The notes under the pieces: model-generated
Seen by the model: only the letters and a program-made list of their open reading frames with translations
The model's database searches: none
Told to the model about the DNA's origin: nothing
From: a virus
Direction: 5' to 3' (one strand)
DNA: 39,030 nucleotides
IMG/VR virus record: IMGVR_UViG_3300023172_000076
Span: 1 to 39,030 of that record
Shown: piece after piece, positions 1 to 39,030 of the stretch
Layout: every line of letters starts with the position of its first letter
How positions within the stretch are numbered: position 1 is the stretch's first letter
Position numbers and translations under genes: made by a program

Positions 1-173
1 GTAGCGGTGTGGTTGGAACCTTACCCGCATTTGGAAGTGTCACAACCACTGCTGGTGGCGTGGCTGGTTCTCTCGCTGGTACTATCAATTCTGCTGGCAC
101 GATGTCATTGACTGCTGGTGGTGCTGGTACAAGTGCTACTGGGCAATTCGTTTCGGAAATTACCATCAGATAA
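1..173 (+). CDS. C-terminal end of an unknown Gly/Ser/Thr/Ala-rich protein (5' truncated by window)
   Basis: An open frame enters from the left edge (first full codon at base 3) and stops with TAA at 171-173. The 56 visible residues are almost entirely Gly, Ala, Ser, Thr and Val, a low-complexity composition seen in phage fibre-like or secreted surface proteins. The start lies outside the window, so no function can be assigned. It reads in the same direction as the two secreted-looking genes that follow, with 15 bases between its stop and the next start, so the three probably form one transcription unit. Confidence 0.6.
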   Translation, partial: SGVVGTLPAFGSVTTTAGGVAGSLAGTINSAGTMSLTAGGAGTSATGQFVSEITIR

Positions 174-188
174 GTTGGATAGATAGTT

Positions 189-605
189 ATGAAGAGATTA
201 TTCTTCGTGGCATTACTACTGGGATCCCCAGCAATGGCAGTCCCAGTAGTCCCCAACTTTACACAGGGGTCGATGACGAGCCACACTGAGACAACACAAA
301 AAATTACGGAAACCATCAACTCGATGGACTATAACACAGGGTATCAATACTCTGTAACTGGAAGTGGAATTACAGCATCGGGGGCATTGCAGCCTGGCAC
401 TGGTGCTAACAATGTAACTATAGACGGCGTGACTTCGCAATGGACAGGAATCAACAGCAGACCAAACTTTACGCAAACGACTCCAGGAGGAGCGTTTCAG
501 TTCACAGAAACCTACAAAGGTCCAGGTCTGAGCAATCAAACAATCATCCAAAGAACCACAGAGGTTACAAGCGTAACAGATACTACAAGTATCTTCTCCC
601 AGTAA
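189..605 (+). CDS. Hypothetical secreted protein with signal peptide
   Basis: A 138-residue protein. Residues 1-17 form a textbook signal peptide: a basic start (MKRL), a hydrophobic core and an Ala-rich cleavage region ending SPAMA. The rest is polar and very rich in Thr, Ser, Asn, Gln and Gly, with no cysteines, suggesting an exported beta-rich protein. I do not recognise a domain. It follows another Gly/Thr-rich gene and overlaps the next gene by 166 bases in a different frame. I infer export to the host periplasm or surface, or incorporation into the virion; the sequence does not decide which. Confidence 0.75.
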   Translation: MKRLFFVALLLGSPAMAVPVVPNFTQGSMTSHTETTQKITETINSMDYNTGYQYSVTGSGITASGALQPGTGANNVTIDGVTSQWTGINSRPNFTQTTPGGAFQFTETYKGPGLSNQTIIQRTTEVTSVTDTTSIFSQ

Positions 606-1279
606 TTATCAGTGCGCTCATTCCTCAAGAAGCACTCGCGGAAGTTGGTGGTGTTAGTGCTACTGCGGCTCCTGTCGCCAATAGTTCTGGCAGTGTTACT
701 AACCAAGCCATTCAAGTTTTACAAGGTCCCTACATTACCAACACCTACGGTGGAGGAATCCAATGTCAAGGTCCAACCCTAAATATCACTCCATATGTAA
801 CGGGAAGTGCTTCTGCTACCAAACCATATGAACCATACTACTATGACCCTGTATATGATATGAGGGATCTAGATGATGATGGTGCTCCCGATAATCCTGG
901 TTCTGTATTGTATCGTGTTCCTGTAAGGACAGGACAGAAAGATAACTACAATCTCGGTGTTGGTTTCTCTGCTACTTGGTCTCGTCCTCTCGATAAGAAG
1001 TTGCAGGACCAATGCAAAGAGGCAGCTGCTGCTAACATCGCTTTGATGCAACAGACAACTGCCAATAAGAGATTGGATTTTGAGATCGCTAGACTTAAGA
1101 ACTGTGGTGAGTTGATGAAGCAAGGAATTCAATTCCATCCACGCTCACCATACTATAAAGTGTGTGCTGATGTGGTTGTGAATAATCCTCCAGGGCATAC
1201 CCATCCACACGTTCATAAAATCCCTGCTCCCGTATCTCAGAGAGCAGAGGATTTAGGTGGAGAAATTAGTCGTCAGTGA
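440..1279 (+). CDS. Conserved cyanophage secreted protein, start uncertain
   Basis: The conserved body begins near base 575 with a signal-peptide-like stretch (YKYLLPVIISALIPQEALA), followed by about 215 residues rich in Gly, Pro and Tyr. The body resembles hypothetical proteins I remember from other T4-like cyanophages. The only ATG in frame lies at 440. It adds about 45 basic, Gln/Asn-rich residues and overlaps the previous gene by 166 bases without a convincing ribosome binding site. No ATG, GTG or TTG occurs in frame closer to the signal peptide, so a rare start codon or a sequence change is possible. It ends convergently, overlapping the stop of the next (minus-strand) gene by 14 bases. 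Function unknown. Confidence 0.7.
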   Translation: MDRNQQQTKLYANDSRRSVSVHRNLQRSRSEQSNNHPKNHRGYKRNRYYKYLLPVIISALIPQEALAEVGGVSATAAPVANSSGSVTNQAIQVLQGPYITNTYGGGIQCQGPTLNITPYVTGSASATKPYEPYYYDPVYDMRDLDDDGAPDNPGSVLYRVPVRTGQKDNYNLGVGFSATWSRPLDKKLQDQCKEAAAANIALMQQTTANKRLDFEIARLKNCGELMKQGIQFHPRSPYYKVCADVVVNNPPGHTHPHVHKIPAPVSQRAEDLGGEISRQ

Positions 1280-1652
1280 GATGATCCGCACAAGAAAGAG
1301 TGTCACAAGGAGGACAATCATTCTTATATTGTAACTCATAGGGTGTGAGTGCTTCGTTCAATGCTTCCAATACATTCTCCTTGAAAGAACGATAAGGAAT
1401 GAACAACTCATCATCCTCAGTCTTATAGTCCTGGTGTGTTTCTTTGAACTTACGATCTACATCATACAGGAGACTTGTTACGATGTCGTTGATGATTTCA
1501 ATGCTCTTTGGTGTGAGTGAGTACCAATCATAACCAGGGAACATATCATCTTTGACACGATCTAGCAGTGCTTTCTTACAATGCCACTGACTATCAAAGA
1601 TTTGAGTAAATGCTTCCCAATCGTGTTGGGATTTGAAATGTGGGATACTCAT
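1266..1652 (-). CDS. Hypothetical protein (128 aa)
   Basis: I do not recognise a family. The protein is acidic, with two CxxC-like features near the C-terminus (NDCPPCDTLSCADH) that could bind metal, and a central helical, charged segment. It has no signal peptide or membrane helix. The ATG at 1652 overlaps the stop of the upstream gene (TAATG), indicating translational coupling. It is the last gene of the leftward transcription units and meets the plus-strand gene tail to tail. No terminator hairpin is visible in the convergent overlap. Confidence 0.75.
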   Translation of the reverse strand: MSIPHFKSQHDWEAFTQIFDSQWHCKKALLDRVKDDMFPGYDWYSLTPKSIEIINDIVTSLLYDVDRKFKETHQDYKTEDDELFIPYRSFKENVLEALNEALTPYELQYKNDCPPCDTLSCADHLTDD

Positions 1653-2041
1653 TATGCTACTCCGTTTGCACTATCAATAACGTTTTCTTTGTGATGCTCA
1701 AATGCTGCATCAAGGTTCTTCCATTCTTGATACTTCGTATGAAGATCTTCGTCCATAGTCAACTCATATTCCTTACAGACCTTACGCTGATCTTCCTCAC
1801 GCACATAGTCATTGAATACCAATGACATAGCACCGCTACGAATGGAAACAGGATCCATTCCTACACAGAGGAGAAACTTTTCAAAAAGTTTGAAATACTG
1901 TTTGGCGTTAAGGTCTGCTGCTGGTGCAGTGATAAGATAATGCTCTTCAGGAATGTAATCATCATCAGTCCAAGATGATGTCCCATAAGTGGGAGTGAAC
2001 GTAGCATCAAACTTAAATTGAACTTCTGCTTCGTATGTCAT
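1652..2041 (-). CDS. Hypothetical protein (129 aa)
   Basis: A soluble acidic protein with no motif I recognise. The N-terminal 50 residues are beta-like and aromatic; the C-terminal half is helical and charged (Lys/Glu/Asp rich). The start ATG at 2041 overlaps the stop of the upstream gene as ATGA, so it is probably translated by reinitiation. Its place after three membrane-associated genes gives no functional hint. A real gene is likely from its coupling and even codon use. Confidence 0.75.
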   Translation of the reverse strand: MTYEAEVQFKFDATFTPTYGTSSWTDDDYIPEEHYLITAPAADLNAKQYFKLFEKFLLCVGMDPVSIRSGAMSLVFNDYVREEDQRKVCKEYELTMDEDLHTKYQEWKNLDAAFEHHKENVIDSANGVA

Positions 2042-2820
2042 TTGGGCTTGAGCGTTTGTCTCAATGCCATTATAGCACGGTTTCGGTCCCGTTGCTCGTT
2101 TCTACGCTCGGCAGTGGACAGTACAGGAACTGTCTTCCCTCTGATAGCAGCAATCTTTTTCATCACCTTCTTGACTGTTGGTTTGACAACCTTCAGCAAG
2201 ATGTCTGCAAGTGGTTTTGCCATAAGTGCTGATGCTGTAGCCACTACAGCAATACTTGAAGTAGTTACTACTGTTCCAGCAGCAGGAAGACCAGCAACAA
2301 TCTGCTCTGGAATAGGCACAGGTTCTGTAATCTGAATACACTGGTTACCAACTAACTGATACTCAGTAACTTTCTTTCGGAAACCTTCAATGTATGTGCC
2401 AACAGGTTCCTTTGCCTGCTGTGCTGGTGTAGGACAATCTACCTTGGCAGTAGCAGGGGGAGTTTTAGGTATCGGTAGGTCTGGTGCTTCGGGAGCTTTA
2501 GGTTGCCTTGTATCTACCTCTGGACGCTGAGTGGGCAGCATCTGGTTAGGTTCATACTGAATAGGATTATAACTGGGGACACCATTATCGCAATACGTTA
2601 CCAATCCTCGCGAATCATCTTGACCTACGGTTTTAGATTTGTTGTTACTTTCGTGAGCTTCAACACAACCAGGAACATCAACGATGGGCGAACCAATATT
2701 TACCACTACAGGTGGTGCTAGTGGAGTTGATGTGTAATATTCGTTAGCAGTTATAACTCTCGGGATTTCAATTCCACGGATGTTGATGTCCGTGGAAGTA
2801 ATGTTGGGAATCTCAGGCAT
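2038..2820 (-). CDS. Conserved cyanophage protein with proline-rich middle and hydrophobic segment
   Basis: A 260-residue protein; I use the ATG at 2820 rather than the TTG one codon upstream, because this gives a TGATG overlap with the preceding micro-gene. Residues 1-60 look beta-rich. Residues about 95-140 are proline-rich and flexible. Residues about 180-210 form a long Ala/Val/Thr hydrophobic segment able to span a membrane. A strongly basic tail follows, with many Lys and Arg. Such an order suggests a membrane-anchored or virion protein with a nucleic-acid- or lipid-contacting tail, but this is inference. I do not know its function. Confidence 0.75.
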   Translation of the reverse strand: MPEIPNITSTDINIRGIEIPRVITANEYYTSTPLAPPVVVNIGSPIVDVPGCVEAHESNNKSKTVGQDDSRGLVTYCDNGVPSYNPIQYEPNQMLPTQRPEVDTRQPKAPEAPDLPIPKTPPATAKVDCPTPAQQAKEPVGTYIEGFRKKVTEYQLVGNQCIQITEPVPIPEQIVAGLPAAGTVVTTSSIAVVATASALMAKPLADILLKVVKPTVKKVMKKIAAIRGKTVPVLSTAERRNEQRDRNRAIMALRQTLKPK

Positions 2821-2930
2821 CAATCATCCTTAAATAAATTCGCAATCGCAGTTAATACTGAGTGGAATGCAACATAAAGAAAAAACTTTCCTTCAGCATC
2901 CCTGTCCCTTTTCCTTCTTGTAGTAGTCAT
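2820..2930 (-). CDS. Micro-ORF, 36-aa basic amphipathic peptide
   Basis: This frame (MTTTRRKRDRDAEGKF... ending FKDD) fills the whole gap between its neighbours. It starts two bases after the upstream stop (TAA TT ATG) and ends in TGATG overlapping the next start. That exact packing, typical of the rest of the operon, is the main evidence that it is real. The first 12 residues are strongly basic and the last 20 form a hydrophobic stretch that could lie on or in a membrane. Function unknown. Confidence 0.55.
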   Translation of the reverse strand: MTTTRRKRDRDAEGKFFLYVAFHSVLTAIANLFKDD

Positions 2931-2932
2931 AA

Positions 2933-3574
2933 TTAACAATCATTGAATACAGAACCAACTTGACTACCTAAATCAGATCCGACTCTACCACCAAGAAGAG
3001 TTACCCAACCAGCAGCCAACCACCCTATATAGGGGATTCCTACGACTGCAGGCACGAGAGCACCAGCAGCAATGCTAGTCCCTGCTAGGGCACCTTGAGA
3101 GCGTGCTCCAGCGTCCGCCCTGATACACTCTTCGCTTTTCGCACCTAACTTTCCCTCAGGGTCTAATGCCCCACCTCCCAAGTTTCTAGCGCCATCCATA
3201 GTGAATTGATCCGTACGATATTCTCTTCTGCGTGTTGTACCTCCACCAAAAAATCCCTTCTTATCTTGATCGACTTGAAGGGATCTTTCCGATTCCAGAA
3301 CCCTGGGATCGTTTGCTTTATATTCAATTTTATACCCGTCTTTGGTTGCCTCAACTTTGTATGACGAATAATCGCCTGTGGGGAAATTGATGACGGGATA
3401 TTGTGGTCTAGTAGCATTCAACAAATGTCCAAGTACACCTATGTGAGCAACACCCAAAACACCAAGTAATGCCAATCCAGCAATCTTTATTGGCGATTTT
3501 TTCTTTGTTGGAGTTTCCATTGGCATTTCCTCCACGATAGGTTCGGGTTGTACTTGAGACTTCCAGAGTTTCAT
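2933..3574 (-). CDS. Membrane-anchored protein with glycine-zipper C-terminus
   Basis: A 213-residue protein. Residues 1-28 are polar and basic, residues about 30-50 form a transmembrane helix (GLALLGVLGVAHIGVLGHLL), and a charged, probably soluble domain follows. The C-terminal 60 residues are rich in Gly and Ala in a repeated small-residue pattern (GTSIAAGALVPAVVG, GGRVGSDLGSQVGSVF) like glycine-zipper segments that pack or oligomerise in membranes. Two cysteines lie near the C-terminal part. It sits with two other single-helix membrane genes. A role in host envelope disturbance or virion membrane contact is possible but not shown. Confidence 0.75.
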   Translation of the reverse strand: MKLWKSQVQPEPIVEEMPMETPTKKKSPIKIAGLALLGVLGVAHIGVLGHLLNATRPQYPVINFPTGDYSSYKVEATKDGYKIEYKANDPRVLESERSLQVDQDKKGFFGGGTTRRREYRTDQFTMDGARNLGGGALDPEGKLGAKSEECIRADAGARSQGALAGTSIAAGALVPAVVGIPYIGWLAAGWVTLLGGRVGSDLGSQVGSVFNDC

Positions 3575-3576
3575 CT

Positions 3577-3855
3577 CTAGAACGGAATAGCGGGACCAGT
3601 AACAGCAGGTGCACCACCACCAACTCCAGGAGCGGCAGGGACAGCACCACCAGTAACAGAGGGCATCTTAGGCATAGCGCCTTGGATCATACCAGGGAGT
3701 GCTTCAGAAATAGACTCTGTTGCTGCTTTGATTGCCTGCTCCTTGGCAGACTCGATGAGTGCATCTTTATTCAGAAGCACATAAGCACTGCCGCCAATCA
3801 AACCCAAGGAGGTCAGACCAGACAGCAGTGCTACGATGTTAATCAGTTTTTGCAT
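3577..3855 (-). CDS. Small membrane protein with Gly/Pro/Ala-rich tail
   Basis: I place the start at the ATG at 3855 (MQKLINIVALLSG), not 28 codons upstream, because it leaves a 17-base overlap with the previous gene and begins directly with a hydrophobic helix. The 92-residue product has one membrane helix (about residues 4-26), an amphipathic Ala/Glu/Lys helix (about 30-55) and a low-complexity tail of Gly, Pro, Ala and Val. No catalytic motif is visible. It belongs to the three-gene membrane cassette at 2933-4180. Confidence 0.7.
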   Translation of the reverse strand: MQKLINIVALLSGLTSLGLIGGSAYVLLNKDALIESAKEQAIKAATESISEALPGMIQGAMPKMPSVTGGAVPAAPGVGGGAPAVTGPAIPF

Positions 3856-4180
3856 CTTTTTTAGGTTCGATAGCGGAAACAACTTCGGGTTCTTTTTTGG
3901 CAGATGATTTAACACCATTGCCGTTCCCATTACCGCCACCTGCTTTAGCAGGAGACAAACCGAAGGCAGCTAGAGAACCAGAAAAGACCGAGGCGATAAA
4001 GGTAGGATCAAAATCAAGAATTTTTTGACCGTTGGGTAAGCGAACGTATGAGAACGTGAGAAGAGAAGCGGACCAGATAAGTACGACAACTTTCACCAAA
4101 TTACCAAGAACTTCACTCTTATCTTCATCGTGAGGATGGTCTTTCTCTTCCACTTTTGCTTGGGCTTTTTTACCGAGCAT
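3839..4180 (-). CDS. Small membrane protein (113 aa)
   Basis: Residues 1-25 are highly charged (Lys, Glu, Asp, His). Residues about 27-47 form a membrane helix (VKVVVLIWSASLLTFSYV). Residues about 60-80 form a second, weaker hydrophobic segment, then a GNGNGNG linker and a Lys/Glu tail. It is the first gene after a late promoter-like element at 4203-4210, so this membrane cassette is probably expressed late, with structural genes. Family unknown; holin-like behaviour cannot be excluded but is not supported by any specific motif. Confidence 0.7.
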   Translation of the reverse strand: MLGKKAQAKVEEKDHPHDEDKSEVLGNLVKVVVLIWSASLLTFSYVRLPNGQKILDFDPTFIASVFSGSLAAFGLSPAKAGGGNGNGNGVKSSAKKEPEVVSAIEPKKDAKTD

Positions 4181-4202
4181 TAGTAGAAAATCAAGGCTCT
4201 TT

Positions 4203-4210
4203 TATTTAGA
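4203..4210 (-). promoter_or_regulatory. Late promoter-like element TCTAAATA
   Basis: On the minus strand TCTAAATA lies 23 bases upstream of the ATG at 4180, close to the T4 late element TATAAATA recognised by gp55. The distance to the start matches the other candidate late promoters in this window. It overlaps the end of regA. It would separate late expression of the membrane cassette from early expression of the replication operon. Confidence 0.45.
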
Positions 4211-4634
4211 CTTCTGCAGTCTTCTTTTTGCCGATGTTGTATTTGGATTCTAAGATCCAATCTCCCTTATCTTTGTATGAAATTACTTTGATTTGATTGA
4301 GTGGTGCAAGTTCGCCCAAAGACTCTGGTTGTGCGATCTCTACCAAACCCCAATCAGACAGAAGTTTAGTAATTCTATTACGACGCTCAACATCATTGGA
4401 AGTTAAGTTTGCGTGCTTACCATCAAGCGCAAACAGTTCCTTGAAGTGAACGATATAATACCTGCCCTTTTTATGTAGAATGTGGCAAGATTGAAATAGT
4501 TTCTTTTCTTTGCGAGAAGCAACACCAATACGAGTTAACGTTTCTCTGACCTTAAGAAAGTCATCAGGTTGATTGAGAGCAACCTCAACCATCATATCAG
4601 CGTTCCAAGAAATCTCAGTAGGATTCTCAGTCAT
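4206..4634 (-). CDS. regA: RegA translational repressor
   Basis: RegA binds the start regions of selected early phage mRNAs and blocks ribosomes, shutting down replication genes as infection proceeds. The 142-residue product matches the T4 protein (122 residues) along its length, notably FLKVRETLTRIG, QSCHILHKKGRYYIVHFKE, the RRNRITKLLSDWGLVEI block and the KVISYK...W.L..KYNIG ending. It has about 10 extra N-terminal residues, a longer loop near residue 105 and a short Lys-rich tail. It is the last gene of the replication operon and follows gp62 with an ATGA overlap, the same gene order as in T4. Confidence 0.95.
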   Translation of the reverse strand: MTENPTEISWNADMMVEVALNQPDDFLKVRETLTRIGVASRKEKKLFQSCHILHKKGRYYIVHFKELFALDGKHANLTSNDVERRNRITKLLSDWGLVEIAQPESLGELAPLNQIKVISYKDKGDWILESKYNIGKKKTAEV

Positions 4635-5029
4635 CCTTTTCCTCCAGTATTCATTTTTGATCTAATCAATTCAATCTGATCTTTAGTCAGAATTCGTAAC
4701 GCATCCCGTGCTTTGTCATCTGAATACTTGAAGTAGTCTTTGATGAGGTTTAGATCTTCGATCTTTTCCTTTCGCTGCCAGGGAGAGAAACGGCGTTTCT
4801 TTCTCAGACTATTTAGATAAAACGAATATTGAAGGTCCTTATCCAAGTGGTGCATACGATTCAATTCGTTTGCATACATCACAGTATCAAGATGCCCACT
4901 CACACACCGATTAACAATGTATGGTGGGTAGTTCTTGATCCAGTCTTCTCCTCGCTCACGCAGATCTTCTTTACTGAAGTTGATGCTGGTAAGATAATCA
5001 CCCAGCGGATACTGCTCTTTCTTGCTCAT
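4631..5029 (-). CDS. gp62: Sliding clamp loader small subunit gp62
   Basis: gp62 joins four copies of gp44 in the clamp loader that opens the gp45 ring and places it on DNA. The 132-residue product matches what I remember of cyanophage gp62 (YPLGDYL..INFSKE, PPYIVNRC.SGHLDTVM, RFSPW.KKE.IEDL, AL.ILT..Q), which is shorter than T4 gp62 (187 residues). Position directly before regA agrees with T4 order. Its start overlaps the end of the Dam-type methylase by 32 bases. In T4 gp62 directly follows gp44; here five genes separate them. Confidence 0.9.
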   Translation of the reverse strand: MSKKEQYPLGDYLTSINFSKEDLRERGEDWIKNYPPYIVNRCVSGHLDTVMYANELNRMHHLDKDLQYSFYLNSLRKKRRFSPWQRKEKIEDLNLIKDYFKYSDDKARDALRILTKDQIELIRSKMNTGGKG

Positions 5030-5873
5030 TAAAAAGTTGATCGAGGGGACTTTGGAAATAGTTTGTGACTAGAAGTTCTTTACGCTTGGATTGATCTAAG
5101 TTGTAAGAACCCGTGGATCGCATCGTATAAGTGAGATTCCACTCAGTCAAAGTATACTCGGAAAACATTTCACGGGTATTCTCATTTGAATTGTAGGTGA
5201 TCATCCAGTTAAAGGGAGATGCCTTGCAACACTCAGAAAAGTATTTGTGGTCAAATCCCTTATGCATCGTACCACCTTTGTTTCCATAAAGGAAGTCTTT
5301 GATGTCATATGGAGGATCTAGGAATACAAAAGTATCTTCGGTACCATCCTCCATCAAGAGAGTTGAGTAATCATCATTAGTAATATGCCAATGTTGAATG
5401 AGATCCTGAAACTCAACAAGTTTTTTCATCCCTCTCCTACTGAAGTTTGAGTTGGATGCTTGTGCGGAGAAGGACGAATTCTCAGTGAGTCCCGAGAAAG
5501 AGCATTTGTTTAGAACATAAAAGTAAACTGCCTGCATAAACTCATTAACATCAGCAATCTCTTGCTTGCATTTGAGAAACAGATCCTTAGCAGATTCTGG
5601 GTTATCGTTCTTGTCTTTCAATGCTAGAAGAGTCTCCGACATACGATCACCCTCTTCCTGCAATTGCACCCAGAAGTTGTACAAGTAATAGTATTTGTCA
5701 TTCACCCAGACTTCTGCCTCTGGGTTCTGCTTAGTAAAGGCAATCGCAACAGAACCCCCACCCAGAAATGGTTCGCGAAACTCACCAATCTGTTGGGGGA
5801 ATTGCTGTAGAAGATACTGTGCTGCGCGAGACTTGCCGCCAGGATAACGCAAAGGTGTCTTCAGAGATTTCAT
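4998..5873 (-). CDS. dam: DNA adenine N6-methyltransferase (Dam/D12 class)
   Basis: The enzyme moves a methyl group from S-adenosylmethionine to the N6 of adenine in DNA. The class signature is clear: TPLRYPGGKSR at residues 6-16, the AdoMet-binding EPFLGGGS at 34-41 and the catalytic DPPY at 186-189, in the order found in T4 and E. coli Dam. Length (291) is normal. The target is unknown but GATC is usual for the class. No cognate restriction enzyme is nearby, so protection from host restriction or strand marking is more likely. It lies inside the replication operon with a 4-base overlap with the gene before it. Confidence 0.92.
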   Translation of the reverse strand: MKSLKTPLRYPGGKSRAAQYLLQQFPQQIGEFREPFLGGGSVAIAFTKQNPEAEVWVNDKYYYLYNFWVQLQEEGDRMSETLLALKDKNDNPESAKDLFLKCKQEIADVNEFMQAVYFYVLNKCSFSGLTENSSFSAQASNSNFSRRGMKKLVEFQDLIQHWHITNDDYSTLLMEDGTEDTFVFLDPPYDIKDFLYGNKGGTMHKGFDHKYFSECCKASPFNWMITYNSNENTREMFSEYTLTEWNLTYTMRSTGSYNLDQSKRKELLVTNYFQSPLDQLFNEQERAVSAG

Positions 5874-6514
5874 TCAGGATCAGGTTGAATCACGGGATCA
5901 TCTTGGATCAACTCGATGTTGACCATATTTTGCCCAAAAGGACCGAAGTTGATCGGACCTGTGGGGAGGGCATTGAATGCTATATTAGCACGGAATTGAT
6001 CTCCTACGTGGGGAGTTGAGAAATGGAGTAACCAACTTGGCCAAACAACAAGAGTGCCAGGACCATACTCGGGGGCGCTGCAAGCGTTCTTATACTTGGA
6101 TGAGACTACTTCCATCTGGTTGTATGAACGAACCCACACTGGATCTTGGAACTGTGTAGGGTGCCCTTCCGAGAGACAATAGATACCAGACCAATAAGAT
6201 AGCGGGTGTCGATGTGGTTGATGCATACCGTGACTGTGAGGCATCGATACGTTACCCCACATCATAGAGATCTCAAACTTTCCCCACATTTCAAATTCTT
6301 GATCTTCCTGAATTTCATCAAGACATTTGTGAATCCAATCAGTAAGAGGTTTGAATTCTGGGAGATTATGTAAATTGCCTTTAGTAGACTGTACTGGATG
6401 GGGAAGATTAAACATTCCCCTATCAATAGGATCTAGTGCATCTAGTGTTGGTTCCACAAGATCTACATTTTTGAATGTAAAGATCTCAATAGGAAAGATA
6501 TGATGGATTTTCAT
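5870..6514 (-). CDS. Putative 2OG-Fe(II) oxygenase
   Basis: A 214-residue member of the 2-oxoglutarate and iron dependent oxygenase group common in cyanophages (TIGR02466-like, from memory). Seen: PHRHPLSYWSGIYCL at residues 100-114, an FQDP segment near 122-125, and the late WPSWLLH near 158-164 followed by an Arg in FRANIAFN. This matches the family order H..H-P..S..SG, D-P, W..H, R. Substrate unknown; proposed roles include modification of a protein, base or cell-wall metabolite. It overlaps its neighbours by 4 bases on both sides. Confidence 0.8.
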   Translation of the reverse strand: MKIHHIFPIEIFTFKNVDLVEPTLDALDPIDRGMFNLPHPVQSTKGNLHNLPEFKPLTDWIHKCLDEIQEDQEFEMWGKFEISMMWGNVSMPHSHGMHQPHRHPLSYWSGIYCLSEGHPTQFQDPVWVRSYNQMEVVSSKYKNACSAPEYGPGTLVVWPSWLLHFSTPHVGDQFRANIAFNALPTGPINFGPFGQNMVNIELIQDDPVIQPDPE

Positions 6515-7080
6515 TTACGCCACACAAACATACTATCGTAGACACTCATATGATTATCTATGGAATATGCTTCTCGGAATTGTGCAACAGCTAGAGATAC
6601 CCTCTCACAATCGTAGTCGTGCCCAATAAACAAACCACCCTTCTTAAGTTTAGGATACCAGTCATTCAGTTCACGACATACCTGATCATAAGATAACCAC
6701 GCATCCATAAAGATAAAGTCGAATGTTTCATCATCCGTTCTACGATGAAGATCTTCAGTACGACCTTTCCAGATCTCCGAACGATGCCCCTCACCAGACC
6801 AACGAATATTATGATGTGCAGTCCATTCGATAACTTCGATCTCGGCAGCATTTACCGAGTTGAGTGGACCCTCACCTTTGGGATTCATAAAATCGGTGTA
6901 TGGTTCGTATGCATCAATGCCATACAACTTCTTCACGTTAGGACAGTTCTGCAAAATTGTGCAGTGACTTTCAGCACGATCGACACCCAACTCCAAACCA
7001 ATAAGATTCGGTCCTTCCATCCCGATAAGATGGATGACCGAACGAACATCAGTAAGAGCGTTTTTGAAGTTGTAATACAT
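6511..7080 (-). CDS. Class I SAM-dependent methyltransferase
   Basis: The 189-residue product has the Rossmann-type AdoMet fold. Motif I is GLELGV at 28-33, the acidic second motif is YGIDAY at 53-58, and the post-core strand is DFIFMDAW at 121-128, followed by L..WYPKLKKGGLFIGHDY. This resembles the Methyltransf_24 group, which often acts on small molecules or sugars rather than DNA. There is no target recognition domain and no NPPY/DPPY, so DNA adenine methylation is unlikely. The neighbouring 2OG-Fe oxygenase suggests a shared modification pathway, which is inference. Confidence 0.8.
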   Translation of the reverse strand: MYYNFKNALTDVRSVIHLIGMEGPNLIGLELGVDRAESHCTILQNCPNVKKLYGIDAYEPYTDFMNPKGEGPLNSVNAAEIEVIEWTAHHNIRWSGEGHRSEIWKGRTEDLHRRTDDETFDFIFMDAWLSYDQVCRELNDWYPKLKKGGLFIGHDYDCERVSLAVAQFREAYSIDNHMSVYDSMFVWRK

Positions 7081-7370
7081 CAGACAATAATCTTTTTCTT
7101 ATCGGGTGTTTGGATCAGAGAAAACATTTGCTTGTATTGATCAACAATACCATCCTGAGTCTCAGCAATGTACACAACGTACGAACGAGGAATCTCAAGT
7201 TCAGTTCCACGTTCTTTCAGAATCGGAGACCAGGGAGCAAATCCCATAGTACCATTGCCTGAAGGAATAGCAACGATGGGGTTGATAATGGTGATAGTGC
7301 CGTCACCTTCTTTAACTAGATCGGCAACAACATCTTCACCAGAGAGGACACGGATTAGTTTAACGTTCAT
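7080..7370 (-). CDS. Small conserved phage protein, Sm-like fold suspected
   Basis: A 96-residue protein of beta-strand type. Its opening (V.LIRVLSGEDVVADLV, then ITIINPIVAI) resembles the start of the protein at 19524-19961 (IKLTNGEEILARCI, then IVFVQDPAKV). The pattern of a strand, an S/N-G-E turn and a second strand recalls Sm/LSm domains, which bind RNA as rings. The similarity is by eye only. It is coupled to the gene upstream by ATGA and ends where the methyltransferase begins. Confidence 0.8.
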   Translation of the reverse strand: MNVKLIRVLSGEDVVADLVKEGDGTITIINPIVAIPSGNGTMGFAPWSPILKERGTELEIPRSYVVYIAETQDGIVDQYKQMFSLIQTPDKKKIIV

Positions 7371-7747
7371 TTGAATTCATCTGGATAGGGTAACCACTTG
7401 TTGTGACAGTTGCATAGATTGCATTTTAACTCGGCATAGTGTTTGGTATCAGGTCGAAGAATAACTCTTGCAGTTTTAGAATAACAATCTTTGATATTAC
7501 AATTAGAATTAACATATTCGATTGTATTATCTTGTTCAAAGATTATTTGATCATATTCTCTAGATTCTAATTTTAATCTGTTGATACCACTATCAATCTC
7601 ATTTTGTTCCCGTAACTTTTTTGCTTCTCGTTTCTCTGCTCGCAATTCACGCTGAGCTCGACGGATTTCTTTAACCCAATGATTAGTTTCATCGAGAGGT
7701 TTACCATCCATCAACCTTTTCATCCAATACTCTAATTCAATATTCAT
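7367..7747 (-). CDS. Hypothetical protein: coiled coil plus Cys-rich C-terminus
   Basis: Residues about 20-70 are a continuous Arg/Lys/Glu helix that should form a coiled coil. The C-terminal third holds CNIKDC and then KCNLCNCHNKWLPYP, a set of cysteines likely to bind zinc. The final pattern (L.C..C...KWLPYP) recalls small zinc-binding modules found in cyanobacterial and phage proteins. It sits directly after gp44 with an ATGA overlap, so it is produced with the clamp loader. Role unknown; DNA or RNA binding is plausible. Confidence 0.75.
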   Translation of the reverse strand: MNIELEYWMKRLMDGKPLDETNHWVKEIRRAQRELRAEKREAKKLREQNEIDSGINRLKLESREYDQIIFEQDNTIEYVNSNCNIKDCYSKTARVILRPDTKHYAELKCNLCNCHNKWLPYPDEFK

Positions 7748-8685
7748 TTGAATTGACAGCGTACCATAAGTTCAGTTAGAAATGCCACCAGGTTGATCTC
7801 GTGATCGGCAACGAAAGCAGACTTGTACTGATACTCACCGATGATGAGAACCGCTTCAGGAATGCTTGCGGGCGTAAGATACGTGTAGAGACTGTCATAG
7901 ACATTTCGCATAATTTGAGTTGGTTCATTATCCAGATTCTGTACGACCCATTTTTTCATTTTGGTGAACTCCTTATCCTTAAGGAATCCTGCTAGGTCGT
8001 CAAGTTTAGAATCAGATACAGCAGCAAGAACACCAGTGTCAATCTTACCAATGGAAGAATAACGTTGTAGTTCATTGAGAGTGCGACGGAAGTCTGGGAA
8101 ATACTTTTGGACTAACGCCGCCAGAACGCGAGGTTCTGCAGCAACTTTGTTTTCTTCAAGGATTGACTGGATACGCTTGAAAAATACTGCTGCGAGTTGT
8201 TGCTTGTCTTTTCCTGTGATGGAGAAGTCGATAACTGAGCAACGAGAATGGAGGGGGGCAATGATTTTGTTTTTGTAGTTGCAGGTAAAGATAAACCTAC
8301 AGTTACCAGCAAATTCCTCAATAGTCGCCCGTAGGAGGAGTTGTACGTCTGGAGTTGTGTTGTCTGCCTCATCAATGATGATGACTTTGTGTTTAGCAGT
8401 TGACGAAAGCGAGACGGTCGAAGCGAAGTTTTTCGCATTACTTCTGACAGTATCGAGGAATCGACCTTCGTCGGATCCATTGATGACATAATAGTCTGCT
8501 CCAAGTTGTTCACATAGTGCCTTTGCAACTGTGGTCTTACCAATACCAGGAGGACCAGAGAGGAGAAGGTTGGGAATTTCACCCAGTTCGACGAACTTAT
8601 TTAGAACGTCTTTGATATTCTCTGGGAGAATACAGTCATCGATTTTGCGAGGACGATATTGCTCACACCACAGAAAACCATTCAT
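7744..8685 (-). CDS. gp44: Sliding clamp loader large subunit gp44
   Basis: AAA+ ATPase that, with gp62, loads the gp45 clamp. Of 313 residues, EQYRP...I.DCILP at 8-21 matches the T4 opening. Walker A is GPPGIGKT at 44-51, Walker B with the DEAD box is VIIIDEAD at 101-108, and sensor 1/arginine finger motif SRC is at 147-149. The FPDFRRTLNELQRYSS segment and the C-terminal collar helices also match T4 gp44 (319 residues). It overlaps both flanking genes by 4 bases. Confidence 0.96.
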   Translation of the reverse strand: MNGFLWCEQYRPRKIDDCILPENIKDVLNKFVELGEIPNLLLSGPPGIGKTTVAKALCEQLGADYYVINGSDEGRFLDTVRSNAKNFASTVSLSSTAKHKVIIIDEADNTTPDVQLLLRATIEEFAGNCRFIFTCNYKNKIIAPLHSRCSVIDFSITGKDKQQLAAVFFKRIQSILEENKVAAEPRVLAALVQKYFPDFRRTLNELQRYSSIGKIDTGVLAAVSDSKLDDLAGFLKDKEFTKMKKWVVQNLDNEPTQIMRNVYDSLYTYLTPASIPEAVLIIGEYQYKSAFVADHEINLVAFLTELMVRCQFK

Positions 8686-9245
8686 AATGAAATTTGCTCA
8701 GTTGATTTGGAAATGTTGAAGGAGAAAATGATCTTATCTTGATACCCACGGTGGGGTAATGACTGATGGATCAACGAGGAAGGGAAGAAAATTATATCAC
8801 CTTCCCTACAATCTGGCACTACTGCTTTGACTTGACCTGTCCAAGGATTTGGAAACGGTGAGAAGAATGATGTTGGACTGTCATAGGAATCCAACTGTGC
8901 GTAGAATACAGCAGAAAATCCAAGTGCTCCGTGATTGTGTGCTGGATGACAAGCAGTTTTAGAATACCTTTGACACCAAGCATTACTAACATATGAACCA
9001 GGATTCATTTGCTGAAACATTGACATTGGTTCAGAAATAATATCCATCAACTTGTCAAAGTAGTTAGGTACAATACCAGCGTTGTAGAACTTGAAATAGT
9101 CGGTGTAACCACCGACCATTCCCTCTTCACGATAACACTCTTCGCTGCCCCAATCAATTGTTTTGAGAAAACTGTCCTTTACGTTATGCCATTGACGTAC
9201 TGTAGAAACGTAGATGGGACATTCAAAGAGGTCTAGTGCAATCAT
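8682..9245 (-). CDS. Putative 2OG-Fe(II) oxygenase between gp45 and gp44
   Basis: A 187-residue member of the same oxygenase superfamily as the gene at 5870-6514, but clearly divergent. Seen: HPAHNHGALGFSAVFYAQL at 100-118 (candidate metal ligands H100, H103 or H105), a GDIIFFPSSLIHQSLPH segment with H160, and KIIFSFNI, where a 2-oxoglutarate binding basic residue is expected. It is wedged between the clamp and the clamp loader genes with 4-base overlaps on both sides, so its dose is tied to replication proteins. Substrate unknown. Confidence 0.75.
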   Translation of the reverse strand: MIALDLFECPIYVSTVRQWHNVKDSFLKTIDWGSEECYREEGMVGGYTDYFKFYNAGIVPNYFDKLMDIISEPMSMFQQMNPGSYVSNAWCQRYSKTACHPAHNHGALGFSAVFYAQLDSYDSPTSFFSPFPNPWTGQVKAVVPDCREGDIIFFPSSLIHQSLPHRGYQDKIIFSFNISKSTEQISL

Positions 9246-9925
9246 TTTGAATCAGGTTCCAAAGCGATGTAGTATTCAAGGTTGTTGCTTTCAGAAACAA
9301 AATGACTCACTTTGTTCTTTGCAACGCTAACGGTGTAATCACCAGGAAGAATCCGAATGTTCTCAACCTTGAAGCAGTAACAAAATTCTTGATCTTCGTC
9401 ATCAAGTTTGCCAACTGGAACAGAATAAGTGTTGGAAGTTTCGTTCTTCTTATCACAAACCATCAAGTTGATGTTACCGTTGCCGCTGTAAAGGCAGAGA
9501 TCAGGAACTTGATACACACTAGCGGCACGTAGAAGGTCCTGCAAGGTGTCTGTTTTCAGATTGAAGACCACATCAGTCTGCGGCATTTCAATGTCCTTCT
9601 GAGGCGGTTTAGTGATTATCTCAGGATCACAATAGTAGAATGAGGTGGTTGCCTTACTCGTTTCATCTCGGATCTCAAGTTTCTTATCGCTGTCGAAGCT
9701 GAACATCGGATTCTCAAAGAGTGAGAGACCAGCGAGGAAAACACCGAGATCATAAATGGCGACCTCCTGAGGGATGTCTTCAGCAATCTCGACAGAAGCA
9801 AAAATGTTGCGGTTGACAGACATTGTACGCAACTTGTTACCAGGAGAGATAACGATAGACTTGTTGATCGTAGCGAAGTTCTTAAGAATATTTTGAGTTT
9901 TTTTGGATAGTTTGACAATGCTCAT
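9242..9925 (-). CDS. gp45: Sliding clamp gp45
   Basis: Trimeric ring clamp that tethers the phage DNA polymerase and, in T4, also activates late transcription together with gp55 and gp33. The product has 227 residues against 228 in T4. The opening KLSKKTQNILKNFATINKSI, the SPGNKLRT segment and the late YTVSVAKNKVSHF...LEYYIALEPDS ending match phage clamps. It overlaps the upstream gene by ATGA and starts the clamp-loader gene series, the usual order. Confidence 0.95.
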   Translation of the reverse strand: MSIVKLSKKTQNILKNFATINKSIVISPGNKLRTMSVNRNIFASVEIAEDIPQEVAIYDLGVFLAGLSLFENPMFSFDSDKKLEIRDETSKATTSFYYCDPEIITKPPQKDIEMPQTDVVFNLKTDTLQDLLRAASVYQVPDLCLYSGNGNINLMVCDKKNETSNTYSVPVGKLDDEDQEFCYCFKVENIRILPGDYTVSVAKNKVSHFVSESNNLEYYIALEPDSK

Positions 9926-10209
9926 TGAGAATACTGTTCGGTCGTGGTGGACTTGTCGGAGAAGTGAAGGAGAAGCATAGCATAATGGATAATCTTAATG
10001 ATGTCCCGTCTTGCCGATCCTTTCTTATCATACCGAGAGGCATATTTAAGAATGTTGCAACGGCAGAATGCTTCTGCGTCACCAACAGACTCAATCAAAT
10101 CGAGGGTCTGAATCCTGTCGTTACCAGCAGAGTAATGACCAGCATAAGTATGGGTCACATAGTCGCGGATCTCTTGAAGGATCTTTTCCTCGTCATACTT
10201 AAATGGCAT
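9922..10209 (-). CDS. DUF3310-like small protein upstream of gp45
   Basis: I choose the ATG at 10209 (MPFKYDEEKILQEI), which gives 95 residues and an 11-base overlap with the small gene before it; a longer version starting at 10323 would overlap that gene fully. The C-terminal half (DLIESVGDAEAFCRCNILKYASRY.KK...RDIIKIIHYAMLL) fits the phage family DUF3310, whose members have a conserved F..GN..KY..R pattern; here it reads FCRCNILKYASR. That family is linked to nucleotide metabolism in some phages, but its activity is not firmly known. Confidence 0.75.
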   Translation of the reverse strand: MPFKYDEEKILQEIRDYVTHTYAGHYSAGNDRIQTLDLIESVGDAEAFCRCNILKYASRYDKKGSARRDIIKIIHYAMLLLHFSDKSTTTEQYSQ

Positions 10210-10363
10210 AACCGTATTGTTCCCGAAGAATTTTTTTGTATGGTAGATCTTGTTCACGAAGTTCGCTAACAAGTTTGAGTTTGTTGTGGAGAGAAGTATC
10301 TCCACCAAGTTTGAGAGCAGCAATGATTGTGCCCAGTTCGTGATCGTTGATTGGTAGTTCCAT
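10199..10363 (-). CDS. Small conserved phage protein (54 aa)
   Basis: I use the ATG at 10363 (MELPINDHELGTIIAALKLGG) rather than the TTG six codons upstream. The 54-residue product is helical and charged with no membrane segment. It is the first gene after a strong sigma-70 promoter (10373-10401), whose predicted start of transcription lies only about 3 bases before this ATG, so translation would be nearly leaderless. It overlaps the next gene by 11 bases. Function unknown. Confidence 0.7.
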   Translation of the reverse strand: MELPINDHELGTIIAALKLGGDTSLHNKLKLVSELREQDLPYKKILREQYGYAI

Positions 10364-10372
10364 ACGGTTCTT

Positions 10373-10401
10373 ATAGTACAACTAAGTGTTTATTTTGTCA
10401 A
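10373..10401 (-). promoter_or_regulatory. Sigma-70-type early promoter for the gp45-regA operon
   Basis: On the minus strand TTGACA (10396-10401) and TACTAT (10373-10378) are separated by 17 bases. The -35 is a perfect host consensus and the -10 is close to it. It overlaps the stop codon of the cobS-like gene and points into the replication operon. Use by host RNA polymerase early in infection is the natural reading. Confidence 0.75.
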
Positions 10402-11474
10402 TTGATTTCGTGCAGGGGGTCGCGACCAAAGTCGGCATCAATTTTGTCATACAATTCAAGGAATGCTTGCTTGGTTTCATCATCAAAGCGATTGATGCTG
10501 AACTTGATTGCATCTTCCTTAGAACCAAAGATCTGATATGCCTTGGCAACGTGAACAAGACGACGAGTGGAAATGATCTCATCGATACCACCATCAGCAA
10601 AGGTCTTGCGAATGATGCTTGCCCAGTCAGCAAGACGAGCACAGAACTGTTCGTCAGCGCACACCTTGCTCAGGATCTTAATCTCAGTTGTGGTAGTTGG
10701 GTAATCCTGCTCAAGCGTAATAGCAAAACGCTCAAGGAATGCTTCGTTCAGTACGTTGGTACCAACGAAACGACCATCGTCAGAACCTTTGCCCTTAGTG
10801 TTTGCAGTAGCAACCACAGTGAAACCAGGAGCAGGTTGAACATACCGTCCAATCTTCTTAAGGAACACACCTTTACCTTCCAGCACAGACTGTAGGCAAA
10901 GGATTTTGTTGGAAGCAAGGTCAACTTCATCTAGAAGCAACACTGCTCCCCGTGCCAGAGCTTCGACGACGGGTCCATTGTGCCAGACAGTTTCGCCATT
11001 AACAAGACGAAACCCACCAATAAGATCATCTTCGTCAGTCTCAATGGTGATGTTCACACGAATCAACTCCCTATTTAGGGCAGCACACGCTTGTTCAACA
11101 CCAAAGGTTTTACCGTTTCCAGACAGACCTTGGATGTAAGTGGGATAAAAGATACCAGATTTGATGATCTTTTTAATGTTATTGAAGTTCCCGAACGGGA
11201 CGAAATTGGGATCTTTTTCAGGAATCAGAACCGTTTGTTCCTGAGCGGGAACAACAGAAGGCGCCTCATAAGCACGTTCAATGTCTTGAACGGTCAGATT
11301 CCACTTACCACGACCAGACTTATATTGATCAAGACGATTCTTGATCGTAGGCAGAGAAACATCAAAGAAATCAGCAGCAGCAAGAAGGTTGGTGGTATTA
11401 ACTTCGGGACCGAATACTTCGGTAAGATATTCAACCAGTTCGTCAGTAGTCACAGGAGCAGGAGCGAAAGGCAT
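10398..11474 (-). CDS. cobS: CobS-like AAA+ ATPase (MoxR group)
   Basis: In cyanophages this gene is named cobS after the ATPase subunit of aerobic cobaltochelatase, which inserts cobalt during vitamin B12 synthesis. The 358-residue product has a helical N-terminal part (1-70), Walker A GLSGNGKT at 116-123, Walker B VLLLDEVD at 178-185, and the sensor region VVATANTKG. These features equally fit the wider MoxR/CbbQ ATPases, which work with VWA proteins to remodel or metallate enzymes. The upstream gene encodes exactly such a VWA protein. Whether it makes cobalamin or serves another target is not decided by sequence. Confidence 0.85.
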   Translation of the reverse strand: MPFAPAPVTTDELVEYLTEVFGPEVNTTNLLAAADFFDVSLPTIKNRLDQYKSGRGKWNLTVQDIERAYEAPSVVPAQEQTVLIPEKDPNFVPFGNFNNIKKIIKSGIFYPTYIQGLSGNGKTFGVEQACAALNRELIRVNITIETDEDDLIGGFRLVNGETVWHNGPVVEALARGAVLLLDEVDLASNKILCLQSVLEGKGVFLKKIGRYVQPAPGFTVVATANTKGKGSDDGRFVGTNVLNEAFLERFAITLEQDYPTTTTEIKILSKVCADEQFCARLADWASIIRKTFADGGIDEIISTRRLVHVAKAYQIFGSKEDAIKFSINRFDDETKQAFLELYDKIDADFGRDPLHEIN

Positions 11475-11498
11475 TGTTGGTTTGTTTGGTATGTACTC

Positions 11499-11537
11499 AT
11501 TATAGGGGTGGTTCCACCCCAGATTGGGGTGGGGTGG
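11499..11537 (-). promoter_or_regulatory. Competing hairpins and a -10 box between the VWA gene and cobS
   Basis: The 68-base gap holds, on the minus strand, CCACCCC, GGGGTGG and CCACCCC in order. The middle copy can pair with the first (loop AATCT) or with the last (loop AA), so two 7-bp hairpins exclude each other. Immediately after is TATAAT (11499-11504), 25 bases before the cobS ATG, with no good -35. No T-run follows, so this is not a simple terminator. Regulatory role is inferred. Confidence 0.4.
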
Positions 11538-11542
11538 ACAGT

Positions 11543-13663
11543 TTAGGCAACTGTCCTCGCGAAACTGGTCATCATCTTTTTGTTGTTGGACTTGGCACGA
11601 TACATTTTCTTAAAAGCAGTTCGGATCTGTGCAGTGGTTGCTTCAGTGTCAAGTTCCTCCAGATTATTGGTTTCTTCCATCACATTTGTTGGGAGAACCC
11701 ACAAACGATCATATGGAGAATCAACAATTTCATAGAAACGATCTTTACGAAATTTGGAAACAGCAAGTTCAAAGTCTTTACCAATATAATTCATAATAGA
11801 AATATTGCGGAAGTAGTACCGTACATCACGTGATCCAACAATACGAAATCCAAGGACAGAAACTTGAGGGAAGTTGTCTTTAAGATTCTCAAGGAAAACG
11901 TTTACTTGTTCGATAGGGTTCTCATACTTCTGATAAATTTTCCCCCGTTTTCGATCACGAAGTTGGCAACGGCGACCAAAGGATGTCACATAAATCTTGT
12001 TACCGAAGAGTGGTGTGCGTTGTGCATAAACTTGAGTAGGACCAGACTCACCATCAGTGAGAATGGAAAGAGAAACTTTTTGCACTTTGTTCTTACGAAT
12101 GAAGTCTGGAAGAACGGACTGCATAGCAGCAATCGCATCCAGAAGAGGAGTTCCACCCAGACTCATACCAGTGGAACAGGGGAACCGATACATTGACCCC
12201 CAGGTGCCAGGGTAGTGTCCAACAGAACCAGCGTTGCGCCATAGACCGAGAGCAAGTTCATTGAATGTTTTTGTATTACATTCTGAAGTGAGAACTTCCA
12301 TCAAGGAAAACCCGTAAGTAAATGCAATGTTACCAGGGACTGCACGTGCATCCTGATCACGTTCTTCATTAAATGCACCCCAACTGTGACCAAAGGTAAA
12401 GACTCGGAAGGGGATATTAGTCTTACGGCAGAACCAGCACAGTTGCAATAATTGCTTCACCGTATCAATGATATTGCCAGACATAGATCCAGACCAGTCC
12501 AGAAGAAACACCATACCGTGATTCTTACCTTCAGGAAGAACTGTCACACGCTTAAACAAATCCTCATTGAACTTGTATGTGTGAAGTTTTCCTGTATCAA
12601 GAACACCAGTACGAGCAGATCCAGAGCGAGAGTATGAATCTGCTGCCTTGCGACATTCAAATTCCTTTACCAGATACGCAACTTCCTTCTTGGATTTGTC
12701 AAAGAACTCCTTGAAATCTACAGCACTCTTTTCCAAAGAATACTTTTGGTAGTCTGGAGTATCATCATTGATCACAAACTCACGGCGAATCGATTCCAAT
12801 ATCTGTTTATGAGAAATGACCAGTTCGTCAATAGGCAAAGTAGGAACTTCAACATATTCGGTGTCATAGAAATTCTCCACCAAAGATTTGAAGTGCTCCT
12901 GCAATGCGGTGTCGGTAGTTGCTTCTAGTTCATTATCCAAACCGCCAGTGACAGTTTCATTACTTTCATTACCAGATTCCTCATCATCACCTTCACCAGT
13001 AGGTTGACCACTATCATCAACTTCATCAGAAGGTTCTGCACTGGTGTTACCACTCTGAACCTCACTTCCCCCAGGTGCTTCGCTAGTTTCTCGATTAGAT
13101 TCAATATTCTCCCGATTTTTTTCGAGTTGCTCCTTCATAAAAGCAAAGATTTTTTCTGCAACTGCAACTGCTTCGATAAAGGTTTCGGTAGAAGCAACCT
13201 CTTCCACAAACTGCTTCTCATCATCCTTAAAAGGAATCTCCGTGAAATTCCCAACCTTGAAGTGTAGATTGATACGATCAATCAAATTCAGTTTATTCAA
13301 GTCTCCTTTAGTATTAAAGAAATCATCCCCATCCAGTTCTTGATAACCGCGATAGAAGGTCTTGGGAAGACCAGCATAGCGGCGCTTCATCAGTTTCTCA
13401 ACACGAGCATCTTCAGTCACATTGACATATGACTGAGGGCATTGAAAGTTATCCCAGTCGGAAGGCGTGTACAAGGCGTGACCAACCTCGTGGGACACCA
13501 GCAGGTCATACACTTGCTCCGATGCCTTTTCCCAGATAGGAAGGGTCAGAACACGACGCTGGACATCAAAGGATGCAGTCTCACAACTACGGTGCTCAAT
13601 AATCAGATCTTCAGTAGCGAGCAGTTTGGCGAGTGTGCCCTTGACTCCAGTATTGACAGTCAT
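11543..13663 (-). CDS. CobT-like protein: HExxH metallopeptidase-like region plus VWA domain
   Basis: A 706-residue protein starting at the ATG at 13663, which overlaps the previous stop as ATGA; an upstream GTG would add 7 residues. Residues 58-62 are HEVGH, followed by NVTEDARVEKLMKRR, an order typical of zinc metallopeptidases of the gluzincin kind. A Ser/Glu/Asp/Gly-rich linker lies near residues 190-250. The C-terminal half is a von Willebrand A domain with a full metal-binding MIDAS: DWSGSMS, the Thr of LGGTPLLDA, and LTDGES. CobT of cobaltochelatase has the same acidic linker plus VWA plan. It is paired with the cobS-like ATPase downstream and probably forms a complex with it. Confidence 0.85.
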   Translation of the reverse strand: MTVNTGVKGTLAKLLATEDLIIEHRSCETASFDVQRRVLTLPIWEKASEQVYDLLVSHEVGHALYTPSDWDNFQCPQSYVNVTEDARVEKLMKRRYAGLPKTFYRGYQELDGDDFFNTKGDLNKLNLIDRINLHFKVGNFTEIPFKDDEKQFVEEVASTETFIEAVAVAEKIFAFMKEQLEKNRENIESNRETSEAPGGSEVQSGNTSAEPSDEVDDSGQPTGEGDDEESGNESNETVTGGLDNELEATTDTALQEHFKSLVENFYDTEYVEVPTLPIDELVISHKQILESIRREFVINDDTPDYQKYSLEKSAVDFKEFFDKSKKEVAYLVKEFECRKAADSYSRSGSARTGVLDTGKLHTYKFNEDLFKRVTVLPEGKNHGMVFLLDWSGSMSGNIIDTVKQLLQLCWFCRKTNIPFRVFTFGHSWGAFNEERDQDARAVPGNIAFTYGFSLMEVLTSECNTKTFNELALGLWRNAGSVGHYPGTWGSMYRFPCSTGMSLGGTPLLDAIAAMQSVLPDFIRKNKVQKVSLSILTDGESGPTQVYAQRTPLFGNKIYVTSFGRRCQLRDRKRGKIYQKYENPIEQVNVFLENLKDNFPQVSVLGFRIVGSRDVRYYFRNISIMNYIGKDFELAVSKFRKDRFYEIVDSPYDRLWVLPTNVMEETNNLEELDTEATTAQIRTAFKKMYRAKSNNKKMMTSFARTVA

Positions 13664-13833
13664 AACCCCGTTGCGTTGATACACATACTATAAAACCCCC
13701 GACGGTGATCGGAGGTCTTGGGTAGACGGTTTAGCAACTGGTTACGACGTGCCTTTGCTTGTCTGAGTGCTTGCGGTTTAAGTTTTCGTTTCTGTTCCTT
13801 TTTGGAATGGTGTTGCCAGTTTGGAGTGTTCAT
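13660..13833 (-). CDS. Basic 57-aa micro-ORF
   Basis: The frame begins at an ATG (13833) that overlaps the stop of the 2OG-Fe oxygenase as ATGA and ends in a TGA that overlaps the ATG of the VWA gene, again as ATGA. Both junctions match the style of this operon. The product is very basic (SKKEQKRKLKPQ, RQAKARRNQ), suggesting nucleic-acid contact. A terminator-like hairpin lies inside its 3' third, which makes the coding call less certain. Confidence 0.5.
   Translation of the reverse strand: MNTPNWQHHSKKEQKRKLKPQALRQAKARRNQLLNRLPKTSDHRRGFYSMCINATGL
13690..13716 (-). terminator. Possible rho-independent terminator
   Basis: Minus strand: ACCTCCGA, a 6-base loop, TCGGGGGT, then TTTATAG. The stem is about 8 bp with one G-T pair and runs into a short T tract. 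It could end transcription of the oxygenase/tRNA unit before the VWA and cobS genes, or attenuate it. It lies within a possible small coding frame. Confidence 0.5.
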
Positions 13834-14474
13834 CTCGCATTGAAAGCAATGGAAATTCTAGGGGTATTTATTCTGGACTTGACAGTTTTGTGTTCTAACC
13901 AAGACGGAAAAAGAATTAGTGTGTTTGGGGTTGCTGGAAAATGCCTTGCCGATTCGGTACCCCACATATCCATTTTAGAGAATGGATTTGGATTATTGAA
14001 GACAATCCCACCGTGATTATTCACATCTGTTTCGTGATAATAGATTCCAGAAACAGTTGAGTGTGCGTGAGTGTGTGCAATTTGAAATGCATCACCAGTT
14101 GAAATGTTAATCCAAGACTGATGTATTTCCAAACCAGGATGAGTGTAATCTAGGCAACTATAAATCCAATCAATGAAGGTTTGAAGTTCATCTTCATACT
14201 TACGAAATAACTGCAACCTATTCATACCAGAATGTGATCCCGTGATTATTTCTGCTTTAGCACCAGTTGAAATGTGGGACAGAATATCTGGATCATCTTG
14301 GGGGATAGAACTTATTTCTGTGCCGATTACAGTATTGGAATTATAAAATGCTGAGATCCTTGTGGGGAATAAATCTGCGTGTGTTACCTGGTGATTTGTC
14401 CTGGTTTCGGTAAATTTGGAAATCTTTGTTCTCGGACGTTTGAAGGAACCGACATCATAAAACTGATTGACCAT
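13830..14474 (-). CDS. Putative 2OG-Fe(II) oxygenase (TIGR02466-like)
   Basis: A 214-residue protein with the clearest family pattern of the four copies: HTHAHSTVSGIYYH at 134-147, GGIVFNNPNP at 155-164, LILFPSWLEHKT at 186-197 (H195) and RISIAFNAR at the end. The usual DP of the family reads NP here. The ATG at 14474 is supported by GGAG eight bases upstream, although it overlaps the previous gene by 91 bases in another frame; family similarity begins near residue 33. Substrate unknown. It follows another oxygenase of the same group, so the pair may act together or on related targets. Confidence 0.8.
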   Translation of the reverse strand: MVNQFYDVGSFKRPRTKISKFTETRTNHQVTHADLFPTRISAFYNSNTVIGTEISSIPQDDPDILSHISTGAKAEIITGSHSGMNRLQLFRKYEDELQTFIDWIYSCLDYTHPGLEIHQSWINISTGDAFQIAHTHAHSTVSGIYYHETDVNNHGGIVFNNPNPFSKMDMWGTESARHFPATPNTLILFPSWLEHKTVKSRINTPRISIAFNAR

Positions 14475-14974
14475 CTTTCGTTCTCCGTTTCATTCATACG
14501 AACTTCGTGATCTTGGTAACCTGGCCAGAAATATAGATCTTGTTCTCTAGGAACCTGGCAATGAGTAAATGGCCAATATGGTTTGATCCTATTCAGCGTT
14601 TCTACTTCGGGTGCAGGATGATAGAGAAACAGATCGCCTGAGTTACCAACAGGAACATCCAGATAATAGGTACCTGCAACATCTGCTTCTGCGTGATTAT
14701 GACGCATTTGGAAACCACCGTTAGGATTGATGTTAACCCAACAGTGTGTAACTTCAAGTTCTGGATCAAATAATTCTTGTTTATATAAAAGGAACTCCTC
14801 AAAAAATGGATATTCTTTGTGGAGTTCCCAGTTGGTATGTACGCTTGACCACCCAGTGCCATAGAAGCGATTGCGGTCGCAACAGAATTCTTCACGGCGA
14901 GATTGGATTTGTTCCTTAAACTCATCGTGCTGAGGTAGTTCCCCATTGCTAACGTAAAATGGAATGTCAAACAT
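14384..14974 (-). CDS. Putative 2OG-Fe(II) oxygenase
   Basis: A 196-residue member of the same superfamily as the next gene. Seen: THCWVNINPNGGFQMRHNHAEADVAGTYYLD at residues 77-106, with candidate ligands H92 and H94, a YHPAP segment near 118-122, FWPGYQDHEV near 149-158 (H156), and RWSISF, whose Arg would hold 2-oxoglutarate. It is the first protein gene downstream of the tRNA cluster. A TATACT box lies just before its ATG but without a matching -35. Substrate unknown. Confidence 0.78.
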   Translation of the reverse strand: MFDIPFYVSNGELPQHDEFKEQIQSRREEFCCDRNRFYGTGWSSVHTNWELHKEYPFFEEFLLYKQELFDPELEVTHCWVNINPNGGFQMRHNHAEADVAGTYYLDVPVGNSGDLFLYHPAPEVETLNRIKPYWPFTHCQVPREQDLYFWPGYQDHEVRMNETENERWSISFMMSVPSNVREQRFPNLPKPGQITR

Positions 14975-15000
14975 AGTATACTCGGAGCATCAGATTCCGA

Positions 15001-15073
15001 TGGAGAATAGCGGACTCGAACCGCTGACATCCTGCTTGCAAAGCAGGCGCTCTACCAACTGAGCTAATTCCCC
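15001..15073 (-). tRNA. tRNA-Ala (UGC)
   Basis: A full cloverleaf on the minus strand: acceptor GGGGAAT pairs with ATTCTCC (one G-T), D-arm GCTC...GAGC, anticodon stem CCTGC/GCAGG with loop TTTGCAA (anticodon TGC), and T-arm around GGTTCGAGTCC. CCA is not encoded. It would supplement host tRNA for GCA/GCG codons used in phage genes. Confidence 0.93.
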
Positions 15074-15160
15074 GTGTGCCGTGTGATTGTGAGACTAAAT
15101 CAGATTGGTTTGATAGACGCCCCACTGGATTCTATCATAAAATCTGAACCACGGCAATGT

Positions 15161-15231
15161 CATCTGTCTAGGAATCGAACCTAGTTTCCAACTCCCTTGT
15201 CGGGGTGTCCTTACCAATAGACTACCAGATG
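15161..15231 (-). pseudogene. tRNA-like element with malformed anticodon arm
   Basis: Minus strand, 71 bases. The acceptor (CATCTGG with ACAGATG, 6 of 7 paired), D-arm (GTCT...GGAC) and T-arm (CTAGG TTCGATT CCTAG) are intact. The anticodon region CACCCCGACAAGGGAGTTG cannot form the normal 5-bp stem and 7-base loop and has no T at the position before an anticodon. The best fold leaves a 6-base loop, CGACAA. It may be a decayed tRNA, perhaps of Asp or Val type, or a tRNA-like RNA with another role. Confidence 0.55.
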
Positions 15232-15283
15232 TTGATGGAGTAATCGTAATATACCTCAAGGATATAACAGAGGATTACCCTCA

Positions 15284-15357
15284 AGCCCACGGTCGGACTT
15301 GAACCGACGACCTACGGTTTACAAAACCGTTGCTCTATCCAGCTGAGCTACGGAGGC
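15284..15357 (-). tRNA. tRNA-Thr (UGU)
   Basis: Minus strand cloverleaf: acceptor GCCTCCG with CGTGGGC (one mismatch and one G-T), D-arm GCTC...GAGC, anticodon stem ACGGT/ACCGT with loop TTTGTAA (anticodon TGT), T-arm GTCGG TTCAAGT CCGAC. It lies between the tRNA-like element and tRNA-Asp, probably cut from one long transcript together with gp46. Confidence 0.92.
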
Positions 15358-15361
15358 AAGG

Positions 15362-15435
15362 CGGGATAGATGGGACTTGAACCCACGGCACCCTGCGTGA
15401 CAGGCAGGTACTCTAACCAACTGAGCTACTACCCC
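15362..15435 (-). tRNA. tRNA-Asp (GUC)
   Basis: Minus strand cloverleaf: acceptor GGGGTAG with CTATCCC, anticodon stem CCTGC/GCAGG with loop CTGTCAC (anticodon GTC), T-arm GTGGG TTCAAGT CCCAT. Its first base is also the last base of the gp46 stop codon, so mRNA and tRNA must be separated by processing. Confidence 0.93.
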
Positions 15436-17150
15436 TAGTCCATACGAGACTTGGAGAAACCGTTTACCTTTTCAAAGGTAATAGTTCTGTCAAACTTGTC
15501 AACTAGAACTTCACCTTTATGTGAAATGATAAACAGGTTGGTTTCTTCTCCAAGAGTCTTTAGAATTTTAAGCAACTCGTCAGTTGCTTGAGTATCTAGG
15601 CTGGAATCAAAAACTTCATCAAGAATCAAAAGATTAGTAGTGACGGAGTTTTTAATTTTCGCGACGTGTCTCCAAGTAAACAAAAGGGAGAGATCAATTT
15701 TTTGCTTCTCTCCTTCAGAAAAGGAAGCATATGAGAACGTGTCGCGATGCCTAGATTTTATCACTTCATTGAACTCTTCGTCAAGGGTAAAGTTGACAAA
15801 GGTATCCATATCGGCAAGGTACTTGTTAATTCGTTGATTGATGATGGGAATATACTTAGAAATAATCTTAGATTTAATCCCACCATCTTTCAATAACCCC
15901 GCCACCAATTTAAGATCGGATGATTCCTTAGAGACATTTGAGCAAGCAAATTCCTTTTCAGTAAATTTGGTTTGCAATGCATTAAGAATTTCCTTTTCGC
16001 TGTTGATGTCTGGTTGATCACTCAATTCACGAACTTCACTAATGATGTCAGTATTCTGCCTCATTAGACGTTGCTCTTCGGTAAAGAGCCTTTTCAGTTC
16101 AAACTGATACTCAGTGACGGTTTCAGTTTCTTTCTTGAGTTTATTAACCATATCCTGAGCAGTTGAAATCTCAGAATCTAGTTTTGAAGTTGCTTCAACC
16201 AGTTCAGTCATCTTGGTATTCAAGATACCGAGTTTAGCAGTACGAAACTGTTCCTCAATATCTTGACTACACACTGGGCAAGAAGTGTTGTCGTTAAAGA
16301 AAGCAAGATCTTTAGAGATCTTATCATTTCGCACGTCCAGTTTTGTCCGTACACTAGTATACTTCTTGAGTGTATCCTCACTCTTCTCAAGTGCGAGGGA
16401 AGAAGATTCCATTCGTTTCAATTCAGATTCGATTTTGGAGAGTTCTTCTTTAATACCAAGCATCCGATCTTCGTTCACAACAAACTTTGCTTGCAGTGCA
16501 TCAATACGTTCTTGGTTTACACCAGTAAGTTTATTGATGGTATTTTGCTGGGCAGAAATTGCTTGTTGTGCAAGTTCCAGTTGATGTTTGCAATTCCTCA
16601 GAGATTCATTGTTATCTTTGATCCTCTCTTTGAGGAGCGTATTCATATGCGAAAAGATTTGAATATCCAGTAGATCTTCGATAACTTCTCGTCTATGAGC
16701 AGCAGGCAATTGCATAAAAGGAACAAAAGTGCTACTGCCAAGAATAACAACCTGAGTGAAAGACTTGTAGTTAAGTTTAAGTATGCTTTGCTCAAGATAC
16801 TTTTGATAGTCTCTATTTGCAGCATCTTGATCAATGAGTTGTCCGTTTCTATGGATCTCAAAGACATTTGGTTTAACACCTCTTGTTACTTGATATTCAA
16901 TTCCGCCAATTCTAAATTCAATCTCAACAACACACTCACGCTCATTAACAGTGTTAACAAGTTGAGGTTTGTTGATTTTACGAAAAGGTTTATTGAATAG
17001 GCAAAAACATAGTGCGTCCAACATAGTGGACTTACCAGCACCGTTAGATCCCACGATTAACGTGGATGGAGATTGATTCAGTTGAATTTCGGTGAACTGG
17101 TTTCCAGTGGAAAGAAAGTTCTTCCAACGAATCTTCTCAAATACAATCAT
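15435..17150 (-). CDS. gp46: Recombination endonuclease subunit gp46 (SbcC/Rad50-like ATPase)
   Basis: With gp47 it forms the T4-type Mre11/Rad50 complex, which processes DNA ends for recombination-dependent replication and host DNA breakdown. The 571-residue protein has Walker A GSNGAGKST at 34-42, long coiled coils on each side of a zinc hook CPVC at 291-294, and near the C-terminus the ABC signature FSEGEKQK and Walker B LLILDEVFD followed by an H-loop (ISHK). T4 gp46 has 560 residues. Its end abuts tRNA-Asp, and its start overlaps the small gene before it by 4 bases. Confidence 0.95.
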   Translation of the reverse strand: MIVFEKIRWKNFLSTGNQFTEIQLNQSPSTLIVGSNGAGKSTMLDALCFCLFNKPFRKINKPQLVNTVNERECVVEIEFRIGGIEYQVTRGVKPNVFEIHRNGQLIDQDAANRDYQKYLEQSILKLNYKSFTQVVILGSSTFVPFMQLPAAHRREVIEDLLDIQIFSHMNTLLKERIKDNNESLRNCKHQLELAQQAISAQQNTINKLTGVNQERIDALQAKFVVNEDRMLGIKEELSKIESELKRMESSSLALEKSEDTLKKYTSVRTKLDVRNDKISKDLAFFNDNTSCPVCSQDIEEQFRTAKLGILNTKMTELVEATSKLDSEISTAQDMVNKLKKETETVTEYQFELKRLFTEEQRLMRQNTDIISEVRELSDQPDINSEKEILNALQTKFTEKEFACSNVSKESSDLKLVAGLLKDGGIKSKIISKYIPIINQRINKYLADMDTFVNFTLDEEFNEVIKSRHRDTFSYASFSEGEKQKIDLSLLFTWRHVAKIKNSVTTNLLILDEVFDSSLDTQATDELLKILKTLGEETNLFIISHKGEVLVDKFDRTITFEKVNGFSKSRMD

Positions 17151-17401
17151 AACGGTGGTACTACAACATCATCTGGTTGAATAACCACATAGTCATAATG
17201 ATGCAGTTGACAATTGTGAACAACAACATCGAGATCGACTTCTGTGATCTCAAGAGTGCGCTTATAATCAAGCGCCTCAAGCATCATATTATAACGTTCT
17301 GCGTCGTCTTTGTCAACAAAAATCTGAACTGTTTTTGATGCAGTTTGGTCATTGTTGACAGCATATACGCCGCCACTAGCAGAGTCTAAAAGAATGTACA
17401 T
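17147..17401 (-). CDS. Small conserved protein between gp46 and gp47, DUF3110-like
   Basis: An 84-residue soluble protein. The pattern MYILLDSASGGVYAV...FVDKDDAERYNMMLEALDY recalls the cyanobacterial family DUF3110 (YVLLF...F.DEDDA.R...LLEAQ), judged by eye. It ends in a Pro/Val tail. It sits between the two subunits of the recombination nuclease, sharing one base with the end of gp47 and overlapping the gp46 start by 4 bases, so the three are made together. Role unknown. Confidence 0.8.
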   Translation of the reverse strand: MYILLDSASGGVYAVNNDQTASKTVQIFVDKDDAERYNMMLEALDYKRTLEITEVDLDVVVHNCQLHHYDYVVIQPDDVVVPPL

Positions 17402-18447
17402 TAGAGATCTAGTGCTTCGACATAGAGAGATTTAAGAATTGACGTGACATTTTTCTTGTCAATGCTTTCTTCTAAACTCTCTACATACGATTCAAGAACC
17501 GTCATAGTATCTTCCATTTTAACAGACTCATCAACATCATCCAATTCAAGAGTTACATCCTCAATAATTTTGAGATCAGCAACATTTGAATTATGGAGTG
17601 CTTTAACATATCGATCAAACCAAACTTGATTTTCTCGATTCTGAACGATGAGTTTTACGAACGACCCCTGAAGATCAGAAAAATCTGGAAGTTCTTCATA
17701 GTCATTCTTAACATCATCATACCACAATTTGTTAAAGATGTTATATGGGTTCTGATAAAATTTCAACGCGAGAGTGTCACTATTTAGAATATGAAACCCT
17801 CGCTTTTGGGAGTAGTCATTCCAGTACAATTGGTACGGATTACCGAGATAATTGATATTACCTTTTCTGGATTTCATATGGAAATGTCCAGAACAAGTCA
17901 ACTTAAACTTATCAAAAATCTTTGGATCATCGCCGTGTTCCATTCGATGTCCTGGAATTGCCTCAAACCCATTCAGTTCTAAGTGACCTAGACATACATC
18001 AGCGTCACTCGATTCAACCACTTTCAGAATATCAGTTTTGTTTGTGTCACACATCCAAGGTAACATCAAAACTTTCATTTTCTCAAAGCGGAGTTCTGTT
18101 GGTTTATCAATAACCGTAATGTTATCAAATTCTCCCAACAGGTGTTTGGGTGCATTTACTTTAAGAGTGTTCTTATAATAAATGTCGTGGTTGCCAAGAA
18201 GCATATAGAGACTAACTCCCATATCCTCCAATGGCTTGAACCACATATCCTTTGCAGATTCTAAACTGAGAAAGTTAATACTTTTTCGTTTATCAAAAGT
18301 ATCTCCCAAACAGAAGACGTGTTTAATGTTGTTCTTCCTGATGAAAGGAATTACAGAATTCTGATAGAACTGACGATACTTTTCGATAAAGACTTGGTTG
18401 TCATTTCTGACACCAAAGTGTTGATCAGTTATCAGTAGAATCTTCAT
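17401..18447 (-). CDS. gp47: Recombination endonuclease subunit gp47 (SbcD/Mre11-like nuclease)
   Basis: Metal-dependent nuclease partner of gp46. The 348-residue protein shows the full phosphoesterase motif series: TDQHFG (D8, H10), GDTFDKR at 48-54, GNHD at 85-88, GHLE, and SGHFHMK, which hold two metal ions. T4 gp47 has 339 residues. Its start overlaps the preceding small gene by 23 bases, and it is transcribed from the gp55 side. Confidence 0.95.
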   Translation of the reverse strand: MKILLITDQHFGVRNDNQVFIEKYRQFYQNSVIPFIRKNNIKHVFCLGDTFDKRKSINFLSLESAKDMWFKPLEDMGVSLYMLLGNHDIYYKNTLKVNAPKHLLGEFDNITVIDKPTELRFEKMKVLMLPWMCDTNKTDILKVVESSDADVCLGHLELNGFEAIPGHRMEHGDDPKIFDKFKLTCSGHFHMKSRKGNINYLGNPYQLYWNDYSQKRGFHILNSDTLALKFYQNPYNIFNKLWYDDVKNDYEELPDFSDLQGSFVKLIVQNRENQVWFDRYVKALHNSNVADLKIIEDVTLELDDVDESVKMEDTMTVLESYVESLEESIDKKNVTSILKSLYVEALDL

Positions 18448-18580
18448 AGGTGATCACATAACGATTTTGACGTTTTCCATTGGAGTGAACAATAACCTGA
18501 TGGAAAGCATCTGCATTAAGAAGTTGCTTGAGATTGTTGATCTGCATTTCTGCAAGGATCTTCTTTTCACTTGGGTTCAT
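18425..18580 (-). CDS. Small protein (51 aa) upstream of gp47
   Basis: I choose the ATG at 18580 (MNPSEKKILAEMQINNLKQL) because the longer version would overlap the well-supported small gene at 18567-18701. The product has a helical N-terminal half and a short beta-like end (QVIVHSN.KRQNRYVITY). No SD is visible, but a 14-base overlap with the gene before allows coupling. Function unknown. Confidence 0.65.
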   Translation of the reverse strand: MNPSEKKILAEMQINNLKQLLNADAFHQVIVHSNGKRQNRYVITYEDSTDN

Positions 18581-18701
18581 TTGGTCGCTTGAGGAGGTTT
18601 TCCCGAATAGAGTTCTGAAGTTTCTTAAGTGCTGCTTCAGTCTCATTTGTAACTTCCCATTCCCAAGTATTTCCATTTTTGTCAATGTGGGTGTGTTTCA
18701 T
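18567..18701 (-). CDS. Small conserved cyanophage protein (44 aa)
   Basis: The ATG at 18701 has an excellent ribosome site, GGAGGT five bases upstream, and overlaps the previous stop as ATGA. The product begins MKHTHIDKNGNTWEWE and continues with a Lys/Leu-rich helix (EAALKKLQNSI). The IDKNG..WEW opening resembles small proteins I remember from other cyanophages. Function unknown. Confidence 0.7.
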   Translation of the reverse strand: MKHTHIDKNGNTWEWEVTNETEAALKKLQNSIRENLLKRPNEPK

Positions 18702-18928
18702 AGTTTACCTCCGACAATACCATCATTAAGAACACGACTTTCTCCCCATCCTTCTTGGAGACCTTTAAGATAAAACCGAGTCATATGAATGCACACATCA
18801 TCTGTAAGGGCAGTCACAAGTTCAGTTCCATCTTTCTTAGCACTATGCCAGAGTCCATATTCGGTTTTATAAACCCTAAAGCAGTCGTCAATCCATTCAA
18901 CTTCTGCAATTTCTGGATGCTCTTTCAT
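18698..18928 (-). CDS. Conserved hypothetical protein (76 aa) downstream of gp55
   Basis: A soluble acidic protein with aromatic clusters (VEWIDDCFRVYKTEYGLWHSA) and a Gly-rich end. No motif or membrane segment is recognised. It begins 3 bases after the gp55 stop and is coupled to the next gene by ATGA, so it belongs to the same early transcript as gp55. Confidence 0.75.
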   Translation of the reverse strand: MKEHPEIAEVEWIDDCFRVYKTEYGLWHSAKKDGTELVTALTDDVCIHMTRFYLKGLQEGWGESRVLNDGIVGGKL

Positions 18929-18931
18929 AAG

Positions 18932-19411
18932 TCAATAACGATTGTTCATCTCGATACGAGATTTGATTCCATTATACACCGAATCATTTGAACTGTCATC
19001 ACTGTGAAAGACTTGATCAAAACCAGACTTCTCAATGATTTTATCTTTGATGTCCATCTGGCGTTTCTCTTTAGCGATGCGTCTTAGAAAAGCATAGTAA
19101 ACAATCTGAGTAAAGTAAGCGAATGGATTCTTCGACTTCTCAGGATTGAAGTTATCAATGTACTGAACACAGTTCTCCACACCATCGGAGATCATATCTT
19201 CCTTGTACATATAGTTGATGAAGTTTGGTCTATATGACAAGTGTGTTGCAATTTTCAAAAAGCAGTCACCGATGTATTCATCAATACGAGGTTTCGGTCT
19301 ACCTTTTATTTTTGCAATCTCCACTCTGTCACGATAGTCAACTATCGCTGCCAAGAACTTCTGATTGTCAACGTAATGTTGGTTTTTCTTACGTTCCATT
19401 AACAGTACCAT
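18932..19411 (-). CDS. gp55: Late transcription sigma factor gp55
   Basis: gp55 binds host RNA polymerase and directs it to the TATAAATA-type late promoters, activated by the gp45 clamp. The 159-residue product has the diagnostic region YIGDCFLKIATHLSYRPNF, the EDMISDGVENCVQYIDNF block and NPFAYFTQIVYYAFLRRI, as in T4 gp55. I use the ATG at 19411, which has AGGT about 7 bases upstream, rather than the one four codons later. A strong host-type promoter lies directly upstream. Confidence 0.95.
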   Translation of the reverse strand: MVLLMERKKNQHYVDNQKFLAAIVDYRDRVEIAKIKGRPKPRIDEYIGDCFLKIATHLSYRPNFINYMYKEDMISDGVENCVQYIDNFNPEKSKNPFAYFTQIVYYAFLRRIAKEKRQMDIKDKIIEKSGFDQVFHSDDSSNDSVYNGIKSRIEMNNRY

Positions 19412-19433
19412 AGTTCGACCTATTCATCACAAA

Positions 19434-19462
19434 AGTATATCAGAATCAACACAAATAGTCAA
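19434..19462 (-). promoter_or_regulatory. Sigma-70-type early promoter for gp55
   Basis: Minus strand TTGACT (19457-19462) and TATACT (19434-19439), exactly 17 bases apart, each one base from consensus. It lies 23 bases upstream of the gp55 ATG in a 112-base gap free of genes. It would place gp55, the small genes, gp47, gp46 and perhaps the tRNAs under early host control. Confidence 0.8.
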
Positions 19463-19523
19463 GAGCTTGACACGATGCTAATAACTAATTATAATCAACA
19501 CTGTAAGGGTTGATCTGATACTT

Positions 19524-19961
19524 CTAAGTATCTAGCTTAAATATATCTTCTAATTTCTGTCTGGTGTCATCTACTTTCCCCAGATACCCCATAGATTCAT
19601 TTAGATCTGCACCACGGTCAGCGTTCAGATCATAATCAGAATCCAATTCTGTCTTACAGAATATTTTGTACATAGCAATCGCCTCCGTTGACATCGGAGC
19701 GATCGTTAAAACTTTTTCTTCAGGGATGATGTAAAATTCTTCATCAGAAAACACCATCCACTTTTTTAGTCCCACAGCAACTGCGCGTTTGTCTCCCTGC
19801 ATAGTTTCTGTTGCGTGTACTTTTGCAGGGTCTTGCACAAACACAATACGAACATCTTCAGATTCTTCAGCAACAATGCAACGAGCAAGAATTTCTTCAC
19901 CGTTCGTTAATTTGATGCAACCAAAGAATTCATCGTCTGGTCTCACATAACTTAGGGACAT
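19524..19961 (-). CDS. Conserved cyanophage protein with Sm-like N-terminal region
   Basis: A 145-residue acidic protein. Residues 12-48 (FFGCIKLTNGEEILARCIV...VRIVFVQDPAKV) resemble the small protein at 7080-7370 and recall Sm-like RNA-binding strands. Residues 60-90 are beta-rich with aromatics, and the C-terminal 50 residues are acidic and probably disordered. It follows uvsW with a 3-base gap and precedes the gp55 promoter region. Function unknown; RNA binding is inference. Confidence 0.78.
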   Translation of the reverse strand: MSLSYVRPDDEFFGCIKLTNGEEILARCIVAEESEDVRIVFVQDPAKVHATETMQGDKRAVAVGLKKWMVFSDEEFYIIPEEKVLTIAPMSTEAIAMYKIFCKTELDSDYDLNADRGADLNESMGYLGKVDDTRQKLEDIFKLDT

Positions 19962-19964
19962 ACC

Positions 19965-21428
19965 TTAGTTTCCTCCGAGTTTGATCTCAGTGACAGAATA
20001 ATCAAATTTCTCATCTTTGTAGATGCGAATACGTTCAATTAAATGGTTCAAAGTTGCATTACGATTACGACCATTACTGATGTCATCAGCGAAATCATAG
20101 AGAGTTGCCCGAGATTTGGAATCGTGCAACCTAAGTGCTCTACCTATAGATTGTAGATTTCGTACACGTGATTTAGATGGGGAAGCAAATATAACGTTGT
20201 GTAGATTTTTGATGTTGATACCAGTTGAGAAAGTGCCGTAAGAGGCAAGAATAATTGAATTGTTAGATGACTCACATATTCTTCGTATCTCTTCCCGTTC
20301 TTGAGTAGGTATACCACCGTGAACGAAGAAGACTTGCTTTCCTTCCCCACGACTATTTAGCATCTCCCAAAGAGGCTCTCCGTGTTTTTCAACGTAGTTG
20401 AATAGAATTAGAGTGTTACCATTTAGATCACGAGCAAGACCAGTAATGATTTTGTTGCGTTTCTCGTGAGAGATGATATAGTTCATTTCATCGTGATACG
20501 TTTCAAACCCAATGTACGGATGCTTACATACCAGAATGTTTATCTTCAAGTCAGACAACTGACCATTTTCTTGTAAATCTTTTGTACGGATGGAACGATT
20601 CACAGTGCCAAAAACTCCTTCCAGTTGTAACTGGTGAGACTGCATTCCATCCAATGTGCCAGTCAATCCAATCCGATACTTCGCATCGTGGCACTTGTCC
20701 ATAATTGAAGTTAGTGACTTTGCTTTGAAGAGGTGTGCTTCATCGCCAATGACAACATCAAACCGATTAAAATAATTTTTAGGTTCCTTGTAGATAGATT
20801 GCCACGTAGATATGACGACAGGAGATTTGATATAACGGTCTTGACCTCCATAGATTTTCCCGACGTGATGTCTTGCGTTCCATCCATAATCTTCAAAGTC
20901 CTTATAGAGTTGTTCAACCAGAGATGTTGTTGGTACAACAATTAAAATTTCTCTGTTGCGTTGTAAATGCCAACGAACAAGACAATAAATTATGAATGAT
21001 TTCCCAGACCCAGTGGGTGATAGTAATAATCTACGGTGATGCCTAAGTGCTCGATAAATTGATTGGAGTTGGTAATCTCTTGCCTTGAAAGGCACACCCA
21101 AAGATCTAACAAAACCTGCAACTGCCTCAGGTGATACGCCAACATCTTCTTCTCCTGGTGTTCCATAATACTTACTATCTTCTACCGTATAGTCGTAATT
21201 GTTTTGTTGCAACCACTCCGTCAGGTAATGAAATAACCCAACGTGAAGTTCACCAGTGCCAGGAGAATACAAACGAATTCTCCCATCCCACCTTTTGTAG
21301 CGACGTTGTTTCTGTAGGAACTTTGCTTCGGGAACTTCAAAACTGAAGTATTCTGCAAGTTCTTGATGAATGTGAAGTTCGGTCCGAATGCGGAGGAAAA
21401 CTTCGTTCTTTTTCTCGATGATAGTCAT
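19965..21428 (-). CDS. uvsW: Recombination helicase UvsW
   Basis: Superfamily 2 helicase that unwinds branched DNA and R-loops and moves T4-like replication from origin to recombination mode. The 487-residue product has an N-terminal DNA-contact domain with QKQRRYKRWDGRIRLY, Walker A SPTGSGKS at 137-144, the GDEAH box at 228-232, TGTLDG, and late motifs GTFSTGINIKNL and QSIGRALR. T4 UvsW is about 500 residues. I use the ATG at 21428, which overlaps the uvsY stop as TGATG, not the TTG one codon upstream. Confidence 0.95.
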   Translation of the reverse strand: MTIIEKKNEVFLRIRTELHIHQELAEYFSFEVPEAKFLQKQRRYKRWDGRIRLYSPGTGELHVGLFHYLTEWLQQNNYDYTVEDSKYYGTPGEEDVGVSPEAVAGFVRSLGVPFKARDYQLQSIYRALRHHRRLLLSPTGSGKSFIIYCLVRWHLQRNREILIVVPTTSLVEQLYKDFEDYGWNARHHVGKIYGGQDRYIKSPVVISTWQSIYKEPKNYFNRFDVVIGDEAHLFKAKSLTSIMDKCHDAKYRIGLTGTLDGMQSHQLQLEGVFGTVNRSIRTKDLQENGQLSDLKINILVCKHPYIGFETYHDEMNYIISHEKRNKIITGLARDLNGNTLILFNYVEKHGEPLWEMLNSRGEGKQVFFVHGGIPTQEREEIRRICESSNNSIILASYGTFSTGINIKNLHNVIFASPSKSRVRNLQSIGRALRLHDSKSRATLYDFADDISNGRNRNATLNHLIERIRIYKDEKFDYSVTEIKLGGN

Positions 21429-21850
21429 CAAATAGGAAATTCAAATCGCTTTGCATCAATCGCGTTCTTCACTTGGAATCCACGATTGTTAATCATTTTG
21501 AGAATGTTCTCAATATAATTTATGCAAGTTTCAAAGTACGCAATTCGCAATTGCTGTTTTTGAATATCCTCATCACTTTCTAGGAACGTGTTAATATCGC
21601 CCTTTAAGATCTTGAGATCAAAGGCAGCACCATTATCATCAACTGCTTTACCGTTGTACCACAACCACTTATTTCTCCAAACTGTCTTGAGTTTTAGTTT
21701 CTCTTCCTCAAGGATCAGTTTATATTTGTTGTATTGCACAAAATACTTTTGATGCAATCTTGGGATTAGTAGAGATTCCTCTCCCAAATTTGCCTCATTA
21801 AAATCACAGTCCTTTGACCAGGACTCTTGCAAATCATCAAGTAGTGCCAT
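21428..21850 (-). CDS. uvsY: Recombination mediator UvsY
   Basis: UvsY helps load the UvsX recombinase on single-stranded DNA covered by gp32. The 140-residue protein matches T4 UvsY (137 residues) in overall plan: LDDLQESWSKD at the start, the WLWYNGK segment, the VLxxDxDI-like FLESDEDIQK and the closing I.NRGFQVKNAID..RFE. It is followed by uvsW in a TGATG overlap, the usual order in cyanophages. Confidence 0.92.
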   Translation of the reverse strand: MALLDDLQESWSKDCDFNEANLGEESLLIPRLHQKYFVQYNKYKLILEEEKLKLKTVWRNKWLWYNGKAVDDNGAAFDLKILKGDINTFLESDEDIQKQQLRIAYFETCINYIENILKMINNRGFQVKNAIDAKRFEFPI

Positions 21851-21853
21851 AAA

Positions 21854-22405
21854 TTACGAAAGATTAGTCAGACGTTTTCCTTCAAGACTTTGGATCTCGT
21901 AGGATAGATAATCAAAAGTTACAACTGCTTGGAAATATTCTTGATCTGTAAGTGTTCCATCAAAATCTAATGTGCCAAGATCGATGGGTTTTAGATCTTT
22001 GAATACGACGTTATATGATGGTTGAAAATTTGAATTCAAAATTGTCAAAGTACCATCGGCAAATACCTGTGGTGCACCCGAACCTTTGATATAATTTGCG
22101 GTTTCAAATGCATCACGCTCAGCATAATTATCGGGAACTCCAAGTGCACGCATCCAGTTGTGGATGATTAGATAGTTTTCAAGATCTTCGTCAACAATAA
22201 ATTGAAGATTGAATCTTGAATACTCCAATCCACCATCGATGTACGCTGGTCTAAACGGAGTTGCTTGTTCGACAAGACCGAGAGAAATACCTGGGATGTT
22301 TGCCATCTGTGCAAAATATGCCACCTTGGGATACTTTGCTAAGGTAAAACGAAAGCCACCTGGACTTAAAAAGTTCCTGTTGCTGATTTGAGAAGCGAAA
22401 GACAT
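21854..22405 (-). CDS. Tail-tube-fold structural protein (cyanophage gp3 position)
   Basis: A 183-residue protein starting MSFASQISNRNFLSP. The strands FRFTLAKYPKVAYFAQMANIPGISLG...YSRFNLQFIVDEDLENYLIIHNWMRALG resemble the tail tube fold shared by gp19 and tail completion proteins. In cyanophages the gene between gp23 and uvsY is usually annotated gp3, a tail completion and sheath stabiliser; I use that only from position. A late promoter-like element lies 29 bases upstream. Confidence 0.8.
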   Translation of the reverse strand: MSFASQISNRNFLSPGGFRFTLAKYPKVAYFAQMANIPGISLGLVEQATPFRPAYIDGGLEYSRFNLQFIVDEDLENYLIIHNWMRALGVPDNYAERDAFETANYIKGSGAPQVFADGTLTILNSNFQPSYNVVFKDLKPIDLGTLDFDGTLTDQEYFQAVVTFDYLSYEIQSLEGKRLTNLS

Positions 22406-22433
22406 TTGCTATATTGGTGGCTTCGTTCGTTAG

Positions 22434-22441
22434 TATTTAGT
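22434..22441 (-). promoter_or_regulatory. Late promoter-like element ACTAAATA
   Basis: Minus strand ACTAAATA, 29 bases before the ATG at 22405, overlapping the stop of the 54-residue gene. It differs from the TATAAATA form in the first two bases. It would start a transcript into the tail-tube-fold gene, uvsY and uvsW after the gp23 terminator. Confidence 0.4.
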
Positions 22442-22601
22442 CGCGATATTCCTGCAACATCTCCAACATACGATTTAGCATTGTGTGTGCTCCGTCGTGC
22501 CACTCAGCACCTTTTGCAGACCAAGAACCGTTGTAGAGTTCGTTCTTCATTTTCAAAAGACGCACTTCCAATTCACTTTTCTTCACGTTGTTTCTCGGCA
22601 T
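22437..22601 (-). CDS. Small conserved cyanophage protein (54 aa) after gp23
   Basis: The frame starts at ATG 22601 just after the gp23 terminator and gives MPRNNVKKSELEVRLLKMKNE..., a basic N-terminus and an amphipathic helix, ending in MLEMLQEYRD. Small proteins with the same opening (MPR.NV.KSEL.VRL.K.KNELY) occur at this position in other cyanophages, as far as I recall. No SD is obvious. Function unknown. Confidence 0.7.
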   Translation of the reverse strand: MPRNNVKKSELEVRLLKMKNELYNGSWSAKGAEWHDGAHTMLNRMLEMLQEYRD

Positions 22602-22627
22602 TTGTAATTACAGTTTACCAGTATCTA

Positions 22628-22654
22628 TAAAAAAAGGACCCCCGAAGGGGTCCT
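22628..22654 (-). terminator. Strong rho-independent terminator after gp23
   Basis: Minus strand AGGACCCC, loop TTCG, GGGGTCCT, then TTTTTTT. The perfect 8-bp stem closed by a stable TTCG tetraloop and followed by a T run is the clearest terminator in the window. It ends the head-gene transcript 27 bases after the gp23 stop. Confidence 0.93.
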
Positions 22655-22680
22655 CGTGTGTTGGGTATATGACCAATGGA

Positions 22681-24027
22681 TCACATAAGGTTGTCAACGA
22701 GCACGCGACGATAGTAGCGGTTAGCGTTGGCGGTAAGAGCACCGCTGCCCTGGGAGGTGCCTTCTGCGAAGGGGTTAGCAACCAGACCGTAGCGGGTCTT
22801 GAAGCCGATCTTCGGCTGGAAGGTGTCCTGACCGACGGCACGAACCATCTGCAGGGGCACGTAGGGGCAATAGAACAGACCTGCGTCGTATGCGCTGCCA
22901 CCCTTGTAACCAGCCACATAGAAGTGACGGTCAGAAACGTTAGCAGAATAGGGATCGACGTAGACCTTGATGCGACCGTTGAGTGTACCAGCCAGGGTGC
23001 TGGAGTTGTCATCGGGCAGCAGACCGCTGTTGCCAGCCAGTGCGGGGGTGTAGTCCAGAACGCCTGCCATAGACAGTGCCGAAGCAACGTCAGCAGAACA
23101 GATCAGGATGTTACCCTTGCCACGACGAGTCTCGTGACCGATAGCGTTCATATCACGCTCGATCTGGAAGAGCAGACCCTTGAACTTCTCAACAGACCAG
23201 CGACCGTTGGAATCGACATCGAGGTCGAAGATACCAGCAGTTGCGGTGTTGTTCTGAGCACCAGGACGTGCAATCTTGTACACAGTACGAACAACCTCGC
23301 GGTTGATCTCAGCCAGCACCTCTGTGGAGAGGATGTTTGCCAGCTCGGACTCAGCGTCCAGACCGTGCACTGCCTTAAGGTCTTGTGCCAGTTCCAGAGA
23401 GTATTCTGCCTTCAGAGCACGGCTCTTAGCAGTAACGGTCACTTTCTCGATGCTGAAGTTCATTTCAGCGAAAGCGTTACCCGCTGCATCACCCAGAGCT
23501 TCAGCCTCGGCGGTGGGCATACCATCGGAGGTATTGTAGGTGCCACCGTCGTTCAGCAGACCAGGGTTAGAACCAGACTGAGCGGTACGACCCAGGTTGC
23601 TTGCTGCGTTCTCTGCAGAGAACTCGGTATCTGCTTCGTTGAAGAATGCCTCGGTGCCAGCAGCACGGTCGGTGCCATAGCGGGAGCGCATTGCGAAGAT
23701 CAGACCAGTAGGACCAGTCATCGGCTGAACACCAGCGATGTCATAAGCAATCAGCTTAGGCATCGAACGGCGGATCAGGCTGATCAGAACGGGGTCGAAA
23801 CCAGCGACAGGACCAGTAGCGGTGCTTGCGCTGCTGAAACCGCCTGTACCAGCGGACATTGTGGGGGCAGCCTCATTAAGGATGCCTGCTTCCTCACGGA
23901 GGAAGGATTCTTGGTTTTCGAGCAGGACTGCGGTCACCGCTTTCTTATAGCTGTCCTTGATGGAATCAAGACCCTCGCAATTAAGAACGGGTGCCCACTT
24001 TTCCTGCAGATGCTCGGACTTGAACAT
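22681..24027 (-). CDS. gp23: Major capsid protein gp23 (precursor)
   Basis: Forms the hexamers of the phage head. The 448-residue precursor starts MFKSEHLQEKWAPVLN and contains the conserved AYDIAGVQPMTGPTGLIFAMRSRYG block used as a T4-like capsid marker. Prohead protease cuts after Glu in (I/L)xE sites; LNE at 50-52 followed by AAPT is the likely cut, leaving about 396 residues. The gene is visibly richer in G and C at third positions than its neighbours, consistent with selection for high expression. A strong terminator follows. Confidence 0.97.
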   Translation of the reverse strand: MFKSEHLQEKWAPVLNCEGLDSIKDSYKKAVTAVLLENQESFLREEAGILNEAAPTMSAGTGGFSSASTATGPVAGFDPVLISLIRRSMPKLIAYDIAGVQPMTGPTGLIFAMRSRYGTDRAAGTEAFFNEADTEFSAENAASNLGRTAQSGSNPGLLNDGGTYNTSDGMPTAEAEALGDAAGNAFAEMNFSIEKVTVTAKSRALKAEYSLELAQDLKAVHGLDAESELANILSTEVLAEINREVVRTVYKIARPGAQNNTATAGIFDLDVDSNGRWSVEKFKGLLFQIERDMNAIGHETRRGKGNILICSADVASALSMAGVLDYTPALAGNSGLLPDDNSSTLAGTLNGRIKVYVDPYSANVSDRHFYVAGYKGGSAYDAGLFYCPYVPLQMVRAVGQDTFQPKIGFKTRYGLVANPFAEGTSQGSGALTANANRYYRRVLVDNLM

Positions 24028-24078
24028 TTGCTTTTTACCTCTTTTGGTTATTGAAAAATGGTTTTAATAATGACTAAT

Positions 24079-25056
24079 TCACTTAGTCCAGCGACGGAGT
24101 GCATCGACGTAACGAGACATCGAATCCGTCATTTCTGTATCCACAACGGGTTGGACATCCTCAGCAATCGTTTCTGCTGCTGCCTGGGGCTTGCTAGAGA
24201 AATACGACTCCTTCAGAGTCTCAATCTTGCTGCGGAAAGACTCTTCATCTTCAAACTCAACACCCTCTGCCAGACCAGCAAGCTTTTCCTTTTCGGTTGC
24301 TGCCAGACCTTCAGAGATTTCTTTCACGATCCCATTCTTAACGTATGCTGCGACCGATTGGGTCAGAGCGACGTTCTTTTCAATTTGCTCGTTGAGTTTT
24401 GCTTCCATCGAATCAAGTTCCTCCACCATCTCAGAGATGATGTCGGTTTTCTCTTCGGGAACCTCAATGTGGTTCTCGACGAAAACTTTTTTGAGACCTG
24501 CAACAACAGACTCGGCAATCTCGGCTTTCAGACCGATTTCAACTGCCAGTTCGTTCTTGCCCATCCACTCGCCAACTGCATAGGTCAGATACTCATCGAC
24601 CTTTTCAGCGAGTTCGGTCTTAACAGATTCCACTTCCTCAGCAAGGGTAGCGGCATATTCGTCGTGAATACGTGCCACTTCCTCATTGAGACGAGAGACG
24701 ACTGCTGCCTCAAAGATTGTTGCTGCTTTTTGCTTGAACTCTTCGCTCAGGTCTTCACCTTCGGTCAGAGCAGCAACATCTGCAGACATATCGATCTCAA
24801 TCAGATCACCATCTGCTTCTGCGCTTTCTGTCTTGGCAGATGCATCGGAGGGCTTAGTCTTAGGAGCAGCAGCCTGTGTTTGAGCGGGAGCTTTCAGTTT
24901 GTTGCTCTCGTCATCAGGTTTGCTGTTCTGGGGAGTAGGACCACCCAGATCTTCGACAGAACCCAGCGAAGAACCGTCAGCAACGGCACCGTCGAACTTT
25001 GCTTCGGTGACTTCTTGTTGTTCTTCGGAAACCATCACTTCATTTTCTTGCGACAT
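24079..25056 (-). CDS. gp22: Prohead scaffold protein gp22
   Basis: Internal core on which gp23 assembles, later destroyed by gp21. The 325-residue product has an acidic, Ala/Ser/Pro-rich, probably disordered N-terminal third, a long Glu/Lys/Ala helical centre expected to form coiled coils, and a short C-terminal peptide (SMSRYVDALRRW), as in other cyanophage gp22. Start ATG 25056 has GGAG a few bases upstream (AAGGAGACAACC). A perfect late promoter lies upstream. Confidence 0.9.
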   Translation of the reverse strand: MSQENEVMVSEEQQEVTEAKFDGAVADGSSLGSVEDLGGPTPQNSKPDDESNKLKAPAQTQAAAPKTKPSDASAKTESAEADGDLIEIDMSADVAALTEGEDLSEEFKQKAATIFEAAVVSRLNEEVARIHDEYAATLAEEVESVKTELAEKVDEYLTYAVGEWMGKNELAVEIGLKAEIAESVVAGLKKVFVENHIEVPEEKTDIISEMVEELDSMEAKLNEQIEKNVALTQSVAAYVKNGIVKEISEGLAATEKEKLAGLAEGVEFEDEESFRSKIETLKESYFSSKPQAAAETIAEDVQPVVDTEMTDSMSRYVDALRRWTK

Positions 25057-25093
25057 TGGTTGTCTCCTTAGTAGTCTTTGCTATTCTTAGAAA

Positions 25094-25101
25094 TATTTAT
25101 A
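25094..25101 (-). promoter_or_regulatory. Late promoter TATAAATA upstream of gp22
   Basis: Minus strand TATAAATA, identical to the T4 late consensus, 37 bases before the gp22 ATG and just inside the intergenic space after gp21. It should drive the scaffold and major capsid genes from gp55-programmed polymerase. Confidence 0.8.
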
Positions 25102-25103
25102 AT

Positions 25104-25754
25104 TCACAAAGTTCTCAGGAATTGGGAAAACGCGGAAAGTTTTGCCTCTTCAAGAACTTTGGGATTGGGTGCGAGATCGAGGGTACGCTTAATGTTGGCA
25201 ACCTCTGACTCTTTAATGATGCCGTTGTTCCATACCCACTCACGACCTTCCATAATGCCATTGACAAAAGCGTCAGGCGCGGAAGGATCTGCCACAATGT
25301 CAGCAGCAGTAGCGAGCATAAAGTCATCAGCAACGATCTTTGCACCGTCGCGTGCCTCTCTCAGTGAACCAATGCCACGAGAAGAAACACCAAGTTTCAC
25401 ACCTTCGTCAAGAAGACTGCGAGCAATGTTGCCCATAGGTGTATCCAGAATCCGTGCTTTACCACGGAAGTTGTTTCCCTCTTGAACCAGGGATGTGATT
25501 AAGTGAGAAACGCGATCGAGGTTCACAGTGGGACCATCGGGATGACCCAGTTCGCCAAGTGCACGACCAGACTTGATGAAACTTTCGTTGTACTTCTCCA
25601 CCTCTCTTGCAAGAGTGGCGATTGGGTACATACGACCATTTCTATTTTTGATTTCACCTTGCAGGAAGGTTCCTTCAATATACAGATTCTTCTTACCGTT
25701 CTTTTCTTCGGTAAGAATCTGTACGTCTTCAATCGTTTCCGTAATCAGTTTCAT
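25104..25754 (-). CDS. gp21: Prohead core protease gp21
   Basis: Serine protease that matures the prohead by cutting gp22, gp23 and core proteins. The 216-residue protein has the family opening RNGRMYP, the catalytic His in GELGHPDGPTVNLDRVSH (H71) and the catalytic Ser region KLGVSSRGIGS (S124 or S125). T4 gp21 has 212 residues. It overlaps the small core gene before it by 26 bases. Confidence 0.94.
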   Translation of the reverse strand: MKLITETIEDVQILTEEKNGKKNLYIEGTFLQGEIKNRNGRMYPIATLAREVEKYNESFIKSGRALGELGHPDGPTVNLDRVSHLITSLVQEGNNFRGKARILDTPMGNIARSLLDEGVKLGVSSRGIGSLREARDGAKIVADDFMLATAADIVADPSAPDAFVNGIMEGREWVWNNGIIKESEVANIKRTLDLAPNPKVLEEAKLSAFSQFLRTL

Positions 25755-25923
25755 CGGTTTCTTCCGTAGGTTCTGGGTTCATCCAATTTGCAGCGATCTC
25801 CTTCTTTCTTGCTTCGAGAGCATCGGCAGAAGCAGTTTTCATTGCAACATCAACTTCGCTACTAAGATCCTTCGATCCTGAAAAAATCTTATTAACGATA
25901 TTCATAGCATCCACACTGGGCAT
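25729..25923 (-). CDS. Small prohead core protein (gp67/gp68 position)
   Basis: A 64-residue acidic protein between portal gp20 and protease gp21, where T4 carries core proteins gp67 and gp68. It has an N-terminal helical part and a C-terminal tail rich in Glu, Asp, Thr and Pro. GAGGT lies before the start. Identity rests on position, size and acidity, not on clear similarity. A late promoter-like element lies 25 bases upstream. Confidence 0.7.
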   Translation of the reverse strand: MPSVDAMNIVNKIFSGSKDLSSEVDVAMKTASADALEARKKEIAANWMNPEPTEETDETDYGND

Positions 25924-25947
25924 AATTTTAGTACCTCAATACATTAT

Positions 25948-25955
25948 TATTTAGA
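25948..25955 (-). promoter_or_regulatory. Late promoter-like element TCTAAATA upstream of the core gene and gp21
   Basis: Minus strand TCTAAATA overlapping the end of gp20 and 25 bases before the ATG at 25923, the usual spacing for late elements in this window. It would boost the core protein and protease. Confidence 0.5.
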
Positions 25956-27576
25956 ATTCTCCGCGTTTATAGTCACCAGGAGGAATGGATTCAATTCCTT
26001 GAGGACCAGTTGTTTCTTCCACTGGAACTTCTCCCATTGCAGCAGGATCTTCAAGAGGCATACCTGTAGCGGGGTCGATGGATGCAGGATCCATCAACTT
26101 ACCATCAGCAATTTCTTTCTCGATTTGCTTATCGATTTCTGTGATCTCAGCGTCAGTTTGCTTGAGAATCTGACGACGCAGATAATCAAGAGAGAAATAC
26201 TTACCAGCAAAGGGATCCATTGTGGCGAGAAGATTTAGACGTTCCGTCATAATCTCTTTCTCTTTCAGTTCCGCAAAGTAGTTATCTGCGATGAAGTCAT
26301 ACTGAATATGTTCAGACATCTCATCCCACTCTTCAATAGAGATGACGCCTTTAAGGATCAACTGAGTTTTCAGAAGATCGTGAAACAGTTCGGAGAATTT
26401 TTTGCGGAGGCGAGTGACAAACTTCTGGAATTTGATTTCATCGCGTGTGATCTCAGCAGCACGTCCCAGGTTGAATGTGGATTCGGATTCCAGACGTGAC
26501 TCGGGAACATTCAGTGCGCGATACAGTTTTTTCTGGAAATACTTAACGTCTTCCAGTTCGCCCAGATTTTGCCCGCCAGGGAGAGTAGTGATTTCTGTAC
26601 CACGACCACCTTCACGGCGAGGAAGCCAGAAGTCTTCCAGCATTGACATAAACTTGCGGTCATCACGAATCTCGCCAGTGTCTGCGTTGTACACCAGTTT
26701 ATTTCTATAGCGAGACATCACTTCGCGCAGATATTGTTCTGCCTTTTGCTTCGGCAGATTACCCACATCAATGTAGAAAATACGACGCTCGGGTGCACGA
26801 GAGAGACGATAGATCACAAGACTATCTTCAATCATTCTCAGTTGATTGAGTGCTTTGATAGCCTTGTGCAAATGTGACATAATCACATTCTTATTCATAT
26901 CCTTCAGACCAGAGTGGCAGAAGGCAATTGCATCAGGTGCTACTTTGATACCTGCAGTTTCTGCTGCTCGCAGTCCTTTCGGGTTATAAATGTAATATTC
27001 TGCAGACTTGGGAGCAAGATTGGATTCCATCGAACGAGGATCGATGAATGTTTTGTCCTTTGGTCTTTCAAGCTCGATGACTTTGCGAATCTTTCGCGGG
27101 TCAATATAACGAAGTTCAGTAATACCTTTTCTTGGGTTCTTGGTATCGATTACTTTGTGGTAATACAATTTACCATCAATATACCAACGACGGAAAATAT
27201 CGTACGCTTTTTTATCGAAATCAAGAAGACGAAGAACATTATCAAATTCTTCGCGAATTTTCTTCTTAATGTTATTACTTACTTGCAAGTTGGACAATTC
27301 AATGTCCACTGGAGTATCATCAAGTTCTCCAGCAATTGCTTCGTTTACAACATCATCGATAGCGCGATCACACTCTGGGTGAATCGACATTTCGCGGTAT
27401 CGACGAATAAGATCTTGTTCGTCTTTATATGAACCATCTAAATCAATAGCGGTTCCAAAGAAACCGCCACCAGCAATCGGAGTTGCTGCATCATCAGATT
27501 CTTTACGCACGAAAGAAGGGCCAGGATTCTGACCCTTCTTGGCACGTTCAAGAGAATAACCAAATAGTTGAGACAT
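25951..27576 (-). CDS. gp20: Portal vertex protein gp20
   Basis: Twelve copies form the channel at one head vertex through which gp17 pumps DNA. The 541-residue product (T4: 524) has the conserved segments RYREMSIHPECDRAIDDVVNEA near residue 60, RRWYIDGKLYYHKVID, YRLSRAPERRIFYIDVGNLPK, the LPGGQNLGELEDV stretch and RLESESTFNLGRAAEITRDEIKF, matching the cyanophage g20 marker gene. A late promoter lies 27 bases upstream. Confidence 0.96.
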   Translation of the reverse strand: MSQLFGYSLERAKKGQNPGPSFVRKESDDAATPIAGGGFFGTAIDLDGSYKDEQDLIRRYREMSIHPECDRAIDDVVNEAIAGELDDTPVDIELSNLQVSNNIKKKIREEFDNVLRLLDFDKKAYDIFRRWYIDGKLYYHKVIDTKNPRKGITELRYIDPRKIRKVIELERPKDKTFIDPRSMESNLAPKSAEYYIYNPKGLRAAETAGIKVAPDAIAFCHSGLKDMNKNVIMSHLHKAIKALNQLRMIEDSLVIYRLSRAPERRIFYIDVGNLPKQKAEQYLREVMSRYRNKLVYNADTGEIRDDRKFMSMLEDFWLPRREGGRGTEITTLPGGQNLGELEDVKYFQKKLYRALNVPESRLESESTFNLGRAAEITRDEIKFQKFVTRLRKKFSELFHDLLKTQLILKGVISIEEWDEMSEHIQYDFIADNYFAELKEKEIMTERLNLLATMDPFAGKYFSLDYLRRQILKQTDAEITEIDKQIEKEIADGKLMDPASIDPATGMPLEDPAAMGEVPVEETTGPQGIESIPPGDYKRGEF

Positions 27577-27602
27577 TGACTGTCAGGATGCTTTATCAGA
27601 TC

Positions 27603-27610
27603 TATTTATG
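27603..27610 (-). promoter_or_regulatory. Late promoter CATAAATA upstream of gp20
   Basis: Minus strand CATAAATA, 27 bases before the gp20 ATG, between gp19 and gp20. One base differs from the T4 consensus at the most variable position. Confidence 0.7.
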
Positions 27611-27617
27611 AAAGATC

Positions 27618-28289
27618 TCAACCAGCGTTTCCAGTATTGATGTCAGTGTCGTATGTCCAGTATTGAACTTGGAACTCAACTGTGTACTCTTCGGGAGTAT
27701 CATTGTTACCCCAATCAAGATCAATTGCGCTGATGTTGCTGGGCCAAATACCTTCAAACTTGTAGGTACGGATGATGTTTCCCTTGCGATCCATCTGGCG
27801 AACCTTTGCCATTGCTTGATAGTCAGCGATGGTATTGGAGTTCTGATAGTTCTGCTGCAGAGCCTGGATGTTTGTGGACCAGGACTCAAAGAAAGCACGG
27901 AACTTGAAGGACTGATCGTTCAGCACGGTCACTGTCCAAGGTTCAAATGTGCGATCACCAGCAACCTTCAGCATACGACCACGATAAGGCACTTCAACCA
28001 CACCCACTGTAGAAGCGGGAATGTTTGCTGCCTTAACGAGGAAGGTGCCGAAAGCAGATGCTTCAGATGCATTCAGTTGGGAAGCGCCAGAAGCATTCTC
28101 AGAAGCGTCGGAACTAGAACCGACCACGCCACCAGATTGGGGGCTCACCCCGTCCTGAAGGATCGGGGGAGCATAGATTTCGACTTGGAAAAGGTTAGGA
28201 CGGGCAAAGTCTCTAACTTGATCGCGGAAGGTGAAGATTGGAGCTCTTACCGAGCTCTGCTCCACCTGTCCTGGTTGTTGTTCTGCCAT
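27618..28289 (-). CDS. gp19: Tail tube protein gp19
   Basis: Stacks as hexamer rings to form the inner tail tube. The 223-residue product (T4: 163) keeps the hallmark regions DFARPNLFQVEIYAPP, FLVKAANIPASTVGVVEVPYRGR, TFEPWTVTVLND and YKFEGIWPSNISAIDLDW. A Gly/Ser/Ala-rich insert at about residues 48-80 is extra compared with T4. Start ATG 28289 has GGAGAAAAAC upstream. It follows the sheath gene gp18. Confidence 0.93.
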   Translation of the reverse strand: MAEQQPGQVEQSSVRAPIFTFRDQVRDFARPNLFQVEIYAPPILQDGVSPQSGGVVGSSSDASENASGASQLNASEASAFGTFLVKAANIPASTVGVVEVPYRGRMLKVAGDRTFEPWTVTVLNDQSFKFRAFFESWSTNIQALQQNYQNSNTIADYQAMAKVRQMDRKGNIIRTYKFEGIWPSNISAIDLDWGNNDTPEEYTVEFQVQYWTYDTDINTGNAG

Positions 28290-28320
28290 TGTTTTTCTCC
28301 GTTAGTTAATTCTCTTGAGA

Positions 28321-31095
28321 TCAGTTGGTGACTTCAGCGAAACTAGAACCAGTTCTAGTAGCAGTGAATGTCAGAGTCACATAGTTAATCGAGCGGGTGG
28401 GCTTCACGAAGATCTCAGCGAAGAACTCACCACGGTCAATTGCCTCGGGCGGGTTGTTGCTGCTGTCGCAAACAACCAGGAAGTCCACGATTCCACGACG
28501 GGACTGGACAGAACGCAGGAAGGGTTCAACGATATTCTTGAACGATGCGCGAGTGAACTCGTCATTCAGTTCAAAGAGTTGAGTCTTAGCAGCGTTGCTG
28601 ATTGCATCTTCGAGAACCAGGAACAGGCGACGAACGTTGATACGGTCGAAAGCAGACTGGTAAGCGAGTGCAGTCTTATCACCGAACAGGACAATGCCCT
28701 GACCAGGGAATGCAACCACAGGGTTGATGCGTGCTGCATACAGACGATCGCGGTGATCCTTCAGAGGAGAGTAAGCGAGTTTGATCGCGTTACGCAGTTG
28801 ACCTCTGTTGAAACCAGCGGGAGAGTACCAAGCCTCAGAGTTAAGAGTGGTGCTCAGAGTCAGACCTGCAACATCAGCGTTACAAGCGATATAACGATAC
28901 TTGTCGTTATACTTATCATAGATGTACTTGTAGTTGTTATCGAACACAGCATAAGAAGTGCTGCTCAGTTGGTTGAAGAAGTCAACCGTACGGTTCACGA
29001 TAACGTTAACATCGCTCTGACCGATAACATCGTTACGGTTCGGAGAGATGAATGCCAAACAATCTTGGCGGGTTGCCGCAATGTCAATGATTTTTTGTGC
29101 CTTAGCGACGGTATCGCTAGTGTCTGCCATACCAGGACCCATCAGGATGTAATCAACATCAATGGTTTCCTTATCTGCCACCAGGTCATAACCGCCGAGA
29201 ATCTCGGAGCGTGCCAGGGTGTAACCGTCTGTACCACCTTGCAGGTGATAGAAAGCGGTGGAACCATTAGTTGTACCAATGATTTCGCGAGCAAGGTTGG
29301 TCTCATTGTTCTTGATTGCAGTATCCTGCTGGATCAAGTCGAAGGAACGAGACACACCAGAGGAACCCCACAGACCAGATGCGGCACCATCAACATCGTA
29401 GATTGCACCAGTTTCGTGAGAACCCCAGAACAGATAGGAAGAATCGTTCTTAATGACATCCTTATAGTACACGGTCTCACCTTGAGTACCACGTGCATCA
29501 GATGCCTTGGAAACGAACAGGAACTTCTCAAGGACAGAACCAGGAGTACCAGTCAGTTTTCCGTCGCCATCGAGAACGAGGATGTGCATCTGGTCGTTCT
29601 TACCACCACGATCATCAACCCAAGGAGATGTACCAGGACGGGGTGCAACAGATGCCCAACGCTGACCGCCACCAAAATAACGCTCGTCATACTCGGAGCG
29701 GACGGAAGACACGTTGATGTTGGGATTGCCACCAGCATTGTCATCAGACAGTGTGTAGTTAGCAGCATACTTTTCGGCACCCGATGCAGTCACGACGTGC
29801 AGTTGACGGTCGATACTAGAAACCGTTGCCTTGTCGCCAGTTCTAGCTCCACCAGTTTCTGCACTCCACAGAGCGATCACATCACCAACACTCAGAACGT
29901 CGGAGGACAGAGTGTAGTTAAAGTCGATCTCGATCTTACGGCTGATGGGATCATAAGCAACCACTTGACCTTGAACAGGGATAGACACACCAGCGGTGGT
30001 CTCTGCTCTCCAGTATTCTGCAGTTTGGAAATCACCAACCACAGATGCAGAATCAAGAGTTGCAACAACGGTGTAGCGATAGATGTGTGCGGTAGCGTTT
30101 GCTGCGCTGTAGGTCACCTGTGTTGAACTTGCAAATTCCCACTCAGCAGTGGAAGGTTGTGCCAAAGACAGGATCTGATCAGCACCTGCATCAGTTACAA
30201 CAACACGCAGGGAGTTGCCATAGATGCCAGGGTTGCGAGCACCCCACTTCCAGGAGTTAGATGCAGACTCAACGCTTGCTTCGTACTCTTCAAGAGACTT
30301 GATGATAGGAGCACTAACACCAGTTGCAGTTGTTTCGTTGATGTTGGTCTTGGAAACAGTCACCACCATTTTATCGACAGTCTGACCATCAGTTTGAGCA
30401 GCAGCGGTTGTTCCAAGAACACCACGCTCAACAGTCAGGTCGTTACCAGCGATAGAGGTAACACGCAGAATTTCATCAGAAATCTTGATGTAATCATTCA
30501 GTGTCACACCCAGGGTTGCGACAGAAGTCACAGTCAGGAGAGTATCACCAGCAGCAAGAGTACCGCCGTGATTCATTGTGGTGCTAGTACCAGCATCCTC
30601 AATCAGGGTGACTGCAGAACCAGCAGAGTGAGAGGTTGCTGCTGTTGCCAGTTGACCACGCTGAACTGTGAGGTCGTTACCAACAATTGCGGTGACTCTC
30701 AGAATCTCAGCGTCGATCTGCAGGTAATCGTTAACCGCAATGTCTGCAGCAGAAAGTACAGTCAGAGTGGTGTCAGAACCAGAGAAGGTTGTGACAGTTG
30801 TTTGTGCTGTATCGATAGCGTTCTTTAGGGAAGAACTGGTTGCACGGATAACCTTCAATGTACCACCGTACAGAAGGAATTGTGCAGCCGAGAACCAATA
30901 CTCGTAGTTGTAATCGTTAGGGCGACCAAACACTGCGAGAAGTTCCTTCTCGGAAGTGATGTCAACAATCTGGTTGACTGGACCTTTCTCAAAAGAACCG
31001 ACGATCACCGCGACATTATCAAGAGTTGCGTTTGCAACTGTAGTCAGATCCTTTTCAAGAACAACGACCCCTGGCGAAAGTTGGGTAGATGCCAT
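28321..31095 (-). CDS. gp18: Tail sheath protein gp18 with tandem repeat insert
   Basis: Contractile sheath around the tail tube. The N-terminal part (SPGVVVLEKDL...VAVIVGSFEKGPVNQ) and the C-terminal part (RDRLYAARINPVVAFPGQGIVLFGDKTA, FDRINVRRLFLVLEDAI) are conserved sheath regions. The protein is 924 residues against about 659 in T4. Two similar segments at about 108-165 and 183-245, sharing DY.....EILRVT.I.GNDLTV.RG.L.T, explain part of the extra length and probably form an outer domain. Late promoter-like TCTAAATA lies 39 bases upstream, and CAGGAG precedes the start. Confidence 0.95.
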   Translation of the reverse strand: MASTQLSPGVVVLEKDLTTVANATLDNVAVIVGSFEKGPVNQIVDITSEKELLAVFGRPNDYNYEYWFSAAQFLLYGGTLKVIRATSSSLKNAIDTAQTTVTTFSGSDTTLTVLSAADIAVNDYLQIDAEILRVTAIVGNDLTVQRGQLATAATSHSAGSAVTLIEDAGTSTTMNHGGTLAAGDTLLTVTSVATLGVTLNDYIKISDEILRVTSIAGNDLTVERGVLGTTAAAQTDGQTVDKMVVTVSKTNINETTATGVSAPIIKSLEEYEASVESASNSWKWGARNPGIYGNSLRVVVTDAGADQILSLAQPSTAEWEFASSTQVTYSAANATAHIYRYTVVATLDSASVVGDFQTAEYWRAETTAGVSIPVQGQVVAYDPISRKIEIDFNYTLSSDVLSVGDVIALWSAETGGARTGDKATVSSIDRQLHVVTASGAEKYAANYTLSDDNAGGNPNINVSSVRSEYDERYFGGGQRWASVAPRPGTSPWVDDRGGKNDQMHILVLDGDGKLTGTPGSVLEKFLFVSKASDARGTQGETVYYKDVIKNDSSYLFWGSHETGAIYDVDGAASGLWGSSGVSRSFDLIQQDTAIKNNETNLAREIIGTTNGSTAFYHLQGGTDGYTLARSEILGGYDLVADKETIDVDYILMGPGMADTSDTVAKAQKIIDIAATRQDCLAFISPNRNDVIGQSDVNVIVNRTVDFFNQLSSTSYAVFDNNYKYIYDKYNDKYRYIACNADVAGLTLSTTLNSEAWYSPAGFNRGQLRNAIKLAYSPLKDHRDRLYAARINPVVAFPGQGIVLFGDKTALAYQSAFDRINVRRLFLVLEDAISNAAKTQLFELNDEFTRASFKNIVEPFLRSVQSRRGIVDFLVVCDSSNNPPEAIDRGEFFAEIFVKPTRSINYVTLTFTATRTGSSFAEVTN
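30361..30774 (-). repeat. Tandem protein repeat in gp18
   Basis: Codes for two adjacent, similar segments of about 60 residues: DYLQIDAEILRVTAIVGNDL in the first and DYIKISDEILRVTSIAGNDL in the second, each followed by TV.RG.L.T. They lie between sheath core segments and look like a duplicated surface-exposed domain. Confidence 0.8.
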
Positions 31096-31133
31096 TGCTT
31101 AATCTCCTGAAAATTCTTCAATCTTTCTACTAA

Positions 31134-31141
31134 TATTTAGA
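31134..31141 (-). promoter_or_regulatory. Late promoter-like element TCTAAATA upstream of gp18
   Basis: Minus strand TCTAAATA in the 86-base gap between the 76-residue zinc protein and gp18, 39 bases before the gp18 ATG. Position and sequence match the other late elements. Confidence 0.55.
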
Positions 31142-31181
31142 ATTTGTAAGTGTTCTACTGGGGAAGCAGAACGTGAACAAA

Positions 31182-31412
31182 TTACCAATCTGGGTAGTCA
31201 TTCCCAAACCGTTTGCTATACTTTTTTCTATTCTTGGATATTCTTTTAATAGTGCATTGCTTACACTCATAAGAATATGCAGACACATTATTTCCCCTAT
31301 CCTTTCTAGTCTTATAGAAGTTATCTAATAGACTCATAGTTCTCAAACACTTGCGACATTGCCTGTCAACAAACAGCAGATGTTCAAGTTCAATCTGCTG
31401 GTCAAAGTCCAT
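31182..31412 (-). CDS. Small zinc-binding protein (76 aa) between gp17 and gp18
   Basis: Two cysteine pairs, CRKC near residues 19-22 and CKQC near 50-53, are set about 27 residues apart, with FYKTRKDRGN.VSAYSYEC between them. This is a zinc ribbon pattern common in small phage proteins of HNH-like or regulatory type, but no HNH catalytic residues are visible. The C-terminus is Lys/Arg-rich. It begins at the last base of gp17. DNA or RNA binding is likely; exact role unknown. Confidence 0.8.
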   Translation of the reverse strand: MDFDQQIELEHLLFVDRQCRKCLRTMSLLDNFYKTRKDRGNNVSAYSYECKQCTIKRISKNRKKYSKRFGNDYPDW

Positions 31413-33058
31413 TACCTATACTCCCACATAAATGCACGGTCACCATATTCATCAACGTGCCACACATCACCATCAGTATCTACAAACGATGTATCCTGTA
31501 GACCATCATCCATAAATCCGAACGGTGCCATATCTGCTTCGATCGCTTCACGCTGTTCTTCATACATCCTTGCTCGGATGTCATTATCGTGAAGTTCCTT
31601 GAAATAGTCTTGTACGGCAAGCCAAGAGAACATCACCAGACACATTGCCAAGTCGTCGTTACAACCCTCTTCTGCCTGCCAGGACTGCCCTTTCTGGATG
31701 AATGTGGTTAGTTCCGAAATAATATCATAGTCAGTGATAACTAATTTATCACCCTCAAGAAGTTGTTTTAAGTTTGAACAACCGACCTTTTTGACCGCAC
31801 TAGACATCTTGACACCCATCTGGACTTTGCCCCCAGAGAATCCCTGACCAACTACCTGTCCAGCACGCCCACGCATTGCTGCCATCAAAAGGTTGTCATA
31901 TTCGAGATCATATTGTATGATGTCTGCAACTTGACCACCGATGTCATTTACTTCTACCAAAATATAAGCGTGATTATATGCTTTGGCAGTTTGTACAATA
32001 ACGTCAGGGAAAAGAAGTGGTTTGATTTCGTTATTTCGATACTTACCAATCAACCTATATGGTACAGTGGTTGTATCAAATAAAGTGAACGCACTATAAT
32101 CTCCATTGATTCCACGTGCTACGTCCACAGTCATTGTGTAATTATGATCTTTCTTTGGTTCTTCATATATGTCCAATCCATTACTTCGTGTGATTGGATC
32201 ATCATATGCCATCACGCGCAACTTGCTTGGGGAGATCAGTGTATCAACCGATCCAAGGAACTCGCATTCAAACTCAACACGGAACTGCTGTTCGGACGTG
32301 TTGCGGATAGTTTGCGCTTTCCACTCCTCATCTCTTCCTGGTACCTCAGACCAGTGGACTTCTGTAGGAATATATTCGTTCGTACCACGCTCTGCATCGT
32401 GCCAGAGCTTGTAGTACATATTCATCCCGTGAGGAGTAGAGATGATAATAACTTTTGTTGACTTACCTGATGATATAGTAGGATAAACGGAACTGAAAAA
32501 CTGATCAGCGATATTATTCGGAACGAACGCGAATTCGTCCAGAAAAATGACGTTAAAAGACATACCCCTGACGGCACTAGCAGAAGTAGATGCAGCCAAG
32601 AGTTTAGAGCCGTTCTCCAGTTCCACCGACCCTTTGTTCCAACCAATAATACCTTGCTGCATCCACTTAGGAAGATTCTCGTAAGAGAGTTGTAAGCGTC
32701 CAAGCATCTCTCGTGCAGTGGCAGCTTTGTTAGCGAGGATTGCGACATTGACGTTATCGTTGAAGATTACATACCACAATAGGTACGCTGTAACAACAGT
32801 AGACTTACCAGACTGACGAGGTAGTTTTGCAATGTTGAAACGATTGTCGTGGAAACGAGATACCATCGTCTCCTGAAAATCATATAGGTGAAATGGAATA
32901 ACACCCTCATCGAGAGAAACGATTTTGATGTAATTTCTAATAAAGTAAATTGGATCTTGGCTGCACTTAATAAACTCCTCCACCTGTTCAGGTGTGAAGT
33001 TTGTTGGAATATTTGCCTTTTTTAGATTAGGATTGCCAAGGTAAGCACTGGTATCCAT
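31412..33058 (-). CDS. gp17: Terminase large subunit gp17
   Basis: Packaging motor: an ATPase that pumps DNA into the prohead and a nuclease that cuts concatemers. The 548-residue product (T4: 610) has Walker A RQSGKST at 81-87, Walker B VIFLDEFA at 170-177, the coupling motif IISTPHG, and RNase H-like nuclease residues in VDVARGINGDYS, VEVNDIGGQ and NDDLAM. Its start overlaps the stop of the 54-residue gene before it (TAATG). The small subunit gp16 was not recognised upstream. Confidence 0.96.
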   Translation of the reverse strand: MDTSAYLGNPNLKKANIPTNFTPEQVEEFIKCSQDPIYFIRNYIKIVSLDEGVIPFHLYDFQETMVSRFHDNRFNIAKLPRQSGKSTVVTAYLLWYVIFNDNVNVAILANKAATAREMLGRLQLSYENLPKWMQQGIIGWNKGSVELENGSKLLAASTSASAVRGMSFNVIFLDEFAFVPNNIADQFFSSVYPTISSGKSTKVIIISTPHGMNMYYKLWHDAERGTNEYIPTEVHWSEVPGRDEEWKAQTIRNTSEQQFRVEFECEFLGSVDTLISPSKLRVMAYDDPITRSNGLDIYEEPKKDHNYTMTVDVARGINGDYSAFTLFDTTTVPYRLIGKYRNNEIKPLLFPDVIVQTAKAYNHAYILVEVNDIGGQVADIIQYDLEYDNLLMAAMRGRAGQVVGQGFSGGKVQMGVKMSSAVKKVGCSNLKQLLEGDKLVITDYDIISELTTFIQKGQSWQAEEGCNDDLAMCLVMFSWLAVQDYFKELHDNDIRARMYEEQREAIEADMAPFGFMDDGLQDTSFVDTDGDVWHVDEYGDRAFMWEYR

Positions 33059-33222
33059 TACGATTCCTCAGGAATTTTGGGATTTTTGAATGTCCCATAC
33101 TGATCTATGTAGTAGAGAAAGTTGTTAATAGATCTTTCAACACCCAGTGCTTGCTTTGCTGCTAACCAAAACTCATATTCATCTTGCAGGTCTTCACCCA
33201 ATTCAATACTAACGATTTTCAT
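33058..33222 (-). CDS. Small protein (54 aa) directly upstream of gp17
   Basis: Frame MKIVSIELGEDLQDEYEFWLAAKQ... ending NPKIPEES. The ATG at 33222 overlaps the nuclease gene stop as ATGA, and the TAA overlaps the gp17 ATG, so it is translated between them. It is helical, acidic and aromatic, with no coiled coil. It occupies the place where T4 has gp16, but it is much shorter and shows no similarity I can see. Function unknown. Confidence 0.7.
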   Translation of the reverse strand: MKIVSIELGEDLQDEYEFWLAAKQALGVERSINNFLYYIDQYGTFKNPKIPEES

Positions 33223-33680
33223 TCAATCAGTGTTCCGTGAGCACGACGAATTTCTCTAAGTTCTTCAAAGTCTTTTTGTTTTGTGCCACCATCGTATGCC
33301 CAAGCATATCCTTCGGTAATCATTTGCTCATTGAGGGACAACTCTGCGTCACCGATGTAGAGCCATCCGAGGAGTCTCCCGTATTTACCAACACCGCCCA
33401 CAAGCTCAGTCCTAACAGTAAGCTCATCGTCACCTGCGATAGCACCTTCCAGTTTCTCTTTGAGCCAGTTGGTTGCATCGTATCCGAGTGCTTTTTCTTC
33501 GTCGTCTCTGGTACGCTTTTCGGGCGTGTCCACGCCAGCAACTCTAACTCTTTCTTTTTTATATAAATCAAAACCGAGATCAATCGTGACATCGATCGTG
33601 TCTCCATCCAGCACTCTATCTATGCTGATCACTCGGAAGTTGTAACAACTCTTCCGACTCGGGGGTGTCATCGCTCCCAT
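33219..33680 (-). CDS. Thermonuclease-like (SNase domain) nuclease
   Basis: A 153-residue nuclease of the staphylococcal nuclease fold, which cuts DNA and RNA with calcium. The active-site set is complete by alignment with the known enzyme: LDGDT (D27), RVRVAGVDTPE (R46, D51, E54) and KYGRLLG (R102), followed by the expected LNEQMITEGYAWAY and ELREIRRAHGTLIE helices. No signal peptide is visible, so it probably acts in the host cytoplasm, perhaps on host DNA, or is packaged. The first 65 bases overlap the previous gene. Confidence 0.9.
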   Translation of the reverse strand: MGAMTPPSRKSCYNFRVISIDRVLDGDTIDVTIDLGFDLYKKERVRVAGVDTPEKRTRDDEEKALGYDATNWLKEKLEGAIAGDDELTVRTELVGGVGKYGRLLGWLYIGDAELSLNEQMITEGYAWAYDGGTKQKDFEELREIRRAHGTLIE

Positions 33681-33792
33681 CTTCTTCTAGTTCCTTAAAG
33701 GATAGTCTAAGTATATATACGACACAATAGAGCGTAAATACTAGTCCACAACAGAGGAGTATGATTACAGACCAGACAGGTTCTTGTGTCAT
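33616..33792 (-). CDS. Single-helix membrane protein (58 aa)
   Basis: MTQEPVWSVIILLCCGLVFT... has one membrane helix at about residues 7-29, then a basic stop-transfer point (LRLSFK) and an acidic tail of Glu, Asp and Ser. Similar short proteins with the MTQEP.WS opening are known to me from other cyanophages. The ATG overlaps the previous stop as ATGA, and its end overlaps the nuclease gene by 65 bases. Function unknown. Confidence 0.7.
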   Translation of the reverse strand: MTQEPVWSVIILLCCGLVFTLYCVVYILRLSFKELEEDGSDDTPESEELLQLPSDQHR

Positions 33793-33971
33793 TTGTCCTT
33801 GAATAATTCTTCAATACGTTTTCTGGTATCATCAAGTTTTGCTTGTTCTCTTTCACAATGCCTATAACCTCTCTTTCCCTGAAATATCATCGTGCCTTGA
33901 TAAAACATCGTGGCAGCAAATACTAACAGAAGAACGATACCAATTATCTCAGGTAGGTTTTCGGTGGACAT
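33789..33971 (-). CDS. Single-helix membrane protein (60 aa)
   Basis: I use the ATG at 33971 (MSTENLPEIIGIVLLLVFAATMFYQG) rather than a TTG four codons upstream. One membrane helix at about residues 8-28 is followed by a basic, helical, coiled-coil-like tail ending RKRIEELFKDK. It overlaps both neighbours by a few bases. Function unknown. Confidence 0.7.
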   Translation of the reverse strand: MSTENLPEIIGIVLLLVFAATMFYQGTMIFQGKRGYRHCEREQAKLDDTRKRIEELFKDK

Positions 33972-34074
33972 ATGCGATACCAATGATAGGAACCATCACC
34001 AGCAAAAAACATAATATACCAAGAGTGTAAGGATTATTTAGAGTCCAGTGTGCGATACTACCGATTTCTTTCAT
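33949..34074 (-). CDS. Single-helix membrane protein (41 aa)
   Basis: MKEIGSIAHWTLNNPYTLGI followed by a hydrophobic helix (LCFLLVMVPIIGIAYV) and a basic end (HRKPT). The W-T-L-N-N-P-Y opening is one I remember from other cyanophage micro-proteins. It overlaps the next gene by 23 bases and the previous gene by 17. A TCTAAATA sequence at 34035-34042 lies inside it and may be accidental. Confidence 0.65.
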   Translation of the reverse strand: MKEIGSIAHWTLNNPYTLGILCFLLVMVPIIGIAYVHRKPT

Positions 34075-34279
34075 CATTCCACAACAAATTGAAATATCTA
34101 TCTACTTGACGTAGACAGTCTAATGGGGCAACCTCATCAGTCTTTGCCCATTCTAAACAAAAAAACTGCATCTGCTCAGTAACTTTGGGAACGCCAAAAA
34201 TTCTAGCAAATGCAGATGTAGCAAAATGGTACCGCTGTCTAATGCGCGGTTCCATTTCCCTTATAATCGTCGGATTCAT
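34058..34279 (-). CDS. Hypothetical soluble protein (73 aa)
   Basis: A helical protein (MNPTIIREMEPRIRQRYHFA...) with a C-terminal VDRYFNLLWNDERNR. Aromatic and charged residues alternate, with no membrane helix. The surrounding genes are membrane micro-proteins. No family recognised. Overlaps the next gene by 17 bases and the previous by 41. Confidence 0.7.
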   Translation of the reverse strand: MNPTIIREMEPRIRQRYHFATSAFARIFGVPKVTEQMQFFCLEWAKTDEVAPLDCLRQVDRYFNLLWNDERNR

Positions 34280-34370
34280 AATAGGATCCTTTCTTTGAAC
34301 CGAAGTAGAGTGTGGTCAGTACAAATGGAATTGCAATAATTGCAAGTGCTTTTCCCAATAGATGTTCCAT
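34239..34370 (-). CDS. Single-helix membrane protein (43 aa)
   Basis: I use the ATG at 34370 (MEHLLGKALAIIAIPFVLTT), because the gene before it ends on that base and the longer frame has no reason to start earlier. A membrane helix at about residues 5-25 is followed by FGSKKGSYYESDDYKGN, a polar, Tyr/Gly-rich tail. Function unknown. Confidence 0.65.
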   Translation of the reverse strand: MEHLLGKALAIIAIPFVLTTLYFGSKKGSYYESDDYKGNGTAH

Positions 34371-34507
34371 TATTGGTCTATCCCAAGTTCCCTTAAGTAA
34401 TCGATCCACCATTGGGGATCTTTTTGCATTCTCCACTTTGGAACCTCCAAACCTTTCTCAGAATAATACTCAAAGAGAGCATCATCTATAATCTGTGCGA
34501 CTTCCAT
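34370..34507 (-). CDS. Small soluble protein (45 aa)
   Basis: Start ATG at 34507 (MEVAQIIDDALFEYYSEKGL) has a GAGG site just upstream (GAGGACGAGGAAT); longer frames would run through the previous gene. The product is helical and Trp-rich near the end (WRMQKDPQWWIDYLRELG). No motif recognised. Confidence 0.65.
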   Translation of the reverse strand: MEVAQIIDDALFEYYSEKGLEVPKWRMQKDPQWWIDYLRELGIDQ

Positions 34508-34688
34508 ATTCCTCGTCCTCTTCATCAACGTCTTCATATGCGTTTGCCACATAAGGTCCGTGTGGTTTGAGTGATTCTTCTCGGACATACTCGGATTCGG
34601 CACTGACTGCTGACAACCAGACAGCAAGTTTCATTACTATGTAGATGGTTGCTAATGGGAGAAAACACAACAATAACTTAAACGTCAT
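34482..34688 (-). CDS. Single-helix membrane protein with acidic tail (68 aa)
   Basis: Three ATGs lie in a row; GGGAGG six bases upstream favours the third, at 34688 (MTFKLLLCFLPLATIYIVMK). A hydrophobic N-terminal region of about 35 residues could be one helix or a signal anchor. The tail is acidic with repeated Glu/Asp (VDEEDEEYG). Function unknown. Confidence 0.65.
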   Translation of the reverse strand: MTFKLLLCFLPLATIYIVMKLAVWLSAVSAESEYVREESLKPHGPYVANAYEDVDEEDEEYGSRTDYR

Positions 34689-34815
34689 CATCATCCTCCC
34701 AATAACCATCAAAAGGTTCTTGGCAAAGTTCGCGATGCTTTATAAATTGCATTGCTTGCCTCAATAACTTTTCGTCCTCATCTGTAAAATGTTCTTTGTC
34801 TTCGTTTTCATTCAT
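34678..34815 (-). CDS. Small acidic soluble protein (45 aa)
   Basis: MNENEDKEHFTDEDEKLLRQ... ending WEDDDDV. Very acidic with one helical, basic stretch in the middle (RQAMQFIKHRELC). The ATG overlaps the previous stop as ATGA, and its end overlaps the next gene's start region. No family recognised. Confidence 0.6.
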   Translation of the reverse strand: MNENEDKEHFTDEDEKLLRQAMQFIKHRELCQEPFDGYWEDDDDV

Positions 34816-34982
34816 TGACCTACCCGTTCGATAATTCGCAACATACCATCAACATAACCTGCCAATGCAATACACCCTAATGTTAGACTGATCAATGCGG
34901 CATTTCTGTTGTGTTTTTTGATTGCCTTGTCTATAAGACTTTGACATTCTTGTCTTGTTAGCAATTCGTTGGGATTTTCCAT
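34812..34982 (-). CDS. Single-helix membrane protein (56 aa)
   Basis: MENPNELLTRQECQSLIDKA is a polar helix; residues about 28-46 (AALISLTLGCIALAGYVDG) form a membrane helix, and the C-terminus is short. The start shares TAATG with the previous stop. Function unknown. Confidence 0.65.
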   Translation of the reverse strand: MENPNELLTRQECQSLIDKAIKKHNRNAALISLTLGCIALAGYVDGMLRIIERVGQ

Positions 34983-35116
34983 TAGGGGTTGTGATTTTTA
35001 TTTGATTTAATTTGATTGTATCCCCAGACTGCTAGGGTGCCGATACCTAGACCAGCAATACAGCAAAGAAACATATGAATAAGGTGTTCAAAAGTTGAGT
35101 GATCAGCGTGGTTCAT
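34982..35116 (-). CDS. Single-helix membrane protein (44 aa)
   Basis: MNHADHSTFEHLIHMF starts with a His-rich polar part, followed by a small-residue helix (LCCIAGLGIGTLAVWGY) and a Lys/Asn tail. The ATG overlaps the stop of the gene before it as ATGA. The His residues could bind a metal or cofactor in a host membrane, but that is speculation. Confidence 0.65.
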   Translation of the reverse strand: MNHADHSTFEHLIHMFLCCIAGLGIGTLAVWGYNQIKSNKNHNP

Positions 35117-35235
35117 CCGAAATACATTACAGAAAGTGTGAAGACAACAAAGATGATGACGGTGAACATCATCAATCCTACACCTGCCCAGGCAACCCAG
35201 GCAGGCATAGGTTCATAGTTATGATTATGAGACAC
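35113..35235 (-). CDS. Single-helix membrane protein (40 aa), GTG start
   Basis: The only suitable start is a GTG at 35235 that overlaps the end of petE. The product, from residue 2, reads SHNHNYEPMPAWVAWAGVGL, then a hydrophobic helix (MMFTVIIFVVFTLSVMYF). The N-terminus is again His/Asn-rich. It is directly coupled to plastocyanin translation, which hints at a shared site in the thylakoid or cytoplasmic membrane. Confidence 0.6.
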   Translation of the reverse strand: MSHNHNYEPMPAWVAWAGVGLMMFTVIIFVVFTLSVMYFG

Positions 35236-35548
35236 GAATATGCCCAATCATTCCCGCACCTTTGTGAGGATCGCACCAAAAGGTATACTCACCAGGAACA
35301 TCAAAGGAAACGTCAAAGGATTCTCCAGGAGAAAATGCCAGACCTGTATGGCTGAGCTCGGGATGACCATCAACAACGACATTGTGAGGAGGTAGCACAT
35401 TATTGATAAAATGGATGCTATCACCAGCGTTGATTTCAATTTCTGAGGGTTCAAAGACGAGACCTCCGTTATACCCCATTTGTACATCTACTGCCCAAAC
35501 GGGAACTGCAAAAAGAAATGTGGTGAGAAGTGCAAAAATGAATTGCAT
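35225..35548 (-). CDS. petE: Plastocyanin (PetE)
   Basis: A small copper protein that carries electrons from cytochrome b6f to photosystem I in the thylakoid lumen. Of 107 residues, 1-19 are a signal peptide (cut after VWA), leaving an 88-residue mature domain, shorter than the usual 97-99. The copper ligands are all present: H55 (PPHNVV), C92, H95 and M100 in FWCDPHKGAGM. Phages carry petE to keep host electron flow, and so energy, running during infection. It sits in the run of membrane micro-proteins with no clear promoter of its own. Confidence 0.95.
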   Translation of the reverse strand: MQFIFALLTTFLFAVPVWAVDVQMGYNGGLVFEPSEIEINAGDSIHFINNVLPPHNVVVDGHPELSHTGLAFSPGESFDVSFDVPGEYTFWCDPHKGAGMIGHIRVS

Positions 35549-35595
35549 TTGATGAGTATTTTCAACTACTCTATCTAGAATAGAAATAAGATATG

Positions 35596-35859
35596 TTACA
35601 AATTATTGTCAGCATCTGCTGGCATATCTTTACCCAATTCTTCTAAACGTTGTTCCCAGGTAACACCACCATCCATACCACGCTTGGGATTGATGCACTG
35701 GAAGTTGCCAAGTTTATTGCACACTAATCCAGCAAGATCTAATTCATTTCCTTTCTTGCCTGTACCAGACCAGTAGTGCTCTCCATTGATCCATAAAGCA
35801 CCACACTTCGGACACTCTGCACGAGTAACCGATAGGTCGGACATCTCCTTGTCAGTCAT
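35596..35859 (-). CDS. Hypothetical protein with one CPKC pair (87 aa)
   Basis: Residues about 16-19 are CPKC, followed by GALWINGEHYWSGTG; two further cysteines at about 47 and 55 (LVCNKLG, FQCINP) complete a possible zinc ribbon. No enzyme motif is visible. ATG 35859 has GGAG about 7 bases upstream. It overlaps the membrane protein before it by 8 bases and precedes petE by 47 bases. Role unknown. Confidence 0.75.
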   Translation of the reverse strand: MTDKEMSDLSVTRAECPKCGALWINGEHYWSGTGKKGNELDLAGLVCNKLGNFQCINPKRGMDGGVTWEQRLEELGKDMPADADNNL

Positions 35860-36067
35860 CTCCTAACTCCTTAAAAATACTGGAAAAATCGGATGTGGGA
35901 AGACCAAGTTTACGCTCTAGGTCTCTTTTCATACGCCACATCTGAAACTTGATTCCTAGGTATCTAATTTGGAGATCGAGATATGCAAATACTCGCATAG
36001 TTCCTTCCATCCCAGCATACCAAATCATACAGAGAAGGATTACAACGCACAGATAGAATGCTACCAT
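35852..36067 (-). CDS. Single-helix membrane protein (71 aa)
   Basis: I use the ATG at 36067 (MVAFYLCVVILLCMIWYAG), not the TTG three codons upstream. The first 20 residues are a membrane helix; the rest is an amphipathic, basic helix region (KFQMWRMKRDLERKLG) and a short acidic end. It is the first gene of the run and lies behind a possible promoter at 36089. Function unknown. Confidence 0.7.
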   Translation of the reverse strand: MVAFYLCVVILLCMIWYAGMEGTMRVFAYLDLQIRYLGIKFQMWRMKRDLERKLGLPTSDFSSIFKELGDD

Positions 36068-36088
36068 TGGTATCAAGCTGTTACGCTC

Positions 36089-36094
36089 ATTATA
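36089..36094 (-). promoter_or_regulatory. TATAAT -10 box upstream of the petE/micro-protein run
   Basis: Minus strand TATAAT in the 87-base gap, 22 bases before the ATG at 36067. No -35 at 17 or 18 bases resembles TTGACA, so this would be a weak or activator-dependent promoter. It is the only promoter-like site I see before petE. Confidence 0.35.
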
Positions 36095-36154
36095 CTCTAC
36101 TATTTACCAAAATGAGACATTCTTAAGACTGATGTAAGACATCAGAAGAAATGA

Positions 36155-36919
36155 TTAAGGGAAATATAGATAGTCAGTATTGCCAGGAATCGGAGTATCG
36201 TCTTTAATAAGAAGAATATCAAATGCTGCAGTGAAACGACCATTGTTACTACGAGTCGTTAGACGCACATCAATATCCGAATGCTCTGGGATTGCAACTG
36301 GGTAAGCGAAGGTGTAATCATAGAATCCACCATCTCCACCAACCTCAAAAGTATGACCAACTCGGAAAGCAGTTCCAACAGCGTTGTATCTTACATACAT
36401 ATAACCCGTTGCATCTGCACCTGCCTGTGCTGAGCAAGAACCCCTGTGAATGTATGCAGTGTATCCATCTGGCACGGTATATACTGCCATCAGAGTTTGT
36501 CCAAGTCCTGCAGTGATTCTCAGGATAGTAGTGCCACCACGAGAGAAGTTTACTTGACCAACATTGTTTGCACCAGTGAGAATGTATGCTCTATAAACTC
36601 GTTTGAATGTCTTAGTGCCAGTTACTGCTGCTGCACTAGACAGAGTGAAATCTTCACTAATCTCACCCCAGTTTTCATCAAGTCCAAGCACTCGGACAAC
36701 TTTACCGTTGTCAGAAGCATTTGCCTGTGCTGCTACAAGCACACCAGGAGTGTCAAATGCAGACCAGGGGTAGATTGTATCTCCAACATCCCAAACCGTG
36801 CCAGTAGTATTGATAGACAAAGAGGGGACAGCACCAAACTTATGAATGAATGATGCGCCCTTTACTTTACCTCTGGCAACCTGTAACGGAAACTGGTCCT
36901 CAATAATATAGTTTTTCAT
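36155..36919 (-). CDS. Probable virion structural protein (254 aa)
   Basis: Beta-rich, Gly/Thr/Ser-rich protein with no signal peptide. Segments such as GTTILRITAGLGQTLMAVYTVPDGYTAYIHRG and RVGHTFEVGGDGGFYDYTFAYPVAIPEHSDIDVRLTTRS resemble hypothetical virion proteins of marine phages, from memory. The last residues (PIPGNTDYLYFP) are exposed-looking. It lies between the petE run and the basic proteins near the edge. Head or tail decoration is plausible but unproven. Confidence 0.75.
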   Translation of the reverse strand: MKNYIIEDQFPLQVARGKVKGASFIHKFGAVPSLSINTTGTVWDVGDTIYPWSAFDTPGVLVAAQANASDNGKVVRVLGLDENWGEISEDFTLSSAAAVTGTKTFKRVYRAYILTGANNVGQVNFSRGGTTILRITAGLGQTLMAVYTVPDGYTAYIHRGSCSAQAGADATGYMYVRYNAVGTAFRVGHTFEVGGDGGFYDYTFAYPVAIPEHSDIDVRLTTRSNNGRFTAAFDILLIKDDTPIPGNTDYLYFP

Positions 36920-36922
36920 TTA

Positions 36923-37225
36923 TCAGGACCACTCACTATCGTGTGCAATCCTCTTACTGGAAACAATCTTCTTACTTTCTGTCAGAGGATAAACATTCTG
37001 AATGATGGCGCCAGGATACTCAGACTGCACCATCTCGGTCAGTTCGTTTCTCCCAGGAATCTTACCTTCATACTGCACCTCAATACGATACAGTTGTCCA
37101 TTCCACTCCATATCTGCCTCGTATGTTTCTTGCACAGATTCAGGAGCAGACCCCATATAGAGATTGCCATTAAAGTCGCCAGAGATGTTGACGCTTTCGG
37201 ATAGATAACCTTTGAATGATTTCAT
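36923..37225 (-). CDS. Hypothetical protein with MKSFKGYLSE opening (100 aa)
   Basis: ATG at 37225 (MKSFKGYLSES) shares TGATG with the previous stop; a start 4 codons earlier is less likely. The short MK.FK.YLSE opening is shared by several cyanophage proteins, including the next gene upstream (MKRFKQYISE), and may be a common virion or processing tag. The rest is beta-like with a Lys-rich end. Function unknown. Confidence 0.75.
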   Translation of the reverse strand: MKSFKGYLSESVNISGDFNGNLYMGSAPESVQETYEADMEWNGQLYRIEVQYEGKIPGRNELTEMVQSEYPGAIIQNVYPLTESKKIVSSKRIAHDSEWS

Positions 37226-37743
37226 CAGCAATTCCACGCTCTGAGGGACTTAGACAGACGATCATCGCCTGTGTTGTTGGAGGGTTTCTGCCTCTTACGC
37301 ATACCCTTCATTCTTGCACAGAAAGACTTACGACGAGGGTTGCCAACTTTCTTGCTGGGTGCTTTCAGATCGCTGCCAGGATTCTCACGCTCATAAGACT
37401 TGCGACCCTTCTCATTGAGACCACCTTCAGAATTCTGCCCTTCCTTCTTAGTCCAGGCAGCACCTTCAGCAACTGCTGCCTTGCCTGAGAATTTGCGTTT
37501 CTTATTCGCCTCAGCATCCTTCATAACCTGCCTCATTTTCAAAGCAGTGCTAACTGCTCTACGCTTAGAGGGTCTACCCAGGGGTGGTTTTGTTTTATCA
37601 ATTACCTTAGCAACAGCGAGTCCAACCCCCTCCTTCATCTCCTTACCACAGGGGACTTCTTTGCAACGCTTGCACTTGCTGCACCATGAGGTGCCTTCAG
37701 GACATTCTTGCTTTTCGGAAATATACTGCTTGAAACGTTTCAT
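37225..37743 (-). CDS. Basic lysine-rich protein, DUF6321-like (172 aa)
   Basis: Starts MKRFKQYISE, then a cysteine cluster CPEGTSWCSKCKRCKEVPCG that can bind zinc, then a strongly basic region. The motif GGLNEKGRKSYERENPGSDL followed by NPRRKSFCARMKGMRK fits the phage family DUF6321, whose function I do not know. The charge suggests DNA contact, perhaps inside the virion. It overlaps the zinc micro-gene before it by 4 bases. Confidence 0.75.
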   Translation of the reverse strand: MKRFKQYISEKQECPEGTSWCSKCKRCKEVPCGKEMKEGVGLAVAKVIDKTKPPLGRPSKRRAVSTALKMRQVMKDAEANKKRKFSGKAAVAEGAAWTKKEGQNSEGGLNEKGRKSYERENPGSDLKAPSKKVGNPRRKSFCARMKGMRKRQKPSNNTGDDRLSKSLRAWNC

Positions 37744-37862
37744 TTGTTTTTAGGATTTTTCGGGCAGTTTGCTTCGTGCTTTTCGATGTAGGTGAAGGGT
37801 TTGGCATGACCCTTAGGTGCAGTCAAACCGCAAAACTGACAGGTGGTGCTACGCTCAGCCAT
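37740..37862 (-). CDS. Zinc-finger micro-protein (40 aa)
   Basis: MAERSTTCQFCGLTAPKGHAK... with C8 and C11, then H29 and C33 in EKHEANCP gives a C2HC zinc finger. The ATG at 37862 overlaps the long basic gene by 8 bases and its TGA overlaps the next ATG. Similar tiny zinc fingers accompany DUF6321-type genes in cyanophages, as far as I recall. Confidence 0.7.
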   Translation of the reverse strand: MAERSTTCQFCGLTAPKGHAKPFTYIEKHEANCPKNPKNK

Positions 37863-39030
37863 AATGATACGCTCCTTTAGTGGTTTTCTTGGGAAGTTTG
37901 CCGCCTCTCACCTTGGTGCCAGATGTTTCACCGTAACCTTCGGGATGCTTGCCTGCTTTGGTCTTACCGATAGAATCGGACTTTGCCTTACTACCCTTCT
38001 CAGTGTAGTGAAGTTTAGCAGACTTGTCCTTATCTTTGGTGATCACAGATTCTTGCCCATGCTTGCGTCCCAGACGACGCATTACTTTACCAAATCTACG
38101 CTTAGACATCTTATCAGGTTTTGATGTCTGATAGGAAACCTCACGACCAGTTTCACCACTGCCATACTTATACTCGCCCACACCTTTCTTGTGACCGATA
38201 CCGTGCTTCTTGAGATCTTTCTCAAGAGTCTTACGACCCTCACGATTCTTCTTCTCGTCATCGCCACGGTCAGCAGAAATGTGACCAGTAACTTGAGTCT
38301 TGGACTTTTGCATCATGCGACCAGTGCGGTTGCCTTCTGCAATAAACTCACGATAGGTCTTCTGACAATCTTCTTTCTTCAGACCAATCTTACGAGCGAT
38401 CTTACCGACGATACCTTCTTTCTTCTTTGCTTTAGCAGCGTCGAGACGCTTCTGAATCTCAGGAGAATACTTGACAGATCTCTTCGACGTTTCTGCTTTC
38501 TTACGCTTGGCATAATCCATGTAGGATTCACCAGGCTTGGTTGTCTTGCTGTAATCCTTCTTGGGTTTAGCAGCATCAGCACGATCTTCACGAGCACGCT
38601 GGTTAGCACCAGGACCACCCAGTTTGCGATCCTTCTCGGGATCGGGATGCCAGAAGTCACCACGCTCATTGATCTGCTCACCTTCTGGTTCAAAAGAGTT
38701 ATACATTGCAGGATTTCTCCTCTGACCGTCAGCATGTCTGACCAATCTTGCTAGTTTTTTGAGATCTCTCTGTCTGTCCTTATTGTCCTTGAAAGCGTAT
38801 GCTGCTTTCTTGTCATCCTTAGGAGCAGGTTCTTTCGCAATCTTCTCATATTTTGCTCTATCTACTGCTTCACCGATATCATCACCACCGACTTTCATGT
38901 TTCTTGGAGAAGGAGTGATACCAGCAACTTTGATGCCTCTTGCTCTCAACTTGTTCTTGAAGAGATCCATCTTAGTTGGAAGTTCTCTCGCATCTTCCTT
39001 ATCACATTCGCAAGGAGATTTGCCACACTT
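37855..39030 (-). CDS. Large basic protein, 5' end beyond window
   Basis: The ATG at 38970 has no ribosome site, and the frame stays open to the window edge, where it reads KCGKSPCECDKEDARELPTK before MDLFKNKLRARGIKV. That Cys-rich opening is one I remember from cyanophage proteins, so the true start is upstream of 39030 on this strand. The 371+ residues are very rich in Lys, Arg, Asp and Gly, with many charged helical segments (KKEGIVGKIARKIGLKKEDC, YREFIAEGNRTGRMMQKSKT). Probably a DNA-binding or virion core protein; no known enzyme motif is seen. Confidence 0.8.
   Translation of the reverse strand, partial: KCGKSPCECDKEDARELPTKMDLFKNKLRARGIKVAGITPSPRNMKVGGDDIGEAVDRAKYEKIAKEPAPKDDKKAAYAFKDNKDRQRDLKKLARLVRHADGQRRNPAMYNSFEPEGEQINERGDFWHPDPEKDRKLGGPGANQRAREDRADAAKPKKDYSKTTKPGESYMDYAKRKKAETSKRSVKYSPEIQKRLDAAKAKKKEGIVGKIARKIGLKKEDCQKTYREFIAEGNRTGRMMQKSKTQVTGHISADRGDDEKKNREGRKTLEKDLKKHGIGHKKGVGEYKYGSGETGREVSYQTSKPDKMSKRRFGKVMRRLGRKHGQESVITKDKDKSAKLHYTEKGSKAKSDSIGKTKAGKHPEGYGETSGTKVRGGKLPKKTTKGAYHYG

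Follow-up and report, generated by a model that had tools for sequence, protein, structure and literature searches.

A microprotein-rich variant of the mobile petE cassette in a T4-like cyanophage includes a predicted ndhP gene

The window, a 39 kb virus record, belongs to a T4-like cyanophage and contains, at positions 33616-36067, a string of 14 genes that is adjoined by the genes for the portal, protease, scaffold, sheath, tube and terminase proteins. The string is flanked on one side by the gene for a 254 aa protein of phrog_8198 and on the other side by the genes for an SNase-type endonuclease and gp17; all genes of the string and the SNase gene are on the minus strand. The dense packing reported in the preliminary description (14 genes in 2.45 kb, nine of them for single-helix membrane proteins, with near-universal overlaps) was confirmed upon verification of gene count, sizes and overlaps: nine of the 14 products have a single membrane helix by hydropathy prediction, and 12 of the 13 gene junctions overlap, the sole gap being the one between the zinc ribbon gene and petE. 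Proceeding from 36067 to 33616, the genes are phrog_1181, phrog_484, petE, phrog_7358, phrog_7010, phrog_1096, the orphan o9, phrog_2832, phrog_2075, phrog_2173, phrog_593, phrog_1184, phrog_1953 and phrog_814. All except o9 match PHROG families (13 of 14), and petE is the only named family among these. Starts were revised from alignments for phrog_7358 (GTG at 35235), phrog_2075 (ATG at 34588), phrog_2173 (ATG at 34370) and phrog_1953 (ATG at 33971), and the alignment places the start of phrog_2832 probably near 34688. Promoter-like sites in the region occur at the chance level, with a count of MTAAATA that is not clearly above chance.

A membrane helix is predicted for 9 of 13 genes of the string (petE left out), compared to 11 of the 84 ORFs of 35-85 aa (13%) outside the region in S-RIM4, the single genome that served as the control, with simple ORF calling (binomial P ~5e-6); other 2.45 kb stretches of S-RIM4 never contain more than two helix-encoding ORFs. 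Median dN/dS over related loci is between 0.07 and 0.46, values that are approximate given the overlapping frames and saturation, and indicates purifying selection in all 14 families tested, a set that includes the SNase and leaves out o9. Neutral drift does not fit these values, and in this respect the earlier proposal of a functional string is not refuted. The genes of the string are real, conserved and subject to selection.

Gene order was compared by scanning approximately 310 loci from viral contigs and named phages with family profiles, in a sample that is biased toward the most similar loci and includes many related contigs. The string is a mosaic of reshuffled small cassettes rather than one fixed unit. 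The cassettes with a kept order are petE-m7358-m7010, m2832-o2075, (gnd-)m2173-(zwf or o593)-m1184 and m814-SNase, and given that the genes overlap, coupled translation within each cassette is suggested. These cassettes are found in the gp16-gp17 and gp23-gp3 intervals, in tRNA-rich areas, and beside psbA or sugar genes. Photosynthesis genes accompany the genes of the string at several of the genomic locations; several cassettes (L284-L296, near Dps-like and sugar genes) have neither petE nor any photosynthesis gene nearby. The notion of a single functional unit is not supported, given that cassettes move, lose members and rejoin across loci; presence and absence among related phages is indeed variable, but it is structured rather than random.

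This free reshuffling is what one would expect if the hyperplastic site simply collected small, separately useful genes (for example, anti-host, exclusion, membrane-stress or lysis-tuning genes), with the proximity to petE reflecting a shared insertion site and a recombinogenic SNase region. The presence of m1096 and m2173 also at other genome sites, and the link of petE gain and loss to recombination (PMC6722890), point in the same direction. We consider this scenario possible, although somewhat unlikely, in view of petE-m7358-m7010 and gnd-m2173-zwf, whose members retain their partners and their spacing in altered surroundings.

The petE gene (35225..35548; 107 aa, phrog_515) encodes plastocyanin with a signal peptide and a copper-binding domain (Pfam Copper-bind, 71.8 bits against a cut-off of 21.2) that contains the His, Cys, His and Met ligands, with PPHN...WCDPHKGAGM in the sequence. 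The next gene, m7358 (phrog_7358, 35113..35235; 40 aa, a single helix, [M/V]SHNHNYEPMPxW), starts inside the end of petE, and this overlap is identical in all 32 petE-m7358 junctions. It is followed by m7010 (phrog_7010, 34982..35116; 44 aa, a single helix, C-terminal NHNP) in 30 of 36 cases. In a scan anchored on m7010, 57 of the 63 loci that could be scored had petE upstream at a distance below 800 bp, in gp17 (15), psbA (15) and other (27) contexts, with the arrangement of the three genes unchanged across all of these. The dN/dS values of m7358 (0.13) and m7010 (0.11) are close to that of petE (0.10).

The converse does not hold. Among isolates, petE is found in 401 phage records and m7010 in only 47, an imbalance that favors the collecting-site explanation. 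A strict partnership with PetE is not required because m7358 or m7010 persist without petE in 6 of the 63 loci and m7358 does so in S-RIM50. Furthermore, the petE-m7010 association is in part a matter of shared descent, given that this label clusters on the PetE tree (12 changes vs. 39 in shuffles). Strict exclusion of PTOX by m7358/m7010, which seemed apparent in an initial sample, where 0 of 69 had both, was rejected, being overturned by four loci with m7010 near PTOX (L191, L193, L195, L240) and by the petE-m7358-PTOX order in S-RSM4.

At the helix start of m7010, there is an invariant H-x2-H-M-x2-C-C motif; since the C-terminus bears the positive charges, the motif is predicted to lie on the lumenal side. 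This set of His, Met and Cys ligands would suit copper. A link of m7358 and m7010 to electron transport is suggested.

The most informative member of the string is m2173 (34239..34370; 43 aa), labeled 'unknown' as phrog_2173. Its product is within the range of about 40-45 aa and has one membrane helix and a C-terminal YY..D.Y.GNG.AH tail, as in NdhP. The window protein alone matches NdhP in PDB with E 1.7e-5, the third match being the plant NDF6 of the chloroplast NDH, and a profile built from phage and host m2173 sequences matches solved NdhP with E 1.7e-14. The phage protein and cyanobacterial NdhP (PDB 6khi chain P, 6hum chain P) are both ~43 aa, contain one helix and share the C-terminal tail FG...G-x-YY-x-x-D-x-Y-x-GNG-x-AH, and sequence searches place them in one family. 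Searched with the phage profile, 223 of the 251 host-family (WH7803 family) genomes yielded homologs, nearly always in a single copy; the WH7803 copy ends in YYNTDKYDGNGTAH. On these sequence grounds, we identify m2173 as NdhP, a predicted subunit of NDH-1L. It has been shown that NdhP is exclusive to NDH-1L, is essential for the stability of this complex and contacts NdhD and NdhF (PMC4131877, PMC6992706). Unlike its cyanobacterial counterparts, this putative NDH-1L subunit is phage-borne, and its gene is either flanked by gnd and zwf or precedes o593. The assignment argues against the collecting-site explanation.

Although m2173 overlaps annotated zwf starts, dN/dS within the overlap is 0.21 in the m2173 frame and 1.3 in the frame of the zwf extension (the range of values for m2173 being 0.21-0.25), which implies that m2173 is a real gene and that the zwf starts are over-extended. 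It is present in 14 of 19 reference phage genomes, and comparison of the profile coordinates with the annotation tables of these phages found no CDS in its frame in nine of the 14 carriers (S-RSM4, Syn19, Syn1, Syn10, S-SM2, S-CAM8, ACG-2014d, P-RSM1 and S-SKS1). Hence, ndhP lacks annotation in most of the isolates checked, often because zwf starts were called too early. Many phages have m2173 between gnd and zwf; of the 33 loci with gnd, 27 have m2173 next to and after that gene. In P-RSM1, gnd-ndhP-zwf are found together at another site, between gp23 and gp3.

Downstream of m2173 there is either zwf (27 loci) or o593 (26 loci), never both, and then mostly m1184 (phrog_1184, 33949..34077; 42 aa, one helix), which follows zwf in 23 cases and o593 in 22. 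Accordingly, o593 (phrog_593, 34058..34279; 73 aa, soluble) occupies exactly the position of zwf in other phages, where degraded zwf copies are also described (PMC3037559), and one could surmise that o593 and its neighbors are decaying remnants of lost gnd and zwf. We find this scarcely credible. Profile comparison of o593 with Zwf gave an alignment of just 8 columns, located where the gene starts overlap, so that homology was rejected; dN/dS of o593 is 0.35, and AlphaFold2 confidently predicts a soluble four-helix fold (pLDDT 91). No trusted structural match to this model was obtained (Foldseek best E 1.7; VIA-align best Z 4.5).

At the 36067 end lies phrog_1181 (35852..36067; 71 aa, a single N-terminal helix), after which the zinc ribbon gene comes next in 25 of 30 loci. 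The zinc-ribbon protein (phrog_484, 35596..35859; 87 aa) has four invariant cysteines and a poor structure model (pLDDT 64). In all 41 loci, m2832 (phrog_2832, 34482..34709; about 68-75 aa, one helix and an acidic tail, dN/dS 0.25) is followed by its soluble partner o2075 (phrog_2075, 34370..34588; 72 aa). The orphan o9 (34678..34815; 45 aa, acidic, soluble), without a PHROG match, occurs in only a few close loci, nearly always preceding m2832. The usual partner of m1953 (phrog_1953, 33789..33971; 60 aa, one helix and a charged tail) is m1096 (phrog_1096, 34812..34982; 56 aa, one helix); the two are adjacent in 21 loci and apart in this window. The latter is present in 14 of 19 phages, often elsewhere in the genome.

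On the gp17 side, m814 (phrog_814, 33616..33792; 58 aa, one helix, dN/dS 0.46) overlaps by 65 bp the SNase-type endonuclease gene (T4-GC228, phrog_452, 33219..33680; Pfam SNase, 49.9 bits against a cut-off of 21; dN/dS 0.07), which forms the cassette boundary, and directly precedes it in 111 of 127 loci. Each of the 18 cyanophage reference genomes that were searched contains m814, the only nearly universal family of the string.

The lysis genes of cyanomyoviruses are not well known, and small membrane proteins encoded by overlapping genes, among them m7358 with its marginal match to a PHROG spanin (E 0.084), might include holins, antiholins or spanins. This appears very unlikely given that no significant match to a lysis family was obtained, no adjoining endolysin was recognized, and most of these families, m814 alone excepted, are missing from many phages. 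Scans of the microproteins against Pfam, NCBIfam and PADLOC yielded nothing above the cut-offs, the lone PADLOC match being the SNase domain.

The preliminary description stated that no such system was known to have been reported; the literature contains three relevant precedents. The first is the g15-g18 hyperplastic region upstream of g17, in which host-derived genes are located among structural genes (Millard et al., 2009, as cited in PMC2984593). The present locus occupies the same site and likewise carries host-derived genes inserted among structural genes, although that description emphasizes metabolic genes rather than membrane microproteins. The second is the endonuclease-flanked mobile cassette of cyanomyoviruses with petE, PTOX, gnd and zwf, found at varied genome locations (Sullivan et al., 2010, PMC3037559). 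That cassette and the present region both have petE toward one end, are bounded on the opposite side by the same T4-GC228 SNase endonuclease, and vary in genome location, with the gp17 and psbA regions among the sites. In contrast, the window locus lacks PTOX, gnd and zwf, with membrane microproteins filling the space, and includes ndhP, which the available portion of the cassette description does not mention. Given that degraded or partial cassettes are reported in the same source, we nevertheless classify the window locus as a cassette variant. Thus, the locus at the gp16-gp17 hyperplastic site is a variant of this known mobile cassette with its endonuclease flank, one that is rich in microproteins. 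The third precedent is the report of viral ndhP, ndhI and ndhD in marine metagenomes, as cited by PMC3877843 and PMC10452541; these are likewise NDH-1 subunit genes carried by cyanophages. The ndhP gene considered here differs from metagenomic ndhP in that it is part of a defined cassette, is present in isolates mostly without annotation, and has measured gene order and selection. In a literature search with coverage of few subscription journals, we found no paper that treats these microproteins as a set.

With moderate confidence, we propose as the best overall explanation that the string is a microprotein-rich variant of the photosynthesis and pentose-phosphate cassette and acts on thylakoid electron flow, so that it probably helps the virus steer host electron flow. 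The single-helix proteins would be inserted in the host thylakoid membrane, where phage NdhP would keep NDH-1L assembled. Electrons from ferredoxin would then pass through NDH-1L to the plastoquinone pool and be carried on by plastocyanin; in phages with gnd and zwf, this pool would also be fed with reducing power that the pentose phosphate pathway supplies. The expected outcome is that cyclic flow and ATP are favored over carbon fixation. Against this explanation, NdhP and PetE are the only members with functions identified so far, and, as noted, several cassettes have no photosynthesis gene nearby. Accordingly, the earlier suggestion of a role in thylakoid electron transport is supported for NdhP, as a subunit of a thylakoid complex, and for PetE, and is plausible for m7358 and m7010; the alternative suggestion of envelope changes found no evidence.

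As a more speculative part of the best overall explanation, m7358 and m7010 could serve PetE, either by tethering it to the membrane or by loading copper via the cluster of His, Met and Cys residues, and the other microproteins might likewise be small subunits or assembly factors. A stronger version, in which phage-specific single-helix subunits together with NdhP and PetE rebuild the host thylakoid electron-transport complexes during infection, and m7358/m7010 are a pair dedicated to plastocyanin as its tether or copper loader, is unlikely as a whole and is offered tentatively.

Regardless of these alternatives, one tiny 'unknown' gene of the cyanophage cassette gains a predicted function as ndhP, and the phage pentose-phosphate genes become tied to a putative NDH-1 subunit within one gene block. 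Because gnd/zwf and ndhP share this block, a shift to NDH-1-dependent cyclic flow during infection is directly testable. The conserved membrane microproteins provide a short list of candidates for further subunits, with no significant match of m7358, m7010, m1184, m1096, m1953 or m2832 to solved photosynthetic subunits (e.g., NdhQ). No host homolog of m7010 or o593 was detected in the 251 genomes, an empty answer that is weak evidence, and matches of m7358, m1184 and m1953 to host genomes are marginal or isolated. Homologs of m1096 are present in 30 of the 251 host-family genomes, which indicates that this family, too, is shared with the hosts.

The m814 gene, which encodes a single-helix membrane protein, and the SNase endonuclease gene share 65 bp (window 33616-33680) in different frames: this stretch encodes both the C-terminal end of m814 and the N-terminal end of SNase, which is highly conserved. 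In two related viral loci, an additional, previously unlisted single-helix microprotein of ~30 aa (L110:4276-4368, sequence MNMEHLLIFGFAFLLTATMEATWPIKKPKL; L241:5916-6014) immediately precedes m7010, the gene order in L110 being m7358, this microprotein, m7010.

In phage S-CAM8 (L173), gnd (4691-5167) is truncated, with an annotated length of only ~158 aa; the ndhP, o593 and m1184 genes located 3' of it remain open. Three contigs (L284, L296 and L310, at 3.5-6.5 kb) lack petE, SNase and gp17 close by, and in these m1096, m1953 or gnd, ndhP and o593 come after a gene of Dps-like type and one for a small zinc-ribbon protein, with nucleotide-sugar genes downstream. In host genomes of 1.6-1.7 Mb (L412, L415 and L432), the m1096 homologue is surrounded by small unknown ORFs, and a 2-Cys peroxiredoxin gene lies within ~2 kb.

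An endonuclease VII-type gene (phrog_4723; 76 aa, window 31182-31412) is flanked by gp17 and gp18. The gp18 tail sheath protein (window 28321-31095) consists of 924 aa, across which its phrog_23 match is distributed, suggesting a large insert; in several annotated relatives the length is ~750 aa.
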